Of a DNA stretch of 64,000 nt, positions 1-64,000 are shown in pieces. This DNA is from Bremerella sp. P1 (GTDB lineage: Bacteria; Planctomycetota; Planctomycetia; Pirellulales; Pirellulaceae). The number at the start of each line of letters is the position of its first letter. The stretch's first letter is position 1. The translations under genes were made by a program, and so were the position numbers. The stretch is from positions 1,054,001-1,118,000 of the forward strand of contig NZ_CP118164.1 of the NCBI RefSeq assembly GCF_028748185.1, read 5' to 3'. The notes beneath the pieces were generated by a model. It was not told the DNA's origin and ran no database searches. It worked only from the letters and a program-made list of their open reading frames with translations.

Positions 1-105
1 CTCGCGCCAGAAGTATTTAAAGGTTTGCCGCGCCTTTTCGGCGGCTTGTACCATTTCGGGGTCGTTGGCAGGCGTAAGGATGGCGGTCGATTCTTGATCG
101 GACAT
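1..105 (-). CDS. 5' end of a DUF2314-like protein (truncated by window edge)
   Basis: Only the first 35 codons lie inside the window; the frame is open to position 1. The ATG at 105 begins MSDQESTAILTPANDP and is followed by a charged stretch with the pattern AAEKARQTFKYFWRE. That spacing of Ala, Arg, Phe and Trp resembles the start of the DUF2314 (YegJ-like) domain, a small family of unknown function. The function is not known and the domain assignment is tentative because so little is visible. There is no signal peptide, so the product is probably cytoplasmic. Confidence 0.5.
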   Translation of the reverse strand, partial: MSDQESTAILTPANDPEMVQAAEKARQTFKYFWRE

Positions 106-222
106 GGTCGACGGGCCTCGTTGATAAGAAGAGAGAAGAGAGGAATTACGGCTCAGTTTATCGGAGCCACCTAGCGGTGCCAACTTTTTTATCGGGAACC
201 AGGAGAAGCGTCTTCGAACGAA

Positions 223-248
223 ACATGCCCACGCGAACGTGGGCATGT
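223..248 (-). terminator. Hairpin downstream of the Gly-rich secreted protein gene
   Basis: An 11-bp perfect inverted repeat (ACATGCCCACG, 4-nt loop, CGTGGGCATGT) lies 30 nt past the stop codon of the gene that ends at 278. Reading on the minus strand it is followed by a short T-rich tract (TTTCGTT), so it is a plausible but weak intrinsic terminator. Confidence 0.5.
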
Positions 249-277
249 TGTGTGATCGTGCTTCGCCAAATACTCCG

Positions 278-1945
278 CTAGAACGGCAACCCTTCGCCGG
301 AAGAGTCCTTGGAAGCGTCTCCGCTGTCATCCTGCTTGGCGTCTTTAGGTGGATCCATGCGAATCAACAAGTAATGCTTGGTGCTGGCCGTACCAAAGTG
401 AACCAGGACCGGCACCTCGTTCTTGGTGAGGTTATAGATCCCGGTCTCGAAGACCGTGGACGAATTATCCCCGACTGTGAACGCACAGCGCTGCGTCTTC
501 TTGTCGACCTTGCCTTGCACCAGGTACGACTTGTCGGTCGACGTGTTGTAGTACGATCCACTGATGATCCCATTGTGATCGACCGCCAACTGGATCACCC
601 GCGTCGGCTTCGGGTCTTCTTCACTGGTCGAAATCGCAAAGGTACCCAGCGGAAGGAACTTGTCGTCTTGGCTGTTATCGCCTTGCGTGCTGTCCTGCTG
701 GTTCGACTCGATATCCGAAGGCTGCACGGTCGCCAGGTCCATCGCCGACTGGGCGTATTGCTCCTGGGTGCCGACATCCTGACCATTGACGTAAACGGAA
801 TTGTCCTGATACACGACGTTGCCGCCGGCGCCGTAGTCGTAATAGATCGGTGCTCCCCAGCCGTAGTAAGGGAACCAGGCCGTCATGCGACCCCAGGTCA
901 CGCCGCCCCACCAATACCACCAGTCGTGATTGTGCCAATCGTGTTGGTAGTACCAGGGCCGAAGGTTCGGATGGTTGTGGCTCCACCAATCACTTCCCGG
1001 ACGATTCCAATTGAAGTGATTTTCGATGTTCTGGGTGATCTGCGGATGATTGTCGCTCCACCAGTTACCATCGATGTGGTTGTCGTGAATGTTCTGAAGC
1101 TTGTTACCGATGTTGCCGTTGTTTTGAAAGTTCTGCAGCTTGTTTTGCAGATTCGGATGGTCTTGGCCCCAGAAGTCATTCCCAGGCTTCGGACCATCGC
1201 CCCCTAACCACTTTTCGATTTGGTTGCCAGCGTTGGGATGATTCTGACTGAATGCACCACCGCCGGGCAGGCCCGAGCCTTTCGCCTTGTCGGCCCATTG
1301 CTCTAGCTTCGCGGCGCGGTCGGGATTGTTATCCAACCAACTGCTAAGCTTGTTCGCCCCAGCACTGCCGGGACCGACGATGTTACTGAGCTGATCATGA
1401 ATCTTGCTGGCAGCATCCGGCGGGAAGTTCGTACGAATACCACCGTCGGCTTTCGGACCACCTTGCAATCCGAGGAAGCTTTGCAGCTGCCCGGTCGAGG
1501 GTCGCCCACCGTTGGGCAGATGCGAAGTGAACGAAGGAAAGCCTGCGTGACTTTCGCCGATACCGGCCAAGCCGTCCCCAGCATGCAGCGACGAAGGATT
1601 CAGCGTGCCAGGGAAACGCCCCGCGACACCAGACGGAAGATTCAATCCACCTTGCGGCAAGTGAACGCCCGAGGGCAAATGAGCACCGCCAAAGTCTCCT
1701 CCCCCGAAGCCACCGGCACCGAGACCGCCACCGCCGAAGTTGCCACCCAGCCCTGCGCCGCCAGGACCACCGGGATGAAACCCACCTCCGGCCATCGCTC
1801 CGCCGCCATGGAATCCGCCGCTCAGGCCTCCCATTCCACCACCGTGGAATCCGCCACCGCCATGAAAGCCGATCGCGTAGGTTGTTGCAGGCAACAGGAC
1901 CGCCGCCACGACAGCCCAACACCAGGTCAAGATATTTCGCTTCAT
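278..1945 (-). CDS. Secreted Gly/His/Trp-rich repeat protein, function unknown
   Basis: 555 aa. A Sec signal peptide (MKRNILTWCWAVVAAVLLP..TTYA) is followed by a Gly-rich, His-containing low-complexity segment to about residue 130. Residues about 195-340 carry repeats of roughly 30 aa built around an N-H/N-P turn and an aromatic-ended helix (for example NNPDRAAKLEQW, QNHPNAGNQIEKW, QDHPNLQNKLQNF, DNHPQITQNIENHF). A Trp/Tyr-rich stretch follows (about 340-380), then a compact C-terminal domain (about 430-535) that looks like a beta-rich fold. The low-complexity start and repeated helices suggest a surface or extracellular structural protein. No catalytic motif is visible. It appears to be transcribed alone. 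Confidence 0.8.
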   Translation of the reverse strand: MKRNILTWCWAVVAAVLLPATTYAIGFHGGGGFHGGGMGGLSGGFHGGGAMAGGGFHPGGPGGAGLGGNFGGGGLGAGGFGGGDFGGAHLPSGVHLPQGGLNLPSGVAGRFPGTLNPSSLHAGDGLAGIGESHAGFPSFTSHLPNGGRPSTGQLQSFLGLQGGPKADGGIRTNFPPDAASKIHDQLSNIVGPGSAGANKLSSWLDNNPDRAAKLEQWADKAKGSGLPGGGAFSQNHPNAGNQIEKWLGGDGPKPGNDFWGQDHPNLQNKLQNFQNNGNIGNKLQNIHDNHIDGNWWSDNHPQITQNIENHFNWNRPGSDWWSHNHPNLRPWYYQHDWHNHDWWYWWGGVTWGRMTAWFPYYGWGAPIYYDYGAGGNVVYQDNSVYVNGQDVGTQEQYAQSAMDLATVQPSDIESNQQDSTQGDNSQDDKFLPLGTFAISTSEEDPKPTRVIQLAVDHNGIISGSYYNTSTDKSYLVQGKVDKKTQRCAFTVGDNSSTVFETGIYNLTKNEVPVLVHFGTASTKHYLLIRMDPPKDAKQDDSGDASKDSSGEGLPF

Positions 1946-1982
1946 CGAAATGTTCCCTTATGTCTCTTGTGTGCGTGAAGTC

Positions 1983-2933
1983 CTAGTTGCCGCGACGTGT
2001 GAGCTTGTCGGGACCACTTCCCGGCAGTGCCTGACCGTCGACTTCCATGTTCACCAGGCTCAGCTTCAATTCATTGGGCGAGACTTGCTCGATGACCTGG
2101 CTGTACGAAGCACGGCGACCGTCGACCAGCTTCACCACCATCGGACAACGCCAAGTCTTCGGTCCGGTTTGCTCGAAGGTCCCTTCGCCGAAGCTTCCGT
2201 CGCCGTCAAACTGCCAACAGCGGATCACGCTGTGTTCGCTATCCCAGCCGATAATTTGCATGCCTGACTGACTGAAGCCCTGGGGCGTGTTCATTTGATA
2301 TTGGCGAGCCAGGAAGTTGCCACCGTTAATCCAATGAACATGATTCGACACGACCGACTTCTCGCTGGCATCAACCCACGTCCCCACCAGCCAATCGAGC
2401 TGATGCAACGCACTGGGCGAAACCGCGGCAGCCGCTGGCACATCCATTTCCTCGACTTCGCTGATTAGCCACTGGTCGCCGTGCTTGGCCAACAGAGCCG
2501 ACAGACGCGAGAACGAAACCGACTTGTCGGTGTGCAAGAGCTGCGTCGAGCACTTCACGCTTGCAACGTTGGGGGCGATCTCGCGAAAAGAATTCACCGT
2601 GATGACCAACTTGGCCTGGGGATCGGTTTGAAAGAGCCCCTCGTAGGCGGCCAGAATTGCCGCACGCCCTTTCAGGCTGCCGGCCATCGACGTCTGACGA
2701 TGCACGGCATCTTCCTGCCAGAGATTAGCAATCGCTTTGGCATCGTGTTGATTGAAGGCCGTTTCAAACGTTTTGAAAGCCGCCTGAAGGTCTTTCTCGA
2801 GCGGGCTGCCTGCCGACTCGTTCGATTGGGCATGAACCGCTGCGCCAAACAGCAATAAAATCGAGCATGCCAGCAAACCACAGCCGAGCTTTCCGGCGAT
2901 ATGGCATCCGCTCGGCGAAGATAGAAACTTCAT
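1983..2933 (-). CDS. Secreted SnoaL-like (SgcJ/EcaC, DUF4440-type) protein
   Basis: 316 aa from the ATG at 2933, chosen because GGGGGACG precedes it at a suitable distance and it starts a clear signal peptide ending near AAVHAQ; an upstream in-frame start would add 18 residues. Residues about 40-165 match the SgcJ/EcaC/DUF4440 pattern of the NTF2-like fold (FETAFNQHDAKAIANLW, then LKGRAAILAAYEGLF). The second half (about 175-310), with LDWLVGTW and repeated Trp-containing strands, resembles a lipocalin-like beta-barrel. NTF2-like domains bind small ligands or act as hydrolases or isomerases; the substrate here cannot be told. It is separated by only 37 nt from the upstream end of the Gly-rich gene on the same strand. 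Confidence 0.8.
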   Translation of the reverse strand: MKFLSSPSGCHIAGKLGCGLLACSILLLFGAAVHAQSNESAGSPLEKDLQAAFKTFETAFNQHDAKAIANLWQEDAVHRQTSMAGSLKGRAAILAAYEGLFQTDPQAKLVITVNSFREIAPNVASVKCSTQLLHTDKSVSFSRLSALLAKHGDQWLISEVEEMDVPAAAAVSPSALHQLDWLVGTWVDASEKSVVSNHVHWINGGNFLARQYQMNTPQGFSQSGMQIIGWDSEHSVIRCWQFDGDGSFGEGTFEQTGPKTWRCPMVVKLVDGRRASYSQVIEQVSPNELKLSLVNMEVDGQALPGSGPDKLTRRGN

Positions 2934-3078
2934 CCGACGTCCCCCGTTCTCTATGAGATGACTGTGCCCCGTTATTAGGTGTTTCACCCAGAATTATAGG
3001 TGGTGTTTTTTGGGGGTCGCAACAAAAGGATCGAGAGAATTAGCAGAGAAGCGAGTTTTCACCGGAGTTTCACAACAT

Positions 3079-4203
3079 TTACATTGGCAGAAGATAGTAC
3101 ATCAACGCTTTAATCCGAACGGTGACGGTGCTAATCACTTGAAACGGCTTCCCTTTGCTGGTGTAGATTGTGGCCATACCGGCGGTTCCGATGGGAAGCT
3201 CTTTCGCAAACTCCTTGTCGTCGAGGTCGATCTTCACGGCAAACTTTCCACTGGAATGCACACTCGAAACGTCAATCAGCTTCCCTGAAGTGAGGAACTG
3301 CCCTTCGCCGCTACCTTGGATAACTCGATCTACCGTGCCGCCATAAACCTGACCGGGATGGTTTTTAAAGACCACTTCGACGCGATCGCCTTGATCAACG
3401 TTCGTCAGTACGTTCTGGCTGAACACTCCCACGACAGTGACATCGCTCATGTCGACGAATGATCCCATCGGAGCCATCGGCAGTGGCACGGCCATCGCGC
3501 CTTCGCGAACTTGCCAATTCGTAATGAAACCATCAGCCGGCGCATACACGGTGCACTGCGCGAGATCGAATTCAGCCGTATCGAGCTTGGCTTTGGCAAC
3601 TCCTACTTGTTGCTCGGCCGTTTGCAAGGTTAACGTGGCGACTTCCTTGGCCGCATTGGCCTTATCGACACCTGCTTCTGCGGCAACGACCTTCGCTCGC
3701 AGTTCAGTCAGTTCCAGGGCACTCACCGCGCCTGGCGAACGCTGGTTCGCATCTTCCTTCGCAGCCAGGTCGGCTTTGGCTGCCTCGCGACTGGCGGTTG
3801 CTTCTTGAATCGTGGCGTCAGCAACTTTGAGTCCGGCAATCAATTGCTCTACCGTTTTCTCGGCAGCACGCAGATCCCCTTCGCTCTGATTCACAGCGAA
3901 CTGGTATTGGTCCTTTTGAATCTCGAATAGAACGTCTTTTCCCTTCGTCAGTGGAACATTGGGTTTGGCAGCGAGCTTGGTAATGGGGCCTTTGACCTGT
4001 GGAACGATCTGAATCGTATACCGCGAAACAACCAACTGGCTGGAAGTCGGTGCAGAGAATTGCCAAATGATCACAATCGCTCCCACCGCAACGATTCCGA
4101 TGACGGAACACACAGCCAAGTTCACAGGCGTTGGCTTGACCTTCATCTTCATATAGAAGAGCCAAATCCCCGCCGCATACAAAATGACAAACAAGGCAAT
4201 CAT
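3079..4203 (-). CDS. HlyD-family membrane fusion protein (YiaV-like)
   Basis: 374 aa, starting at the ATG at 4203 (MIALFVILYAAGIWLF), which opens directly into the first of two N-terminal membrane segments (about residues 1-20 and 28-50). Then comes a biotinyl-lipoyl-like half (VSRYTIQIVPQVKGPI), a long Ala/Glu-rich coiled-coil hairpin (about 105-210), the second lipoyl half (CTVYAPADGFITNWQVREG) and a beta-barrel with GQVYGGTVDRV. This is the full architecture of a periplasmic adaptor of the HlyD/EmrA type. The gene lies 33 nt downstream of a DUF3302 gene. E. coli has the same two families side by side as yiaW and yiaV, which supports a joint role at the envelope. The transported substrate is unknown. 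Confidence 0.88.
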   Translation of the reverse strand: MIALFVILYAAGIWLFYMKMKVKPTPVNLAVCSVIGIVAVGAIVIIWQFSAPTSSQLVVSRYTIQIVPQVKGPITKLAAKPNVPLTKGKDVLFEIQKDQYQFAVNQSEGDLRAAEKTVEQLIAGLKVADATIQEATASREAAKADLAAKEDANQRSPGAVSALELTELRAKVVAAEAGVDKANAAKEVATLTLQTAEQQVGVAKAKLDTAEFDLAQCTVYAPADGFITNWQVREGAMAVPLPMAPMGSFVDMSDVTVVGVFSQNVLTNVDQGDRVEVVFKNHPGQVYGGTVDRVIQGSGEGQFLTSGKLIDVSSVHSSGKFAVKIDLDDKEFAKELPIGTAGMATIYTSKGKPFQVISTVTVRIKALMYYLLPM

Positions 4204-4236
4204 CGTGCACCTATCTTTGACATGGGGCAAGCGACC

Positions 4237-4551
4237 TTAAGCCGACGCACTTTTAAGGGAATCGAGTTCGGCCTGAAGTTCGGCCACTTGTTTACGGAGC
4301 GTCTCAACTTCACTACCCTCTGCCGGGGTTGAATTACCGAAGGGAATAAACGCCCACACAAACGCGACCGGCCAGAGAACCCCACCCAGGGCTAACCCAA
4401 TCCAACTGGCTGCGTTGATGGCGTCGACGTGAGGATGATTTCGCCCTTGGGCAATGCGGCCAGGAAGCGACCCGAGAAAGGCAATCGCCGCAACGATCAC
4501 AAAAAACAGAATCGCGATAACGAAACAGGCGAACAGCGAGGCAATGTCCAT
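4237..4551 (-). CDS. DUF3302 inner-membrane protein (YiaW-like)
   Basis: 104 aa from the ATG at 4551 (MDIASLFACFVIAILFF); the frame could begin 12 codons earlier. There are two membrane helices (about residues 5-28 and 46-68). Between them is the family signature RNHPHVDAINAASW followed by a WP pair (GGVLWPVAFVWAF), as in E. coli YiaW. The tail from about residue 80 is a short coiled coil (VETLRKQVAELQAELDSL), which is unusual for the family and might contact the coiled-coil hairpin of the adaptor encoded immediately downstream. The family has no established biochemical function. Confidence 0.82.
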   Translation of the reverse strand: MDIASLFACFVIAILFFVIVAAIAFLGSLPGRIAQGRNHPHVDAINAASWIGLALGGVLWPVAFVWAFIPFGNSTPAEGSEVETLRKQVAELQAELDSLKSASA

Positions 4552-4749
4552 AATCCCTATTCCTGAAGTCAACCGGAAGGCTTCCATGAGTCAATCGAAC
4601 TCGACTGTCAGTCTAGCAATTGGTATTTCGAGCGTCATGGTTTTTCCCACAATTGATTTCGCCTTGACTTAGTCGCTGGTATCCTCATTAAGATCAAACT
4701 AAGCTGATGATGCCCCGCGAAATTCCCGCACTCCATCTTGAGATCCACC

Positions 4750-5523
4750 ATGGCAACGAAGGACTTCGGCGCGATTGAAACCGACTACGCGTTTTTCATG
4801 TCGAATGCCACCGAGGCAAAAAGTGACGTCGAGGAATACGCTCGACAACTCAACGGATTTGCCGAGGGACGAGAGCTGATTCACCTGCTCGACTTTGGCT
4901 GCGGCACCGGCGAGTTCAGTCGGCAACTGCTCGAAACCCTGGCCTGGCCGAAGGAGTCGTTGTACCTGACCCTCTTCGAGCCGGTTGACCATCAACAAGA
5001 GATCGCGGCCCGCCGGTTGTGCCGCTTCAGCGATCATGCGATCGCCAGCTTGGGAGAAGCCTCGTTCGATCAGCGACCGACCTTCGATGTGATAGTTTCC
5101 AATCACGTGTTGTACTACGCCGAGAATCTTACCCAGACGATCGAACAACTCTTAGAACGCCTGCACGCGGAAGGCAGAATGCTGTTGGCGATGGCCGGGC
5201 ATGAGAACGCGTTGATCAAGCTGTGGAAAGTCGGGTTTGACCTTCTCAACCAGCCGATTCCTTTTTACATCGCCGAGGACGTCGCGGCGGTACTTGCGGA
5301 CCACAATGTCAGCGTGAGCACGTCTCCGTCGCATTACCAACTTCGCTTTCCTGACAGCGAAGAGAACCGCTGGAAGATCCTGCGGTTCCTATTCGACGAC
5401 TACCTGCGACAGATGCCACGCGAGCAGCTGCTACGGGAGTTCGACCAGTACGTTCAAGACGATCACATCGAGATCAACACCTTCAGCGACCACTTCGTCG
5501 TGCAGCTAAATCCGGCAACGTAG
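4750..5523 (+). CDS. Class I SAM-dependent methyltransferase
   Basis: 257 aa from the ATG at 4750; a TTG 12 nt upstream is an alternative start. Motif I of Rossmann-type methyltransferases is clear (LLDFGCGTGEFSRQLL, about residues 45-60). It is followed by an acidic end of strand 2 (LTLFEPVD), a motif IV region (FDVIVSNHVLYYAENL) and motif V/VI (LERLHAEGRMLLAMAG). The C-terminal third is helical with no second known domain. The methyl acceptor cannot be deduced. The gene is convergent with the DUF1501 gene (3-nt gap) and divergent from the DUF3302/HlyD pair. Confidence 0.85.
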   Translation: MATKDFGAIETDYAFFMSNATEAKSDVEEYARQLNGFAEGRELIHLLDFGCGTGEFSRQLLETLAWPKESLYLTLFEPVDHQQEIAARRLCRFSDHAIASLGEASFDQRPTFDVIVSNHVLYYAENLTQTIEQLLERLHAEGRMLLAMAGHENALIKLWKVGFDLLNQPIPFYIAEDVAAVLADHNVSVSTSPSHYQLRFPDSEENRWKILRFLFDDYLRQMPREQLLREFDQYVQDDHIEINTFSDHFVVQLNPAT

Positions 5524-5526
5524 GCG

Positions 5527-6954
5527 TTAGCTCAACAGCTGTTCGACTGGATGATGCTCTTCCACGCCGGTCAGCTTGAAATTCAGTCCACGGTGTCGGA
5601 ACGTCAGCTTGTTGTGGTCGATGCCCAGGCACTTCAGAATCGTTGCCTGGACGTCATGCACGTGTACCTGGTCCTCGACGACATTGAACCCGAGTTCATC
5701 CGTCTTGCCCATCGAAAACCCTGGCTTGATGCCGCCGCCAGCGAACCACATGGTGAATGCTTGCGGGTGATGATCGCGGCCCTTGCTTCGGCCTAGTGCC
5801 GCACTGGCTTCGACCATCGGCGTACGACCAAACTCGCCCCCCCAAACAATCAGCGTTTCATCCAACATGCCGCGGCGGCGAAGATCTTCGACCAGCGCCG
5901 CACAGGCCTGATCGGTTTGCTTGGCCTGACCGCGAATGCCTCCTTCGACGTTGCTGTGATGATCCCAGCCGGCATGGTAAACCTGCACGAAGCGGACACC
6001 CCGCTCGGCCAGTCGGCGGGCCATCAAACAGTTCGTCGCAAAGTCATTCTTCGACTCGCCTGGATTTACTCCGTACAGGTCGAGTGTCTCTTTCGACTCT
6101 TGAGAATAGTCCATCAGCTCGGGTGCCCGCGACTGCATGCGGAACGCCATTTCGTACGCTTCCATGCGTGTGCGAATCTCGGGATCGCCGATCCCTTCCA
6201 ACTGTTTACCGTTGAGTTGATGGATCAAGTCGAGCGAGTCACGCTGGGCTTTTTGATCGTAGCCAGGCGGATTGGAAACGTTCAAGATCGGCTGACCTTG
6301 ACCGCGAAACGGCACGCCTTGATGGACCGACGGCAAAAAGCCAGCGTTCCACATCGCCGCGCCACCACTCAAACTACCGCCACTTTTTAGCACGACAAAC
6401 GACGGCAAGTCATCCGCTTCACTCCCCAGCCCATAGCTGAGCCACGAGCCCATGCTCGGACGGCCCGGCACACCATTACCGGTATTACAAAACAGCTGAG
6501 CCGGCGAGTGATTGAAATGGTCGGTGTGGACTGAACGCACGATCGCGATGTCATCGACCACCTTGGCCAGGCCCGGCAGCACTTCCGAAATCTCGGCACC
6601 ACACTGACCATGCTTGGCAAACTTAAACCGTGGACCAAGCACCGCCGCATCCGGCTGAATGAACGCATAACGCTGGCCATCGATGACCGACGGGGGAATT
6701 GGCTTCCCTTCCATCTCGGCCAGTTTCGGCTTGTAGTCGAACAGCTCCAGCTGGCTCGGCGCACCGGCCATGAACAGGTAGATCACCCGCTTGGCCTTCG
6801 CCGGGAAGTGGGTTGGTTTGGGCGCGAAGGGGCTACCATCTTCTGCCACGGCTTCATTCGACTGAGCCAACAGCGATGCCAAGGCAATCTTGCCGAGTCC
6901 TACTCCGCAATTGCGAAAGAAATGCCGTCGCGTTTGTTCTTGTAGCCAGTTCAT
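5527..6954 (-). CDS. DUF1501 protein with Tat signal
   Basis: 475 aa. The N-terminus has a twin-arginine export motif (RRHFFRNC) and a short hydrophobic stretch. The body has the DUF1501 features typical of planctomycetes: FMAGAPSQLELFDYKP near the start, metal-site-like GRPSMGSWLSYGLG, VYHAGWDHHSNVEGG, and WGGEFGRTP toward the end. DUF1501 belongs to the alkaline phosphatase/sulfatase superfamily, but its natural substrates are not established. It starts 15 nt after the stop of the PSD1 gene, so the two are almost certainly one operon. In planctomycetes these two families are commonly found as adjacent pairs and are usually thought to act on polymers in the periplasm. Confidence 0.92.
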   Translation of the reverse strand: MNWLQEQTRRHFFRNCGVGLGKIALASLLAQSNEAVAEDGSPFAPKPTHFPAKAKRVIYLFMAGAPSQLELFDYKPKLAEMEGKPIPPSVIDGQRYAFIQPDAAVLGPRFKFAKHGQCGAEISEVLPGLAKVVDDIAIVRSVHTDHFNHSPAQLFCNTGNGVPGRPSMGSWLSYGLGSEADDLPSFVVLKSGGSLSGGAAMWNAGFLPSVHQGVPFRGQGQPILNVSNPPGYDQKAQRDSLDLIHQLNGKQLEGIGDPEIRTRMEAYEMAFRMQSRAPELMDYSQESKETLDLYGVNPGESKNDFATNCLMARRLAERGVRFVQVYHAGWDHHSNVEGGIRGQAKQTDQACAALVEDLRRRGMLDETLIVWGGEFGRTPMVEASAALGRSKGRDHHPQAFTMWFAGGGIKPGFSMGKTDELGFNVVEDQVHVHDVQATILKCLGIDHNKLTFRHRGLNFKLTGVEEHHPVEQLLS

Positions 6955-6969
6955 AGGGCGTTTGATTTC

Positions 6970-9900
6970 TTAAGGTTTGGTAACAGCTTCATCCAGGTTC
7001 ATCAGCGAGCGAGCCACCATGACCCAGGCGGCCTGCTCGGGCGAACTCGACTCCTGCGAGGCAATGACCTTGACGTCAAGCTCGCCGTTTTGCAAACGCG
7101 CAAGCTGTTGGTTTCGATACGCAAGGATCGCTTTCAACTCGTCTGCTTCCGGAGGCCGCGTCAGCAGTCGGCGGAAAATATTCTCGGCGATCGCTTCGGG
7201 CGTAGAAGCCTCTTGCTGGGCGGCCGCTGCCATTGCCTGAGCCAATTCGATGTACATGGCATCATTCAGCAGCGTCAGCGCTTGCAGCGGAGTGTTGCTG
7301 CGGTCTCGCTTAGCCGTACACACCTCACCGCTAGGAGCGTCAAACACGGCAAACGCCGCGAAAGGAGTGGTGCGTTTGCTGAACGTGTAAATCGAGCGGC
7401 GATATCGATCGTTGCCGGTCGATGGCTTCCACTTGAAATTTCCATAGGCCAGCGCGGTCACGCTATCGGGCTGCGGCGGATAGACGCCAGGGCCGAACAT
7501 TTCGCCAGAGAACTTACCGCTGGCCTTGAGCATCACGTCTCGGACGATTTCGGCATCGACGCGGAACCGAGGCCCTCGTGCGAGCAGCCGGTTTCCCGAA
7601 TCGATTTCGCGAAGCTCCGGCGAAGCATCTGCCGTCTGACGGTAGGTCGAGCTGAGCACGATCTTGCGATGCAATGCTTTCATCGACCAACCGTTTTCCA
7701 TCAGCGAGCAGGCCAGGTAATCCAGCAGCTCCGGATGCGTCGGCGGATCAGACTGGGTACCGAAGTCTCCACTGCTTTCCGCGAGCCCCCGGCCAAAAAA
7801 TGCCTGCCACGTTCGGTTGGCCACAACCCGGGCCGTCAACGGATTCTCTTCACTGACCAGCCACCGCGCCAGTTCCAACCGAGTGCGGGGACCTTCGGAC
7901 GAATCATCGCCGAGGAACTCTGGCACGCGCGGTGTAACGGCTTCCTTCGGGCTCAAGTACTCGCCACGATGATGCAGGAAGGTCGGACGCGGGTTATCCG
8001 TAGGTCGTTCTTGCATCACAAGCGTGGTCGGAAACGCAGGCATTCTCTTCCGCAAATCATCAATTGGCTTGCGGGCATCAGCCAGTTCCGGAGCGACCGA
8101 AAGATAGTAGTGATTGATTTGTTCTTGCTGTTCCGGCGAAAGCTCTTCGGGAGACATAGCAAGCAACGTTTCCACTTCGACTGGCATCTGCTTGGCCGAT
8201 ACCTGTCGATCGGCCGATGCGGCCGACACGCGGAATCTTCCGAGGCTGGCCGCAAAGTGGCGCTCGAACAGGAGCTCTACCTTCAGCTCGTCTGCCTTGG
8301 TGATCGGCTGCGGCAAATTGACGACCAACTGATGCGACTCGCCTTCGCGCTGGGCAGTCGACCATCCGGTCGAACCATTCCCATCCAGCACATTGGCCGC
8401 GTCGGCGTTGCCGCTGCCGATGCTGATCTTGCCGTAGCTATGCGAGGCCCCGTCCAGCTTGACTGGCTGACCGTCGAACTTGGCCGACAGCTCACTGAGG
8501 AAGAAGTCCCCTTCGCGGCCTTCATAATAGGCACGACCTGGGCCGCCGGCCGGCAAGCGTGGGTCGGCCATGACCTCCAGCCGTAGCGCCGTCAGCGGCA
8601 ATTGGCTTTCATCAATCGCGTAGGTCAACGTGAACACGTCGCGTTTAGTAATATCGCCACTGGAAAGAATCGAGTGATCAGGAAGCGACTCGAGCTTCGG
8701 CAAGTTGCTTTCCAGCTTGGTGGCCGCCAGGGGCTGCCACGGGGCGACCTGCTTGCGGGCATCGGCGAGCCAAGCCGAACGCTTGGCCTGCAGGTTCGCT
8801 TGTCGACGTTCTTGCTCGTCTCCCTCGCCTTCGGCCGGTGGAAACTGGCTGGCCAGCTCGGCCGTGAGCTTGTCGACCTGCCTGGTCAACTCTTCACGGC
8901 GATTGAGGACGTCGGCCGATTGAATCCGCAGGTCTGGCTCGTCCGCGTTGTTGAGCAATGCCATGAACGAGTAATAGTCGGTGTGCGTGATCGGATCGTA
9001 CTTGTGCGTGTGGCACTGAGCACAACCGACTGTCAGGCCCAGCCAAACGGTCCCGGTTGTAGCGACGCGGTCGACCATGGCATAGAAGCGGTACTCAAGC
9101 GGATCGATGCCCCCTTCTTCGTTGAGCATCGTATTGCGATGAAAGCCGGTAGCGATCTTTTGGCTTTGGGTCGCATCCGGCAACATGTCGCCGGCGATCT
9201 GCTCGATCGTAAACTGATCAAACGGCATGTCATCGTTGATCGCCCGAATGACCCAGTCTCGATAAGGCCAGATCGAACGAGGACGATCTTTCTCGTAGCC
9301 GTTAGTATCGGAGTAGCGAGCCAGGTCCAACCACTCGCGGGCCCAGCGTTCGCCATAATGCTTCGAAGCCAACAACCGATCGACGAGTTTCTCGTAAGCT
9401 TGAGGGTCTTGATCGTTGACAAATGCGTCGGCCTCGGCTGGTGTGGGTGGCAAGCCGATCAGGTCCAAGTAGACGCGGCGAACCAAGGCGTACTTATCCG
9501 CGTCCGGCGATGGCTTCAGGCCATCCCTTTCCAGACGAGCCAGCACGAACCGGTCGATATCATCGCGTGGCCACTTCGCATCGGAAACCTCCGGCACCGG
9601 TGGCTTCTCAGGCGGGACAAACGCCCAGTGCTCGGCATAGGGGGCTCCCTCTTGAATCCACTTGCGAAACTTTTCTTTCTGCTCGGCCGTCAGCGTGTCG
9701 TTGGTATGTGGCGGAGGCATCTGCAGCTCGGGATCATCGGTCAGGATACGCTCGAGCAGCAAACTCTCGTCCGGCGAGTTGGGCACGATGGCCCCATAAT
9801 CGATCGCGGCGTCCCGCTCGTCCAACCGCAGGTCGGCCTCGCGGTGCGACTCGTCAGGGCCATGACATGCAAAGCAGCGGGCAGCAAAGATTGGGCGGAT

Positions 9901-10005
9901 ATCTCGATTGAAATCAATCGACGACTGGGCCCTTGCCAGGCGTACATCGAGACCGACGGCCGCCAGGGAAGCCAGGAATAGGAAGAGAACTCGACGAAGC
10001 GACAT
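6970..10005 (-). CDS. Secreted cytochrome c / DUF1549 / DUF1553 protein (PSD1 type)
   Basis: 1011 aa from the ATG at 10005, chosen because it opens a standard signal peptide (MSLRRVLFLFLASLAAVGL); the longer open frame upstream lacks one. A planctomycete cytochrome-c (PSCyt1) domain follows, with a heme site CFACHG at about residues 44-49 and distal ligand region PELQMPPPH. DUF1549 spans about 150-360 with a second CxxCH (CAQCHTHKYDP). A central domain of about 400-640 resembles a discoidin/carbohydrate-binding fold. DUF1553 occupies about 670-930 (VVANRTWQAFFGRGL, SSTYRQ, RSIYTFSKRTTPFAAFAVFD). The product is exported and heme-bearing. It is co-transcribed with the DUF1501 gene. Confidence 0.92.
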   Translation of the reverse strand: MSLRRVLFLFLASLAAVGLDVRLARAQSSIDFNRDIRPIFAARCFACHGPDESHREADLRLDERDAAIDYGAIVPNSPDESLLLERILTDDPELQMPPPHTNDTLTAEQKEKFRKWIQEGAPYAEHWAFVPPEKPPVPEVSDAKWPRDDIDRFVLARLERDGLKPSPDADKYALVRRVYLDLIGLPPTPAEADAFVNDQDPQAYEKLVDRLLASKHYGERWAREWLDLARYSDTNGYEKDRPRSIWPYRDWVIRAINDDMPFDQFTIEQIAGDMLPDATQSQKIATGFHRNTMLNEEGGIDPLEYRFYAMVDRVATTGTVWLGLTVGCAQCHTHKYDPITHTDYYSFMALLNNADEPDLRIQSADVLNRREELTRQVDKLTAELASQFPPAEGEGDEQERRQANLQAKRSAWLADARKQVAPWQPLAATKLESNLPKLESLPDHSILSSGDITKRDVFTLTYAIDESQLPLTALRLEVMADPRLPAGGPGRAYYEGREGDFFLSELSAKFDGQPVKLDGASHSYGKISIGSGNADAANVLDGNGSTGWSTAQREGESHQLVVNLPQPITKADELKVELLFERHFAASLGRFRVSAASADRQVSAKQMPVEVETLLAMSPEELSPEQQEQINHYYLSVAPELADARKPIDDLRKRMPAFPTTLVMQERPTDNPRPTFLHHRGEYLSPKEAVTPRVPEFLGDDSSEGPRTRLELARWLVSEENPLTARVVANRTWQAFFGRGLAESSGDFGTQSDPPTHPELLDYLACSLMENGWSMKALHRKIVLSSTYRQTADASPELREIDSGNRLLARGPRFRVDAEIVRDVMLKASGKFSGEMFGPGVYPPQPDSVTALAYGNFKWKPSTGNDRYRRSIYTFSKRTTPFAAFAVFDAPSGEVCTAKRDRSNTPLQALTLLNDAMYIELAQAMAAAAQQEASTPEAIAENIFRRLLTRPPEADELKAILAYRNQQLARLQNGELDVKVIASQESSSPEQAAWVMVARSLMNLDEAVTKP

Positions 10006-10324
10006 CGCGCATTCCGGGGAAGGAAGGTAACGGTGGGATGATCCTTCAAGTATATCCCTCGCTGCCCGATTTGCCAAACATGCATTCAAAGCGAAGCAAT
10101 TAGATCCGATGAACTGCGAAAGCACGATTTCCCGCCTGATCTGCATGGCTACCGTTTTTCCTTGTCTCCGGGCAATCTGCGGCACTTGGCGGTGAATCGG
10201 CGACGGCCGTCGATCGATCTCGGACTCTTCCCCCAATTCCTCGAGAAACCGCTAGAGGCAGACCCACCCCAGGGACGAATATACCGAAGGCAGAAGTTTT
10301 ACCGATCGCGTGGGATTTGTAGAG
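10006..10324. other. Divergent intergenic region between the PSD1 gene and the His/Cys-rich gene
   Basis: About 320 bases with no supported gene. It must contain the promoters of both divergent units, but I see no convincing -35/-10 pair, operator palindrome or metal-regulator box. Open frames crossing it are upstream extensions or shadows of the neighbours. Confidence 0.4.
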
Positions 10325-10801
10325 ATGCCTCGACGAGCGACAGCAATGATGGCAGTTCTGGCAGTGATCATTCACTGCGTGCTCGGCTGCTGCGCGCGTT
10401 GCTTGAGCGCCAGCGAGCATCACGACCACGCCGATACGTGTCAAACAAGCTGCGTCTGCTGCGATCATCATCATCACGACCATGGCGGCCTGGAGCTTTG
10501 CCTGCAACCGGCTGTCAGCATGATGCCGGAAGAGCCATCCTCCGAAGCAGACCCTCAGCCAGATCATCATGAATGCCTTGGCTGCGGCACGGCCAAGTGT
10601 GCTTTCATCTCGAACGAATCGGCCTGTGATGGGCTGACCGACGCCCTGCTCTTGCCTGCGGAATTCTCCTGGTCCGACATGGCCAGCCTGGCGATTGAAA
10701 GCGATCCACAATTGCATCCGCCACCGATCGGTGAGCGAACATCGACGAACATGACACCCAAGCTGCGCCTCCATCTCTCCCTGGCGGTCCTCACGCTTTA
10801 G
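10325..10801 (+). CDS. Exported His/Cys-rich small protein, possible metal binder
   Basis: 158 aa from the ATG at 10325 (MPRRATAMMAVLAVIIHCVLGCC). A basic N-region and hydrophobic core form a signal peptide or anchor. The mature N-terminus is dense in metal ligands: SEHHDHADTCQTSCVCC followed at once by DHHHHDHGG, then further on DHHECLGCGTAKC. The tail (about 95-158) is ordinary sequence. No known family is recognised. It is first in line with a thioredoxin-fold protein, an FtsX-type permease and an ABC ATPase, all on the same strand. That context suggests a soft-metal (Zn, Cu or similar) handling role, which is inference only. The 182-nt gap to the next gene may hold a second promoter. Confidence 0.75.
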   Translation: MPRRATAMMAVLAVIIHCVLGCCARCLSASEHHDHADTCQTSCVCCDHHHHDHGGLELCLQPAVSMMPEEPSSEADPQPDHHECLGCGTAKCAFISNESACDGLTDALLLPAEFSWSDMASLAIESDPQLHPPPIGERTSTNMTPKLRLHLSLAVLTL

Positions 10802-10983
10802 AGTCGCATCGGCGGACTGGATCGTTATTTCAACGGGATGGTCGCCACTCTTCCTCTTCGACAAGTTCAACAACCACCTGGCGATGCTTCCGCCTGACAG
10901 CAGATGCATTGCGAGAAGAAAAGCCCAGAGGCACAACTCGGGCACCAATTGATTCATACAACATTTCATCCGAAAGGATTCCG

Positions 10984-11760
10984 ATGAAAATCATCACGCA
11001 CGTAGCCATAACGCTCGCTTGCTTACTCACCCTTTCCAGTACCAGCTTCGCCCAGACCGACGCCGGCACAACCCTTGAGCAGGCCCAACAAGCAGGCAAG
11101 TTCACGTTCATCGTCTTCTACAAAGACAACTCGCCGCAGACCCAAAAGATGTTTCAGGTAGTGCAGCAGTCCGTAGCCGGCCAACCTCAGCAAGCCACCT
11201 TGGCAACGGCCAGCATGGCTTCCGCCGGTGGGCAAGCGATGGCCGAAAAGTTTCAGGTCAGCCGGGCGCCCATGCCCATGACCGTCGCCGTCGCACCTAA
11301 CGGTGCCGTGACCGGCTTGTTCTCGCGCCAGGTTGCCAAGGCCAACCTCGACGCGGCAATCGTTCCACCAGTCATGATGGAATGCATGAAGCATCTGCAA
11401 GAGAAGAAGCTCGTCTTCGTCTGTCTGACCAAGTCGGAACAAGCGGCCGTGCCGGCCGGTGTGCGAGCTCTGCAACTCGACCCGATGTTCAAGGACCGCA
11501 TGGCTTTGATTGGGTTGAACGTGGAAGACACAACCGAAGCCCGTCTCATGCAGCAGTTGAAGGTTGATGCCAGCCAGGTCCAGGGACCTTACGCCGCACT
11601 GATTGCTCCGCCAGGGGTACTCGTGGGTCACTTCTCAGGCACTTCGACCGCCGATCAGATCGCCGGTGCGATTCATAAGGCCGGCAAGTGCTGTGACGAC
11701 CCGAACTGCAAGCATGCCGGCAATGCCCAGGCATCGCAGTCCACCGCTACACGTCGCTAA
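10984..11760 (+). CDS. Periplasmic protein with two thioredoxin-like domains lacking CxxC
   Basis: 258 aa from the ATG at 10984, preceded by AAAGGAT; a longer frame starts at 10909 but without a signal. The signal peptide ends near STSFAQ. Two similar halves can be seen: about residues 30-125 (GKFTFIVFYKDNSPQTQKMF, later APMPMTVAVAPNGAVTGLF) and about 130-230 (KKLVFVCLTKSEQAAVPAG, later GPYAALIAPPGVLVGHF). Each has the beta-strand, helix and cis-Pro-like layout of a thioredoxin fold, but the redox CxxC is absent (SPQT and SEQA occupy its place). The C-terminus carries CCDDPNCKHAG, a likely metal or thiol site. It is followed 23 nt later by the permease gene, so it is probably its periplasmic partner. 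Confidence 0.75.
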   Translation: MKIITHVAITLACLLTLSSTSFAQTDAGTTLEQAQQAGKFTFIVFYKDNSPQTQKMFQVVQQSVAGQPQQATLATASMASAGGQAMAEKFQVSRAPMPMTVAVAPNGAVTGLFSRQVAKANLDAAIVPPVMMECMKHLQEKKLVFVCLTKSEQAAVPAGVRALQLDPMFKDRMALIGLNVEDTTEARLMQQLKVDASQVQGPYAALIAPPGVLVGHFSGTSTADQIAGAIHKAGKCCDDPNCKHAGNAQASQSTATRR

Positions 11761-11783
11761 ACCCTGACTAGGAAGGAAACGAG

Positions 11784-13010
11784 ATGAATCTTCGTTCCAT
11801 CATCTGGCACGAGTTGAAATCGCGCCCGGCCGGGGTGGCGTTCAACAGCCTGACGATCTTTCTGGGAGTCGCCGCGTTGGTGGCGATTCGCCACGTCACG
11901 GTCCATTCCGAAGAGGCCGTGTCGAAACAGCTGACCAACCTGGGAGCCAACATCCTGGTCATTCCCAAGGACGCCACGCTGCAAGATTATTACGCCGCCG
12001 ATCAAAACGGCGGTACGTTACCGGAAGAGTACGTTGCCGAAATCTTCCTCGCCGGTTTGTCCGGTGTCGAACAGGTTTCACCGCGTCTGAACGTCTCGAC
12101 TGAGCTCAATGGGCACCCGGTCGCCGTCACCGGCATTCTGCCTCAGTCCGAGGTCGAATCGCTGGCCACATGGCAGGCAACGACCATGTTCATGAACACG
12201 ACCGATACCGGCTGCTGCACGAAGGCCAACGTCGCCACGAGCGACGACCTGAAAGCACCTGAGGCATTGGTTAAGCATCGGGCGATTCAAAACCTCGACA
12301 AGAAGGCTTTGGTGCTGGGTGCCGACATCGCCCAGAAGCTGAACTGCCAGGTCAACGACAAGTTGAAGCTGCAAGACGAAAACTTCACCGTGATCGGCGT
12401 TCTACCGGTCACCGGGACGGTGGACGACGGACGGGTATTTGCCCATCTGCATTCGGTCCAACGTCTGTGGGAGAAGGACTCGACCTGCAATGCCATTGAA
12501 ATTGTCGGCTGCTGCGAAGACGCGGCCGGTAGCCTGGTCCCGCAGCTGCGCGATCTTCTGCCAGACGCCAAGGTTGTGACGATCTCGCAAGTCGTCGAAA
12601 CGCAGGTCGGGGTTAACGCGCTGATGGCCAAGACCTCGTGGATCGTGCTGGCCGTGATGATCGTCGTTGGTGGCGCCGGCCTGGCCGGTTCGATCGCATC
12701 GAACGTGCGGGAACGCCGCCGTGAGATCGGTACGTTGATGGCCCTCGGGGCAACGCCTGGCTTCATCCAGAAGCTGTTCCTCGGCAAGGCCTTCGTCCTG
12801 GGGCTGTGTGCCGGCAGCATTGGCTGCCTGGTCGGTGTCGTGACCGCGATCATTGCTGGCCCGGTTTGGGCAGGCGTCGCGATCACACCACTGTTGGGGA
12901 CGTCGCTGCTCGCCATTTTTGCGGCCACGCTGGTAGCACTAGTCGCCGCATGGTGGCCCGCTCAGGGAGCCGCCCATCTCGATCCTTGCATCTGTTTCCG
13001 AGAGGTCTAA
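11784..13010 (+). CDS. FtsX/MacB-type ABC transporter permease with extra cysteine pairs
   Basis: 408 aa. The N-terminal transmembrane helix (about 18-38) is followed by a large periplasmic domain (about 45-270) and three C-terminal helices (about 285-305, 335-360, 375-395). A conserved FtsX box lies between (NVRERRREIGTLMALGATPGFI). This is the MacB/LolC/E layout. The periplasmic domain contains cysteine pairs that are not usual for the family (TDTGCCTKANVA, EIVGCCEDAAG), and the C-terminus ends DPCICFREV. Together with the Cys/His-rich proteins encoded upstream this points to a metal- or thiol-related cargo, as an inference. A GAAGGAAACGAG ribosome-binding region precedes the ATG. The ATPase gene starts 3 nt after the stop. 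Confidence 0.85.
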   Translation: MNLRSIIWHELKSRPAGVAFNSLTIFLGVAALVAIRHVTVHSEEAVSKQLTNLGANILVIPKDATLQDYYAADQNGGTLPEEYVAEIFLAGLSGVEQVSPRLNVSTELNGHPVAVTGILPQSEVESLATWQATTMFMNTTDTGCCTKANVATSDDLKAPEALVKHRAIQNLDKKALVLGADIAQKLNCQVNDKLKLQDENFTVIGVLPVTGTVDDGRVFAHLHSVQRLWEKDSTCNAIEIVGCCEDAAGSLVPQLRDLLPDAKVVTISQVVETQVGVNALMAKTSWIVLAVMIVVGGAGLAGSIASNVRERRREIGTLMALGATPGFIQKLFLGKAFVLGLCAGSIGCLVGVVTAIIAGPVWAGVAITPLLGTSLLAIFAATLVALVAAWWPAQGAAHLDPCICFREV

Positions 13011-13013
13011 TCG

Positions 13014-13721
13014 ATGATTCAACTTGAAGCGATCCGCAAGGATTACAAACAACGCGGCCATTCATTGACCGCGTTTCAGTGTGAGTCTCAGCAAATCGAA
13101 AGTGGCGAGTACATCGCGATCGTCGGCCCCAGCGGAAGCGGCAAGACGACCTTGCTTTCGATGCTGGGTGGCATGCTCTCACCGACGACCGGCCGCGTGC
13201 TGATCGATGGTGTCTCGCTGTACGAACACTCGGTCGCCGAGCGTTCGGCCATTCGTGGTCAGAAGATGGGCTTTGTGTTTCAAAGCTTCAACCTGATCCC
13301 GTACCTGACGGCGCTGCAGAATGTACAGATCCCGCTCAGTTTCTCGAAGATGCCTGTCAGCGAGCAGCAAGAGCAAGCCACCGAGATGCTAACCTATCTG
13401 GGCCTGGCCGAGCGTCTGCATCATAGGCCATCGGAACTGAGCGTAGGACAGCAGCAGCGTGTTGCCTTGGCACGCACGCTGGTCAACGATCCCCAGATCA
13501 TTCTGGCCGACGAGCCGACCGGCAACCTCGACCCCAGCAGTCGAGAAGTCGTACTCGAGATCTTCGACCAGTGCCACCAACAAGGCCGCACCTTGGTTGT
13601 CGTCACCCACGACCCCAGCGTTGCCCAGCGAGCTACCCGGCGTCTGACGTTGGACAATGGGATGCTGGTGGACGGGGACGAAAGAGGATCAACATCCACG
13701 CCGCAGGTTTCTGCCGCGTAG
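13014..13721 (+). CDS. ABC transporter ATP-binding protein (LolD/MacB type)
   Basis: 235 aa. Walker A is GPSGSGKTTLLSM (about residues 39-51), the Q-loop is MGFVFQSFNLIPYLTALQNV, the signature is LSVGQQQRVALARTL, Walker B is IILADEPTGNLDP and the switch histidine lies in VVVTHDPSV. LSVGQQQR and NLDP are characteristic of the subclass that powers FtsX-type mechanotransmission permeases rather than bulk importers. It is the last gene of the cluster, three bases after the permease. The product energises the permease from the cytoplasm; the substrate is unknown. Confidence 0.93.
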   Translation: MIQLEAIRKDYKQRGHSLTAFQCESQQIESGEYIAIVGPSGSGKTTLLSMLGGMLSPTTGRVLIDGVSLYEHSVAERSAIRGQKMGFVFQSFNLIPYLTALQNVQIPLSFSKMPVSEQQEQATEMLTYLGLAERLHHRPSELSVGQQQRVALARTLVNDPQIILADEPTGNLDPSSREVVLEIFDQCHQQGRTLVVVTHDPSVAQRATRRLTLDNGMLVDGDERGSTSTPQVSAA

Positions 13722-13766
13722 ATACCATCTAAGCTCGGGATGAGAATCCCGTTCGTCAATCGAATA

Positions 13767-13813
13767 CAAACCGGCGGCAATCTTGCTGTGGTCTTCGACC
13801 AACCGCCGGTTTG
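13767..13813. terminator. Bidirectional hairpin between converging genes
   Basis: An 11-bp perfect inverted repeat (CAAACCGGCGG / CCGCCGGTTTG) with a 25-nt spacer lies between the ABC ATPase gene (ends 13721) and the amidohydrolase gene (ends 13834 on the other strand). There is no long U-run, so it may act as a bidirectional termination or mRNA-end structure. Confidence 0.4.
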
Positions 13814-13833
13814 TTGGGGCTGCATGAGAAAAA

Positions 13834-15735
13834 TTACTCTTCGTCATCACTGCGCTGGTGATTGATCGCATTGACCAGCAAGCTCAGCCCATGATTGAAG
13901 CAGCCGTCGCCACAAACCATGCTGCCGCCGAAGTGTGCGTGCGGCTTGTCACTGGGGGCGGTGAGTGTGATTCCAAACATGGCCGGAGTCGCCAGCGAGA
14001 GTTTATCGTCGGCCGGGCGTTGGTAAACAGACACCCCTTCTTTGATCGTTTCAAGCACCTTGATATCGGCTAGTTTACTCTCGTCGATCGTTAAAGGGTT
14101 CTCCGAGAGAATGGCGAAGTCGGCCAGTTTCCCCACTTCGATCGTTCCTTTGGTATCTTCCTCGAAGTGCTGCCACGCAGGCCAGATGGTAAGCGCCTTC
14201 AGGGCCGTCGCAACCGGCACCCGGTGTTCTGCCCCGAGGATCTTTCCACTTCGTGATCGGCGTGTGACCGTCGCCGAAAGAACTCGCATCGAGTCGGGCA
14301 AGGCTACCGGTGCATCATGATGGCTGCCGAACATCATTCCGCGTTCCAAGACCCAGCCGGTGGGCGAGATGTTCTCGGCACGCACCGGGCCTAGCACCGA
14401 CTCGCGGTGCCAGTCGCCCCAGTAAAACGTGTGCATCGGGAACAACGAGGGGAAGATGCCTAGCTTCTTAAGCTGTTCGACTTGATCTTCACGCAGCACC
14501 TGTCCGTGGATCAAGACCGGGCGATTATCGACGCCGGGGTACTTCTCCTGCGCGCGGCGAACTGCCTCCAGGAAAACATCGGACGCGGCGTCACCATTGG
14601 CGTGGCATAAAATCTGCCAGCCGTTGGCATAGGCCTTTTCCACGGCTCGGTAGGTCGTGGGCTCGTCAATCGCGGCGTAACCCCGGTACGTCTTCGGCTG
14701 CCCTGGAGGCGGAACAAAGTACGGCTCGGTCAGCCAGGCCGTCTTCCCCTGTGGCGAACCATCGATGGTCAGCTTTGCGCCACCGATTCGAAAGTGACCA
14801 GAGTACTCGGGCGTTGGGCGGATGTCGTCGACTTCTAGAATATCGGGATACGTGACCAGGTCGATGGGAAGCTTTCCCGAGTCCGCGGTACGCTTAATCG
14901 CGGCAATGCCTGGCCCCATGGCTCGACCTTCCTGGGCCGTGGTGTAGCCGAAGGATGCCTCAAGCTTGGTACCTTCGATGACGAGTGCCTCGTTGATGTC
15001 ATCATCGAACTGTTCCAGTAGCTTTGCGATTAGCCTGAAGAACGCATACTCTTCGCATACGCCGTTTGGCTCTTGCGAACCCTCTTTGCGCCGAAACACG
15101 CCCCCTTCCGGGTTCTTGGTATCCTTGGTGACGCCAGCAATCTCCAGAGCTTTACTATTCGCGACGCCCAGGTGGCCCGATTGATGGATAATAATCACCG
15201 GCAAGTCTTTTGAGATTTCATCGAGATCATCGCGCGTCGGGTGTCGCTGCTCGGCGAGTTGGGAATCGTCGTAGCCGAAGCCTGCGATCCACCCGACCTT
15301 GGTCACGGCGTCCTGGTTGTTCTCGGCCCAATCCTTCAGCAGCGTTTGAAGGGCAGCGATGTCTTTGCCTTGTCCATCCGGGGGAGGCAACAGATTCGCC
15401 GTCGTGGCCTGGATACCAATCATGTAAGCATGGCCATGGGAATCGACGAACCCCGGCAGCATCGTGCGACCTGCCAGATCGACGAGCGTCGTGCCGTCTC
15501 CTCTCGTTTTGAGCACCTCGTCCCGGGTGCCTACGGCTAGAATCTTTCCATCCTTGATCGCAACCGCTTCAGCCTCAGGCGCGGCGTCGTTGATCGTCAA
15601 GATATTCCCATTGTGGTAGATCTTGTCGGCCATCTGAGCAGCGGAAACACGTGGCCCGAACACGATCAGGCTCAACAGCAATGTCGCCAGCAAGAGTCTG
15701 CTTACCATGGGCCCGAAACACGAGTTCGTAGTCAT
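13834..15735 (-). CDS. Exported amidohydrolase of the YtcJ type
   Basis: 633 aa, starting at the ATG at 15735 just after GGAGGCGAG. The signal peptide ends near RVSAAQ. The amidohydrolase-3 (YtcJ-like) fold is indicated by the small beta domain (IYHNGNILTIND, AVAIKDGKILAVG), the metal-binding GFVDSHGHAYMIG (about residue 95), the later LIHGQVL and GSHHDAPV positions, and the C-terminal LTIWPAWQHFEEDTKGTIEVGKLADFAIL. These enzymes hydrolyse amides or cyclic ureas in a metal-dependent way; the substrate is unknown. A short extension after about residue 560 ends with CGDGCFNHG, seen in some secreted members. Confidence 0.88.
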   Translation of the reverse strand: MTTNSCFGPMVSRLLLATLLLSLIVFGPRVSAAQMADKIYHNGNILTINDAAPEAEAVAIKDGKILAVGTRDEVLKTRGDGTTLVDLAGRTMLPGFVDSHGHAYMIGIQATTANLLPPPDGQGKDIAALQTLLKDWAENNQDAVTKVGWIAGFGYDDSQLAEQRHPTRDDLDEISKDLPVIIIHQSGHLGVANSKALEIAGVTKDTKNPEGGVFRRKEGSQEPNGVCEEYAFFRLIAKLLEQFDDDINEALVIEGTKLEASFGYTTAQEGRAMGPGIAAIKRTADSGKLPIDLVTYPDILEVDDIRPTPEYSGHFRIGGAKLTIDGSPQGKTAWLTEPYFVPPPGQPKTYRGYAAIDEPTTYRAVEKAYANGWQILCHANGDAASDVFLEAVRRAQEKYPGVDNRPVLIHGQVLREDQVEQLKKLGIFPSLFPMHTFYWGDWHRESVLGPVRAENISPTGWVLERGMMFGSHHDAPVALPDSMRVLSATVTRRSRSGKILGAEHRVPVATALKALTIWPAWQHFEEDTKGTIEVGKLADFAILSENPLTIDESKLADIKVLETIKEGVSVYQRPADDKLSLATPAMFGITLTAPSDKPHAHFGGSMVCGDGCFNHGLSLLVNAINHQRSDDEE

Positions 15736-15783
15736 CGTCTCGCCTCCGATTCGATTTGGCTGATTGAGATTGGTTTGCCGTGA

Positions 15784-17148
15784 TCAGGGCATAGCATCTG
15801 CCCCAGGGTCTGACTTTCCTTCCACCGTAATATTGAAGCGTTGAAAAGCTTCCTGACCCTTGGCTCTTGCCGAGATGACCACTTGGTGGGGCCCCTCAGG
15901 CGTCTTCTTCTTGGGTGTCCATTGGACTTGGCCGGCAGGTGAAATCTTCAACCCGTCCGGCGCCGCCAAGGTCTTAAATTTGACTCGATCAATGCTCGTC
16001 AGCACATCGATCTGGTACGAATAAGGCTCGCCGACATTGGCGCTGCGAGGTGGTACCGAAACGATATGCAGGTAATCGCCTTCCGCTGCTTCCAACAGCT
16101 GCTTCAGGTTGGCACCGACCAGCAGCACCTCCTTCTGCCCCATCGGCAGACTGACAAGCGTGCTGGCCTTCGGCGACCATCGCACGCGCGGTGCGAACTG
16201 CCAGTGCCCCAGGTCCGTTCGGCGAACACCATCCACCACGTGCCCGACATTTTCGACGAGAGCAATCTTCTGCAGCGTTCCACTGGCACAAATCCAGACG
16301 TCCGCGTTCTTTTGACCATCGGTTGGCTGCACGGCGAGAAAGAAGCGAGGATCATCGCAAGGCATCAACACGTGATCCTTGAGATGGCCGGTTGCCAACG
16401 GCTTCAGGTCGGCATCGAATAGCTCGGAACCATCGCGAAAATAGAGGGACGCGTCGGCGTTGGGTACCAGGTAACGCCCGCCATAACTATAGCCGTCGGT
16501 CGACTTGGTAATCGTGGTGCTCGCGCCGTCAAGCTTCATCGCGTGGTATTGCTGCCCCGAGATGTTGGGAATCCAACCCACGATTGTTTCGCCGTCGCCG
16601 GACACCGTGATCTCGTACCCCCAGTCACCAAACGTTCCACTGGTAAGCACATCACCTTGCAGCGTAAGAGGCTTCAGCGAATCGAGATCGAACAGCTGCA
16701 CCGGCCCACGTGTATGGCAAACCAGCGGCCCTTGCGACGCACTGCCCATGGCCATCTTCCGGGGATGGAAGTTGGCCGGTGCCGGAAAGCTTTTCTTACG
16801 TTTTAGCGTGGCGATATCGTAACGATGGAACAGTCCCTGGCTGGGGACCAGCACGATCAGCTTATCGAGCCCGCCGGCCAACATCAGATCCTCGCCGGGA
16901 GCATCGATCGACTGGATAATCGCCCCCGCCGCAACATCCAACAGCACCAACTTCCCCGCCTCTTTCAGATGCAGCACCAGGTACCGCCCCGCCCCACCGG
17001 TGGTCATGCTCACCCAGGGAGACTCCAGCTCGACCGTACGCCGCTGCCCAGATGCCAAAGGCTCCGCATCGTCATCGCCGAAAACAGGTGCACCGATCGC
17101 CACAAGCAAAACGGCTACTGCCAATAAGCGAAGAAAAGAGAAAGGCAT
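15784..17148 (-). CDS. Secreted beta-propeller-like protein with C-terminal Ig/cadherin-like domain
   Basis: 454 aa from the ATG at 17148, chosen for GGAGG nine bases upstream and a clean signal peptide (MPFSFLRLLAVAVLLVAIGAP). The first about 330 residues alternate short strands with DxDxL and HRYDIATLK-type turns, resembling a WD40/YVTN propeller that reports per-key values. The last about 90 residues (VPPRSANVGEPYSYQIDVLTS, GLKISPAGQVQWTPKKKTPEG) are a putative Ig or dystroglycan-type cadherin-like domain, common in planctomycete surface proteins. No catalytic residues are evident. It may be co-transcribed with the amidohydrolase gene 48 nt downstream. Confidence 0.78.
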   Translation of the reverse strand: MPFSFLRLLAVAVLLVAIGAPVFGDDDAEPLASGQRRTVELESPWVSMTTGGAGRYLVLHLKEAGKLVLLDVAAGAIIQSIDAPGEDLMLAGGLDKLIVLVPSQGLFHRYDIATLKRKKSFPAPANFHPRKMAMGSASQGPLVCHTRGPVQLFDLDSLKPLTLQGDVLTSGTFGDWGYEITVSGDGETIVGWIPNISGQQYHAMKLDGASTTITKSTDGYSYGGRYLVPNADASLYFRDGSELFDADLKPLATGHLKDHVLMPCDDPRFFLAVQPTDGQKNADVWICASGTLQKIALVENVGHVVDGVRRTDLGHWQFAPRVRWSPKASTLVSLPMGQKEVLLVGANLKQLLEAAEGDYLHIVSVPPRSANVGEPYSYQIDVLTSIDRVKFKTLAAPDGLKISPAGQVQWTPKKKTPEGPHQVVISARAKGQEAFQRFNITVEGKSDPGADAMP

Positions 17149-17330
17149 CGCGGAAGACCTCCGTGGGAAAGAGACATCGTTGGGTCTCATTTTCATCGGT
17201 GGACTGGCGAGGTGCAAGCGCGACCGCATCCGAGCCCCTTGCACTGAATTCCATTGATTAGCTGGTCGACATGTCTTCCATCTGAAATACTATCGTTATT
17301 CGCCGTAAATTCTGGGCAAAGGAAATGAAC

Positions 17331-18617
17331 ATGAAGATTTCCTGTATCGCGATCGTATCGGTACTTTGTGTCGTAAACCATCTGGTCGCTCAATCGAGTC
17401 CTGCCACGGTCGATCAAGCCGCCAAGGCAATCGACTTCTCAGAGTTCCCGCTGGCAAATCCTATTGAAGACACCGTTTCGTCGTGTGTGGCGTCCCAATC
17501 GTATCGCGCTAAGGGTGACGTCGAGCAAGTCACCAAAGACATTACCAAGGCACTCAGTGCGGCTGGCTTCCAGCAAGCGGAAGGAGCAACGATCACGCCT
17601 GCCTATGCATCGGCAGTCTTCTTGAAAAATGGCTTTTCGGTATCGCTCTCGATCTTTCCTTCGGGTGAACCTCAGTCGGCCCAGGTGGCACTCCGGAACC
17701 ATGGCAACGTCGACTTGGAAAAGATCCTGGGGGGAAAAGATTTCCAGAATATGTACGCACTGCCTGGCTCAGTTATGTTTACCACCAAGCTTGCTCCGGA
17801 GGAAACGCGAAAGCTGGTTCGTAAAGACCTGGAGTCGCAGGGGTGGGAATGGTTCGGCGATACGGCGTCATCATTTTTTATGCGAAAGAATGCCATTCGA
17901 CTTCAAATCATGGCCAACGCATCGCCTGCCCAGCCAAGCTCCACCGTAATTCAACTCTCGAGCGAACAGCTATCGACCGAATTGCCAATCCCTTCCAAGA
18001 CAACGATGATTCAATACACCGATAGCAACGGTGGATTGATCGTGGATAGCACCTTGTCCGTCCCGGAATTGATGACCGACCTTCGCGAACGGTTCAAGCA
18101 GAAGAACTGGAGATGCACGACCGACAATCCCATCAAGATTAACTTTCACAAGCACCTCATCTTCCGCAGTGAAAAAGAAGAACTAGCCGATTGCGAATTC
18201 TTCGAGTTCGAAGGCAAGTCGCGATGCCGGCTTTCGTACCAGACCAAAGAGCAAGTCGCCCAGGAAGGCGAACGAGCCAAGCAGGCCGCAATGGACGCGG
18301 AAGTCAAGGCGAGAGCAGCGGCCGAGATTAAGAAGGTCGAGATCAAGCCCATCACCGGTGCGAAGCTTAAAAGCAAGAACCATCTTCAAGTCGAAACCAA
18401 AAGCGGCGAAGGCTCCACAGTCTTGAAACGGTGGATCAACCTCATGAAATCGGATGGCTGGAAACTGGAGTCAACGGTCGAAACAGCGCAGGTCGTAGAA
18501 TGTTCACTGGAAAAGAACGGCGTCAAGCTGAGCGTTTCTTTGGTAGATCCAGGATTCATCCCCGGCGAAATCGAAATCAGAGCCAACAAGAACTACGAGC
18601 TGACCATTCCAAGATGA
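17331..18617 (+). CDS. Secreted protein with four repeated alpha/beta modules, function unknown
   Basis: 428 aa. The ATG at 17331 is preferred over the one at 17325 because AAAGGA is then correctly spaced. A signal peptide ends near LVAQSS. The mature protein seems to contain four related units of about 80-100 residues, each starting with an amphipathic helix and a GW/GF turn (TKALSAAGFQQAEG, RKDLESQGWEWFGD, RERFKQKNWRCTT, INLMKSDGWKLEST) followed by strands that end in a charged position. A charged helix (about 305-340) links the third and fourth units. I recognise no named family. The next gene, a membrane protein, begins 55 nt later. Confidence 0.75.
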   Translation: MKISCIAIVSVLCVVNHLVAQSSPATVDQAAKAIDFSEFPLANPIEDTVSSCVASQSYRAKGDVEQVTKDITKALSAAGFQQAEGATITPAYASAVFLKNGFSVSLSIFPSGEPQSAQVALRNHGNVDLEKILGGKDFQNMYALPGSVMFTTKLAPEETRKLVRKDLESQGWEWFGDTASSFFMRKNAIRLQIMANASPAQPSSTVIQLSSEQLSTELPIPSKTTMIQYTDSNGGLIVDSTLSVPELMTDLRERFKQKNWRCTTDNPIKINFHKHLIFRSEKEELADCEFFEFEGKSRCRLSYQTKEQVAQEGERAKQAAMDAEVKARAAAEIKKVEIKPITGAKLKSKNHLQVETKSGEGSTVLKRWINLMKSDGWKLESTVETAQVVECSLEKNGVKLSVSLVDPGFIPGEIEIRANKNYELTIPR

Positions 18618-18672
18618 TAGAAACTTCCGCTACTACCAACCGAGTCACCCTACCCCTCGTTCGCAAAGGCTC

Positions 18673-19305
18673 ATGTTGTTCCGACTGATCGTTTTAATTG
18701 CAAAAGGGTATGCGTTCCTCTTGAGCTTGGCAGCCGGGGGTTTGATCTTCGCAAATCTCTTCGGGGTGATCGTGGCCCTAGTTCAGGTTGGCGGAGCCAG
18801 TCTCTTCGGCAGTGAACGGGCTCCCGACCCGGCGGTAGGCACCACATGGATTCGCGCAGGCTGGTGCATTGGCGTTCTCGTGGCCGCCATCGGCGATGCC
18901 GTCGCCTTCTGGAAGTATCGCCAGCAGAAGTCAATTCAAAAGGAAAAGCCCCAGAGCGAATCCCACGACCCGAAACCCGAACTCGAAGAAAGTAAGAACC
19001 CAGGGCGTCGTCACGGCTTCCTAGCCTCGACTGCCTACGGAGGTCTATTTGGAGCGTTTCTCGGAGGAATGCTCGGCGGAACCTTCATCCTGATCTGGTT
19101 CTCGCTTACTTACAGCCCTTTTGCTCCACAGTCGTGGGTGAACTCCGTTTCTGTTGAACGAGAGCGAACCACGTCTGCCCGGGAAGAGCATGTGACAACC
19201 ACAGATCACCCCGTTGCCCTGCTGGCCTTCGCTTGTCCGCTTGCTCTCGGAGCAGTAACCGGGGCGGTGATGGGCGCCGTTTATGGTGTCTATGACGGGG
19301 AGTAG
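18673..19305 (+). CDS. Membrane protein of unknown function
   Basis: 210 aa, with AAAGG upstream of the ATG. There are four predicted membrane segments: about residues 5-40, 55-78, 115-145 (Gly-rich, AYGGLFGAFLGGMLGGTFIL) and 180-205 (ALLAFACPLALGAVTGAVMGA). A charged cytoplasmic loop (about 82-110) separates the second and third. The GxxxG-rich helices suggest oligomerisation. I recognise no family. It lies 55 nt after the repeat-containing secreted protein, so the two may be co-transcribed. Confidence 0.68.
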   Translation: MLFRLIVLIAKGYAFLLSLAAGGLIFANLFGVIVALVQVGGASLFGSERAPDPAVGTTWIRAGWCIGVLVAAIGDAVAFWKYRQQKSIQKEKPQSESHDPKPELEESKNPGRRHGFLASTAYGGLFGAFLGGMLGGTFILIWFSLTYSPFAPQSWVNSVSVERERTTSAREEHVTTTDHPVALLAFACPLALGAVTGAVMGAVYGVYDGE

Positions 19306-19314
19306 CTCTTGGGA

Positions 19315-19731
19315 TTAACCGTCGCTTGCTTGGCGATGCAGGTTTGACTTAGGTTCTGTTCTTTCAATCACCGTCCCGCCCGCCACAATTGTGCCGCCCT
19401 CACGGACAGTAAATTGAGTGCCAGCCACCATATCTGGATGTTCCGGATGGGTCCAATAAGGACAGTAGAATCGAAATAGCCCGGATTCGCCGTTGGTGTA
19501 ATTCTTCGGTCCATCAATAAACGTCATTGCGAAGTACTGCTCGGTACATCCATTGCCATCCATTTTTGCCTTGCGAGTCGTTCGGTTCTGAACGACGAAA
19601 TGTGGTCGATAAATTTTTCCACTGGATGGATCAATGGATGTACGACGCCCCCCTTCCCTTTCGGTGAGGAATCGTATTTCGGCGGTGACGACAGGGAATT
19701 CAACTTCGATTTGTTCTAGCATTAAAACCAT
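19315..19731 (-). CDS. Stand-alone EF-Tu domain-III-like protein
   Basis: 138 aa from the ATG at 19731 (a GTG at 19740 or ATG at 19722 are alternatives). The sequence follows the C-terminal beta-barrel of elongation factor Tu: an opening strand (VEFPVVTAEIRFLTEREGG), YRPHFVVQNRT, AMTFIDGP, and the closing strand VREGGTIVAGGTVIE, which closely matches the last strand of EF-Tu. There is no GTPase domain and the length equals one barrel, so it is not a translation factor. Such isolated barrels occur in several bacteria as uncharacterised proteins. The role is unknown; protein or RNA binding is a guess. It is convergent with the membrane protein gene (9-nt gap). Confidence 0.7.
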   Translation of the reverse strand: MVLMLEQIEVEFPVVTAEIRFLTEREGGRRTSIDPSSGKIYRPHFVVQNRTTRKAKMDGNGCTEQYFAMTFIDGPKNYTNGESGLFRFYCPYWTHPEHPDMVAGTQFTVREGGTIVAGGTVIERTEPKSNLHRQASDG

Positions 19732-19858
19732 GTCTGCCACGCGAGCCTATGCCCCGAATCATCACGGGGACTGAGCAGTAGTTATCTAATTCAAAATCGG
19801 CCCGACTGCCAAGTCCTTGGGGATCCGATGCCTCAATCTCCCTACTCCAACTTCTCCT

Positions 19859-20647
19859 TCACCCCTGAATCACCGTCGGGATATCGGTGCAGTGCACATC
19901 GGCACCCAAGCCTCGGGCCAGCAGATAATCTTCGCCGGCGCGGCCGGGCCAGCAGTTGACGCCGATTCCGTTTTTGTGGGCGGCCTCGATGTCCTCGCGG
20001 GAGGTTCCTTTCAGTTGGCAGGCAATCCGATCGGCACCAACCAGCTTGGCCCTTTCGATGAATTCGGCCGAGCACGGCTTGCTGGCGATCAGCGACATGG
20101 GGGCCTTGGAATCCAGTGCGTGAATCGCTTTTAGGGGACGTTCGTCGAATGACGAATAGACGTAGGTCGAGCCTTCCGGCTTGCGGGCCTCGGCGGCCGC
20201 ATAGAGTTTCTTGCAGTAGTCGTCGATGACCTCGTCAGGGTACAGCTTCTTGTTTTTGATCTTCATTTCCAGCTCGATGTAGACGCCGGGCTTATCGGCG
20301 AAGTACTCCAGCAACTCATCGAGAAAGAGCATCTTCTGCCCCTTCTTGGTCACCACGTCCTTCAACTCGGCCGCGGTCTTATGCTCGACCGGGCCGGTCG
20401 CGTTGTGCGTTCGGTCGAGGCTGTCGTCGTGCAGAATCACCAGCACGCCATCTTTGGTCATGCGGACGTCGGTTTCAAAACCGCGAATGCCACGCTCGTA
20501 GCAGGCGCGGAAGCCTTCCATCGTGTTTTCTTCAAATTCATAAGCCCCACCCCGGTGCGCGAGAATGATCGGCCCTTCGGCGAAAACATGACCGGCTCCG
20601 GTCAATCCAAGCAGCAACAGACTGGCAGCAATCCAACGAAGATTCAT
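19859..20647 (-). CDS. Exported glycerophosphodiester phosphodiesterase
   Basis: 262 aa from the ATG at 20647. The signal peptide ends near HVFAEG. Catalytic features of the GDPD family are present: ILAHRGGAYEFEENTMEGF (His-Arg and Glu-Asn of the active site, about residues 28-46), FETDVRMTKDGVLVILHDD (metal-binding Glu-Asp and His, about 60-80), YIELEMKI, and a late VNCWPGR. The enzyme cleaves glycerophosphodiesters to glycerol 3-phosphate and an alcohol, here outside the cytoplasm, which suits phosphate or lipid-headgroup scavenging. The length is normal for UgpQ/GlpQ-like members. Confidence 0.9.
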   Translation of the reverse strand: MNLRWIAASLLLLGLTGAGHVFAEGPIILAHRGGAYEFEENTMEGFRACYERGIRGFETDVRMTKDGVLVILHDDSLDRTHNATGPVEHKTAAELKDVVTKKGQKMLFLDELLEYFADKPGVYIELEMKIKNKKLYPDEVIDDYCKKLYAAAEARKPEGSTYVYSSFDERPLKAIHALDSKAPMSLIASKPCSAEFIERAKLVGADRIACQLKGTSREDIEAAHKNGIGVNCWPGRAGEDYLLARGLGADVHCTDIPTVIQG

Positions 20648-20765
20648 CAAGCAGTTTCCTATCGAGCGCTTCCCTAAGGGAATCGGCGAAGCAAAGTGAG
20701 TTTAATCTGGCAGGAAGTTGGTGGATTATACACCAAGCAAACGATCTGCGGGCTCGGATCGCATC

Positions 20766-21554
20766 TCACTTATCCGAGGGGGCATCCGCTTTATCCTGCG
20801 GCTCGGTGTCGAGGCCTTTTAAGAGATCGGCATTCTCCTCCATCCATTTCGCCGTCCTCATGCCCCAGCCTTGCCAGGGAAGTCGCTTGAAGTGATTGGC
20901 AACGCGCTCTGGCTCACGGATCGTCACGTCCAGCACGGACGGATTTTCGAGTCCCTCCCAGAACAGCTTTTCCAGCTCGGGATCGGTGAAGCGAATCTTA
21001 CCTGCCGCGGCGTACTCCTTGACCAACTGGTTGCGGCCTTCGATTGCGATGCATCCTCCAAACGAACTGATGGCAATCGGACCACCATACTTTTCATGCA
21101 GGGCTTTGGCCGTGGCCCATTCGGAACTCGTTGCGATCGCCCACCCCATGGCGACGGCCAGTTGCTTCTTCGTAGCGGGCGTGTCATACGCTTGAAGGTG
21201 CTGCCTGGCCTCATCCGTGAAATGCTTCTGAATCTCTTCCCGAGTGGGCTGCACGTCATTCTGCTTGGCCCAATCCGACATGACGCGGTGCGATACTTTG
21301 CTAACCAGCGGACGCCAGCGAGAGTCCGCCTGCCACCGCGCAAAGTCCTTTTCCGAGAGCTTCGATCGGTTGTGCTCCACCTCGGCCGGCGAGATGACGC
21401 GCAGACGGATCTCTTCGTCGAGGACCGTCGCCGCGACGTAACTGGAAGGCTGCGCCATCGGTTCTTGGGCGGTCGCAACGCTGCCTGAGCTGACACAACC
21501 GAGCACGATCCAACACCATGTGAAGCGATCGCCTGGAGAAAATTGATTTTTCAT
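20766..21554 (-). CDS. Secreted protein of unknown function
   Basis: 262 aa. The signal peptide (to about residue 29, SVATAQ) is followed by a helical protein with many Arg, Lys and Trp residues. Part of it (EEIRLRVISPAEVE, then KVSHRVMSDWAKQNDVQPTREEIQKHF) faintly recalls the N-terminal helical domain of SurA/PpiC-type chaperones. No rotamase domain is present and that resemblance is weak. A Gly-rich loop (GGPIAISSFGGCIAIEG) sits in the middle. No recognised family; expressed separately, in line with the GDPD gene. Confidence 0.65.
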   Translation of the reverse strand: MKNQFSPGDRFTWCWIVLGCVSSGSVATAQEPMAQPSSYVAATVLDEEIRLRVISPAEVEHNRSKLSEKDFARWQADSRWRPLVSKVSHRVMSDWAKQNDVQPTREEIQKHFTDEARQHLQAYDTPATKKQLAVAMGWAIATSSEWATAKALHEKYGGPIAISSFGGCIAIEGRNQLVKEYAAAGKIRFTDPELEKLFWEGLENPSVLDVTIREPERVANHFKRLPWQGWGMRTAKWMEENADLLKGLDTEPQDKADAPSDK

Positions 21555-21814
21555 GGACCATTCCTTCCCGATAGCCGGTTCGGCGGATTATCCCTGAACT
21601 TCGCCCAGACGAGTGCCACTCATCCGTGTTTGCCAGCCAACACTGTGCTGGTTGACGACATCCCCCGAGAATTCTTGTTACACTCAAACATAAGAGGGAA
21701 CGCGGGCCGAAAGTAGTCTAAAATCGGCAATGTGTTCCAGTTCATCCTGATCGCCTGGCGAAGCGTGACTTCCTGCCAACGAATACCCGTCGCCCCATTT
21801 GAAAGGCCAACCCG

Positions 21815-23266
21815 ATGAGTCCTACCAATCGATCGATCACACGCCGTAGCTTCCTGCACACCGGCCTTGCCGCCGGCGTCTGGCTCGGCACCTCATCAAG
21901 TATCACCTATGCCGCCAACGCGAATGACGAGATCGGCGTGGGCCTGATTGGCTGCGGCGGTCGTGGCGGCCAGTTGATGAAGTATTTCATGGACATCGAC
22001 GGCGTGAAGATGGCCGGCTTCTACGATCCCGATCCGGGGCGCGCCGCCGCGGCGAAACGATCCTCGAAGGGAAACGGCACCGTTCATGCGACCCTCGACG
22101 ACCTGATGGCCGACGATTCGATCGACGCGGTTATCATCGCGACCTGCAATCACTGGCATTGCCTCGCTGCTATTCGGGCGATGGAAGCTGGCAAGGATGT
22201 CTATGTCGAGAAGCCTCTCTCGCATAGTCAGTGGGAAGGCCAGCAGACCGTTGCGGCCGCGCGCAAGTACAACCGAATCTGCCAGGTGGGAACCCAGCAG
22301 CGTTCCGATCCGATGCAAGCCCAGATCAAGAAGCTTCTTCACGAAGATAAGTTGCTCGGCGAAATCAAGTCGGCTCGCGTCAATCGCTACGGACAACGAG
22401 GCCCGATCGGCAAGCGTACCGAACCTTTGGTGATCGATTCCAAGATTGACTACAACATGTGGCTTGGCCCAGCTCAGGACGAGCCCATCTATCGCAACAA
22501 CCTACACTACGACTGGCACTGGGACTGGAACACGGGCTCCGGCGAGATGGGTAACTGGGGCGTGCACGTGCTGGACGATCTCCGCAACAACGTCTTCCAG
22601 GATGAGATCTCGCTACCGCAGCGGATCATCGGCGGCGGCGGACGCGTTGCCTGGAACGACGCCGGCGACACACCGAACGTTCACTTTGTGTACTTCGACA
22701 CCGGATCGATTCCGGTGGTCATTGGCCTGAGCAACCTGAAGGAACTCGGCTCGGCCAAGCATCCCGGTCCCGGCAGCGGCTACATCGCTTACTGCGAAGG
22801 GGGTCGCCTGGAAGGCCAACGCGGCCGGGCAGTGGCTTTCGATAACGATGGCAAGGAAATCAAATCGTTCAAAGGCCTTGGCGGCAATGTCCTGCATCAG
22901 CAGAATTTCATTGACGCTGTGCGGTCGCGCGATTCCTCGTCGCTCAACACCGACGTGCAAGTCGGCCACGATTCGACCGGCTGGTGCAATCTCGCCAACA
23001 TTGCCTTCCGGGCAGGCGACACCTTCACCTACGCCGCGGCGAAAGAAGTCAGTGGCGACGGTGGTATCTGGGGCAGCTTGCTGGAAGAGACCGACAAGCA
23101 TCTCCAATCGCACGAGATCAAGATCGAGAGCTCGGAGATCAAGCTCAGTCCTATGCTGACGGTCGACGTCGAGAACGAAAAATTCGTCGGTGACCACGCC
23201 GAGCAGGCCAACGGCTTCCTCAAGCGTCAATACCGCAAGGGCTTCGAAGTCCCTAAACTCGTTTAA
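21815..23266 (+). CDS. Gfo/Idh/MocA-family oxidoreductase with Tat signal
   Basis: 483 aa. The Tat motif (TRRSFLHTG) is followed by the Rossmann nucleotide-binding site (VGLIGCGGRGGQLMKYF, about residues 44-60) and the family's catalytic EKPLSHS. The C-terminal domain carries the planctomycete-type WLGPAQDEPIYR and WDWNTGSGEMGNWGVHVLDDL. The enzyme probably oxidises or reduces a sugar or cyclitol with NAD(P). Tat export would carry the folded enzyme with its cofactor out of the cytoplasm, as is typical for the many Gfo/Idh/MocA paralogues in this phylum. The substrate is unknown. A hairpin terminator follows. Confidence 0.92.
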   Translation: MSPTNRSITRRSFLHTGLAAGVWLGTSSSITYAANANDEIGVGLIGCGGRGGQLMKYFMDIDGVKMAGFYDPDPGRAAAAKRSSKGNGTVHATLDDLMADDSIDAVIIATCNHWHCLAAIRAMEAGKDVYVEKPLSHSQWEGQQTVAAARKYNRICQVGTQQRSDPMQAQIKKLLHEDKLLGEIKSARVNRYGQRGPIGKRTEPLVIDSKIDYNMWLGPAQDEPIYRNNLHYDWHWDWNTGSGEMGNWGVHVLDDLRNNVFQDEISLPQRIIGGGGRVAWNDAGDTPNVHFVYFDTGSIPVVIGLSNLKELGSAKHPGPGSGYIAYCEGGRLEGQRGRAVAFDNDGKEIKSFKGLGGNVLHQQNFIDAVRSRDSSSLNTDVQVGHDSTGWCNLANIAFRAGDTFTYAAAKEVSGDGGIWGSLLEETDKHLQSHEIKIESSEIKLSPMLTVDVENEKFVGDHAEQANGFLKRQYRKGFEVPKLV

Positions 23267-23329
23267 GGACTGGCCTGAAATCGAATGTCGAGTTCGCCGC
23301 GAATGCAACTCGACAAGCAGCCAACGCAA

Positions 23330-23370
23330 AACAGCTCGCCGCGTGACCTACGCGACGAGCTGTTTTTGTT
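23330..23370 (+). terminator. Intrinsic terminator after the oxidoreductase gene
   Basis: Inverted repeat ACAGCTCGCCGCG / CGCGACGAGCTGT with a 7-nt loop and one mismatch, followed by a T-rich run (TTTTTGTTTT). It lies about 65 nt past the stop codon. Confidence 0.75.
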
Positions 23371-23410
23371 TTCAAATTAAGTCTAAGTAACCGGCAACCC
23401 GGCTCGACGA

Positions 23411-24727
23411 CTAAGTCCCAGGCGTCTTGCTGTGGGCGTTCTGCGGGAAGTCGAACGTCAACACGAGCGGCTCCGTTCCGGTGTTCTCGATTTCCACGCC
23501 ACCGTTGTTCAGCGCGGCCTGCGTGATGAATCCGATTTCGGGATAGAGCTCGCCGAGAATCATCCCCTGGTGATAACGCACTTCGAGCTTGCCAACGCGA
23601 CCGCTGCCGCCGTTGGTGTGGAACATCGTGGGGCTCTCAGGCTGGAACTTCGTCTTGGCACCAGGCTGCAGGATGAGCCGGAGAATCGAGCACTTCTGCT
23701 CGCCGAGTAGTTCGCCGTACACGATCCACTTGGCATCGACCCCATCCGCGCTGAATTCTTCCGACTTGATTGCCGGACGCGAATTCTTCAAGACGAAGTC
23801 GGGATCCTGATTCGCTTCAAAGTCGAACTGTTCGACCAGGTAGTCCCAGTCTCCGTGCTTCGACTTCGGATAGTCTTGTTCTCGGCAGGCGTAGAAGGCC
23901 GCCTCGGCACTGATCCGCCCGTCGAGCGTGACGTCCTCGGCCAGGAAGTGCTCGTCCATCGTGACGTGCAGTTCGTGCGTGCACAGATCGGTTGGTGAAT
24001 GCAGGACGCCGTTGGGCATCACGAAGCCGTCATCCAACTTCATCATGGTATGCGGTGCCAGGTGACGAATGCCGTTGTACTCGCCTTGGCCGTATCGCTT
24101 CATGCAAGCCAGGAACTGATCCTTAGTCACAAACGGATACAGACCCATCGCGGTGGTGTGATAGTGCGAAGGGTTGACGCCCGGATTGTCGTACGAGTTG
24201 ATGTCGTACACTTCCCACTTCTTCCAGTGCAGGTGGTCCGGAATCGGATTCAGGTTGTCGAACTTCTTCGACACGATCGGCCAGGTCGGATCGCCGAACA
24301 TCTCTTTCGCGAAAGCCGTGATCTTTTCGCCCATCACCGTCTCGGGATTGGCAGAGATCAAATCCTGCAGCGAGATGAACTGTCCATCCGCGGTGAGGAC
24401 ATGTGCTTCGCCTTCGCGAAATGGCTTCTTGTTCGTGCGGGTGTCGATAACGCCGGTCACGATCGGCACGGTGCAGCACATCCAGATTTCATCGAGACCG
24501 GTCCCGCCCATGTAGTCTGGATAGTAGGACTTCTCTTCCAGGCGAAGGCGTTTGCCTGGGCTACAAAACGTACGACCTGCATAGCGATGCAGAAGTTGGA
24601 GCACGCCGCCGTTCTTGTCGAGGCAGTCGTCGAGAACCGCAGCGACGCCGTCGCTGGTGCCGTCGATCACACCTTGCTGTGGGTATTCGTGAAGCTTATC
24701 TGCGAGAATGGAGGGCGAAGCAGCCAT
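23411..24727 (-). CDS. Two-domain cupin-like protein, enzyme activity unknown
   Basis: 438 aa with AAGAGGAAAA ahead of the ATG; there is no signal peptide, so it is cytoplasmic. The middle (about 165-265) has the sequence order of a cupin metal site: NPSHYHTTAMGLYPF, a His in RHLAPHTMMKLDDGF, then PNGVLHSPTDLCTHELHV. The C-terminal domain (about 325-430) looks like a second cupin (LRLILQPGAKTKFQPESPTMFH, then EIENTGTEPLVLTFDFP). The layout resembles mannose-6-phosphate isomerase-like or dioxygenase-like bicupins, but the signature residues of neither are complete, so I do not assign a reaction. It sits alone on its strand. Confidence 0.68.
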   Translation of the reverse strand: MAASPSILADKLHEYPQQGVIDGTSDGVAAVLDDCLDKNGGVLQLLHRYAGRTFCSPGKRLRLEEKSYYPDYMGGTGLDEIWMCCTVPIVTGVIDTRTNKKPFREGEAHVLTADGQFISLQDLISANPETVMGEKITAFAKEMFGDPTWPIVSKKFDNLNPIPDHLHWKKWEVYDINSYDNPGVNPSHYHTTAMGLYPFVTKDQFLACMKRYGQGEYNGIRHLAPHTMMKLDDGFVMPNGVLHSPTDLCTHELHVTMDEHFLAEDVTLDGRISAEAAFYACREQDYPKSKHGDWDYLVEQFDFEANQDPDFVLKNSRPAIKSEEFSADGVDAKWIVYGELLGEQKCSILRLILQPGAKTKFQPESPTMFHTNGGSGRVGKLEVRYHQGMILGELYPEIGFITQAALNNGGVEIENTGTEPLVLTFDFPQNAHSKTPGT

Positions 24728-25051
24728 GAACTTTTTTCCTCTTAGGGCCGAGTAGCGTCTCTGTTTCCCAATGCTTGGGAGAGACGAGTTGGGGTTTCAT
24801 CTTGGCAGTACGCAGCCGAGCGGGCGTACAAGGGAAGTAGTTCAAGTTATATCAAATCGAAGGGCGTCAAGGGAATCCGGGCCAGGGTGAATCGCAGAAT
24901 CGGCAGTCAAGAATTGGCCTGTTATTGCTGTCGATTTCACGACGATGACCGAAACTGACAAGTCGATGTCGGATAATTCACAAACGAAAAGACCGCGCCG
25001 GTGGGGAGAGGTCGGGAGCAGTTGGGCGGTACTCGCCAGCGATGAGGCTCT
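24728..25051. other. Gene-free stretch
   Basis: About 320 bases between two minus-strand genes. It holds the 5' region of the cupin-like gene. I see no gene, strong hairpin or repeat in it. Confidence 0.35.
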
Positions 25052-25888
25052 TCAAGCTTCCTCTTCATCCACATTGACGTTCTGGCATAACGTCTTTGCC
25101 AGTTGCCGTACCTCATCTAGCTGTTCGTGAGGAATGGGAATGAACATGTCCTTCAAGTGTGGTGCCAGTTTCGCATTCCCGCTTCGCATCCTGATAGAAA
25201 GCGTGGCAATCGGCTGATCCTCGGTTTCGACCTCGACAAGAACGCCTTCGTCTGGGGAGTCTTCCCAGTCCACGAACTTGTGATGAAAGAAGACTCCTTT
25301 CTCAAAGATGAGTGCTTCACTTGGGCCGTGGGTCCAATCCTGGCGAAGCTGTTTCCAGTAAAGGTAGAAAACCAAAACGGGCAAAGACAACAGCCCAACA
25401 CAAAACCCGAATCCCTGGACGAAGTTGGTATCTTCTCGCGTCAGGGTCAACAGGGTTCCGCCAATCAAGCCGAAGAAGGCGACCATGAAGATCACTTTCC
25501 CCGGAGTCGTATTCCTCGTCCGTCCGTAGCCTAGCCCTTCGGCGAACTCCAGCCATTTCTTCCAATCCTCTTCCGTGTAATTCCACGAGACAATCGGTTG
25601 GCGAGTCAACATCTGCTTGATCTTCTTTTGATAACCCTGGCGTCTCTGAATCCCAGCGTAGAGGCAAAACATCGCGAAGCCGCAGATCACCACGACATAC
25701 ACAACGAGGTCTTTTTGCCAAGGCACCACCGGACGGTTCATAACCAGAAACGCAAACCCGCCTACCGCGATCAGACCGCAAGGGACGAATAGGCCAATGA
25801 TCCATGAAAGCGAGGTTAAGGGAACACGTTGAATCAACGAGTTCAACTCGCTCTGCTGCTGAGGTGTCAGATCTTCGCAAGAAGCCAT
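25052..25888 (-). CDS. Membrane protein with cytoplasmic domain, function unknown
   Basis: 278 aa from the ATG at 25888. There are four membrane segments in two pairs: about residues 27-50 and 60-80, then 130-150 and 155-178. A cytosolic loop between the pairs contains WNYTEEDWKKWLEFAEGLGYG. The C-terminal part (about 185-278) is soluble and acidic (DWEDSPDEGVLVEVETED), ending in DEEEA. No known family is recognised; the layout suggests a sensor or scaffold. The gene is isolated, with an accessory repeat region on its 5' side. Confidence 0.62.
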   Translation of the reverse strand: MASCEDLTPQQQSELNSLIQRVPLTSLSWIIGLFVPCGLIAVGGFAFLVMNRPVVPWQKDLVVYVVVICGFAMFCLYAGIQRRQGYQKKIKQMLTRQPIVSWNYTEEDWKKWLEFAEGLGYGRTRNTTPGKVIFMVAFFGLIGGTLLTLTREDTNFVQGFGFCVGLLSLPVLVFYLYWKQLRQDWTHGPSEALIFEKGVFFHHKFVDWEDSPDEGVLVEVETEDQPIATLSIRMRSGNAKLAPHLKDMFIPIPHEQLDEVRQLAKTLCQNVNVDEEEA

Positions 25889-26194
25889 CACTTCTCTCTC
25901 GCGTCAGTCGTCGATGAGGATGCCGAAGTCGCTCGTATACCGACAACAGTCTGAGGAGGTTGCCGTGAGCAGTTCTCGGTGCGTGGGATAAGGGTCGCCA
26001 GGTCAGATTGAGAAGCGACTGGTAAAGATCGTAGCAAACTGACCGGCTAATTTCATCAACGAAGATTGATTGAAACGCAGAAACAAACGGCAGCACACCG
26101 TTCCACTCGAAGCTTCAGGCAAAGCATGCTTCGATTCCCACGAAAAGGCCACTTCCAAGGTAGCATTGGCCAGCGATGCGGCTTCCGTGTGCCA

Positions 26195-26430
26195 CTGGCC
26201 TGCTTGCCATTGCGAATCAGGTTCCTGGCTACGAATCAGAATCGGTCGGACGTTATCGTCGATCAGGACGAGAGACGCCCGAAGATTACCGACGCAGGGC
26301 GACTGTCTTGCTCATTCCGTCGTGTAGCAGATAAGGCATCAATCATTGAGGCCGCGTTGCACTTTACCAGAGGCCAAGTGCCAGACAGGCGGCAAAATGA
26401 CTCGCCAATTCCAGCCCGTCGCGATATGTC
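26195..26430. repeat. Dispersed repeat family 1, degenerate copy A
   Basis: This stretch shares with copies at 30258 and 32924 the blocks GCGAATCAGGT, ATCAGAATCGGTCGGAC and TTGCACT..CCAGAGGCCA, ending with an AATGACTCGCCA segment. It is more diverged than the others and has lost the central block. It is non-coding. Confidence 0.6.
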
Positions 26431-26455
26431 TAGAAAAAAACCACATTTAATACCA

Positions 26456-26483
26456 AAATTGATCAGCAAACATTGATCAATTT
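26456..26483. promoter_or_regulatory. Inverted repeat, possible operator or hairpin
   Basis: A perfect 10-bp inverted repeat (AAATTGATCA / TGATCAATTT) with an 8-nt spacer, in an AT-rich patch 220 nt upstream of a DUF1559 gene. A second short hairpin (CCCCTGA, 5-nt loop, TCAGGGG) occurs at 26633-26651, about 50 nt before the start codon. Neither matches a known regulator site. Confidence 0.3.
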
Positions 26484-26701
26484 CGTAGACACGTTAGGGG
26501 GAACGCGGCTACGATATCCCTTGATATTCAGATTGGCAATTCGGGCGTCTCGCGTCTTTGAATGTGGTCTGACTCTTCACCTTACCTTTTCAAACTCGCG
26601 ACCCTTCGTCGATTCCCAAGTCATGGAACTGACCCCTGATACTTTCAGGGGCAGATCAGGTTCAGTCGTCACCTTTTCTTTTTCTTCTAAGGAACATGGA
26701 T

Positions 26702-27745
26702 ATGAAGCGGATTAGTTCAAAGCGGGCGTTCACGCTCGTGGAGTTGTTAGTGGTGATTGCCATCATTGGTGTCCTCATCGCCCTGCTTTTGCCGGCCGTG
26801 CAGCAAGCTCGGGAAGCCGCTCGCCGCATGCAATGCACGAACAACTTGAAGCAGATGGGCCTGGGGCTACACAACCACCACGACACCTTCAATCGCTTCC
26901 CACCAGGAGCCGCGAATAACATCTCGCCATTTGGCACCAGCACTGGCCAGCAATGGGGCTCATCCTGGATGGGTTACATCATGCCGTTTTTGGAATTGAG
27001 TAACGCCTTCGAAATTGCTCAGTTGGGAAAGAACCAGCAGTACAACAGCACCAGCATTCGAGCTGGGATCGGCGACACGGCTGGCAGTCCCATCTTTGAT
27101 GCATTCAAGTGCCCTTCGGCAGCGCTCGACAATGACGTGTGCTTGAGCAATACCTCGCCGGGATCGATGGTGGCCGACTACGCAGGGATCGCCGGTCATG
27201 TGAACGGCTTTGGTGGATTGACCGGAAGCCCAGGCGAAACCGCCGGCACGAACAACGGTCCGGTTGGTCGAAACGGAATGCTGGGGTACAACACGCAAAA
27301 TAAGTTTGCGGATCTGACCGACGGATCGAGCAACACGATGGCTGTCGGCGAAGTGGGCGGCTGGATGTGGGAAAACGCGACGACCAAGCGAGACTTCCGC
27401 CCTGGCGTTCAGCACGGTTTCGCCATGGGTTGCAATGGCCGCAACAACTCAACCGATTTATCGCTGCCCAACGATGCCAACTCGCGCGTGTTCAACACGA
27501 CGACGCTCCGCTACCTGGTCAACGAGAATTGCCGCAACGGTAGCTGCTCGCTGGGTGATACCTCCTGTGCCGATGGTGTTTGCCAGAACATGGGCAATAA
27601 CCACCCGCTTCTGTCCGAGCACCCAGGCGGCGTGAACGTCCTGTTCGCGGACGGCTCGGTCCACTTCATTGCCGAAACGGCCGCCGCATCGGTACTTGCT
27701 GCCTATGCGTCCCGCAACGATGGCCAGACTGTCGAAGCTCCCTAG
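26702..27745 (+). CDS. DUF1559 prepilin-like protein
   Basis: 347 aa; the ATG at 26702 is favoured over 26696 because AAGGA is then eight bases away. The N-terminus is a type IV pilin/pseudopilin signal (SSKRAFTLVELLVVIAIIG), with cleavage expected before Phe and a hydrophobic helix that stays as the filament core. The conserved DUF1559 block follows (QQAREAARRMQCTNNLKQMG). Further DUF1559 hallmarks are DLTDGSSNTMAVGE and the C-terminal HPGGVNVLFADGSVHFI. Planctomycetes encode many such proteins, thought to be exported by a type II/IV pilus-like machine. The next gene is a small lipoprotein, the same arrangement as at 55.5-57.1 kb. Confidence 0.93.
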   Translation: MKRISSKRAFTLVELLVVIAIIGVLIALLLPAVQQAREAARRMQCTNNLKQMGLGLHNHHDTFNRFPPGAANNISPFGTSTGQQWGSSWMGYIMPFLELSNAFEIAQLGKNQQYNSTSIRAGIGDTAGSPIFDAFKCPSAALDNDVCLSNTSPGSMVADYAGIAGHVNGFGGLTGSPGETAGTNNGPVGRNGMLGYNTQNKFADLTDGSSNTMAVGEVGGWMWENATTKRDFRPGVQHGFAMGCNGRNNSTDLSLPNDANSRVFNTTTLRYLVNENCRNGSCSLGDTSCADGVCQNMGNNHPLLSEHPGGVNVLFADGSVHFIAETAAASVLAAYASRNDGQTVEAP

Positions 27746-27822
27746 TCATTGAAACGTTCGCACAAATCGGGCCGTGCTAACCGGCCCGATTTCCATCCCA
27801 TAATCGAGAACAGGCACACACC

Positions 27823-28233
27823 ATGCATCTGCGTAACTTTATCGCTATTTTCTGTCTTGCGGCATGCGTTATGGCTGGCTGCAATCAAGGACCGGCCCGC
27901 GAGGCCAATCCGAGATACGCCGTGACCGGCACGGTGACCTTGGATGGTCAGCCGATTCCCGAAGGTGAGATCATCTTCGAATCCGCCGAGGACGCGGCCG
28001 CAGGCATTCCTCCCGCGATCGGCAAAATCGAGAACGGCAATTACGAAGTGAAAGCCGCTCCGGGAACCAAGAAAGTTTCCGTCAGCGTCAAGGTGCCCGA
28101 TGGCCCGGCGGATGTCACGGGACTTCAACCAACCAAAGAAACGATCCCGTCGAAGTACAACGCCAAAACGACCCTCACAGCCGACGTTACCGAAGGGGAC
28201 AACACGGCTGACTTTGAGCTGACCTCGAAGTAG
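27823..28233 (+). CDS. Small lipoprotein with carboxypeptidase-regulatory-like fold
   Basis: 136 aa. The signal peptide ends in a lipobox (CVMAGC). The mature part is one beta-sandwich of the transthyretin/carboxypeptidase-regulatory type: YAVTGTVTLDGQPIPEGEIIFE, GKIENGNYEVKAAPGTKKVSV, then ETIPSKYN and a closing ADFELTSK. It lies 77 nt after a DUF1559 gene. Planctomycetes often place this family directly behind DUF1559, suggesting that the lipoprotein assists or accompanies the pilin-like protein at the outer surface. No enzymatic role is expected. Confidence 0.85.
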   Translation: MHLRNFIAIFCLAACVMAGCNQGPAREANPRYAVTGTVTLDGQPIPEGEIIFESAEDAAAGIPPAIGKIENGNYEVKAAPGTKKVSVSVKVPDGPADVTGLQPTKETIPSKYNAKTTLTADVTEGDNTADFELTSK

Positions 28234-28376
28234 TCGTCAGCCTTGCCGAGACGTTGAACGGAAACCACAATCACCCGCGTTCCCGATCGGTTCGCGGGTG
28301 ATGTTGTTTCTTGCCCCCGGCAATTCAGCTTCCGTTATCTGCGTCGGTCGATGTGACCGCCGATTTATTCGACCAT

Positions 28377-29459
28377 CTACTTATCAGGTTTTTCGGCACC
28401 CTTTCGGTCGTAGGCACCGAAGAGATCGGGATCCAGACCCTTGCGATCGAACAAACCTTTTAACGCGATATTGCCCATCTGAGGACCATCATCGGTCATG
28501 GTGACCCACATAATGTGGTCTACATTACCGGGGCCTTCATGGTGGAACGATGCACCGGCCGGCCCCATGGTGATATGTTCAACACCGTCAATGTTGTCGT
28601 AGTCGTAATAGTGCAGATGCCCGGCGAAAAACGTGTGGTCGCGGCCCTTCAGCATTTTCTGGACTTGCTTGAAACTCTCGGATGGATTCTCCCAGCAGGG
28701 TTCGTGCATGAACAGAAACGTCCAGCGCACATCCGCATGATCAGCCAGCGTCTCCTGAATCCAGGACATTTGTTTCTTGGGGAACTCAACCGGCTTACCC
28801 AACGCCGCCACGACGGCTTCGTCCGACATGAACTCCGCCAGCATCTCCTTGGCCTTAGCAGGGTCCTCTGATTGCAGTCGGTTGTAGAGTGCGATCTTCT
28901 CTTTCATCTCGGGCGGCGGCTCAGGACGGGAGTTGTCTTCACTGTCCAGGACCATGAACAGCACATTCTTGTAAACAAAGTAGTAATAGGTCGCTCCATG
29001 ACGCTCGCGCCAGACCTCTTGAGCGGTCTTGTTCGCAATGTCGTGATTGCCGGGGGTGCGGAAGAAGGGCATCTCCAGCGTATTGAGCATCTTGTCAACG
29101 TCATCCCATTCGGCGTTCAACTCTGCCTTCTGGTCGCTATATCCTTCGATCACATCACCGACGTTGATGACAAACTCTGGCTGAAGCAGATTGATCTTGT
29201 CGATGGCGAGTTTGAAAGTCCCCTCGACGTTGGCTCCGCCCGTTCGGTCACCAATGATCGTGAATTGAAAATTGCGAGGATTGTTCTTGAATTCCTTCGC
29301 GGTCCACGGCGTCGCGGCAGGCAGGGCCGCCTTGTCGTAAGAGAAGACCGATGTTCTGGCCTTTGCCTTGACGGCCTCCTGGGCAAGCGCTGTTGGTAAT
29401 GCGGTGCCGAAGAAGACACTCACCAATAAAGCAATGCAAATAGATATCTTGCCGTTCAT
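28377..29459 (-). CDS. Secreted metallophosphoesterase
   Basis: 360 aa, with GGGGGATC before the ATG. The signal peptide ends near TALAQE. Calcineurin-type motifs are present in order: IIGDRTGG (first metal ligands, with Arg in place of the usual His), FVINVGDVIEG (bridging Asp), FFRTPGNHDI (GNHD, about residue 145), FLFMHEPCW and FFAGHLHYY (GHxH). It is expected to hydrolyse phosphomono- or diesters in the periplasm or outside the cell. A long insertion between GNHD and the His motif is common in planctomycete members. It is convergent with the lipoprotein gene. Confidence 0.9.
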   Translation of the reverse strand: MNGKISICIALLVSVFFGTALPTALAQEAVKAKARTSVFSYDKAALPAATPWTAKEFKNNPRNFQFTIIGDRTGGANVEGTFKLAIDKINLLQPEFVINVGDVIEGYSDQKAELNAEWDDVDKMLNTLEMPFFRTPGNHDIANKTAQEVWRERHGATYYYFVYKNVLFMVLDSEDNSRPEPPPEMKEKIALYNRLQSEDPAKAKEMLAEFMSDEAVVAALGKPVEFPKKQMSWIQETLADHADVRWTFLFMHEPCWENPSESFKQVQKMLKGRDHTFFAGHLHYYDYDNIDGVEHITMGPAGASFHHEGPGNVDHIMWVTMTDDGPQMGNIALKGLFDRKGLDPDLFGAYDRKGAEKPDK

Positions 29460-29978
29460 CTTGATCCCCCTTCGTCGTTGAGAGGTAAGTTGTCCGAGGA
29501 GTGATTGAGTCGCAAGTTCCGTTCCATCCGAACAAAGACCTTGCGGTCTAAACCTCGATTTCCACGTGAGAAACGCAGGAAAGCGTTTGCTTCGCCCGGT
29601 TTGGTCCGCACGCTCAAAGGTTGTGGCCTACGGCGATAAACGCGACCAAAGAGAGCGAATTCAGCACACCCTGTGCTAATCCGCACACTGACGACAATTG
29701 GGGACACAGACAAATAGGGTCGCCAGTGCGAGAGGCTTCCACCAGCTTAAAGACCTGAGCTGGCTTGGGGCGGCCACTCCGTTGTGCAGGAGATGCGTCT
29801 TCAACCCTTGAGACCGCATTGCACTGGCCAGAGGCCGTGGCACACAGACGCAGCAAAGTGACTCGACAGTGCCACCCGGCCGTACCTCATTTGCTGGAGT
29901 AACGCGTAAGCAATCCGACACTATTAACCTATGTGCCCTCTCTTTATTTAGTTAGTATATTACTTACAATGACTTATT
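29460..29978. other. Intergenic start of the accessory island
   Basis: About 520 bases without a supported gene. The first part is the 5' region of the metallophosphoesterase gene. From about 29716 it is filled by a dispersed repeat, and from about 29930 it turns AT-rich. Confidence 0.4.
29716..29882. repeat. Dispersed repeat family 1, copy B
   Basis: A 167-base copy sharing long near-identical blocks with 30258-30500 and 32924-33145: AGAGGCTTCCACCAGCTTAA, GTTGTGCAGGAGATGCGTC, CTTGAGACCGCATTGCACT and AAAGTGACTCGACAGTGCCA. It lacks the leading GCGAATCAGG block. It is non-coding. Confidence 0.8.
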
Positions 29979-30170
29979 ATGAAGATATCTCAATATCAGT
30001 TTTTTCTGCGACAACTTCGAATTGCCATCGATAATGACGATGAAAAACACAAAAGAGCATCAATCAGAAATCTAGCGAGAATGGCTCGTGAGAATTTCGG
30101 AGAAGATTTAGAGAAATGGCGAGAGTGGGGCTATAATAATTCGGAGCGTTCCGGGATGAGACGCGAGTGA
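29979..30170 (+). CDS. Small AT-rich ORF, uncertain
   Basis: 63 aa, mostly helical and charged (RQLRIAIDNDDEKHKRASIRNLARMAREN). The base composition is clearly more AT-rich than the neighbouring chromosome, fitting recent acquisition. There is no recognisable ribosome-binding site, family or partner, so it may be a remnant or a real small protein. Confidence 0.35.
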   Translation: MKISQYQFFLRQLRIAIDNDDEKHKRASIRNLARMARENFGEDLEKWREWGYNNSERSGMRRE

Positions 30171-30257
30171 ATGAAGACAGGCGAAGACAAACGTGAAGAA
30201 ACGGTGCTGTATCACGCGTTGGTCCGCTACAGCTTCTGAACTCCTGAACAACTAGCG

Positions 30258-30500
30258 AACGGCAAGAGTGCCACTGGCGTCTCGCCAGTGCGAATCAGGT
30301 ACCCGGCTACCGATCAGAATCGGTCGGACCTAATGGGCGATCCATATAAGAGGCTTCCACCAGCTTAAAGACGTGGGCTGGCTTGGGTTTGCCACTCCGT
30401 TGTGCAGAAGATGCGTCGCCAACCCTTGAGACCGCATTGCACTGGCCAGAGGCCAGTGGCACACAGACGCAGCAAAGTGACTCGACAGTGCCACCCGCCG
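30258..30500. repeat. Dispersed repeat family 1, copy C (most complete)
   Basis: A 243-base copy with all blocks: AACGGCAAGAGTGCCACTGG, GCGAATCAGGTACCCGGCTA, CAGAATCGGTCGGACCTAAT, AAGAGGCTTCCACCAGCTTA, GCATTGCACTGGCCAGAGG and the end CAAAGTGACTCGACAGTGCC. The middle is free of tandem repeats. It interrupts the start of an integron-type cassette gene on the minus strand. Short inner inverted repeats (CCACTGGC / GCCAGTGG) suggest a foldable element. Confidence 0.8.
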
Positions 30501-30568
30501 AGAAGCACGCATGTCACAGCTCGGTCGTTCTGTCTGGCGTACGCAATCGCCTTCGGGATATCGTCCAA
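30501..30568 (-). pseudogene. 5' fragment of a cassette gene cut off by a repeat
   Basis: From a TTG at 30568, with AGAGGA upstream, the frame reads MDDIPKAIAYARQNDRAVTC before running into repeat copy C. The start lies 14 nt after the right-hand core site of an attC-like element (30583-30589), the normal position of a gene in an integron cassette. The rest of the gene is not seen. Translation through the repeat continues open to 30365, but that part is clearly repeat sequence. Confidence 0.5.
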
Positions 30569-30582
30569 ACTCGTCCTCTGAT

Positions 30583-30716
30583 GGCTAACGGATGAAGTTA
30601 AGCCGCCAACGGGGCGGCGCTGAAAACGTGCAGTCTAACGAACGGGGTTCTCCAAGGCGAGGACCGTGGCCCGCGAACCACCTGCCCCGTTGGTCGGCTT
30701 CAACGCGGTGTTAGCT
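30583..30716 (-). other. attC-like integron recombination site
   Basis: A 134-base imperfect palindrome. Read on the minus strand it starts with R'' AGCTAAC (30716-30710, overlapping the stop codon TAA of the preceding gene) and ends with R' GTTAGCC (30589-30583). The inner L''/L' boxes are also paired: GAAGCCGACCAACGGGGC against CCCCGTTGGCGGCTTAA. The two arms differ in spacing by a couple of bases, as the extrahelical bases of attC sites do. The core heptamers fit the GTTRRRY/RYYYAAC scheme at all but one or two positions. The stop codon inside R'' is typical of gene cassettes. Confidence 0.75.
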
Positions 30717-31049
30717 GGCAACTACCGACCAAGTTACTGACTGACCGCGTTCAAGACGTGCGACACCTGCAGTCAGGCTGCCGTGCAAATCCTCCGACTT
30801 GTGAAGCAAATCCACACCTGCGAAACCAACCCGCGCAGCCTCTGATCTGGCAAGCTCGAAGGTCTGCAACTGGAATTGGCGTTGTCCGAAGAAGAAGATT
30901 GCAACAAGTTCGTTGAGTTGATCAAGCGGGAGAGAGTCCATTGCGTCAAACAGCTCAACGGTAACACTGAAGTTCGAAGTGTCTGCACTGCGCTGGAACG
31001 ACTGCTCGACGATATGATCAAACTCTGCTCGCCTGAAGTTCAGAATCAT
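30711..31049 (-). CDS. Integron-type cassette gene, product unknown
   Basis: 112 aa. The ATG at 31049 is seven bases after a core-site heptamer (31057-31063), and the stop codon lies within the R'' box of the attC-like site at 30583-30716, so the gene fills one cassette of about 475 bases. The protein is soluble, with a probable alpha-helical start (RRAEFDHIVEQSFQRSADTS) and no recognised family, which is usual for cassette genes. An overlapping plus-strand frame exists but lacks the cassette logic. Confidence 0.6.
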   Translation of the reverse strand: MILNFRRAEFDHIVEQSFQRSADTSNFSVTVELFDAMDSLPLDQLNELVAIFFFGQRQFQLQTFELARSEAARVGFAGVDLLHKSEDLHGSLTAGVARLERGQSVTWSVVAS

Positions 31050-31056
31050 CGAGTCC

Positions 31057-31063
31057 AGCTAAC
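31057..31063 (-). other. Isolated attC core-site heptamer (R' remnant)
   Basis: GTTAGCT on the minus strand, identical to one core of the neighbouring attC-like site, sits directly upstream of the 112-aa cassette gene. The rest of the corresponding attC cannot be paired; the stretch up to 31313 contains a repeat fragment that may have destroyed it. Confidence 0.45.
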
Positions 31064-31221
31064 TTGTTATTAGACAGAGTTTCTCTGTATAAGCACCGCT
31101 TACACAGAATCAATTTGCGGAATTCACTTCTTACCATACCCTTGCGGGTATACACAGGCGCATGCCAAGTACCCCCGTTTGTGTTGAAGCGACGCTGGTT
31201 GAATCTTACCGAGCCCCTGTG

Positions 31222-31280
31222 CAACGAGCAAACGGCAAGAGTGCCACTGGCGTCATAGTGGCTTGACAGTGCGACCCAGC
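31222..31280. repeat. Dispersed repeat family 1, end fragment
   Basis: This fragment joins the leading block (AACGGCAAGAGTGCCACTGG) directly to the trailing block (TTGACAGTGCGACCCAGCCG), so it looks like an internally deleted copy of the 243-base repeat. It sits where an attC of the ATP-grasp cassette would be expected. Confidence 0.6.
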
Positions 31281-31313
31281 CGACTCGTCGTGCATCGCCT
31301 GTTTCGTCGGTCA

Positions 31314-32066
31314 TTATACGTATCTACTAACTAGTTCAAGCCAACGTGATGTTACAAGATCGGTGTAATCTTCGGGGCCTATGCCATAGGCCCCCAGCGA
31401 GAAACCGTCGTTTAGTTCGATCAGCGCAGTTTCGCCTGTCGTCAGCGTCCCAAAATCGATCCCGTAGCTAGTCATCCCGATGCCCGAGGACGCTAGTGTC
31501 CCAACGGCATCTTCAACCACCGCGCGGGAGAGCCGCTCGTCCTCTTCGCCAAAATAGTGGCTGATAGCACGAATCGCGTTCTCAACTACGTAAAAACGGT
31601 ATTCAGAAACCCAACCGACCACATCCGAGCAAGAGACGCGTTCGGAACGGGATGTATCGAGGAATCTGGGAATATCATTGGATGAGTTTAGAACGAACCC
31701 TGTAAAGGATTTGGCGCGTCCACATGGTTTTACGAAGCGGGGTTTCGCCCCATCACTTCGCATGTAGTCGATTTCTTCACCAACCGTTGAGTTCCATACG
31801 CTGCGGTGGAGAAATGGCCGAAGGCAATCAGGATAGGGATCCGAAGATGGAATCGGAACGCCGAGTTGACGCAGGGCGCCGACGAAGGAATCGACATCAC
31901 CAACAACCAGCGTTTCTGGCGTGAGTGGAAGTTGACGACGACTGATGTGTTTCTTGGAGAAGTACTTGATTGCAACGCCGCGGCGATGCAGCGTGTCGGC
32001 GACCATGCGTTCCTCGGCACCAAGTTGCCCGGTGCCGGATTGCTCGATGTAAGCGGTATGAATCAT
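31314..32066 (-). CDS. ATP-grasp protein (R2K type) in an integron-type cassette
   Basis: 250 aa; the ATG lies ten bases after the R' box of an attC-like site. The C-terminal half has ATP-grasp signatures: FVKPCGRAKSFTGFVL (phosphate-binding Lys), VVGWVSEYRFYVVENAIRA (adenine/ribose region), YGIDFGTLTTGETALIELNDG (metal ligands Glu and Asn) and GAYGIGPEDYTDLV. This matches the R2K clade of ATP-grasp proteins, which join carboxylates to amines and are common in mobile and defence-like contexts. The N-terminal part (LPLTPETLVVGDVDSFVGAL) is the usual pre-ATP-grasp Rossmann-like region. The substrate is unknown. Confidence 0.8.
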   Translation of the reverse strand: MIHTAYIEQSGTGQLGAEERMVADTLHRRGVAIKYFSKKHISRRQLPLTPETLVVGDVDSFVGALRQLGVPIPSSDPYPDCLRPFLHRSVWNSTVGEEIDYMRSDGAKPRFVKPCGRAKSFTGFVLNSSNDIPRFLDTSRSERVSCSDVVGWVSEYRFYVVENAIRAISHYFGEEDERLSRAVVEDAVGTLASSGIGMTSYGIDFGTLTTGETALIELNDGFSLGAYGIGPEDYTDLVTSRWLELVSRYV

Positions 32067-32075
32067 TGCCTAGTC

Positions 32076-32165
32076 GGATAACGTCAAAACCACCCGATTG
32101 CCGCCACATGACATGGACTTGAGGAAATGCCCGGGTGGCAACTCAGGTGCGTTGCGTGGTTATCC
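32076..32165 (-). other. attC-like integron recombination site
   Basis: A 90-base imperfect palindrome lying exactly between two minus-strand genes. On the minus strand R'' is GGATAAC (32165-32159), containing the stop codon of the upstream gene, and R' is its perfect complement GTTATCC (32082-32076), ten bases before the ATP-grasp start codon. The arms GTTGCCACCCGG and CGGCAATCGGGTGG are also complementary, with one extra unpaired G on one side. The size (57-141 bases is usual for attC), symmetry and placement all fit an integron attC site. Confidence 0.78.
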
Positions 32166-32723
32166 CGCTACTTCGCGACCAGTATCGATGTCGAAAGTGT
32201 ATCCCATGTCGTTGAAATCAACCACATGCACATGATCATCAAGCAGCCTACAGCCGTTGGTGAAAATATCAGCGCCGAAAGCTCGCCAAACAATGTCGCC
32301 GCCAAAGGTCACACGAGCGATTTCGATTTCGCCATGTGAAATATAGCAGTGATGTTTTTCGGAGTGGTAGACACCAAAACAGGTTGCGGTGTCGCTTTTG
32401 GTTGCCCATTGAAGTTCGAGTGTTGGAATGCGGAGTGACGCCATAAACGGCCCAACCGCAACAATGCAAAACTCGTTGTTAATGATTGCCGAATGTTCGT
32501 GGACGCCCGATGCGCCGCCACTAGCCAACAAAATACAAGTTGCGATCAATTTGGTGTTGTCGGAGACCTGCACGGCATGCCGGGAAGCGACAGCGTACTC
32601 GGAGCGTGCATCATCGAGATGGTATTCGTGATCATATGCGTGGACGTTGTCTACTGAGCCAACGCTGTGAGTTGGCTCATCAGCAATTGTCACGCGGTAT
32701 TTACCAGAAATTAGTTCAAGCAT
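32160..32723 (-). CDS. Integron-type cassette gene, product unknown
   Basis: 187 aa, soluble, no signal peptide. The stop codon lies inside the R'' box of the attC-like site at 32076-32165. The sequence alternates strands and turns (CFGVYHSEKHHCYISHGEIE, ARVTFGGDIVWRAFG, HVHVVDFNDMGYTFDIDTG) and probably forms part of a beta-propeller or a similar all-beta fold. I recognise no named family. The gene follows a lone core heptamer at 32745-32751. Confidence 0.7.
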   Translation of the reverse strand: MLELISGKYRVTIADEPTHSVGSVDNVHAYDHEYHLDDARSEYAVASRHAVQVSDNTKLIATCILLASGGASGVHEHSAIINNEFCIVAVGPFMASLRIPTLELQWATKSDTATCFGVYHSEKHHCYISHGEIEIARVTFGGDIVWRAFGADIFTNGCRLLDDHVHVVDFNDMGYTFDIDTGREVAG

Positions 32724-32744
32724 TTTGGATGGAATGGTTTTACG

Positions 32745-32751
32745 GCATAAC
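32745..32751 (-). other. Isolated attC core-site heptamer (R' remnant)
   Basis: GTTATGC on the minus strand, the same heptamer as in Vibrio cholerae VCR-type attC ends, lies 21 bases upstream of the 187-aa cassette gene. Immediately beyond it a family 2 repeat begins, which would have replaced the rest of the attC. Confidence 0.4.
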
Positions 32752-32757
32752 GGCCAA

Positions 32758-32824
32758 GTGGCACTGCCAGGAATCCAATCGGTTCCATATCGTAACGTGT
32801 GCCACTGCTGCCCTCAGCAGTGCC
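32758..32824. repeat. Dispersed repeat family 2, copy 1
   Basis: A 67-base element nearly identical to 33970-34035: GTGGCACTGCCAGGAATCCA, ATCGGTTCCAT and GTGTGCCACTGCTGCCCTCA. It ends in the short palindrome GCACTGCTGAGGGCAGCAGTGG read on the minus strand. It is non-coding. Confidence 0.75.
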
Positions 32825-32923
32825 AGTCCGACAAAGCATACTCGAAAGAACTACGCGTTTTCAAACGTCTCGACTCTCAAACCCCTTCATCAGCCCTGAG
32901 AGCATCTTTGCGATCTCTTCCAG

Positions 32924-33145
32924 CTTGGCCATTGCGAATCAGGTACCTGGTTACCGATCAGAATCGGTCGGACCCAATGGGTGATCCACATAAGAGGCAT
33001 CCATCAGCGTAAAGACGTGAGCTGGCTTGGGTCGGCCATTCCGTTGTGCAGAAGATGCATCGTCAACCCTTGAGACCGCATTGCACTGGCCAGAGGCCAG
33101 TGGCACACAGACGTTGCAAAGTGACTCGCCAGTGCCACCCGGCCG
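32924..33145. repeat. Dispersed repeat family 1, copy D
   Basis: A 222-base copy aligned with 30258-30500 from GCGAATCAGGTACCTGGTTA to GACTCGCCAGTGCCACCCGG. It differs by scattered substitutions and lacks the leading AACGGCAAGAG block, so the copies are related but not recent duplicates. Confidence 0.8.
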
Positions 33146-33284
33146 CGGAAGTGGTACCCACCGACCGCAGTTCCGGCGTAGGCAAGAGTCAGCAAAAATA
33201 TTCGATTTTTTGAGCCCAATATTTACAATAACCGTGCGAACTGCTTATTGCTTGCGCCCGTCCACCACATTGATGAGCCTGTAA

Positions 33285-33905
33285 ATGAACCACCCACTCT
33301 TGAGACTGAAGCATCACGCGATTCCACTCGCTTTGAGTTGCATAGCTTGCGTAGTAACGGGATGTCCGCTGCAAAAAAGCGGACCACCAGCACAATCGCC
33401 GATTGTGGCGAAGCCTAAGGGCCAGCCTAAAGTTTCTTCTGGTCCGAGTCCTGGCGAAGACGCCAAGAGCGTGAACGTGATTACGACCTACAGCGGAGTC
33501 TGTTCCATGAACCCAGCCACCCCCGCCAATCCCGCCGGTGACATGACGGGTTCGCCAATCTACAGCCAGTCGGATTTTGAAAAGTTCATCGGACGCATAC
33601 CGGAAAACTTGCCGTCCAAGACCAACCCACCGCCAAAAAATGACGATCCTCTGCTGGAGAAACCAAAGATTGATTTCGAGAAGAACATGGCACTGGTGCT
33701 GCTAAATCCCGACACGTTGTCCTCAAAGCCGAAAGTGCTGTCTATCCGTGAAGATGCAGAAACGATGTGGATCGAGGCGGAATACCCAGCTAAGCCGCCC
33801 GGCGAGGTGTATCCGGATGGGATGGGGACGTACACGATCGTCATTGTCCCGTACTCTGGCGAGATGAAAACAACGAGGTTTGGTTTTACAGACGGTGCTG
33901 ATTGA
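33285..33905 (+). CDS. Lipoprotein of unknown function
   Basis: 206 aa. The signal peptide has a lipobox ending VVTGC. A Pro/Lys/Ser-rich linker of about 50 residues follows. The folded part (about 95-206) has YSQSDFEKFIGRIP, then IDFEKNMALVLLNPDTLSSKPKVLSI and a closing YTIVIVPYSGEMKTTRFGF, typical of a small beta-sandwich similar to protease-inhibitor-like lipoproteins. The family is not identified. It lies on the plus strand, opposite the cassettes, between copies of both dispersed repeats. Confidence 0.68.
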   Translation: MNHPLLRLKHHAIPLALSCIACVVTGCPLQKSGPPAQSPIVAKPKGQPKVSSGPSPGEDAKSVNVITTYSGVCSMNPATPANPAGDMTGSPIYSQSDFEKFIGRIPENLPSKTNPPPKNDDPLLEKPKIDFEKNMALVLLNPDTLSSKPKVLSIREDAETMWIEAEYPAKPPGEVYPDGMGTYTIVIVPYSGEMKTTRFGFTDGAD

Positions 33906-33969
33906 CGCGCGTCACGAAGGCGATCTTTGAAATGCGTCCGGTCAGATCGACCGATGCGAATTCGGCTGG

Positions 33970-34035
33970 GTGGCACTGCCAGGAATCCAATCGGTTCCAT
34001 TTCCTATCGTGTGCCACTGCTGCCCTCAGCAGTGC
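33970..34035. repeat. Dispersed repeat family 2, copy 2
   Basis: Nearly identical to 32758-32824 (GGTGGCACTGCCAGGAATCC, CGGTTCCATTTCCTATCGTG, CCACTGCTGCCCTCAGCAGT). Both copies are in the same orientation about 1.2 kb apart and flank the repeat D plus lipoprotein segment. Confidence 0.75.
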
Positions 34036-34097
34036 TGATACCGGAACCGCGTTCCCAGGGATCACAATGCTCACGAGATTTGAGCAAACCACCCCAT

Positions 34098-34135
34098 AAA
34101 AAAAGCCTTTCGTAAACCAACGTTACGAAAGGCTT
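34098..34135 (-). terminator. Intrinsic terminator of tRNA-Pro
   Basis: On the minus strand, a 13-bp perfect stem (AAGCCTTTCGTAA / TTACGAAAGGCTT) with a 7-nt loop is followed by a run of T, a few bases downstream of the tRNA 3' end. Confidence 0.9.
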
Positions 34136-34143
34136 AGGCAAGT

Positions 34144-34218
34144 CGGGGTAACAGGATTCGAACCTGCGACCTTTTGACCCCCAGTCAAACGCGCTAACCA
34201 GGCTGCGCTATACCCCGA
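34144..34218 (-). tRNA. tRNA-Pro (anticodon GGG)
   Basis: The minus strand folds as a complete cloverleaf: acceptor CGGGGTA / TACCCCG, D-arm with AGCCTGGTTAGCGC, anticodon stem TTTGA/TCAAA around the loop CTGGGGG (anticodon GGG), variable AAGGTC, and T-arm GCAGGTTCGAATCCTGT. The discriminator base is A. The CCA end is not encoded. tRNA genes are common integration boundaries, and this one marks the right edge of the accessory island. Confidence 0.95.
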
Positions 34219-34404
34219 GTTTTGATCCCTGCGGCGGTGCCTGTGGGGACACCGGTCGTTGGCTTCGGTTCGCATTAGCGGTGGCCGAGACCTTCAAGGG
34301 AAACTACCAATATGCCAACTCTGGCCCCGGGAAACAAGGCCTGATAGGGCACACCCAGCCGGGCTTATGGCTACTTTGGCTGACAAATGGGCCGGAATAT
34401 CGCT

Positions 34405-35163
34405 CTAGGGGGTCGAATTCCGAGAATCGCGAATTTCCCAGCTCTGCGGATTCAGCTTCGGGACGACGTTGAACTTGTCGAGCGTCGCGGCGATATCGAT
34501 GTCGTTTTCCTGGCCTAGCCGCAGGACGTTGCGGCCGCCGCGGCTTTGCTTCAGGCGGTCGGCCAGCGAGGTCGCGGTCAGGCCGGTCTTCGCCTCGAGC
34601 CAGGCATCGGCAGCGATCTGGGCCTGGTCGTTCAGTTCGATCGGCTGGGTTGCGTCTGCGGAAAGATGATCGACGATCGCACCGGCCAGCAGGACGTCTT
34701 CGCGGGTGATCTCCCCTTCGGTGCCGGCACAGACAACGAAGATCTGCTCGCAGTCGGCCAGTTGATTGCAGAGGGCTGTCAGGTTCACGAAGGCGGCGAT
34801 GAAGATTTCCTGGGCCGAGCGACAGGCCTGCATCGCCTTGGTGCCGTTGGTGGTCGTGAAAAGAATTTTCTTGCCGCGGACGGTGCTCTCGGGGTACTCT
34901 GCCGGAGAGTTCCCCAGGTCGAAGCCGTCGATCTTTTGGCCGCCTCGTTCGCCCCCCAGCAACGCGGAAGGAGTTTTGGCTCCCTCCTCTTTCGCTTGGT
35001 CAACACTTAACAAAGGGACGACACAATCGGCGTGGTGGGCGATCGCATGCGTGATGGTGGTGGTGGCTCGCAAAACGTCGATCACGACGGCCACGCCCCC
35101 AGAAAGATCCGTTTCGCCCAGCAATGCTGGCAGCAGAAAGACATCGATTCGCTTCGTTTTCAA
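34405..35163 (-). CDS. comB: 2-phosphosulfolactate phosphatase (ComB family)
   Basis: 252 aa from a TTG at 35163, chosen because GGAGGAAACC precedes it at ideal spacing and the protein then starts with the family's beta-strand (KRIDVFLLPALL); an upstream GTG would add 24 atypical residues. ComB motifs are clear: VAVVIDVLRATTTI, ALLGGERGGQKIDGFDLGNSP and KILFTTTNGTKAM. The enzyme removes phosphate from 2-phosphosulfolactate in coenzyme M/sulfolactate metabolism. Many non-methanogens including planctomycetes carry it, where the physiological role is unsettled. The product is cytoplasmic and Mg-dependent. Confidence 0.9.
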   Translation of the reverse strand: MKTKRIDVFLLPALLGETDLSGGVAVVIDVLRATTTITHAIAHHADCVVPLLSVDQAKEEGAKTPSALLGGERGGQKIDGFDLGNSPAEYPESTVRGKKILFTTTNGTKAMQACRSAQEIFIAAFVNLTALCNQLADCEQIFVVCAGTEGEITREDVLLAGAIVDHLSADATQPIELNDQAQIAADAWLEAKTGLTATSLADRLKQSRGGRNVLRLGQENDIDIAATLDKFNVVPKLNPQSWEIRDSRNSTP

Positions 35164-35269
35164 GGTTTCCTCCAGGAGACTTGCCAATTTTCCTTCGGCC
35201 GCAGCGAATCTAGTATTAGTGTAACGACACACCACGAATGAATTATGACCTGAAAGGGTTCACTGAGGA

Positions 35270-35677
35270 ATGACGGAGAACAACAACACTCACTCGATCG
35301 TTGTTGGCTATATTGCCTGGGCTTTTGGCGTGTTCGGCGCCCATCGCTTCTACTACGGCAAGCCTGTGAGCGGCGTGATCTGGATGCTGACACTGGGCGT
35401 GCTGTTTGTCGGCTGGATTGTCGACCTGTTTTTGATTCCCTCGATGGATGCCGAATGCAATGCGCGGTTCAAGGCCGGTCCGGTCGATTACACCGTCGCG
35501 TGGCTGCTGACGGTGTTCCTGGGTTACCTGGGCATCCACCGGTTCTACATGGGCAAATGGGTTACCGGCATCATCTGGCTGCTGACGGCTGGCGTGTTTG
35601 GTATCGGCTGGATCTACGACTGCCTGACGATTAACCAACAGGTCGATGAGATCAACCGCGAACTGACCGTGGCTTAG
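35270..35677 (+). CDS. Membrane protein with two TM2 domains
   Basis: 135 aa. Two consecutive TM2 units can be read: the first at about residues 10-58 ([30 protein letters not shown]) and the second at about 75-122 ([30 protein letters not shown]). Each has the paired helices and the G-x-HRFY-x-G/DxF or YD signature. The family has no firmly established function in bacteria. No signal peptide. It is divergent from comB, with about 107 nt between the starts. Confidence 0.88.
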
Positions 35678-35693
35678 TCCACCAAGAAAGAAA

Positions 35694-35723
35694 GCCGGCG
35701 AGAAGCGTGTGCTACTCGCCGGC
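35694..35723. terminator. Bidirectional hairpin terminator
   Basis: A 9-bp GC-rich perfect stem (GCCGGCGAG / CTCGCCGGC) with a 12-nt loop sits between the converging TM2 and cupin-like genes. A-rich on one side and TTCTTTAAG on the other are consistent with two-way termination. Confidence 0.5.
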
Positions 35724-35752
35724 GATCGATATTCTTTAAGCCTTGCTGAAAC

Positions 35753-36685
35753 CTACTTCGCCAGCTCTTGAATCTTGGCGGGGCTGCTTGGGTCGAGCTC
35801 GAACGTCACCGGGTAGTGGTAACCGTCTGCCTTTTCCGGGAACAGCTTCTGCCAGGCACGCACGATCGAATAAGCGGCAACCTTCGCGCGGTAGCCAAGT
35901 CCTTCCGTCTCTTGCGAAAGTGTCTGGTAGCCAAACTTGTGTCGCAGGAAACGATTCGCGCGGAACAGCTTGATACGGCGGCGAGCCTTCGGCGTGAGGT
36001 GCTCGGTCGTCAGCGAAACGTTCAGCCCTTCCAGGTTACTCACGCGATGCGGCGTGTTCTGCGGCCAGGTAATCATCTGCCCAGGCTGCAGGTCGACGAC
36101 CATCGCTTCCTTGTCAAACTCCGGCTTGTAGTCGAGTTCTTCATTGCACACGCCGCAGATGACGTCTTCGACCTTCTTCTGTGTGACGTAGCGCTCGTTG
36201 CGCGGTGGATAGGCGAACACACGCTTGACGCCCCGCAGGTGCCATAGCATGTTGCACGGAATGTCCAGGTGATAGTAAACCAGTGCACTTGGCGAACTGA
36301 CCAGCAGGTTGGCTGAACGCTCGAGCGCGTAGAAGCCAGGCGCCTTCGCTTCGACTTCGTTGTAGATGTTGTTGATCAGCTGACGGAAGTCGTCGTGGTG
36401 CTGGGCCATGTTACGGACGTTCAGCCACAAGCGGCCGGCCTTGGTGGCTTCCAATAGCTGCTCGCCAGAAAGCTTCGAGGCATCCCCTTCTTGCCACTGG
36501 TTCGACTTCTCGTCGGTCCCCATCGTGTGGACATTCAAGTAGTCACGCGGATGAGTGTCCAGAATGCGGACAAGTTGTTCGTCACTGAACAGGCCGCTTT
36601 CCAGCAGATTGTGCTGGACCGTCAGCGGGGTTTCTTCCAACTGCTGATTCGTAAAGGTGCAGTCGACCAGGTTTGTTGCGACCAT
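35753..36685 (-). CDS. JmjC/cupin-8-like protein
   Basis: 310 aa from the ATG at 36685; the open frame extends 55 codons further, but those residues look like untranslated leader. A JmjC-type iron site is suggested by SSPSALVYYHLDIPCNMLWHLRGVK (H-x-D at YHLD, near residue 136 of the trimmed protein) and the later His in ITWPQNTPHRVSNLEGLNVSL. In between is a CGVCNEEL pair of cysteines. Cupin-8 enzymes are Fe(II)/2-oxoglutarate hydroxylases of proteins or small molecules, so a hydroxylase is the best guess. The C-terminal 90 residues are basic and helical (KARRRIKLFRANRFLRHKFGY). It is a monocistronic gene. Confidence 0.78.
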   Translation of the reverse strand: MVATNLVDCTFTNQQLEETPLTVQHNLLESGLFSDEQLVRILDTHPRDYLNVHTMGTDEKSNQWQEGDASKLSGEQLLEATKAGRLWLNVRNMAQHHDDFRQLINNIYNEVEAKAPGFYALERSANLLVSSPSALVYYHLDIPCNMLWHLRGVKRVFAYPPRNERYVTQKKVEDVICGVCNEELDYKPEFDKEAMVVDLQPGQMITWPQNTPHRVSNLEGLNVSLTTEHLTPKARRRIKLFRANRFLRHKFGYQTLSQETEGLGYRAKVAAYSIVRAWQKLFPEKADGYHYPVTFELDPSSPAKIQELAK

Positions 36686-37000
36686 AATCGGGGGCTCTCG
36701 CGCGATACGTTTGAAAAAGTGCGTGTTATCCGCCTGTTTATGAAGTCTAGGTGCTGCCCAGGCGGCAAGTCCCCCACGCCTATCCTCTTTCCCCAATCCA
36801 CCACAAACGGTGGCTGGCCTGATTGATTTATTCGGTTTAACCGTTACCAATGGAATAAGCGTCCCTTGCGCGGCTGATTGTCACCATGCGGGGGATGCGT
36901 TATTCTGTCGGCAAGTCAGACGGTTCCTACCGAGCCGACTATCTGACGGTCGCATTCGCCCGTAACGACACCACATGAAATAAGTTGAGGATCCCAACTA

Positions 37001-37606
37001 ATGGCTTACACACTTCCCGATCTGCCGTACGCGTACGATGCCCTGGAACCACACATCGATGCCCGCACGATGGAAATCCATCACACCAAGCATCACGCTG
37101 CTTACATTGCCAAGGTGAACGCTGCGATCGAAGGCACCGACCTGGAAGCCAAGTCGATTGAGGACCTCGTCACCGATATCAACTCGGTTCCCGAGAACAT
37201 CCGCGGTGCCGTCCGCAACAATGGTGGTGGTCACGCCAACCACTCCCTCTTCTGGACCATCATGAAGCCAGGCGGTGGCAGCCCCTCGGGCGACCTGGCC
37301 GCTGCGATCGACAGCGAACTGGGTGGCTTCGACAAGTTCAAGGAAGACTTCAGCACCGCGGCCGCTACCCGCTTCGGTTCCGGTTGGGCCTGGCTGGTCG
37401 TCTCGGGCGGTAAGCTCGAAGTGATGAGCACCCCGAACCAGGACTCGCCGCTGATGGAAGGCAAGACCCCGATCCTGGGTCTGGACGTCTGGGAACACGC
37501 TTACTACCTGAACTACCAGAACAAGCGTCCCGACTACATCGCCGCGTTCTTCAACGTGATCAACTGGGATGAAGTTGCTTCCCGTTACGCCGCTGCCAAG
37601 GGTTAA
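37001..37606 (+). CDS. sodA: Superoxide dismutase (Mn/Fe family)
   Basis: 201 aa, normal for the family, without a signal peptide. Metal ligands are in the expected places: His in [13 protein letters not shown] (about residue 27), His in [11 protein letters not shown] (about 80), Asp and His in [20 protein letters not shown] (about 163 and 167). [11 protein letters not shown] and the Gly at the second-sphere position favour Mn rather than Fe, though cambialistic use cannot be excluded by eye. It detoxifies superoxide in the cytoplasm. A strong terminator follows. Confidence 0.95.
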
Positions 37607-37683
37607 TTAACGAGTTACCTGGCATCCAACCCTCGTCCTTGGCTTTGCGAAGGGACGCGGCGTTGATAGCATCGCAATCAATG

Positions 37684-37718
37684 AAGGCCTGATTCCTCAG
37701 TGAATCAGGCCTTTTTTT
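37684..37718 (+). terminator. Intrinsic terminator of sodA
   Basis: A perfect stem AGGCCTGATTC / GAATCAGGCCT with a short loop, followed by seven T. Confidence 0.93.
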
Positions 37719-38036
37719 ATGGGTGAGAGCTATTTCTGCGAGGGAATGACATTGACCTCACTCACGCGCGAAACTACGATCCGCCACGATTTCCTCGGGC
37801 CGGCGTCAAACTGGGTCGGGTTTTCTGAAAATTCGTATCGGAATGGCTGAAGGCTTTTTGCGCAACTTCCGATCTCAATCTAATGGTAGGGTATCTGGGA
37901 TATCCACCGAAGCATTCCCCATGAATGCAAACCGGTGATATCACCGGCACCAAAATTGAAACATAACCGAATGAGTTGGCACGCGAAAAAGGATTTTTCG
38001 CTAACCTTCTCGTGCACATCCGAAGGCAGGGACGCC
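37719..38036. other. Gene-free stretch upstream of the Ser/Thr-rich lipoprotein
   Basis: About 320 bases with the promoter region of the lipoprotein gene. A short palindrome (CCGGTGATATCACCGG) occurs at 37931-37946, about 90 nt before the start codon, and could be an operator. No gene is supported. Confidence 0.4.
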
Positions 38037-39017
38037 ATGCGAATGCACACCAAACATTGGTCGCTACTGTTCGCCGTAGCCGTTACCGTCACTTCCGTCG
38101 CTTCGACGGGGTGCAAGTCGATGCCCGGCTATAACTACATGGCCAGTTGGGGTGCTCCTCAAAAAGCATCGGCGGGTGCTTCGGAAGCTCCGAAGTACGC
38201 TGCGGCTCCTTCTTCAACTTCGACTCCTGTACCATCCAGCGCTCAGTTGGCTGGTCGTCAGTCGGTCACACCAAACTACTTAGCTGGGGCTACCCCATCG
38301 GCCAGCCCTTACGCTTACCAGCAGCAGCACGCTGCTCAAACCGCTCAGGCAACGCCGACCTCCACGGGATCGATGCAGCCACAACGCGGTTTCTATGCTG
38401 CGTCGCCTGGCGGAACGACTGCTCCAACCGCTGGTGCAACTCCGCAAGCTGGTTACGGTGCTTACAACCCAACTGCTCAGGGTGGTAGCTACGGTACTTC
38501 GCCGGCAGCCTACACGGCCAACGCCAACACCACCTCGACCTACAGTGGCACGGCTCCAGCCGGTTACTCGGCTCCGCCAGCTTCGTACACGCAACAGCAG
38601 CCAAGCGGTTCGCAGTACGGTGGTTCGTCGTACACCGGTGGCACGACTCCAAGCACGACCACCTACCCAAGCACGACCAGCCCAAGTGGTTCGGCCTATC
38701 CTTCGACGTCGACTCCAACGGGTAGCTATCCGTCGACCTCGACGCCACAGTCGAGCTACCCTTCGACCAGCAACTACCAGTCGAACACGTCGTATCCTTC
38801 GACCAGCAGCTACTCGAGCACCGCGGCTCCAAACCCAAATGATTACCAGGCCATGAGCAGCCCGGCTTATCAAACGGCTTCGACCGCTGGTACCGACTCG
38901 CACTACCGCCCAGGCGGAACGGCCGACTACAGCGGAAGCACGACCACCAGTGGCACGACTTCCCGTTACGGTAGCACCGAAACGAGCTACCCAACCACGT
39001 CGACCTACACTCGCTAA
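38037..39017 (+). CDS. Ser/Thr/Pro-rich repetitive lipoprotein
   Basis: 326 aa from the ATG at 38037 (GAAGGCAGG upstream); the open frame begins earlier but without a signal peptide. The lipobox is VASTGC. After a short segment the whole mature protein is Ser/Thr/Gly/Tyr-rich low complexity, with repeats centred on SYPSTS or YPSTSTP between about residues 205 and 275. It is likely an extended, surface-anchored stalk or adhesive protein, perhaps O-glycosylated. The codons of the repeat are varied, so it is not a recent tandem expansion. Confidence 0.75.
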   Translation: MRMHTKHWSLLFAVAVTVTSVASTGCKSMPGYNYMASWGAPQKASAGASEAPKYAAAPSSTSTPVPSSAQLAGRQSVTPNYLAGATPSASPYAYQQQHAAQTAQATPTSTGSMQPQRGFYAASPGGTTAPTAGATPQAGYGAYNPTAQGGSYGTSPAAYTANANTTSTYSGTAPAGYSAPPASYTQQQPSGSQYGGSSYTGGTTPSTTTYPSTTSPSGSAYPSTSTPTGSYPSTSTPQSSYPSTSNYQSNTSYPSTSSYSSTAAPNPNDYQAMSSPAYQTASTAGTDSHYRPGGTADYSGSTTTSGTTSRYGSTETSYPTTSTYTR

Positions 39018-39044
39018 TCGCGAGCCAGATCGAACAACAACCGC

Positions 39045-39080
39045 TAGGGGGAGCATGCTGGTTTGCTCCCCCTATTTTTA
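39045..39080 (+). terminator. Intrinsic terminator after the lipoprotein gene
   Basis: Stem AGGGGGAGCA / TGCTCCCCCT with an 8-nt loop, followed by ATTTTTA. Confidence 0.88.
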
Positions 39081-39125
39081 TGCGCGGTCCGTAGCACGCC
39101 GCCTCTTCCCGCAACAACAACATAT

Positions 39126-39170
39126 CTTGTCCCCTCGCCCCTTCGGGGAGAGGGCTAGGGTGAGGGGCGA
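39126..39170. repeat. Dispersed repeat family 3 (GGGAGAGGGCTAGGGTGAGG type), copy 1
   Basis: Contains GTCCCCTCGCCCCTTCGGGG and GAGAGGGCTAGGGTGAGGGG. The front half forms a palindrome (CCCCTCGCCCC / GGGG..GAGGG). The same right half occurs at 41228-41254, after an IS element, and a reversed copy is near 41341. Confidence 0.65.
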
Positions 39171-39219
39171 AGCTGGTACTCGCTCTTGAATTCTGAAAGA
39201 GAAGACCAACCGCAGATAA

Positions 39220-39287
39220 GTAGGGCCCGCGTGTCGCGTGTCGCGAAGCGGGTACCAGGGTGCCGACCCGCGACACGCGGTCCCTAC
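39220..39287. repeat. Long inverted repeat (MITE-like palindrome)
   Basis: A 19-base arm (GTAGGGCCCGCGTGTCGCG at 39220-39238) is matched with one mismatch by its complement at 39269-39287 (CGCGACACGCGGTCCCTAC). The 30-base spacer contains GCGGGTACCAGGGTGCCGA. It looks like a short, non-autonomous palindromic element. Nothing is encoded. Confidence 0.65.
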
Positions 39288-39389
39288 AGAAATCTTCCAG
39301 GCGCACTATCCTACTGAAGCGTCCTGCCTGTAAATTACACGTACATCCATCGAAGCACTCTCGCTTCCCCTGTTGCCAATCCCAACCTC

Positions 39390-39486
39390 GGTGTGCCACT
39401 GTCCTCTGGCCAGTGCTCTTACAGCCAATCGGGATGGCTCACCATGTTCTCACTTCGCACTGCCGAGGGCGGCAGTGGCACACGAT
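39390..39486. repeat. Repeat related to families 1 and 2
   Basis: Carries GTGTGCCACTGTCCTCTGGC at one end and CGAGGGCGGCAGTGGCACAC at the other, forming an imperfect inverted pair of GTGTGCCACTG. It resembles the end blocks of the two dispersed repeat families at 26-34 kb but has a different centre. Confidence 0.5.
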
Positions 39487-39507
39487 TCATCAACACACAG
39501 AAGCATC

Positions 39508-40233
39508 ATGTCCCATCACCACGCAGCACAACCGGAAAAACACGGAGCTGGCTCAAAAGGCCATGCTCCGCAGGTTGCCGTGCGCGATGGGAACCGGCTG
39601 CTGTGTCCCTGCTGCGGGGAAGTGTTGCTGGTCCTGCCGGAGAAACCTGCTTCCTACGGTGCCAGCTGCCAGGCCGTCGCTATCGATCCGGAGATCGCGG
39701 CACACGAGTTCCCCGCCGACCCGCCTCCGCCGATTCCTAATCGGCGAACCACCAGGCTTCGGCCGGAGTCGCTCGATCCGCGAGAACCACGCGAGAGAGA
39801 CGAAGCCACGCGGGCTCGCGAACGCGAACTTTATCGCTCCAAGCGGCCGTTACGAGAACCGCTCACCTATGAGGCTGCCCGACTGTTCGCGTACACGTTC
39901 TATCGCCTGCAGGCCCTCAATCGGCAACTGCACCGCGAGATCTGCGAGAAGCAGGAAGAGATCGACCAGTTGCAGCGGGAACTGGATGGCCTGAAGGAAA
40001 CGTCTTCGCCCGAAGAAGGTTCGCCCAGCAAGACACTGCAGAAGGTGGTTGCTCATCGAGAGACCAAGCAGGCCATCACGCCACGGCGACGAGAACGCGT
40101 TCGCCACGCGCTTCAAAGACACGCCCAAGCAGACTTGGGCGTGGCACCCGGACGAGTTCACGAAGCGAGCATGAGCATCGCGGTCGAGAAGACAAAGGAA
40201 ACGAGTGAAGCCCATGAACGCGGGCCGCCTTAA
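39508..40233 (+). CDS. Hypothetical protein with CxxC and coiled coil
   Basis: 241 aa from the ATG at 39508 (MSHHHAAQPEKH). An N-terminal C-P-C-C segment (NRLLCPCCGEVLLVLPEKPAS) looks like a partial zinc ribbon. A Pro/Arg-rich linker follows, then a helix and a coiled coil (LNRQLHREICEKQEEIDQLQRELDGL, read in two pieces: about residues 145-175). The last about 40 codons are laid over a palindromic repeat (40120-40143), so the native C-terminus may have been changed by repeat insertion. No family recognised. It is not certain that the gene is expressed. Confidence 0.5.
   Translation: MSHHHAAQPEKHGAGSKGHAPQVAVRDGNRLLCPCCGEVLLVLPEKPASYGASCQAVAIDPEIAAHEFPADPPPPIPNRRTTRLRPESLDPREPRERDEATRARERELYRSKRPLREPLTYEAARLFAYTFYRLQALNRQLHREICEKQEEIDQLQRELDGLKETSSPEEGSPSKTLQKVVAHRETKQAITPRRRERVRHALQRHAQADLGVAPGRVHEASMSIAVEKTKETSEAHERGPP
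40120..40143. repeat. Palindromic repeat inside the end of a reading frame
   Basis: A perfect 10-bp stem (CACGCCCAAG / CTTGGGCGTG) with loop CAGA. A second copy in the opposite sense with one substitution (CACGTCCAAG, TCTG, CTTGGGCGTG) is at 41407-41430, on the far side of the IS element. Confidence 0.6.
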
Positions 40234-40257
40234 AGAATCCTGTCCCCTCTCCCTCGC

Positions 40258-41227
40258 ACAACATTATTCACCAGCTAGCGGTGGAGGATGAAGGTTGAGG
40301 AGCATGTACATGGCATGGATCAGAAGTTTGGCTTGAACCCACTCGCGGACGCGGTGTATTCGTCGAGCCCAGTTGGGTAGTGGTTCGAGGCCTCCGGCGT
40401 GATTGCCAAGCCAGGCGAATCTTCGTTCGACCTGGTTCCGGAACCGTATTAGGGCGCGACCGAACTCCTGCTCTAGTAGGGCGAAACAGCGAATTCGTCC
40501 TGGGCTGTGGCGGCAATGCCCCAAGCCTTTTCCTGGTCGCAGTTTTTCGGCCACCAGTTGATAACCGGCTTCCATCGCCGCGTCGTGGAGCTGGTTGCTG
40601 TCGTATCCACGATCAGCCACTAGATAGCCTCCGCCTCTCCCTAGGATCGGGAGAAGCCGAACTGCAACCGGCGTTTCGGCCACGTTGAGCGGTTCGACAT
40701 CCCAGGCCAGCGGCATGCTGCTCGAGCCGTAGATCGCGTGGACCTTGTAGCCCTTGCCGTAGCCGCGTCGTGCGCGGCCCCAACGGGCATCGGGATCCTT
40801 GCTGCAATGACTCACCATTTGCGGCTTGCCATCAACGAGCATGACAAAACCGAAATCGTCCACCGCGATCATGCACCGTTCCATTTGAGCGAGCAGTGCC
40901 TGAACTTCCGTGGTTGGCAAGCGTCGGCTCATCGTCGGTTGAGACGGTAATTTCCGAGGCCTGAGATCGTCAGGCCAGTTGCCCGGCTCGCATGCCCAGC
41001 AGGTTGGTCGATCGTGAATAACCGCCCACAAGTAGACGCTCACGATCTCCCAATCGAAAAAACTTTGTCATCGCCCACCAGGGATTGGCGTCGCACTGGC
41101 GAGCCAATTTGTATAATGCAATCCAGAGTTCACGTTCCATGGCTTGGCTCCCAATTTGGGAATTCGTACACAACTACCTAGCCTAGTACGTGAACTCCTT
41201 TTATTGCTAGCTGGTGAATAATGTTGT
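40258..41227 (-). mobile_element. IS5-type insertion sequence, 970 bp
   Basis: Perfect 22-bp terminal inverted repeats: ACAACATTATTCACCAGCTA-GC at 40258-40279 and its complement at 41206-41227. The element contains one transposase split over two frames. The flanks read ..CCCTCGC and CGCAGGG.., giving a 3-bp direct repeat CGC. Removing the element and one CGC restores the palindrome CCCTCTCCCTCGCAGGGAGAGGG of repeat family 3, so the IS entered the centre of that palindrome. Confidence 0.9.
40264..41140 (-). pseudogene. IS5-family transposase requiring a +1 frameshift
   Basis: The N-terminal part (MERELWIALYKLARQCD, from the ATG at 41140) and the main part (VSVYLWAVIHDRPTCWACEP onward) are in different frames. 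The join lies at a run of six T followed by C near 41065; skipping one T gives KFFDWEIVSVYLW, which is the normal family sequence. DDE residues are visible: AVDDFGFVMLVDG, YLVADRGYDSNQLHD and RNQVERRFAWLGN. The total after correction is about 290 aa, usual for IS5-like enzymes. The slip may be a programmed frameshift, known for some IS5 groups, or an inactivating insertion; the sequence alone cannot decide. Confidence 0.85.
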
Positions 41228-41498
41228 CGCAGGGAGAGGGCTAGGGTGAGGGTTTCCTGAGCGACCTTGACCCAACATCGCAAGACAAAGCTTCCGCAAC
41301 GGTCGGAACACAGTTCACGCATGCGCCGCCAACAAGCGAACTGCCCCTCTCCCCATAGGGGCGAGGGGACAGGAGCGCGCGTGCGCATTCACTCCTCGAC
41401 GGGTGCCACGTCCAAGTCTGCTTGGGCGTGCCATCGTCCGTTGCGCGCGCACCTTGATCGTTGGTGATCGCGGAAGCGAAGTGTCCGAGAAACGGGGC
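41228..41498. repeat. Repeat-rich flank of the IS element
   Basis: It begins with the right half of repeat family 3 (GGGAGAGGGCTAGGGTGAGG), then carries a reversed copy (CCCCTCTCCCCATAGGGGCG at about 41343) and the second copy of the palindromic repeat (41407-41430). No gene is supported. Confidence 0.55.
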
Positions 41499-41726
41499 TT
41501 AGCGCCCCGTTGGACAGAAATTTTGACTGACGATGCGAGACAACATGCCTTGCACTTTCAGGTTCGTCATCTTCTTTTCGGCGGAAGTCCGGTCGGCGAA
41601 CGTGCCAACGCGTCTCCAGGCATGTTCCGTCGCATCAAAGACATCGACGAAAACCTGCCTCGCCATTCCCCCCGGGGCGCTCACGGAAATCCATTTTCCC
41701 GCCGAGCTTTGTGTGGATTGATTCAT
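41499..41726 (-). CDS. Small hypothetical protein
   Basis: 75 aa, with GGGAGATTG seven bases before the ATG. Soluble, basic and probably one beta-alpha unit (KWISVSAPGGMARQVFVDVF, ATEHAWRRVGTFADR, SAEKKMTNLKVQGML). The Ala-Glu-Lys-Lys helix after a GTFxxR turn resembles small DNA-binding or SPOR-like folds, but no family is certain. The 5' region lies in normal chromosomal sequence beyond the repeats. Confidence 0.6.
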   Translation of the reverse strand: MNQSTQSSAGKWISVSAPGGMARQVFVDVFDATEHAWRRVGTFADRTSAEKKMTNLKVQGMLSRIVSQNFCPTGR

Positions 41727-41994
41727 GGCTCAATCTCCCAAGAAATTAGAAGCGGTTCTTATTTCATCGAACCATTTCGAGCCGATTGATTACCCAATTT
41801 CCAGGTTTTCGGCGGCAAGACAGGAAATTGAGGCCATCTAGCGTATCTGGCCGTCATCGCTCGGCCCCAGATGCCGAGCGAAAGAGAGATTGTTTAAGAG
41901 GGTTCGAGGGCGTTTGAGCAGTGAACGCCCTGCGGAAGCGCGAAAATAAGCGGAGAATCCTTGCCATCACTCCGCCGGGGAGGTTGGCCTGTGA

Positions 41995-42321
41995 TTACCA
42001 ACCCATGACCATGTTGGACTCGATTGCCTTGCGAGCCTGGTTCAGGTCGTTGCCTGTCTCATGCATGTATAAGCGAATCGCATGGACCTTGTCCCCTTCG
42101 GCTTTCGAGAGACAGTCGCGCGCTACAATGCAAGGATCCAGAGGACCTGTCGTTAAACCTAGTGCCGATTTAGATATCACCCACGACGTGCGTGGCCTTT
42201 TAGAAATGCGAATCACGTCGTCGCCGGGATAGTTGTCGTAGACCTGTCCTTTGGCCTCGTTCTCGTCATCCGCCCAGGTGATGACGATATGAGCGTTTGT
42301 TTCCACCTCGAAGAGCGCCAT
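41995..42321 (-). CDS. Small protein with ribosomal L7/L12 C-terminal-like helix-turn
   Basis: 108 aa from the ATG at 42321, preceded by AAGGAG; the longer frame has no binding site. The first 60 residues are beta-rich (FEVETNAHIVITWADDENEAK, SWVISKSALGLTTGP). The C-terminus reads GDKVHAIRLYMHETGNDLNQ followed by ARKAIES, which matches the L7/L12 C-terminal pattern (K-x-x-AIK-x-YRE-x-TG-x-x-L-x-EAK). This motif also occurs outside ribosomal proteins in small proteins of unknown role. Cytoplasmic. Confidence 0.65.
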   Translation of the reverse strand: MALFEVETNAHIVITWADDENEAKGQVYDNYPGDDVIRISKRPRTSWVISKSALGLTTGPLDPCIVARDCLSKAEGDKVHAIRLYMHETGNDLNQARKAIESNMVMGW

Positions 42322-42729
42322 GGAGAATCTCCTTCTTACGAAGACTTTAGGGAAAGCGAGTGAGATAAGAACTGGCCTCATCCTCTTCCGGCCTGCCCTC
42401 GCTTTCTCTCCAACGCGCTAGAGTCACTACCACACAATTCGCAAGGAATGCGGTGTTAAAGCCAAGCGGCAAAGCGTCGTAGGAGTAAGAAACATAACGA
42501 GGCGACCTAGTAGAATAAAATGAGGTAGTTTCCGGCGAATTTAAATCTTCATCATGCAAGCGTCAACAAAATTTCCGCTGAGAATTCACAGGGGCAATCA
42601 TGGCCAAAATCGGTAGTGGTTGCCTCTCTGCCGTTGTTCTCTGAGGCGGCCCATTTCTGGTAGAATGAAAGCAATCGTTGAGGAAGAAACGAATACCTAT
42701 TTTCTTTCCGCAAAATCTTATGGATCCCC
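42322..42729. other. Divergent intergenic region
   Basis: About 400 bases between divergent genes, so it contains two promoters. I see no gene, long inverted repeat or known regulatory element. Short reading frames here lack ribosome-binding sites. Confidence 0.4.
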
Positions 42730-43668
42730 ATGTCTGAGTCGAATTCGACCGAATCCCAGTCCAGCCCTGCCCCTTCGCCGAGCCCTTCGCCGAGCCCTTC
42801 GCAAGTGCCGCCACCGGGCCGTCCTCCCTTTGTTCCCGTGTTGATCGCGGTCATGGTACTTTCCGCCGTCTACGTGGGTTACTCATTCTTCACGCCGCAA
42901 TCGATCGCTCAGTGGAAATGGGCAGCTGCGGTCGATGCATTAGAAAACGACAACATCGATCAGGCCAAGCAACTGGCCGAAGAGGCGCTGGAGTGGGACC
43001 CTGAAAATGCGGAACTGCGATTGCATATCGCTGAAATGCATTATCGTCAGGACGAAACGACCGAAGCCCGAATGCAGATCGAAGAAGCGATCGCCCTGGG
43101 CAAAGACAATCCGTTGGTGCTCACCCAGGCAGGCTTCCTGCTGTCGCGCATGGGGCAACATGACGGTGCCATGATGCTCGCCGATCGCCTGGTCGATATC
43201 GCTGAGAAAGAGCAGACGATTCATCTGCACGAAGCACTCAATCGACGGGCCTACTCCATTGCGATGGCCGCCGCCGACGAGGCTGCCACGGCTGAGCAGA
43301 TTGCCAACGGGATGAAGGACATCGACTTGGCGATCGAGTACTACGGCGATGACGCATCGTACGTCGACACGCGCGGCTACCTGAAGGTCTTCGATGGTGA
43401 CTTAGAAGGAGCGGTCAAAGATCTGGACGCGGCGATCAAGTTCTACGAGAACACCCGCACGGAACTGCTTGCCCAACTGACACCAGAACAAATCGAGAAC
43501 ATGCCCAGCGGGGTGTCGTTCGTGGACAACCAACTGAAGCAGGTTTTGGCGGTGCTCTATTCGCATCGAGCGACCGCTTACGAGAAGCTTGGCAACGAAG
43601 ACGAAGCCAAGCAAGATACCGATCTGGCAGAAGCCTACGGGCTCGATCGCCAGCGAGGCGTTTGGTAA
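42730..43668 (+). CDS. Membrane-anchored TPR protein
   Basis: 312 aa. A Ser/Pro-rich N-terminus containing a short tandem repeat (SPSPSPSP, from a 12-nt unit CGAGCCCTTCGC) precedes one membrane helix (about residues 33-55, VPVLIAVMVLSAVYVGYSFF). The rest is a helical repeat region with TPR-like units (AVDALENDNIDQAKQLAEEAL, LRLHIAEMHYRQDETTEARMQIEEAI, VLTQAGFLLSRMGQHDGA and a final RATAYEKLGNEDEAKQDTDLAE). It is likely a scaffold for protein interactions on the periplasmic or cytoplasmic face of the membrane. It ends 16 nt from the convergent GGDEF gene. Confidence 0.82.
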   Translation: MSESNSTESQSSPAPSPSPSPSPSQVPPPGRPPFVPVLIAVMVLSAVYVGYSFFTPQSIAQWKWAAAVDALENDNIDQAKQLAEEALEWDPENAELRLHIAEMHYRQDETTEARMQIEEAIALGKDNPLVLTQAGFLLSRMGQHDGAMMLADRLVDIAEKEQTIHLHEALNRRAYSIAMAAADEAATAEQIANGMKDIDLAIEYYGDDASYVDTRGYLKVFDGDLEGAVKDLDAAIKFYENTRTELLAQLTPEQIENMPSGVSFVDNQLKQVLAVLYSHRATAYEKLGNEDEAKQDTDLAEAYGLDRQRGVW

Positions 43669-43684
43669 TTCAACTCGGGCCGAA

Positions 43685-44710
43685 CTAAACGATTTCGGCC
43701 TGATGCTGTTCGCGAGACCCGTTCTTGTCGCTTTCGCGTTTTCCGAGCGTCTTCTCCAAGGATCGGACCTCTTCCAACAGCAACTCGGCGTCTTCGTGCG
43801 GCAGGTTGGCATCGGACTTGTCGGAAGTCGGATGTGCCTGCACGCTGTCGCCGGTATGGCAGTAGATGCAATTACGACCTTGCGATTTGGCACGATACAG
43901 GGCCGCATCAGCACGGGCCAGTAGCGTCTGCGATTCATCGGTTTCGCTGGCCTGAGCAACACCGCCGCTGACAGTCACCTTCAACTTTTGTTCGACCGCT
44001 TCGCGAACACGTTCGGCGAAGATCAACGCTCCGGCCAGATCGGTCGACGGCATCAAGATGACGAACTCTTCGCCACCGTAGCGAGTCACGACGTCGGTCT
44101 CGCGAACGCATGTGTCGATCAGGTTGGCCACTTCCTGCAGAACACGGTCCCCTTCGAGGTGACCATATTCGTCGTTGATTCGTTTAAAGTGATCGACGTC
44201 AAAGATACACAGCGAGAAGGTTAACTCGTAGCGATCCTTCATCGCGAACAGGCTTTCCAGGCTGTCGTCGAGCGCGCGTCGGTTGCTGAGCCCGGTCAAA
44301 GGATCGGTACGCGACTCGGTGAAGGTCATCAGCAGATTGGCTTGCTGACGGACTTCGTCGTAGGCATTGGCGATTTGAGCCGACAGTCGCATCGTGGGGC
44401 TGAGCATCCGCTCGGCTTCTTCGCACAGCGTCTGCCACGACTCGCCGGTTTCGTTTTCCTGGGAACTCATCAAGACGATGCGTTCCTTGAAGTGGGCGAT
44501 GCTCGATTGGTGCGAGGCCAAGTTGCGACGGACTTCGCGCGAGATTTCCTCGAGCTGCTTAACGATTGCTTTCGCGCGCTTCAGCTCGCGCCGAGCATAG
44601 GCTTGCTCGGAGGATACGGGACGATAATTGCGTTTTCCTAGGAAGTATCCGATCAAGGCGATCAACGCCATGGCTACCGGAGTCGGAATTCCTAAAATCC
44701 AGTCTTCCAT
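43685..44710 (-). CDS. Diguanylate cyclase (GGDEF domain)
   Basis: 341 aa. One N-terminal membrane helix (about 10-25) is followed by a coiled-coil signalling region (about 38-125) and a GGDEF domain (about 145-270): DPLTGLSNRRALDDSL, FDVDHFKRINDEYGHLEGDRVL, then the active-site RYGGEEFVILMP. The GGEEF form is catalytically competent. The usual RxxD inhibitory site five residues upstream is replaced (VRETDVVTRYGG contains RETD ten residues upstream), so product inhibition may be weak. The C-terminal 70 residues are polar and acidic. It would make cyclic di-GMP from two GTP, for surface-lifestyle control. Confidence 0.92.
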   Translation of the reverse strand: MEDWILGIPTPVAMALIALIGYFLGKRNYRPVSSEQAYARRELKRAKAIVKQLEEISREVRRNLASHQSSIAHFKERIVLMSSQENETGESWQTLCEEAERMLSPTMRLSAQIANAYDEVRQQANLLMTFTESRTDPLTGLSNRRALDDSLESLFAMKDRYELTFSLCIFDVDHFKRINDEYGHLEGDRVLQEVANLIDTCVRETDVVTRYGGEEFVILMPSTDLAGALIFAERVREAVEQKLKVTVSGGVAQASETDESQTLLARADAALYRAKSQGRNCIYCHTGDSVQAHPTSDKSDANLPHEDAELLLEEVRSLEKTLGKRESDKNGSREQHQAEIV

Positions 44711-44784
44711 CCTGGCTCTTTCCTACACGCACTAGAAGGTATCGATTGACTGCTTATCTTGTTTGCCTGTACTTCGAGTTTCGC

Positions 44785-44928
44785 TTAGCCGCGGGTCTTA
44801 CCGCCGACGCCTTGCATACACAGCACGCCGAATCCCACCACCACCGCAAACGCGATCGTCCATTCCAAAGTGCCCATGCTGACGACGAACGATTCCGTCT
44901 CACGAACCACATGAAATACCAAGTCGCG
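44785..44928 (-). CDS. Predicted 47-aa single-span membrane peptide
   Basis: From the ATG at 44928 the frame reads MRDLVFHVVRETESFVSMG, then a hydrophobic helix WTIAFAVVVGFGVLCMQG and a short basic tail. There is one membrane segment and a positive C-terminus. It lies upstream of the GGDEF gene on the same strand, 74 nt away. The ribosome-binding region is weak and no family is known, so the call rests on the open frame and the coherent helix. Confidence 0.45.
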   Translation of the reverse strand, partial: RDLVFHVVRETESFVVSMGTLEWTIAFAVVVGFGVLCMQGVGGKTRG

Positions 44929-45195
44929 CATTGCCGGTTTTCCGAAACATAAAGGAACAGGACAAATAAGGTTCCACTTTTTAACGCTAGGTCACGGAAC
45001 AGGGTTATGGCGGGAATTCAAACGAAAATGCCGGGTTCGCGCGAACAGAATCGGTGCGGCCGGGTCTAATAGAAACGACATAACTGGCATTTGTCGCTAA
45101 ATCGTGACCCCAAGAGAAAATGCGATCAAATTATCGCCAGGGGGGCCTTGAGTTTCAGAGCGATGGGCCTATATTAACGTATCTCAACACGAGTT

Positions 45196-45269
<74 letters not shown>

Positions 45270-45697
45270 CTTTTAAGCGAGAAGGCAGCGTTGGAAGTCC
45301 AATAGCTGCCTTATTTTATGCGCATCTGGCAACCTCTGGCCTGCTCTCTTTTTTCACTCGAAATCGCCTTCAAAAAGGCCTGAAATCTGAGTGCTCTTTC
45401 GATCACGCCTTCCCCTCGGCTGGTGGTCCGCGATAAGACCAGGCTCGGTCGACCGAATCAGTCTCACCGTTCTCTGCTTTGAGACACTTGTTGTCAGCAT
45501 GACAACGAAACCTCCCGGCTTCCCCTGCCCCTAAATTCGCTGCAAGCACTTATAGCGTCATCACTTAGGAAATTCCTCCTATGAATTGGCATACCCTCTG
45601 CTTTTCTTAAGAGGCAGATCACATAGGGGGCCGCAGATGGGAAAAACAGGTTTTCCCCTGCGAGAAGATTGCCGCTTAGTTCAGGAGAAGATGAGTT
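45270..45697. other. Gene-free stretch with a leader hairpin
   Basis: About 430 bases. The only structure I see is a hairpin GGGAAAA / TTTTCCC (45639-45657) in the probable 5' leader of the His-rich protein gene, about 40 nt before its start codon. The frames crossing it are not credible genes. Confidence 0.35.
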
Positions 45698-45988
45698 ATG
45701 AAGTCGTTATTGATTGCTGCCGTTGTTGCCGTTGGTTTGATGATTGGGGGCGCAGCTTCCACGGCCGAAGCTGGTGGATATGGGCATGGCGGTCATCATG
45801 GCCACCACGGTCACTATGATCATCACCACAGCTACCACCATGGCTACCATGGTTATCACGGCTACCAAGGCCACTACTACTCGAATCCGTACCGCTACCG
45901 AGCTCCGTACAACTGCTACCCAAGCTACTACCGCAGCAGCGGGTTCTACTACGGTAGCCCAGGTTTCTCGGTTGGCGTCCGCTTCTAA
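45698..45988 (+). CDS. Exported His/Tyr/Gly-rich small protein
   Basis: 96 aa, with AGGAG ten bases before the ATG. A signal peptide ends near STAEAG. The mature start is a dense His/Gly/Tyr run (GGYGHGGHHGHHGHYDHHHS), then Tyr/Arg/Pro-rich sequence to a small end (GSPGFSVGVRF). The His run should bind divalent metals in the periplasm or outside, and the Tyr-rich part may be sticky or structural. Planctomycetes have several such proteins without known functions. A terminator follows. Confidence 0.75.
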   Translation: MKSLLIAAVVAVGLMIGGAASTAEAGGYGHGGHHGHHGHYDHHHSYHHGYHGYHGYQGHYYSNPYRYRAPYNCYPSYYRSSGFYYGSPGFSVGVRF

Positions 45989-46024
45989 GAGCGACCTCTA
46001 CGGCAGACAACTGACGTGGCAACG

Positions 46025-46054
46025 CCCCTTGGCCCTTCCGGCCGAGGGGTTTTT
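46025..46054 (+). terminator. Intrinsic terminator after the His-rich protein gene
   Basis: Stem CCCCTTGGCC / GGCCGAGGGG with a 5-nt loop and one G-T pair, followed by TTTTTG. Confidence 0.85.
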
Positions 46055-46143
46055 GCTGCGCTGACCTGGCCCCATCACCCCTCGTTCTTCCCTCGAAAGA
46101 CCACTAAATTGGAATGCAAACGCACACGATGGAAGTTTGACTG

Positions 46144-46719
46144 ATGCTGCATCTGAAATCCGAGACCGGCCAACGCTGGCTCGATCAGGTTGAAAAGAAC
46201 ACCGAAGAGATCCTGATCGATCACGCCCACTGCGAAAAGAAAGCAGCCGGGACGGCCCTGAACCTGATGTTCGCCTATATCGAAGACGAAGAGCTGTGCC
46301 GCGAGATGACCTCGATCGTCAACGAGGAACTCGAGCACTTTCATATGGTCCGCGAGATTCTCAAGCAAAGGGGAATCGAGTTTCGCCGCATGAAACCCAG
46401 CTCTTACGGCGGCCAGTTGCACGAGTTGATCCGTAGCGGTGAGCCCCAACGGGCCGTCGATCGACTGTTGGTCGCCGGATTGATCGAAGCTCGCAGTTGC
46501 GAACGCTTCGGCCAGCTTCGCAAGCATTTGGCAGATGCCCAGTTGCGCGATTTCTACGATAGTTTGTTCGAGTCGGAAGCACGGCACCATGCGGTTTATG
46601 TGCGTCTGGCCAAGCATTATGCCCCGGAAAGCGAAGTCATGGCCCGCCTGGATGAGCTGGCCACCGCCGAGGCAGCCATCATTGCCGCCGGAGACGAGAA
46701 CGCTAGGATGCATAGTTAA
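46144..46719 (+). CDS. miaE: tRNA-(ms2io6A)-hydroxylase
   Basis: 191 aa, usual length. The ferritin-like diiron fold is shown by paired ligands: DHAHCEKKAAGTALNLMF with the first Glu and His positions, NEELEHFHMVREIL (E-x-x-H), later LIEARSCERFGQL (Glu) and SESEARHHAVYVRLA-like FESEARHHAVYV (E-x-x-x-H-H). MiaE hydroxylates the isopentenyl side chain of 2-methylthio-N6-isopentenyladenosine at tRNA position 37 using oxygen. It needs MiaA and MiaB, which are not in this window. Cytoplasmic, monocistronic. Confidence 0.92.
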   Translation: MLHLKSETGQRWLDQVEKNTEEILIDHAHCEKKAAGTALNLMFAYIEDEELCREMTSIVNEELEHFHMVREILKQRGIEFRRMKPSSYGGQLHELIRSGEPQRAVDRLLVAGLIEARSCERFGQLRKHLADAQLRDFYDSLFESEARHHAVYVRLAKHYAPESEVMARLDELATAEAAIIAAGDENARMHS

Positions 46720-46859
46720 CAGCCCTGCCGCCGAGCGCGTGGCGAGTTGATGCACCACCCCGATTTGCTACACTCAGACTTTTGGCCTTTGTTCACTAGC
46801 GACAACAGTCGGCACTCAACCACCATCAGTGCCCGCCTGCGAAAGAATTCAGACTCCCC

Positions 46860-47570
46860 ATGAGCACCGATACCCAGCCGAAGAGTTCTCCTTCCCACCC
46901 TGCCCTCGCTGGCCTCGACAAGCCGGTCCAGGGGCTCCGGGAAACGGGCCAGTATTTCTTCGAGCGCGGCTGGTCTGTCGGCACGAGCAGCAACTACAGC
47001 GTTGTCGTCAATCGCAGCCCGCTGCAGCTGCTGGTTACTGCCAGCGGTATGGATAAAGGCAACCTGGGACCGAACGATTTTGTTCGCTGCAACTACGACG
47101 GCAACCAGGTCGACGCCGACAACATGCCAACGACCGATCAGCCTCGCTCATCGGCCGAAACGCAACTGCACGTGGTGCTGGCCCGGATGGAAGATGTCGG
47201 TTCGGTCCTGCATACGCACTCGGTCTGGGGCACGCTCTTGTCCGATACGTTCGGCGACAATGGCGGCTTCGAGATCGAAGGGTACGAAATGCTCAAAGGC
47301 CTGGCCGGTGTGAAGACGCACCAGCACACCGAGCACGTCCCTGTCTTTGAGAACACCCAAGACATCCCCCGGCTCGCAGAACGAGTCGAGAAGCGCGTTC
47401 AAGACGAATCGCAGCCACCGATCCACGGCTTCCTGATCCGCAACCATGGCTTGTACACCTGGGGCGAGGACCTCGCTGAAGCTCGACGCCATATCGAGAT
47501 TTATGAGTTCCTATTCGAGGTCATGGGACGTAAACTAGCCGCACAAGGCAAGCTTTGCCCTGCCACTTAA
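46860..47570 (+). CDS. mtnB: Methylthioribulose-1-phosphate dehydratase
   Basis: 236 aa, class II aldolase/adducin fold. Visible motifs: RGWSVGTSSNYSVVV, LLVTASGMDKGNLGPNDFV, the metal-binding HTHSVWG (about residue 117), and the later GFLIRNHGLYTWGEDLAEAR with the third His. The assignment is supported by the genes that follow, mtnD and mtnC, which catalyse later steps of the same pathway. The enzyme dehydrates 5-methylthioribulose 1-phosphate in methionine salvage, cytoplasmic, Zn-dependent. The 79-nt gap to mtnD is compatible with one operon. Confidence 0.93.
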   Translation: MSTDTQPKSSPSHPALAGLDKPVQGLRETGQYFFERGWSVGTSSNYSVVVNRSPLQLLVTASGMDKGNLGPNDFVRCNYDGNQVDADNMPTTDQPRSSAETQLHVVLARMEDVGSVLHTHSVWGTLLSDTFGDNGGFEIEGYEMLKGLAGVKTHQHTEHVPVFENTQDIPRLAERVEKRVQDESQPPIHGFLIRNHGLYTWGEDLAEARRHIEIYEFLFEVMGRKLAAQGKLCPAT

Positions 47571-47649
47571 TCCGCACACGCAATCACTTTTCGCACACGT
47601 CATCTTGAATTAGTTTCGCCGCAATAAGGCGAAGGGAGAAATCGGCACC

Positions 47650-48231
47650 ATGGCCAGCATTTCCGTACCTGACGAAAACCGAACCATCACCGACCCTCAG
47701 GAGATCAGCGACTTCCTGAAGCCGTTTGGCATCTGGTATGAAAAGTGGGACGTCGCCGGCCGCATCGGCGACGAGGCCACCAACGAAGAAATTCTGGAAG
47801 CCTACAAGCCAGAGATCGATCGCTTAAAGGAACAAGGCGGATTCGTCACGGCCGACGTCATCAACGTTTCGCCAGAAACGCCGAACCTCGACGCGTTGCT
47901 CGAAAAGTTCAACAAAGAGCATACCCATAGCGAAGACGAAGTTCGCTTCACCGTCGAAGGAAGCGGCATCTTTCACATCAACCCGGAAAACGGTCCTGTC
48001 TTCGCCGTGCTGGTCGAATCAGGCGACCTGATCAACGTGCCACGCGACACGCAGCACTGGTTCAACCTGTGTAGCGATCGCCACATCCGTTGCATTCGCT
48101 TGTTTGAAGATCCTTCCGGTTGGACGCCGCACTACATGGAAGACGGCGTGCACACGAAGTATTCGCCGCTGTGCTGGGGTCCTGACTACCTGGCCAAAGC
48201 CGATGACATCGATCCCGTGGTGAAGCTCTAA
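47650..48231 (+). CDS. mtnD: Acireductone dioxygenase
   Basis: 193 aa, preceded by AAGGGAG. Cupin metal site: [14 protein letters not shown] (H-x-H plus Glu), then [10 protein letters not shown] with the fourth ligand His. [10 protein letters not shown] near the end is common in this family. It oxidises acireductone to formate and 2-keto-4-methylthiobutyrate with Fe, the last enzyme before transamination to methionine; with Ni the same enzyme makes an off-pathway product. Its stop codon overlaps the mtnC start by one base, so the two are translationally coupled. Confidence 0.93.
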
Positions 48232-48962
48232 TGGCAGCAGCCTGGAATGTCATTCTGCTGGACATCGAAGGAACGACTTCGAGCGTTTCTTACGTGTTCG
48301 ATGTCATGTTCCCGTATGTCCTGCGCGAGCTCGACAACTTCCTGAAGTGCGGTTGGAACGAGCCGGAGCTAGGTCCGGTTCTCGATCTGATCGCTCAGGA
48401 TGCCGGCAGCGAGGACTTCGCCAGTTGGACCGCCGACTGCACCGATGAGTTGCAGCGGCGCGAAAAGGTCGCCACGGAAATTCGCCGCTTGATGGATGGC
48501 GATGTGAAAGCGACGGGGCTGAAGGCCTTGCAGGGCCTGATCTGGAAGGATGGCTTCGAACGCGGTGAACTGGTTGCCCAGGTTTACGATGACGTGCCTG
48601 AAGCGTTGGAGGCCTGGACCTCGGCAGGCCTGCGCGTCTACATCTACTCGTCCGGCAGCATCAAGGCCCAGAAGCTTTTCTTCGGGCACAGTGAAGCAGG
48701 CAACCTGCTCAAGTACTTCTCGGGTCACTTCGATACGACGACCGGTCCCAAAAAGGAAGCCAGCAGCTACAACGCGATCGCTGCCGAAGTGGGCGAAGCC
48801 GCCGAGAAGATTCTTTTCATCAGCGATATCGTGGCCGAGCTAGACGCTGCTAAAGAGATCGGCATGGATACTCGTCTGAGCATTCGCCCCGGCAACAAGC
48901 CGGTGGAAGACGGCCACGCGCACCAGGCCATTACCAGCTTTGCCCAGGTTTCTATCGGCTAG
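48231..48962 (+). CDS. mtnC: Enolase-phosphatase E1 (acireductone synthase)
   Basis: 243 aa, HAD superfamily. The nucleophile motif appears as ILLDIEGTTSSVSYV (D-x-E-G-T), the second motif as YIYSSGSIKAQKLFFGHS, and motif III/IV as KKEASSYNAIA and ILFISDIVAELDAAKEIG. It enolises and dephosphorylates 2,3-diketo-5-methylthiopentyl-1-phosphate to acireductone. mtnB, mtnD and mtnC together cover dehydration, enolase-phosphatase and dioxygenase steps; mtnA and the mtnK or mtnP steps are not in this window. Confidence 0.94.
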   Translation: MAAAWNVILLDIEGTTSSVSYVFDVMFPYVLRELDNFLKCGWNEPELGPVLDLIAQDAGSEDFASWTADCTDELQRREKVATEIRRLMDGDVKATGLKALQGLIWKDGFERGELVAQVYDDVPEALEAWTSAGLRVYIYSSGSIKAQKLFFGHSEAGNLLKYFSGHFDTTTGPKKEASSYNAIAAEVGEAAEKILFISDIVAELDAAKEIGMDTRLSIRPGNKPVEDGHAHQAITSFAQVSIG

Positions 48963-49180
48963 CGGTGCATCGCCAGCAGGCGGAGAAATCCGCAAATCTT
49001 GCCATGTTTTAGCCTCTTATCGCCCAACACTTGCCGACTTCGATGCGTACCGTAGGATGACATCGCTCAAAAACTAATTCGGCAAGCAAGGACGAATAGG
49101 AATTTCTTTTTCGCACGGAATGCGACCTGCTGTTAAGCCGCGTAGACCACTATGGACTCGCATTAATAAGGCCAGCAAAC

Positions 49181-50254
49181 ATGGTTCGCTTCATCTACAT
49201 TCTGACTGTCGTGAGCATTCTTGCTACGAGCCCGGCACTTGGCTGGGCAGGCTCGCCAGTTCAGTTTGACGTCGGTTATCTCACGCCAGCCAATGACATC
49301 ACCACGCCCGAGTTTCAAAACGCACGGCCTGGCTATCGTCTTCTGCAGATGGATTTGATGATCTCGACGATGGTCGACTCACGTGTTTCCGACGACCTGA
49401 TTGAAACGACCTACTTCGTCGAACTGCACAACCCACGTCTTCATATCGAGGACTTCTCGCCTCAGACCACCCTACAAAGCCCGTATGCCGGCAACATCTC
49501 GAAAGAGAATCGCTCTGAGCTCGATATCAACGGCAAGCTGTCTGCGAACGAGCGATTCAATAAGAGCCTGGGCGCCGATGCGACGCTCGGTTTCAATCGA
49601 AAACATGCCACTGTCGAAAAGGTCGATATCCTGCCAGAGCTGAAACTGGTCGCTGCCAGCGGAACGATTCATCGCGGCCGCGGTGTTTACTTCCGCTTCA
49701 ACCGCACGACGCAGACGAGCCTGGAAGGAACGACCATGCTGGGCATTATCCTGGCAGTACCTGAAGGGTGGTCGGCCGATACGATGACGATCCGCTGCCA
49801 GGCCAAGATTCGCCAGACCGTCGTGCCAGGTGCTCCCTCGAAGGAGACCGACCTGCCGGAGGCAAAGTACACGGTGGCGACCTATCAGGCCGGCGACCGC
49901 TACGCCGCCGAGGTAGCCGAACGCTACATCCAGGAAGAGTCGCGCTGGATTCAGACAAAACGCGAATATGCCGACGAGATTCACGATCGCAAGAAGGAAT
50001 CACCACTGGATTACCTGACATCGATCGTGCGGCCAAGCAAATCGGTGGGCAACATCGACCGGTGGCTGGCCAATTCCCCTGAAGAGGCATCTCGCGAACT
50101 TCCACCTCCGGTAGTCGATGCCTACTACCGCTTCCAGGAAGCCAAGTCACTGATGGACGGCTGCAGCGGTAGCCGCCCACTGGCCACGTCACACTTTACA
50201 GACGAGTCACCGAGCCCGAACTCGCCTGTCACGATTGAACTGAGTGACGACTAA
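49181..50254 (+). CDS. Exported protein of unknown function
   Basis: 357 aa with a signal peptide ending near GWAGSP. The first 220 mature residues are beta-rich with a Gly/Asn-containing centre (ISKENRSELDINGKLSANER, DATLGFNRKHATVEKVDIL). The last 110 residues are helical and charged (ERYIQEESRWIQTKREYADE). No family recognised. Its end overlaps the convergent GspE-like gene by four bases. It may be a periplasmic or outer-membrane-associated protein. Confidence 0.7.
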   Translation: MVRFIYILTVVSILATSPALGWAGSPVQFDVGYLTPANDITTPEFQNARPGYRLLQMDLMISTMVDSRVSDDLIETTYFVELHNPRLHIEDFSPQTTLQSPYAGNISKENRSELDINGKLSANERFNKSLGADATLGFNRKHATVEKVDILPELKLVAASGTIHRGRGVYFRFNRTTQTSLEGTTMLGIILAVPEGWSADTMTIRCQAKIRQTVVPGAPSKETDLPEAKYTVATYQAGDRYAAEVAERYIQEESRWIQTKREYADEIHDRKKESPLDYLTSIVRPSKSVGNIDRWLANSPEEASRELPPPVVDAYYRFQEAKSLMDGCSGSRPLATSHFTDESPSPNSPVTIELSDD

Positions 50255-51549
50255 CCGGTCGATTCCAGATCGAGGTATTCGACTGGGACGTTCTTGAAGA
50301 CCTCTTCCATGCTGGTTTCGCCGCGGGCGACTTTCAGCATGGCGGCCTTGCGGAACGTGATCATGCCCATCTCTTCGGCTAGTTTCTCCAACTCGTGGGT
50401 TGGCTTGCGATTGATGATGGCATCACGCAGCGTCTTGTTCATGGTGACCATCTCGAAGATCGCCGTGCGGCCGTTGTAGCCTTCGTTGTCTGCGGATGGG
50501 TCGGGGCCGTAGAAGTAGCTTCCTTGGCCATCTTCCAGGAGCGACTCGATATCGGCAAACGTGTTGCTGTTGGAACCCAGTTCATACTTCACGCGCGTGT
50601 CGGTATCGAGAACGCGGACCAGGCGCTGGGCAATGACACCCCGCAGGCAACTGGCTAGGAAGTAAGGATGGATGTCGAAGGACAACATGCTTTGCACGGC
50701 ACCGGTGGCGACCGGGGCGTGGAGCGTCGCGAAAACGAGGTGACCACTGTTGGCAGCCCGCACGGCGGTGATCGCCGTTTCCTTGTCGCGAATTTCGCCG
50801 ACCATGATGACATCGGGCTGCTGACGAATGACACCCCGCAAGAGATCGGAAAAGTCGAGACCAACCTTCATGTTGACCTGCGACTGGCGAATGCCTGGCA
50901 GCGAGAACTCGATGGGATCTTCCAGCGTGTTGATCTTGCGATTGCCATCGTTGAGATGCTGCAAGCAGGCATACAGCGTGGTCGTCTTACCGGTACCGGT
51001 GGGACCGGTGACCAGGATCAAGCCGGACGCCGACTGAAGCATTTCCATCAAGGCGTTGCGGTCGTGACGACCCAGCCCGATCTCGTCGATCGACAGCAAG
51101 TTGCTTTCCCGGTCCAACAAGCGGATCGTGAGGTCTTCTCCTTCGCGGGTCGGGATCAGGTTCAAACGCAGGTCGATGACCTTTTCGTCGTCGCGATAAA
51201 TCCAGCGACCATCCTGTGGTCGGCGACGCTCGGTGATATCGATCCCGGCGAGGGCCTTCACGTAGTTAAGCAGCTGACGACCTTCAGCCGACGGAAGGTT
51301 GGTGATCGTTCGCATCCGCCCCCACAATCGCATCGCGATCTGGTACTCAGGCTCGCCGGCGAAAATGAACAGGTCGCTCGCACCAGTCATCGACGAGTGC
51401 TCGATCAGAAGCCGCATCTGGGCTTCTGGCTCGAGGTTGCTCATATTGACGTGCGAAAAGTCGATCCCGTGCGAGTGTTCGCGCTTCTGAGAATGATCGG
51501 TCTCTTGCGAGTCGTCGATCCCGTTCGAATTATGTTTCTGCGTTGACAC
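50251..51549 (-). CDS. GspE/PulE-type secretion ATPase lacking the zinc motif
   Basis: 432 aa from a GTG at 51549 (SD-like CCAGCTGG is weak; an overlap of 20 nt with the upstream STAS gene suggests coupling). It lacks the usual N1E domain; the protein starts with a His/Ser-rich 35 residues and goes into the N2E domain. The ATPase core is complete: Walker A GPTGTGKTTTLYA, Asp box INTLEDPIEFSLPGIRQ, Walker B region QPDVIMVGEIRDKETA, His box ATLHAP. The four-cysteine zinc-binding module normally between the His box and GYxGR is replaced by DTRVKYELGSNSNTFADIES and then GYNGRTAIFEMV. It drives a type II or IV pilus-like assembly, or serves a regulatory role with the STAS partner. Confidence 0.85.
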   Translation of the reverse strand: MSTQKHNSNGIDDSQETDHSQKREHSHGIDFSHVNMSNLEPEAQMRLLIEHSSMTGASDLFIFAGEPEYQIAMRLWGRMRTITNLPSAEGRQLLNYVKALAGIDITERRRPQDGRWIYRDDEKVIDLRLNLIPTREGEDLTIRLLDRESNLLSIDEIGLGRHDRNALMEMLQSASGLILVTGPTGTGKTTTLYACLQHLNDGNRKINTLEDPIEFSLPGIRQSQVNMKVGLDFSDLLRGVIRQQPDVIMVGEIRDKETAITAVRAANSGHLVFATLHAPVATGAVQSMLSFDIHPYFLASCLRGVIAQRLVRVLDTDTRVKYELGSNSNTFADIESLLEDGQGSYFYGPDPSADNEGYNGRTAIFEMVTMNKTLRDAIINRKPTHELEKLAEEMGMITFRKAAMLKVARGETSMEEVFKNVPVEYLDLESTG

Positions 51550-51889
51550 CAGCTAGTTTCTCCGCTTCCACGGCGTTGGCCGCGCTATCAAAGACAAGAT
51601 CCATGCGCATCAGTTTGAAGACATTGGCGACAGCCGGAGGTGCCGAATAACAGATCATTCGCCCCCCCTTCTCCGCGAAACGCTTGTGACAAACCAGCAG
51701 CCAACCGATGCCGCTGGAGTCGATCACTTCCGCGTCTTTCAGGTCCAATAGCACCGTTAAAGTGTAGGCATCTGGCCCCAACAGACTCGAAATCGGTTCT
51801 TTATCGCGGGGGATGCCATCCTGGCTGACTTTGCCAGTTACGGCGATATGAACGTGGCTATCTTTCGTCGAGATGATCTGTAGATTCAT
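51530..51889 (-). CDS. STAS-domain anti-sigma-factor antagonist-like protein
   Basis: 119 aa from the ATG at 51889. The STAS fold shows LDLKDAEVIDSSGIGWLLVC, where the second Ser in DSSG aligns with the phosphorylated residue of SpoIIAA/RsbV. The N-terminal strands are unusually short and the sequence after HVHIAVTGKV contains an insertion (SQDGIPRDKEPISSLL). It may switch partners by serine phosphorylation. The close coupling with a GspE-like ATPase gene is unusual, since STAS proteins normally sit beside RsbW-like kinases or phosphatases; none is seen here. Confidence 0.85.
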   Translation of the reverse strand: MNLQIISTKDSHVHIAVTGKVSQDGIPRDKEPISSLLGPDAYTLTVLLDLKDAEVIDSSGIGWLLVCHKRFAEKGGRMICYSAPPAVANVFKLMRMDLVFDSAANAVEAEKLAGVNAET

Positions 51890-52027
51890 GAGCAAGCCAA
51901 GTCGTCGCGTCTCGCATTCGCGAAGCCGCTAATCCATTAAGTGGTCACATCAAGTAGTCATTCGACCCGCTGCGTTCCAGGAAAAGACTTGCCAGATGCC
52001 GTTGAGGCAACCAGCAAGCGGAGCAGC

Positions 52028-52804
52028 TTAATCGAACGTTCGGCAAATAAGTCCGCCATCGGCAAGGATGGTCGTCCCTGTAATGTAGGCACCGGCATCG
52101 CTACCTAGCAACAAGGCTGGCCCCACCATGTCAATTGTTTCGCCCCACCGTTTGACGGCGGTCCGCTCGGCGAAACGTTGTTTTTGCTCGTCATTCAACA
52201 AGCTCATGGGGAGGTCCGTCGCGATTGGGCCGGGGCAAATACAATTGACGGTAATGCCGTATGGCCCCAATTCTAACGCATGTGCCCTGGCCATCCCAAT
52301 AAGTGCTGCCTTCGTTCCCGAATACAGCCCTCGCCCAGGATTGGAAGCCATCGCCATCACGCTGGAAAGGTGAATGATTCGCCCCCAGCCTTTTTCCTTC
52401 ATGCTGGGAACAACATGACGAGCTAAACGCATGCACGCGCTAAAGTTCAGTTCTAACACTTCATCCCAAACTTCGTCGGTAGTTTCCGTTAAGTTTTGAG
52501 GTTTGTTTGTCCCGGCATTGTTCACCAAAACGTCGATACCGCCAAACGTTTGCAACACGTCGACGGCCATCGCATCGACCGCCGCGCGGTCTCCCATGTC
52601 GCATACGCGGTACTCGACCTGAACGCTCAGCCCCTGGGCGATCTCGTCGGCGGCCGCTTCCAGTTCGTCTTGATGCCGGGCGGTAATGCAGACATTCGCT
52701 CCGCATTCGGCGAAAGCTCGCGCGATGGTCTTGCCGATCCCCTTACTTCCCCCGGTGACGAGAACCGTGCGGTCTGTCAGATCAAAGAGGCTTTTTACGG
52801 ACAT
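52028..52804 (-). CDS. SDR-family oxidoreductase
   Basis: 258 aa from the ATG at 52804, preceded by CAGGAGA; the longer frame adds 29 residues without support. Rossmann motif VLVTGGSKGIGKTIA (about residues 14-28), NNAG at about 92-95 (DVLVNNAGTNKP), catalytic Ser in IIHLSSVMAM and the Tyr/Lys pair as Y-S-G-T-K (GLYSGTKAALIGM). PGPIATDLP follows. This is a classical SDR related to FabG, gluconate 5-dehydrogenase or glucose 1-dehydrogenase. The exact substrate is open. It is in line with leuB but separated by a strong terminator. Confidence 0.9.
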   Translation of the reverse strand: MSVKSLFDLTDRTVLVTGGSKGIGKTIARAFAECGANVCITARHQDELEAAADEIAQGLSVQVEYRVCDMGDRAAVDAMAVDVLQTFGGIDVLVNNAGTNKPQNLTETTDEVWDEVLELNFSACMRLARHVVPSMKEKGWGRIIHLSSVMAMASNPGRGLYSGTKAALIGMARAHALELGPYGITVNCICPGPIATDLPMSLLNDEQKQRFAERTAVKRWGETIDMVGPALLLGSDAGAYITGTTILADGGLICRTFD

Positions 52805-52847
52805 GGCAGTTCTCCTGTTTGCCTTCGGCGGAATGAGATGCGTATTT

Positions 52848-52888
52848 AAAAAAAGGGGCCGCGACCAAGTAGCTTGGTCGTGACCCCT
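52848..52888 (-). terminator. Intrinsic terminator of leuB
   Basis: On the minus strand: AGGGGTCACGACCAAG, 4-nt loop, CTTGGTCGCGGCCCCT (one mismatch), followed by seven T. It lies just after the leuB stop codon and before the SDR start. Confidence 0.9.
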
Positions 52889-52927
52889 CATCTGTTCTTA
52901 CTGTTCGCGGAAATCGACTGTGGGCTG

Positions 52928-54001
52928 TTAGCTGCCCAGTGCTTCGACAACCAGGTCGCCCACTTCGGAAGTACCATAGCCCATCTTGCCGGCACTTTGG
53001 CTCTTCATCTTGGTGCCGGTAACGGTCTGGATGGCCTTCAGAACGCGTGCCCCGGCAGCCGGCTGACCGGTGTGTTCCAGCAGCATGGCTGCGGCACTGA
53101 TCGCGGCGATCGGGTTGATCACGTTCTTGCCGGTGTACTTGGGAGCACTACCGCCCATTGGTTCGTACATGCTGGTTCCGCCGGCATCGGGGTTGATGTT
53201 GCCGCCGGCGGCCACACCCATGCCACCTTGCAGAATGCCTGCCAGGTCGGTGATGATGTCGCCGAACATGTTGGTCGTGGCGATCACGTCGTAGTACTCA
53301 GGATTCTTAACCATCCACATGCAGCAGGCATCGACGTGGTTGTAATCTGGCTCGACGTCGGGGTAATCCTTGGCCACTTCCTGGAACGTACGCCAGACGA
53401 GGTCGTGCCCGTAGGTCAGCACGTTGGTCTTGGCGACCAGGGTCAGCTTCTTACCCTTGGGGTTGTTTCGCTTCTGGGTGTATTCAAACGCCCAACGCAA
53501 CCAACGCTCGCAACCTTTGCGGGTATACATGGCCGTTTGCGTCGCGACTTCGTCCGCGGTTCCCTTCTTCAGAAAACCACCGACACCGGCGTAAAGGTCT
53601 TCGGTGTTTTCACGCACGACGACGAAATCGATTTCTTCCGGACCCTTGTCCTTCAGTGGAGTATCGACGCCGGGGTAGAGCTTGACCGGACGCAGGTTGA
53701 TGTATTGATCCAGCTGGAAACGCAGCTGCAGCAGCAGGCCTTTTTCCAAGATACCTGGGGCGACGTCAGGATGACCGATGGCACCCAAGAAGATAGCGTC
53801 GAACTTACGCAGCTCGTCGACGGCACCTTCTGGCAGAATTTCGCCCGTCTTCAGGTAGTGATCCCCACCAAAACCGAACTCGGTCTTTTCGATGGTAAAA
53901 CCTTCCAATTTGGCGGCCGCGTCCATGACTTTCAGGGCTTCCGCTGTAACTTCAGGTCCGGTTCCATCTCCACCAATAACGGCAATTTTCATGTTCGACA
54001 T
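52928..54001 (-). CDS. leuB: 3-isopropylmalate dehydrogenase-like (leuB family)
   Basis: 357 aa. Family motifs: IAVIGGDGTGPEVTAEAL, NLRPVKLYPGVDTPLKDK (substrate Arg), FVVVRENTEDLYAGVGGF, NVLTYGHDLVWRTF, VDACCMWMVKNPEYYDVIAT, NMFGDIITDLAGILQGGMG and the NAD-binding GSAPKYTGKNVINP. It oxidises and decarboxylates 3-isopropylmalate to 2-ketoisocaproate in leucine synthesis. The related isocitrate and tartrate dehydrogenases are possible but the lack of isocitrate signatures and the length favour LeuB. leuA lies about 7.3 kb away on the opposite strand, so the leucine genes are not in one operon. A second ATG at 53992 is an alternative start. Confidence 0.85.
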   Translation of the reverse strand: MSNMKIAVIGGDGTGPEVTAEALKVMDAAAKLEGFTIEKTEFGFGGDHYLKTGEILPEGAVDELRKFDAIFLGAIGHPDVAPGILEKGLLLQLRFQLDQYINLRPVKLYPGVDTPLKDKGPEEIDFVVVRENTEDLYAGVGGFLKKGTADEVATQTAMYTRKGCERWLRWAFEYTQKRNNPKGKKLTLVAKTNVLTYGHDLVWRTFQEVAKDYPDVEPDYNHVDACCMWMVKNPEYYDVIATTNMFGDIITDLAGILQGGMGVAAGGNINPDAGGTSMYEPMGGSAPKYTGKNVINPIAAISAAAMLLEHTGQPAAGARVLKAIQTVTGTKMKSQSAGKMGYGTSEVGDLVVEALGS

Positions 54002-54230
54002 CTTTTCGGAAGGTAGGGGTGCTTCTTATTGATAACCAAGACCGCCCAGGAATGGCCTGTTGCTAATCGATCAGGCTGACCTGCGGTCAAACCTTCAGTT
54101 TATCCGTCATTTGGAGGAGGAACAACGACCCCAACCACGTCGCGCCGCGTCAAAAGTACAGGCCTGCCTTACCCCTCCTAAACCAAGTCACCTGCACAAC
54201 TTACCCCTACTGCGAAGGCGAACCGACGGC

Positions 54231-55094
54231 TTACGCTGAGAAATTTGAGATCGCCCCCGGCGGCAGCGTCCCAAACCACAGGGCATTCGTCTGACCGCTG
54301 TAGTGCTTGATGAACTGCGCCGGCGTCTGCGTGACGACCTTATTTCGCGAATTGCTGTAGTGCCAGATGGTACCGTTGAGGAAGATCCCGATGTGCTTCT
54401 TGGGCACGTTCCGAATGGTTGTCTTGGTGCCGGTCGTGACGAAGCTGCTCGGGGCGCTGACAAACATGAGCCCTCGCTTGCCGGCCATTGTCTTGTTGTC
54501 GTACTCGGCCAACGAGGGACAAACCGCGAAGATCTCTTGCACGCGCAGACTGGCAGCCTCCCCTTTCCGCTTTTTGCCCGAGGTCATCCCGTGGCAGGTC
54601 AGCCCGGCGGTGATATCGAGGGCATGCCCCACGAAATGAGCACAATGATTGTTGCTCGTATCGGCGTAACCACTGGGGCAAATTTCGGCCATCGACTTGC
54701 CCAGGAATGAATTGAGCGAGAGCTTCCCCAATGCGGATGGCGCAGGGGCCTTCTTGGGCCCGGCCACTGGCGCTTTGGGTGCCGCGGCGACTGCCCCCGC
54801 AGGAGCGGAACCGGCGGCCTCGTTGAGCTTCTTGAGGGTGTTCTTACCGGGATCGACCTGCCCGTCTGGATTGCGCATGAATCGCTTTTGAAAAGCGTTG
54901 ATCGCCGCAACGGTTTCTGAAAACCGCGGAGGCGTCGCGATCAGCCCATCGTCGTCGCCGGGATGGCAATCGTTGTTTCCCAGGTTCTTCGCCGCAGCGG
55001 CCAGCAATCGCTGAACGGTTTTCACATCGGCCTTATGGTTGGTGGCGTTATGCCCCTTCTTTCGCCCCACACTCGCGCTGATCGATTCTGCCAT
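54231..55094 (-). CDS. Putative NlpC/P60-type cysteine peptidase with binding domain
   Basis: 287 aa from the ATG at 55094 (GGGGGAAC upstream); the longer frame is not supported. The N-terminal about 85 residues (KADVKTVQRLLAAAAKNLG, then FSETVAAINAFQKRFM and VDPGKNTLKKLNEAA) match a peptidoglycan-binding-like module. An Ala/Pro linker follows. The C-terminal half contains ADTSNNHCAHFVGHALDITA with a Cys-Ala-His-Phe-V signature and a His in KKHIGIFLNGTIWHYSNSR, the order expected of an NlpC/P60 or CHAP catalytic Cys and His. It would cut peptide links in cell wall or a related polymer. No signal peptide is seen, so export would need another route. Confidence 0.6.
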   Translation of the reverse strand: MAESISASVGRKKGHNATNHKADVKTVQRLLAAAAKNLGNNDCHPGDDDGLIATPPRFSETVAAINAFQKRFMRNPDGQVDPGKNTLKKLNEAAGSAPAGAVAAAPKAPVAGPKKAPAPSALGKLSLNSFLGKSMAEICPSGYADTSNNHCAHFVGHALDITAGLTCHGMTSGKKRKGEAASLRVQEIFAVCPSLAEYDNKTMAGKRGLMFVSAPSSFVTTGTKTTIRNVPKKHIGIFLNGTIWHYSNSRNKVVTQTPAQFIKHYSGQTNALWFGTLPPGAISNFSA

Positions 55095-55525
55095 GACACG
55101 TTCCCCCGTTGTCGTTTGACATAACCCACTCTGCTTGTCGCCCCAGAACGAGGTCGACACCACTCTGGCAAGTTCCCCCGAACGTCCTGAGCTGTACCCC
55201 CTCAGTCTACCAGTTGGCAATCGACCTCGACACCAAAAACCATGGATCCGCAAACACTCTGCCCTGGCTCCCGGATTTTGCCTATTCCTCCAATCGCACA
55301 TGAAGAGACAGTGAAGAAAACGTGATTTATTTGTTTCCCCACAGTCAACTTTGTTGTATATTGATCCTGCTTGTCTCTAAACTTGATCGTGTCGCTTTCA
55401 GCCATTTCCGAGGTGACGGCCGGTAGCGTCTAGATCATGCGTCTCGTTGGATGATCTACCCGAAAACACCTGTATTCTTAGCGTTTTACTAACTTCAGTA
55501 CTCCCTTAACGTTTCGGAGAATCCC

Positions 55526-56521
55526 ATGAGCGAACGCTCTCGCAAGCCTGGCTTTACGCTGGTCGAGCTTCTGGTGGTCATTGCGATCATCGGCATCCTG
55601 ATCGCACTTTTGTTGCCTGCGGTTCAACAAGCCCGGGAAGCAGCTCGCCGTATGCAGTGCACCAATCACCTGAAACAAATTGGCCTGGCGCTGCACAACT
55701 ACCACGATACCCATGGCAATTTTCCGTACGGCTATCGCCTAGGCAACATCGGCAATCGTGACTGCTGGTTTCAGCGGATCCTGCCGTTCGTCGAGCAAGA
55801 CGCGCTGCAAGATGTCTATGAAAAGTGCATCCGCACTCCAACGGCCGACGGAGGCAACCTGAGCGGCGGCACGTCGTACGTCTACACGGTTCCCTCGACC
55901 TTCCAAGGAAGCTTACTCGGCGGTGCGGTGATCGACATCTTCAACTGCCCTTCCGAACCGAACAGCCCCGGCTATTGCCGTGGCAACCAGGTTGGCAATT
56001 ACGTGCTGTGTAACGGTGCCGACTTCTTCAAGCGAACGGCCAATCCCTCGAACAGCACCAAGGGGATGTTCTACTACAATTCCAGCACTGGCTTTAACGA
56101 CCTGACCGATGGTAGCTCGAACACGGTCATGGGAAGTGAAGCGATCATTCGTGGTGCCAATCGTTCCGGGCACATCTACGATGCCGGTGGTTACTGGCAA
56201 GGATCGAATCACGGCGAAGGCTTCTTCTCAACGCAGCAAGCGCCGAACACCTCGCTGCCGGATTTGATCGTTCGTAGCGACACCAACAACAACGAATGCA
56301 CCAACGGCAACTGGGACCGAGTCGCTCCTTGCGAAGACGTTGGCTACGACGACAACAACTCCAGCGGCGGCTACCGTAACTCGGCTCGCAGCTACCACGC
56401 CGGCGGTGTGAACACGGTGCTGGGCGACGCCTCGGTTAGGTTTGTTCCCGAAACGATCGACCTGAGTACCTGGCGTGCGTTGGGAACGACCGGCAACGGC
56501 GAAGTGCTCGGCAACTTCTAA
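55526..56521 (+). CDS. DUF1559 prepilin-like protein
   Basis: 331 aa. Prepilin signal (SRKPGFTLVELLVVIAIIG) and the DUF1559 signature (QQAREAARRMQCTNHLKQIG); a Gly before Phe is the cleavage point. Later: DLTDGSSNTVMGSEAI, then YHAGGVNTVLGDASVRFVPETID at the C-terminus, all typical of the family. It is likely secreted and multimerised through the type II/IV pilus-like system. Paired with a lipoprotein gene 115 nt downstream, as at 26.7 kb. About 220 nt upstream hold its promoter; no clear motif. Confidence 0.93.
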   Translation: MSERSRKPGFTLVELLVVIAIIGILIALLLPAVQQAREAARRMQCTNHLKQIGLALHNYHDTHGNFPYGYRLGNIGNRDCWFQRILPFVEQDALQDVYEKCIRTPTADGGNLSGGTSYVYTVPSTFQGSLLGGAVIDIFNCPSEPNSPGYCRGNQVGNYVLCNGADFFKRTANPSNSTKGMFYYNSSTGFNDLTDGSSNTVMGSEAIIRGANRSGHIYDAGGYWQGSNHGEGFFSTQQAPNTSLPDLIVRSDTNNNECTNGNWDRVAPCEDVGYDDNNSSGGYRNSARSYHAGGVNTVLGDASVRFVPETIDLSTWRALGTTGNGEVLGNF

Positions 56522-56636
56522 TCTCGCCAGAGGATTAAGACCTCCGACAGGCAGTGCCCATCTTTCGCTTAAGCGTCGACGGCACTGCTTGTCTTTTATT
56601 CATTCTCGTTTCTTACTTACGACCGAGTTAATCGCG

Positions 56637-57074
56637 ATGAAACTTTCACCGACCCTCCTAACGACATGCCTTTTGTCGTGCAGTCTCTTACTTACCGCCG
56701 GTGGCTGCTCAGGCGGCAATGACGATGGTACCCTCCTGGTATCCGGAACGGTGACCTTTGACGGTAGTCCATTAGAATCAGGCAAAGTCATTCTCGAGCC
56801 GGTGGTAGCTGGGGGGCGCCCTTTCGCCGGTTCGATTCACGACGGCGCGTTTCAGCTTAGAGCAACGCCGGGCAAGAAGATCGTACGGATTACGGCAACG
56901 CGACTGGAAGACCCTAAGAAGGTTTCGGCAGAAATGCGACGCACAATGGAAGTCGGCGGCGCAGGGAGTGTGCCCGTTCAGTTTATTCCTACCCAGTACA
57001 ATCGCGATTCGGAACTAACCGTCGAGATCAATCCGGCTGGCGGCAATCAATTGACGTGGGAACTTACGAAGTAA
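56637..57074 (+). CDS. Small lipoprotein with carboxypeptidase-regulatory-like fold
   Basis: 145 aa from the ATG at 56637; the longer frame reads through the upstream spacer. The lipobox is LTAGGC. The mature beta-sandwich has LLVSGTVTFDGSPLESGKVIL, GSIHDGAFQLRATPGKKIVRI, then PTQYNRDSELTVEI, near-identical in order to the lipoprotein at 27823. It is the partner of the DUF1559 gene in front, likely on the outer membrane or S-layer side. Confidence 0.86.
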   Translation: MKLSPTLLTTCLLSCSLLLTAGGCSGGNDDGTLLVSGTVTFDGSPLESGKVILEPVVAGGRPFAGSIHDGAFQLRATPGKKIVRITATRLEDPKKVSAEMRRTMEVGGAGSVPVQFIPTQYNRDSELTVEINPAGGNQLTWELTK

Positions 57075-57186
57075 GCACGCTCCGGGAGATTGGCTTGGGG
57101 GCACATCGTCAGACATTCCACCTCTAGCGCACATTGACTGATGCGCAGTGGACTCTCAACCGTTCGTGCCGAGTTGAATCGGCTCG

Positions 57187-57501
57187 TTAGTTCTCGCTGA
57201 ACGAGATCTGCGCGGCTTGATTATCGCGACCGACAGGGTCTCGCATGTATTGCTGGTAGCAATCACGGCAGAGACGAAAATCCTGTGGCACTTGATCTTC
57301 GTGCAGCGTCGGGTCTTCGATGGGATAAACCTGTTCGAGAGTATCAGCGAGTACCGAGAGATTGTCTCGGTCGGTATCGTCGTAATCGGTTTCGTCGAAG
57401 TAAGGCTCAATCTCCAGAAACGCAGTGACACGAATCACAAAACACGGATCACTGCTTTTGTCAAAAACTTGCTGGCAACACTGGCAAGTAAATTGACTCA
57501 T
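57187..57501 (-). CDS. Small Cys-rich protein, likely zinc-binding
   Basis: 104 aa from the ATG at 57501 (AAGGACC upstream). The start has FTCQCCQQVFD and the end FRLCRDCYQQYM, giving C-x-C-C and C-x-x-C that could form one zinc site on each side of an acidic, helical centre (FDETDYDDTDRDNLSVLADTLEQV). It has the look of a two-zinc-knuckle protein. No family recognised. In line with the ferredoxin gene, but beyond its terminator. Confidence 0.65.
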   Translation of the reverse strand: MSQFTCQCCQQVFDKSSDPCFVIRVTAFLEIEPYFDETDYDDTDRDNLSVLADTLEQVYPIEDPTLHEDQVPQDFRLCRDCYQQYMRDPVGRDNQAAQISFSEN

Positions 57502-57737
57502 CAGATAGGTCCTTCCTTTGGTCACATGATAAGGCCGTGTGGGACACGGCAGGTAAGCAGTTTTTCATCCTACCCTCGTTAAACAATGCGAAGCAATACG
57601 AGTATGTGGAATAAAACGCTACCAGTGAGTTACCGCAAAAATAAGCGTGAAATCGCCTTGACTTCTTTGCGTGGAGTAGCTTTTCGCTGAAGGCTTTCAC
57701 ACGAATCATTTTCGCGCTTAGCTTTCCGCCGGCGCAT

Positions 57738-57775
57738 AAAAAAAGCCACAACGTTTTGGGTTGTGGCTTTTTTCT
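57738..57775 (-). terminator. Intrinsic terminator of the ferredoxin gene
   Basis: On the minus strand AAGCCACAACCC, short loop, GTTGTGGCTT followed by seven T; also A-rich on the other side, so it could act both ways. Confidence 0.9.
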
Positions 57776-57806
57776 TATTCGATCCGGCAAGCGGCCTGCC
57801 TGGCGA

Positions 57807-58085
57807 CTATTGGTCGGCCAGTGGCTCTTTCTTTTCGGTGATCACTTCGCACTGTGGTGCCATCTCGGCGTTCAACTCGATGAAGCCGTTCCATTCTTCT
57901 GGCACGTTGTCTTCGTGGAAGATGGCTTCCACAGGACACTCAGGCACACACGCTTCGCAGTCGATGCACTCTTCGGGATGAATGTAGAGAATCTTGTCCC
58001 CTTCGTAGAAGCACTCGACGGGGCACACAACAACGCAATCCGTGTACTTGCAGTTAAAGCACGGTTCGCAGACTACGTGAGTCAT
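57807..58085 (-). CDS. fdxA: 7Fe ferredoxin (FdxA type)
   Basis: 92 aa, AGGAGA before the ATG. The Cys pattern is that of [3Fe-4S][4Fe-4S] ferredoxins: [19 protein letters not shown] for the first half and [16 protein letters not shown] for the second, with PEEW and a Glu-rich tail. It shuttles electrons in the cytoplasm. The family is often used with pyruvate or 2-oxoglutarate ferredoxin oxidoreductases; none is visible in the window. Confidence 0.93.
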
Positions 58086-58361
58086 CCTGGTATCTCCTGA
58101 CCACTAAAGCGGTGTTGAAAACATGTTTTCGCAAGCGGGGCAGCAACAGTTGATCTTGCCCCCAATCGCAAGTCGCGTCTATGAAAGGTATTCAGCAGCG
58201 ACCTTCTCCTCGTTTTTTATTCCTGTCTCAATAAGGTGTCAAGGCAGCCATGCCTCATTTGGCCCTATATCCCAAGTGAAAACCTGTATTGAGCTTAAGT
58301 CTCAAGTTAATTACTTTCTCTCAGTCTCAATTCGCCTCGATTTTACGCTCAGAGTGTATCC

Positions 58362-58739
58362 ATGAAAGCCAGTTCCACCGACCTTCAACTGCTGGAAGAC
58401 TTATTCGCAGCCCCTACCGCGAACTGGCGGCGGTTTATTGATCGCTATGCCAGCACCGTCATTCAGGTGGTGCAGCATGCCCGGCAGAGCCAAAAATGGA
58501 CGCTCACCCAAAAAGATGCCGACGCGGTCGTGGTCGCCACCTTCGAGCGATTGGCGGAAAATGACTTGGAGATTTTGCGTCGTTTCGACACAAGCGGCAG
58601 CTTCACGACATTTCTGACCGTGGCAGCCCGCCGAATCGTCATCCAGGAACTTCAAGACCGTGGAGCCGAGCAGCGAATTCAAACCGCGCTGAAAGATGAC
58701 TCCGCCCGGCGATTGCAGATACCAGGCTCGGCGGCGTAG
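58362..58739 (+). CDS. Sigma-70 region-2-like protein without region 4
   Basis: 125 aa. The segment of about residues 20-95 follows sigma region 2: WRRFIDRYASTVIQVVQ, then KDADAVVVATFERLAENDLE (in place of the usual DAEDLVQEVF), LRRFDTSGSFTTFLTVAARR (compare FRGSFRTWLxxIARN). There is no region 4 helix-turn-helix and the protein ends after a short tail. Such truncated sigma-like proteins may act as partial sigma factors or anti-sigma mimics. The role is unknown. No anti-sigma gene is adjacent. Confidence 0.68.
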   Translation: MKASSTDLQLLEDLFAAPTANWRRFIDRYASTVIQVVQHARQSQKWTLTQKDADAVVVATFERLAENDLEILRRFDTSGSFTTFLTVAARRIVIQELQDRGAEQRIQTALKDDSARRLQIPGSAA

Positions 58740-58784
58740 GCTCCGCTTCTACTCCTATCCCCTCTCCACCACGTCTAGATTCGA

Positions 58785-59963
58785 CTAATGCAGTCCGCGG
58801 ATCGGTGGCGACTGGTAGTCTTGCTGGGCAGCTGTTTCGTACACAGGTCGTACCGCATTGACCGCACCAGCTGGCGTATTGCTTCCCAACGGGAAACCTC
58901 CACTGGATGGATACTGCGGGCTCTGCTGCGGATAGCCTGTCGGTGCTTGCGTTGGCGGAGCGAAGTTGTTGCCTGGCAGCGGTTGTCCCGATGGCAACAT
59001 TTGTCCGTTGGCCGGATACGGCTGACTGACCGGTGCAGGCTGAGCACCTGGCAATGGCTGACCACTCGGTAGTGGTTGGCCACTGGAATAGGCCGGACCG
59101 CCTGGCAGTGGCTGGCCGCCGTTATGGACCAGGTTGATCTCAGGCACATCGGGTCGCTGCGGCCGGCTAAACGTGCCGGTCCCTTCGGTCAGCTGATTGA
59201 TGCGGTAACCGATGACCGAGATCGAGAAGTCCATGCCGGACTTCGGCAAGCGAATGTCGACCTTGTATGGCAGCGACACTTGGTAGCTTGGATCAAAGCG
59301 ATGATTCGAGGCCAAGGCCGAAGCGATCGGCTGACCGGCGGCGTCGTACATGTGCTGTTCGAGCACGTAGCCGTACTGTTTGTCGATGACCGTGACCTTG
59401 GTGATCTGCCCTGCCGACGAGTTCATCGTCGTGCGGATCTCGTAGTTGCCGGATGCGGTTGGGAACGGCCCCTGGTGGAAGTCGTTCGGGTCGAAGCGTG
59501 CCAGTCCCATTGTCTGGGCGACCCAGCTTGGTTCGACCGGAAGCATCGTCTTGGCCATCGTCTGGTTGAATTCATCGTGCCGGGCATACATCAGACCCGG
59601 CGAGTTAAACCCACGGCCCCACACCCAGAACTCTTGTTCGTTACTGCCCAGGTCCAACAGTTGACCGGTAAGTGCCGTTTCGCCAATCATGCGAAACTTC
59701 ATCGGGGGTGCCATGTAGACTTGTGCCCGGATGGAAGGAAAGCCTTTGAGGCCTAACGTTGCGCCGGTCGATTCAAGCGTTTGCACGCGTTGCGTGTTCA
59801 TGTTGACCTGGGCCATCAACTGCTCCATGGTCGGCGGAGCATTGAAGACGACCGGGGACTGATACATCGGGTCGATCTGTTGCGTGAACTGCGGGCACCC
59901 GGCACCGCAGGCGAAACCAACCAGCAAGATCGCGACGATCCCCTGCAGCTTGAATTGTGTCAC
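58785..59963 (-). CDS. Outer-membrane-type lipoprotein with Pro/Gln-rich tail
   Basis: 392 aa from a GTG at 59963, with AAGGATG upstream. The lipobox is ACGAGC. The folded domain (about 45-260) contains APPMKFRMIGETALTGQLLDLGSNEQEFWVWG and RHDEFNQTMAKTMLPVEPSWV, resembling LolA/LolB-like half-barrels that bind acyl chains. The C-terminal 120 residues are low-complexity repeats of SGQPLPG and PQQSPQYP type. It may take part in lipid or lipoprotein trafficking, but no direct family link is certain. It is followed after 23 nt by a hypothetical gene on the same strand upstream. Confidence 0.72.
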   Translation of the reverse strand: MTQFKLQGIVAILLVGFACGAGCPQFTQQIDPMYQSPVVFNAPPTMEQLMAQVNMNTQRVQTLESTGATLGLKGFPSIRAQVYMAPPMKFRMIGETALTGQLLDLGSNEQEFWVWGRGFNSPGLMYARHDEFNQTMAKTMLPVEPSWVAQTMGLARFDPNDFHQGPFPTASGNYEIRTTMNSSAGQITKVTVIDKQYGYVLEQHMYDAAGQPIASALASNHRFDPSYQVSLPYKVDIRLPKSGMDFSISVIGYRINQLTEGTGTFSRPQRPDVPEINLVHNGGQPLPGGPAYSSGQPLPSGQPLPGAQPAPVSQPYPANGQMLPSGQPLPGNNFAPPTQAPTGYPQQSPQYPSSGGFPLGSNTPAGAVNAVRPVYETAAQQDYQSPPIRGLH

Positions 59964-59986
59964 TGGCGCATCCTTGCGTTCGTTGG

Positions 59987-60487
59987 TTACTGGTCGGTTG
60001 GCTCGTCGCCGGTTTGCAGTAGCGAGGTCAGTTCGTTTTGGATCTCGGCGATTCGCTGGGCGGTCGGTTCGACGACAGGAATCTTGTAGTTCCCTTCGCG
60101 TTTGAGTCCGACCAGCACCAGGCGTTCGATGCCGTCCTCACCTTTTTCCGTGTCTTCCATTCGCACGATCTTGCGTCGCACCATCAACAGCGCCACCACG
60201 TAAGCGGCGTCTTGCTGCTTAGGGTCTTGGAGCAATCGCTCGAAGTAATCGAGCATGATGTCGTGCGGTGCCCAACTGATCTTGGTCGATTGGGGATCGG
60301 GGATGGTGGCCTTCCACCAGCAGATGGCGTTCTCAGGCGGACCTTCCCAGGCTTCTTTGCTGAAGTCTTGCCGGACCACCTCGGCCCCTTCCGGGACGAG
60401 GACCGAAAAGTACTCGTCGCCGGGGCGCAGTTCGCGCTCGGTGGCGTGGCACTTTTTCGTGCAGCGTTGAATGTCGAAGTCGATCAT
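59987..60487 (-). CDS. Hypothetical protein, possible zinc-binding cap
   Basis: 166 aa from the ATG at 60487, which has GGAAG nine bases ahead; a start three codons earlier exists. The N-terminus reads FDIQRCTKKCHATERELRPGDEYFS, with C-x-x-x-C and His as possible metal ligands. The centre is helical and Asp-rich, the end is a polar tail (ELTSLLQTGDEPTDQ). No known family. It lies directly in front of the lipoprotein gene (23 nt), probably one transcript. Confidence 0.65.
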   Translation of the reverse strand: MIDFDIQRCTKKCHATERELRPGDEYFSVLVPEGAEVVRQDFSKEAWEGPPENAICWWKATIPDPQSTKISWAPHDIMLDYFERLLQDPKQQDAAYVVALLMVRRKIVRMEDTEKGEDGIERLVLVGLKREGNYKIPVVEPTAQRIAEIQNELTSLLQTGDEPTDQ

Positions 60488-60604
60488 GGCAGCCATCTTC
60501 CAAAAAGTGGGGGCGGCAGATCGTACGGAAATTGAAGCCGCGACTCAAGATGGACGCGGCTTGGGGTGCTATCACTTCACGATAGCACTTAAAAGAAGTT
60601 CAAT

Positions 60605-60847
60605 CTAATAAGCCGTGAAGAAGCGGTTGCTGCTGCCGCCGTGGCCGATGCGGATGCGGATCTGCTTGGCACACTTGGGGCAATTGCCGATGTAGTGCGT
60701 GCGGTCTTTGTTTGGATAGATCCGCGAATAGATACTGCAGCAGTCAAACTTCACCCCAAGAAACGGGCGAGGCTTACGCTCGGCGTCGGCTTTCTGCTTC
60801 GGCTGACCGTATTCTGGTTCGTTGGTGATGTCCAAGCGATCGGACAT
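60605..60847 (-). CDS. Small protein with a zinc-ribbon-like end
   Basis: 80 aa. Polar N-terminus, then RPFLGVKFDCCSIYSRIYPN and NCPKCAKQIRIRIGHGGSS: a C-C and a C-x-x-C separated by about 23 residues, a layout used by small zinc ribbons. No family recognised. It is the first gene of a possible three-gene run with the next two minus-strand genes (117-nt gap). Its start region is divergent from the leucine attenuator promoter. Confidence 0.65.
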   Translation of the reverse strand: MSDRLDITNEPEYGQPKQKADAERKPRPFLGVKFDCCSIYSRIYPNKDRTHYIGNCPKCAKQIRIRIGHGGSSNRFFTAY

Positions 60848-60981
60848 GGCCTGGGTCCCTTCTCTTACCCGCCTGGTAGTTAGAAGTCTGACTGCTTGAA
60901 ATATCGGCCAGATGCCCCGCCGATTTTGCCCAAATTGCCGTTAAGGTCCGAGGAAATGCCGGTTTACGAAAAAACGCCCGG

Positions 60982-61010
60982 TTGACCGAACCCGCACGCG
61001 GAAGTAGAGT
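60982..61010 (+). promoter_or_regulatory. Sigma70-like promoter of leuL-leuA
   Basis: TTGACC at 60982-60987 and TAGAGT at 61005-61010 are separated by exactly 17 bases, close to the consensus TTGACA-17-TATAAT. Transcription would start near 61017, about 35 nt before the leader-peptide ATG. Confidence 0.6.
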
Positions 61011-61051
61011 CATTCATAGCAAATCCACTCAAACGCGAGCAAGATTTAACC

Positions 61052-61105
61052 ATGAATCAAAACCTCCTGCTGCTGCAACTGCTGCTGATCACCTCCGGGT
61101 GTTAG
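61052..61105 (+). CDS. leuL: Leucine-rich leader peptide of leuA
   Basis: A 17-codon frame reading MNQNLLLLQLLLITSGC. Seven of 17 codons are leucine (CTC CTG CTG CTG, then CTG CTG CTG), clustered in one eleven-codon block. It stops at TAG (61103-61105), 35 bases before the attenuator stem and about 240 bases before leuA, the first enzyme specific to leucine synthesis. A leader peptide loaded with the end-product amino acid, followed by a terminator, is the standard design of amino-acid attenuation. The ribosome-binding site is weak, as for many genes in this phylum. I assign the symbol by analogy to enteric leuL. Confidence 0.82.
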   Translation: MNQNLLLLQLLLITSGC

Positions 61106-61140
61106 GGAAGGTTTCACGTTCGCTCAAAACGAGATCACCA

Positions 61141-61175
61141 AAAGCCCTAAGGCCCAACACCTTAGGGCTTTTTTT
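61141..61175 (+). terminator. Leucine attenuator terminator
   Basis: A perfect 12-bp stem AAAGCCCTAAGG (61141-61152) / CCTTAGGGCTTT (61160-61171) with loop CCCAACA and seven T. Two competing pairings are visible. GGTGTT(A)GGG at 61098-61107, overlapping the leader stop codon, can pair with CCCAACACC at 61153-61161 (9 bp with one bulged A). TTAGGG at 61102-61107 can pair with CCCTAA at 61145-61150. Either would break the terminator. A ribosome stalled on the Leu codons leaves that segment free; a ribosome at the stop codon covers it. Confidence 0.85.
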
Positions 61176-61345
61176 GTTGACGTAAGTTCCCCTGATAAAA
61201 CCATGGCAATCCCCCATCATTGCAAATTCGACGGAGTGGCCAGTGTGTCGATCCTCCTCCTAGCCGGGCCGGCTTGCGGCCGGCAGTGAGATTTTTCGAT
61301 TCCCACACATCACACAATCACTTCTGAACGACTTACGAATCCAAT

Positions 61346-62857
61346 ATGAGTACCCCGACTGTAAAAATCTTCGACACCACGCTCCGTGACGGCGAGCAAT
61401 CGCCTGGGGCCAGCATGAACCGCGCCGAGAAGATGGAGATCGCCCAGGCCCTGGTAGACCTGGGCGTCGATATCATCGAAGCCGGTTTCCCGATCGCTTC
61501 GCCTGGCGACTTTGAATCGGTCAAAGAGATCGCCACCAACATCAAAGGCGCCTCGATCTGCGGCCTGGCTCGCTGTAACCCCAAAGACATCGAACGCGCT
61601 TGGGAAGCATTAAAACATTCCGAGCAGCCGCGGATTCACGTCTTTCTGGCAACCAGCGCGATCCATCGCGAGTTCAAGTTGCGGATGACGCCTGAGGAAA
61701 TCGTCTCGCGCGGTGTCGACGGCGTGAAGCTGGCCGCCAGCTTCTGCGACGACGTCGAGTTCTCGCCGGAAGATGCTTCCCGCACCGAGCCAGACTTCCT
61801 GTGCCGCGTGGTGGAAGCGGCGATCGACGCCGGGGCCACGACAGTCAACATTCCGGACACCGTCGGCTACGCCACGCCCAATCACATGTACAAGGTCATC
61901 AGCGATCTGAAGAACCGCGTTCCCAACATCGACAAGGCGGTCATCAGCGTCCACTGCCACGACGACCTGGGCATGGCAGTCGCCAACAGCTTGGCCGGCG
62001 TCGAAGCAGGTGCCGGGCAGATCGAGTGCACCATCAACGGGATCGGCGAACGAGCCGGGAACGCCTCGCTCGAAGAAGTCGTCATGGCCCTTCGCACGCG
62101 GCACGACTACTACAACATCGGCACCCGCATCAACACCAAGCGTCTGGTGCCGACCAGCCGATTGCTTTCCAACATCACCGGTCTTCAGGTGCAGCGGAAC
62201 AAAGCGATCGTCGGCCGCAACGCATTCGCCCACGAGTCAGGCATTCACCAGGACGGGATGCTCAAAGAGCCGACCACCTACGAGATCATGCGGCCGGAAG
62301 ACGTCGGGCTCGAAAAGACCGACTTGGTTCTCGGCAAGCACAGCGGCCGGGCAGCGTTGTCCGATCGCGCGAAGGCCCTCGGCTATCACCTCTCGGCCGA
62401 ACAGCTTCAAGAGGTGTTCGACGAGTTCAAGAAGCTGGCCGATAAGAAGAAGGACATCTACGACGGCGACATCGCTTCGCTTTGCGACCAGCAAATCCGC
62501 GGCGAAGTTCGCGAAGGCTGGACGCTCGAAAGCCTGGACGTCACCCACGGCACCGGCAAGCCGCCGCACGTGAAGATGACCCTGCGTCGCGGCCACGAAA
62601 CCGAGACCGCCGAAATCTCCGAAGGAGACGGCCCGATCGACGCCGCCTTCTGGGCGATCGAACGCATCACGAGCGTGCCGATCACCTGCAAAGACTTCCA
62701 GGTCCACAGCGCCACCTTGGGCCGAGACGCCCTAGGGGAAGTCACCGTCGAAATCGAATCGAACAAACAAACGGCCCGCGGCCGCGGCAGTTCGACCGAT
62801 ACGGTAGAAGCGACGGTTCATGCGATTTTGGACGCGGTGAACCGGATTAGCGGGTAG
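61346..62857 (+). CDS. leuA: 2-isopropylmalate synthase
   Basis: 503 aa. HMGL-like TIM barrel with DTTLRDGEQSPGASM (metal and substrate site, about residues 10-24), HCHDDLGMAVANSL (H-x-H, about 210), NGIGERAGNASLEEVVMALR (about 235-255) and GIHQDGMLKEP, then the C-terminal LeuA regulatory domain of about 110 residues (TETAEISEGDGPIDAAFWAI), which mediates leucine feedback inhibition. It condenses 2-ketoisovalerate with acetyl-CoA. Expression is probably attenuated by the leader peptide and hairpin upstream. The 170 nt between the attenuator and leuA hold no further gene. Confidence 0.96.
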   Translation: MSTPTVKIFDTTLRDGEQSPGASMNRAEKMEIAQALVDLGVDIIEAGFPIASPGDFESVKEIATNIKGASICGLARCNPKDIERAWEALKHSEQPRIHVFLATSAIHREFKLRMTPEEIVSRGVDGVKLAASFCDDVEFSPEDASRTEPDFLCRVVEAAIDAGATTVNIPDTVGYATPNHMYKVISDLKNRVPNIDKAVISVHCHDDLGMAVANSLAGVEAGAGQIECTINGIGERAGNASLEEVVMALRTRHDYYNIGTRINTKRLVPTSRLLSNITGLQVQRNKAIVGRNAFAHESGIHQDGMLKEPTTYEIMRPEDVGLEKTDLVLGKHSGRAALSDRAKALGYHLSAEQLQEVFDEFKKLADKKKDIYDGDIASLCDQQIRGEVREGWTLESLDVTHGTGKPPHVKMTLRRGHETETAEISEGDGPIDAAFWAIERITSVPITCKDFQVHSATLGRDALGEVTVEIESNKQTARGRGSSTDTVEATVHAILDAVNRISG

Positions 62858-62886
62858 GTTGATTGCCCGTTACAAATTGAAATGCG

Positions 62887-62921
62887 AAGAGCCCAGGCAA
62901 CGTGTTGCCTGGGCTCTTTTT
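62887..62921 (+). terminator. Intrinsic terminator of leuA
   Basis: Perfect stem AAGAGCCCAGGCAAC / GTTGCCTGGGCTCTT with a very short loop, followed by five T. Confidence 0.94.
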
Positions 62922-62958
62922 AATTACAGAAAACTATCACACATTGCGAGTTGGCGTG

Positions 62959-64000
62959 TTACGAAATTACGCCTTCTCGCTTTAGGGTATCAGCAACTTC
63001 ATGAAAAGCCCCACTAATCTTTCCGCTGTCGAAACGTATCTGACCAAGACCGTGAATATTTGAAAACTCTTCGCAATCACTCTCAAGCATAACTATCGCT
63101 TTTTCAAAACCAAGCTTTCCCTGAAACAAACCCGCTTCATGAACGACATTCAATCGAGCATGTACTCGATCATCTTTCTGAATATCCTCGGCAGTTAGCA
63201 CAAGAAAAGCAAAGCATGCTTCTTCGAGCATGGTCGTCAGTCTCGAAATCGTTGTTTGTCCAGCCGTTGCCTGTCGATTGAAGTCATCGCATGTAACACC
63301 GAGGCGATCTTGGATATAGTTCTTTAGTTCTAACCAAGCCGTAGACTTACCATGGCCGATGAATACCCTGGTCCCTGTTTGATCGCCCATTAGATAATCC
63401 TTCGTCTCGATTTTCGACTTGAGATAATTGTTAGTCCGTCGTGCAATCTTCGCAAGGTCTTGAGGGATTTCAAGTAAAGTACGAACCGATTGAAGAGAAG
63501 CCCGAAACGTCACATGTGGAGGCACAACAGTCCCCCCTGATACCGCAGTATGGTCGTGTGTAATTGGCGGAGGAGGCGGTGCAATCGATCGACAAAACTT
63601 CTCTTGAGGAACCATGCGTGCTTTATCAACTTGTGACTTTACCTTTTCAAGATATTGATCACTAGCATTGGAAAGGCACGCTTCAATGATGGCTAACAAG
63701 TCTTCTCTCAGATCGTCAATTTCCGCCGCATTTTCCTTGGCGACATCAAGTATCTCCTCAAAATCGGCTTTGCCTAGCTGCGCTACTAGATAGTCGTAAA
63801 TTTCACTATGACTATACTTTACCCAATCACCTTCAGTTGAGTTACTGAATCGATCCTGCAAACCCCATTGGCGGTCAAAGAATGCCCCTGATGGCGGCCT
63901 TTCGATTCCCTCATAATAAACGAGAGAGTGATAACCGAGCCACGACCCCGAATGGGCAATATCGAATTCATGCGAAAGTGTAATTGCTTTTTCAATTAAA
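62959..64000 (-). CDS. TIR-like (CAP12/Pycsar-type) nucleotide-binding protein, 5' end beyond window
   Basis: The frame is open from the stop at 62959 to the window edge; the first residues inside read LIEKAITLSHEFDIAHSGSW, so the protein is at least 346 aa and a TTG at 63861 is not the real start. The C-terminal about 140 residues form the TIR-like CAP12_PCTIR domain: TRVFIGHGKSTAWLELKNYI, AGQTTISRLTTMLEEACFAFLVLTAEDI (split here at 20), ARLNVVHEAGLFQGKLGFEKAIVM and SNIHGLGQIRFDSGKISGAF. Proteins with this domain act in CBASS/Pycsar-type anti-phage defence and deplete NAD when activated. The N-terminal part (about residues 1-140 of the visible protein) is unassigned. The gene is AT-richer than its neighbours, consistent with transfer. 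Confidence 0.75.
   Translation of the reverse strand, partial: LIEKAITLSHEFDIAHSGSWLGYHSLVYYEGIERPPSGAFFDRQWGLQDRFSNSTEGDWVKYSHSEIYDYLVAQLGKADFEEILDVAKENAAEIDDLREDLLAIIEACLSNASDQYLEKVKSQVDKARMVPQEKFCRSIAPPPPPITHDHTAVSGGTVVPPHVTFRASLQSVRTLLEIPQDLAKIARRTNNYLKSKIETKDYLMGDQTGTRVFIGHGKSTAWLELKNYIQDRLGVTCDDFNRQATAGQTTISRLTTMLEEACFAFLVLTAEDIQKDDRVHARLNVVHEAGLFQGKLGFEKAIVMLESDCEEFSNIHGLGQIRFDSGKISGAFHEVADTLKREGVIS

Follow-up and report, generated by a model that had tools for sequence, protein, structure and literature searches.

A predicted leucine-responsive attenuator and a second short reading frame upstream of leuA in Bremerella sp. P1 and other Planctomycetota

The gene presumed to be controlled at this locus is leuA, which encodes a 2-isopropylmalate synthase of 503 amino acids and lies at positions 61346 to 62857 on the plus strand of the window, the whole stretch of 64,000 nucleotides of Bremerella sp. 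P1 DNA that was analyzed. A profile search assigned leuA to NF002086 (E 4.5e-228) and TIGR00973, both above their cut-offs, and its product carries HMGL-like and LeuA dimerisation domains. Convergent with leuA is a gene on the minus strand (62959 to 63999, running off the window) whose product gave a match to the CAP12/Pycsar effector TIR domain (PF10137, E 1.1e-23) and is possibly an anti-phage defence effector.

Several features precede leuA on the plus strand. A predicted sigma-70-type promoter consists of TTGACC (60982 to 60987) and TAGAGT (61005 to 61010) separated by 17 nt, with 9 of 12 consensus matches, and is kept in the aligned genus. ORF1 (61052 to 61105) runs from an ATG at 61052 to a TAG stop ending at 61105 and encodes the leader peptide MNQNLLLLQLLLITSGC. 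Its 17 codons include seven for leucine, arranged as CTC CTG CTG CTG (61064 to 61075) and CTG CTG CTG (61079 to 61087). The promoter site at 60982 to 61010 and the frame with its leucine codons were read directly, just as the original prediction had described them. An intrinsic terminator follows at 61140 to 61175, with a 7-nt loop and a run of seven T (61169 to 61175). The terminator with its U-run was present as originally described, but its stem (61140 to 61152 with 61160 to 61172) has 13 Watson-Crick pairs rather than the 12 given earlier.

A second short frame, ORF2 (61203 to 61289), had been missed. It encodes MAIPHHCKFDGVASVSILLLAGPACGRQ and is placed by alignment of its ATG and by frame and codon evidence. 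ORF2 contains three consecutive leucine codons, CTC CTC CTA (61254 to 61262), and a detected hairpin (61268 to 61284) with a 7-bp stem formed by 61268 to 61274 and 61278 to 61284; a covariance model of the element matched the window with an E value of 1.2e-7.

Recurrence of the leucine-rich leader and terminator upstream of leuA

A strict detector required a frame 8 to 35 codons long in which a stretch of 12 residues held at least 6 Leu, followed by a T-tailed hairpin ending 40 to 95 nt beyond. On both strands of the 64-kb window, the only match for Leu was the ORF1 leader. With other residues in place of Leu, the window gave one match each for Gly, Gln, and Ser, all on the minus strand, and the Gln match was the antisense of the ORF1 leader. 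The strict detector was positive for Leu in 72 of 121 regions upstream of leuA, which came from the window, 80 named loci, and 40 further stretches; none of the other 19 residues gave a single match on the same strand. The reverse strand of these regions yielded no match for Leu, 3 for Arg, and 1 each for Gly and Gln. When the 121 regions were dinucleotide shuffled with the real terminator positions kept, the mean number of positives was 0.08 and the maximum 1 in 50 rounds.

A looser detector (at least 5 Leu in 12, T-runs slightly relaxed) was applied to 170 leuA upstream regions. The leuA sample was limited to the stronger LeuA matches and covered 90 genomes out of 363 that had a match. Leader and terminator were found together in 119 of the 170 regions, so that the conserved leucine-rich frame that the original prediction had expected in relatives is indeed there. 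The positives were the window, 55 of the 80 named loci, 5/5 regions of the same genus, 9/13 of the same family, 15/19 of the same order, 27/34 of the same class, and 7/18 elsewhere in the phylum. Cultured positives included Rhodopirellula maiorica (strain SM1), R. sallentina, R. rubra, Stieleria tagensis, Neorhodopirellula pilleata, and Roseiconus nitratireducens. The best other residue reached at most 3 in any group (Arg, 3/80), and a few single positives may therefore be spurious; two of them, L126 and L143, look weak. The pair was not detected by the looser detector in 51 of the 170 regions, Rubripirellula obstinata among them. In some of these (L040, L046, and L038), a weaker or more distant form can be seen, and the remainder seem to have no attenuator device.

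The spacing of the two elements varies little. In leaders of the ORF1 type, the distance from the stop codon to the end of the stem has a median of 64 nt (10th to 90th percentiles, 57 to 76). Four loci of the same class (L122, L132, L138, and L141) have a leucine-rich leader only about 95 to 130 nt before leuA, with a strong hairpin and an interrupted T-run directly 5′ of leuA, and were missed by the strict detector.

Other biosynthetic genes served as controls. In 25 genomes of the order for each gene, no attenuator was detected before ilvB (Leu 6, Ile 5, Val 5, or their sum 8 of 12, with a hairpin 30 to 110 nt away) or before hisG (His 4 of 12, same hairpin distance). On the strength of the shuffles, the other residues, the reverse strand, and the ilvB and hisG controls, a chance origin of the leader and terminator was rejected.

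Alternative folds and the attenuator model

Within the window, an antiterminator of 10 bp can form between a 5′ strand over the ORF1 UAG stop codon (61097 to 61107) and a 3′ strand within the 5′ arm and loop of the terminator (61145 to 61155). The paired residues are 61097 to 61100 and 61102 to 61107 with 61145 to 61150 and 61152 to 61155. An antiterminator over the leader stop codon had been foreseen with two possible partners. The one at 61145 to 61150 proved the better and extends to the 10 bp given here; pairing with 61153 to 61161 was rejected as the best antiterminator because 61145 to 61155 pairs better.

Covariation was tested with a strand reaching from −12 to +14 nt around the end of the leader stop codon, paired with the 5′ arm and loop of the terminator, in 116 detected loci dereplicated to 101. 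The stop codon strand paired far better with its own terminator (mean, −16.98 kcal/mol) than with permuted ones (−13.45 kcal/mol; z −12.6, n = 101), so that the covarying stems named in the original prediction are borne out. Among the four control segments, the spacer had a z value of +1.1, the stretch downstream of the terminator +0.8, and the one preceding the leader −1.5; the Leu codon run, at −4.1, showed some preference as well. Measured against dinucleotide-shuffled strands, the antiterminator had a mean z of −1.85, with only 48 of 101 loci reaching −2, and the controls had 4 to 8. The duplex ran across the stop codon in 84 of the 101 loci. The stop codon itself was UAG in 67, UGA in 26, and UAA in 8, and it followed the last Leu pair at a median distance of 18 nt.

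The position of the ribosome decided the outcome of in silico folding. With the A site placed on CTC 61064, CTG 61070, CAA 61076, or CTG 61082 and the 3′ arm of the terminator not yet made, the antiterminator formed; with the ribosome on the stop codon, there was none. Folding with masked bases, as the original prediction had proposed, thus gave the expected result. In the ribosome-free RNA, folded for the window only, the first leader codons paired with the 5′ strand of the antiterminator and the terminator formed. For the full-length RNA, the terminator was the best fold in every ribosome state tried; the switch must therefore be kinetic, like that of classical attenuators.

Not all loci place the antiterminator over the stop codon. 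The stop codon strand pairs poorly in seven Rhodopirellula- or Stieleria-like leaders, among them L016, L032, L042, L066, and L067. Their frames extend 33 to 48 nt beyond the Leu run, and the stop codon lies outside the antiterminator. There, the partner of the terminator is a strand within the frame that begins 0 to 10 nt behind the last Leu pair (−17.2 to −24.8 kcal/mol; z −1.8 to −5.1 versus shuffles), and the masking step must therefore differ. Stieleria tagensis and Roseiconus nitratireducens have their antiterminator within the frame in this way. The spacing between Leu codons and antiterminator, rather than the stop codon, seems to be the conserved quantity. In L016, L042, and L097, the ORF1 leaders have the extension EMRVCT in common, following the Leu run. 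Because the RNA behind this extension, GAGATGAGGGTTTG, forms the antiterminator strand, the peptide similarity is probably a by-product.

These data make it very probable that transcription into leuA is attenuated by a ribosome-mediated, leucine-responsive device built around ORF1. Its parts, their conservation and spacing, the covariation, and the two alternative folds come from the sequence and its computation, and comparison among relatives supports the original prediction of a leucine attenuator before leuA well; ribosome stalling, termination, and the response to leucine are what we infer. Transcription would start upstream of the leader, as judged from the promoter site, and ORF1 would be translated by a ribosome behind the polymerase. 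When leucyl-tRNA is plentiful, the ribosome would get to the UAG stop codon and cover 61097 to 61107. The terminator (61140 to 61172) would therefore fold, and transcription would stop before leuA. When leucyl-tRNA is scarce, the ribosome would stall on the Leu codons of ORF1 and leave 61097 to 61107 free. This strand would pair with 61145 to 61155 once that segment is made, the 5′ arm of the terminator would be taken, and the polymerase would continue into leuA.

Two other explanations for the arrangement were considered. One holds that the hairpin is an ordinary terminator, that the leucine-rich frame before it arose by chance, and that the leuA promoter lies downstream of the hairpin. The strand upstream does carry other genes, and a 17-codon frame taken alone is common. 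However, leader and terminator recur at a near-constant distance in otherwise divergent relatives, and neither shuffles nor other residues reproduced the pair. The promoter data likewise give no support to a start downstream of the hairpin, which the original prediction had named as evidence against itself. TTGACC-17-TAGAGT is the sole promoter-like site with at least 9 of 12 matches on either strand of 60850 to 61400, where shuffles led us to expect 0.4. Of 116 loci, 71 have a site of this quality in the 120 nt preceding the leader, versus none of 88 stretches between terminator and leuA, the base composition of the two sets being unmatched. TAGA[GC]T likewise occurs upstream of the leader in 34/116 and between terminator and leuA in 1/88, again with unmatched composition. 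The distribution of these sites argues against a promoter behind the hairpin, and the explanation by a chance frame appears very improbable. The other explanation is a T-box or metabolite riboswitch, with the leucine-rich frame a coincidence. In some bacteria, T-boxes or other RNA elements do control leuA, and the leader here has a terminator. But a search of 60000 to 62500 of the window against Rfam (E up to 5) found no T-box and no Leu leader, only one chance sRNA match far below its cut-off on the opposite strand; the leaders of 14 relatives had no Rfam match at the gathering threshold; and the frame and the two mutually exclusive stems are the only strongly conserved features found. We regard a riboswitch of this kind as extremely improbable.

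A second short frame between the terminator and leuA

ORF2 lies between the terminator and leuA. Its core encodes L-[L/V/A]-L, and the 7-bp hairpin starts about 5 nt further on. All 11 sequences compared (six from the genus of the window, four from a neighbouring genus, and L001) share the ORF2 ATG in the alignment. An ORF2 detector was positive in 34 of the 121 leuA regions; shuffles gave 1.35 and the reverse strand 2. A narrower geometry, chosen once the hits were known, gave 27, with 0.05 for shuffles and 0 for the reverse strand. In 24 aligned loci, the hairpin showed 15 two-sided changes, its throughout-paired stem being a result of the selection of loci, and two of five measures of its variation were not above shuffles (172 and 410 of 500).

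A covariance model of ORF2 with a threshold of E < 1e-3 matched 26 of the 80 named loci, 22 of which had been used to build it; the new ones were L017, L038, L045, and L057. ORF1 and its terminator were also found by the looser detector in 24 of these 26 loci, and L038 and L046 have them in a more distant or weaker form. The model matched 14 of 70 leuA loci of the genomes labelled G and none of the 52 class and phylum leuA loci searched. At E < 1e-4, 39 genomes of the order gave 17 matches, 16 of them just before leuA (including two inverted copies in one contig) and one elsewhere (G394:C230). With 16 of the 17 strong matches in these genomes before leuA, ORF2 was rejected as a dispersed repeat. 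Inspected matches with E values of 1e-4 to 1e-3 comprised one before leuA (G371) and four that were not (L169 to L172), and weaker matches up to an E value of 1 numbered 2 to 37 per genome. The strong match away from leuA (L255, G394:C230:4265-4318; E 3.2e-5) reads Leu-Leu-Leu-Pro and then a hairpin. In the same genome, the contig of L158 (G394:C241) shows two ORF2-leuA starts that face opposite ways at a distance of about 340 bases, perhaps an assembly artefact.

Codon usage was analyzed in 40 dereplicated loci of 52. The ORF2 frame had no stop across the 15 preceding codons and the three codons of the Leu triplet, and the other two frames had 12 and 18. Codons 1 and 3 of the triplet were Leu in 40 of 40 loci, a result favoured by the search (L087, dropped in dereplication, has Gln at codon 1), and were written as TTG, CTG, or CTC at position 1 and as TTG, CTA, CTT, or CTG at position 3. 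Codon 2 was Leu in 22, Val in 14, and Ala in 4. Upstream, codon −3 was Arg in 29 of 40 (AGG in 23, with AGA, CGA, CGT, CGG, and one more among the others) and codon −2 was Ala in 24 of 40, via all four codons. Neither residue was required by the first ORF2 detector, and Arg-Ala is absent in the genus of the window. We read these patterns as pointing to a translated frame with some constraint on its peptide. The use of AGG in 23 of the 29 Arg codons means that a constraint on the RNA is possible for part of the Arg signal.

RNA partners of ORF2 were also sought. Its Leu codons paired with their own leuA start no better than with permuted ones (z 0.27, n = 28), and a search for an alternative pairing partner of the hairpin arms found none. 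Pairing that would form a base stem between ORF2 and the sequence preceding leuA was enriched (z 6.9, n = 37), but an upstream control segment came close to it (z 5.8); the energy version yielded −7.0 versus −5.0. Single loci, e.g., L061, L057, L025, and L036, show more extensive pairing of this kind.

Most simply, and tentatively, ORF2 may be a second leucine-dependent control acting on leuA. Read-through transcripts would carry ORF2, and pausing of a ribosome at the ORF2 Leu codons would keep the hairpin 5 nt downstream open. Alternatively, ORF1 works as proposed and ORF2 is no leucine sensor: the peptide R-A-x-L-[L/V/A]-L-x-x-P would be conserved for itself, for instance because it is a functional micropeptide or arrests the ribosome as a nascent chain, and the hairpin would serve otherwise. 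The frequent Arg at −3, the Ala at −2 encoded in all four ways, and the replacement of the middle Leu by Val or Ala speak for a conserved peptide. However, the prevalence of AGG leaves room for an RNA constraint, Leu is kept at positions 1 and 3 with the search bias and the Gln of L087 noted above, Arg-Ala is missing from the window's own genus, and the strong ORF2 matches sit before leuA. A role of the peptide apart from leucine sensing is on balance somewhat unlikely. The sensor reading can be carried further. Many leuA genes of the Pirellulales might have two serial leucine sensors, namely the ORF1 transcription attenuator and, on each read-through transcript, a translated ORF2 in which the stretch R-A-x-L-[L/V/A]-L-x-x-P and the hairpin pause or arrest the ribosome and so set leuA translation; we consider this combination doubtful. 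If it were true, the conservation beyond Leu would reflect a nascent-peptide effect of ORF2, which we do not know for leucine genes.

Relation to known leucine leaders and implications

The enteric leu operon is controlled by an attenuator (leuL; Leu leader in Rfam) with a leucine-rich leader peptide, a terminator before leuA, and a mutually exclusive antiterminator. The planctomycete leader shares these three features, and control by leucyl-tRNA is expected here too. Unlike leuL, it belongs to another phylum, has no match to the Rfam Leu leader, in most loci has the stop codon of the leader within its antiterminator strand, and is followed by ORF2 in part of the order.

Related arrangements have been described in other bacteria. 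In PMC1262725, attenuators of Streptomyces leuS with a Leu leader, an antiterminator, and a terminator are predicted by comparison; the layout is the same as here, but the gene is that of leucyl-tRNA synthetase and the organisms are Actinobacteria. The same paper describes the actinobacterial LEU element before leuA, which ORF2 resembles in combining a short frame of Leu codons with an RNA structure and in having no terminator of its own. In the LEU element, base pairing joins the run of Leu codons to the leuA Shine-Dalgarno box, and there is a pseudoknot (PMC1262725). The Leu codons of ORF2, by contrast, show no preference for the leuA start and are followed by a simple hairpin. The ilv-leu operon of Staphylococcus aureus is also reported to have a leucine-rich attenuator peptide for branched-chain genes (PMC5794164), but in the Firmicutes and for a whole operon. 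The tandem attenuators of Salmonella mgtCBR are reported to have two short frames per leader, as here (PMC3641672), with an unrelated gene and unrelated signals.

Excerpts of PMC4833913 report counts of leader genes near structural genes in several phyla, including Planctomycetes, and mention neither leuA nor leucine. leuA is likewise absent from the main texts of PMC2965389, PMC8632094, PMC11109978, PMC2864571, and PMC6429828. Among the titles and abstract openings listed by a search of the openly available literature, none described a leuA attenuator or ORF2 for Planctomycetota. The mechanism is already known; as far as this literature search reaches, what is new is that it is widespread in Planctomycetota and that ORF2 stands in tandem with it.

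The analysis gives leader-peptide attenuation in Planctomycetota strong comparative support, as a device spread through the phylum and more than a single case. ORF2 is a conserved element without a name that many relatives of the order carry behind the ORF1 attenuator. Planctomycetes have an unusual cell plan. An attenuator needs a ribosome close behind the polymerase, and the predicted device therefore bears on transcription-translation coupling in planctomycete cells, in which it should turn leuA on only when leucine is short.
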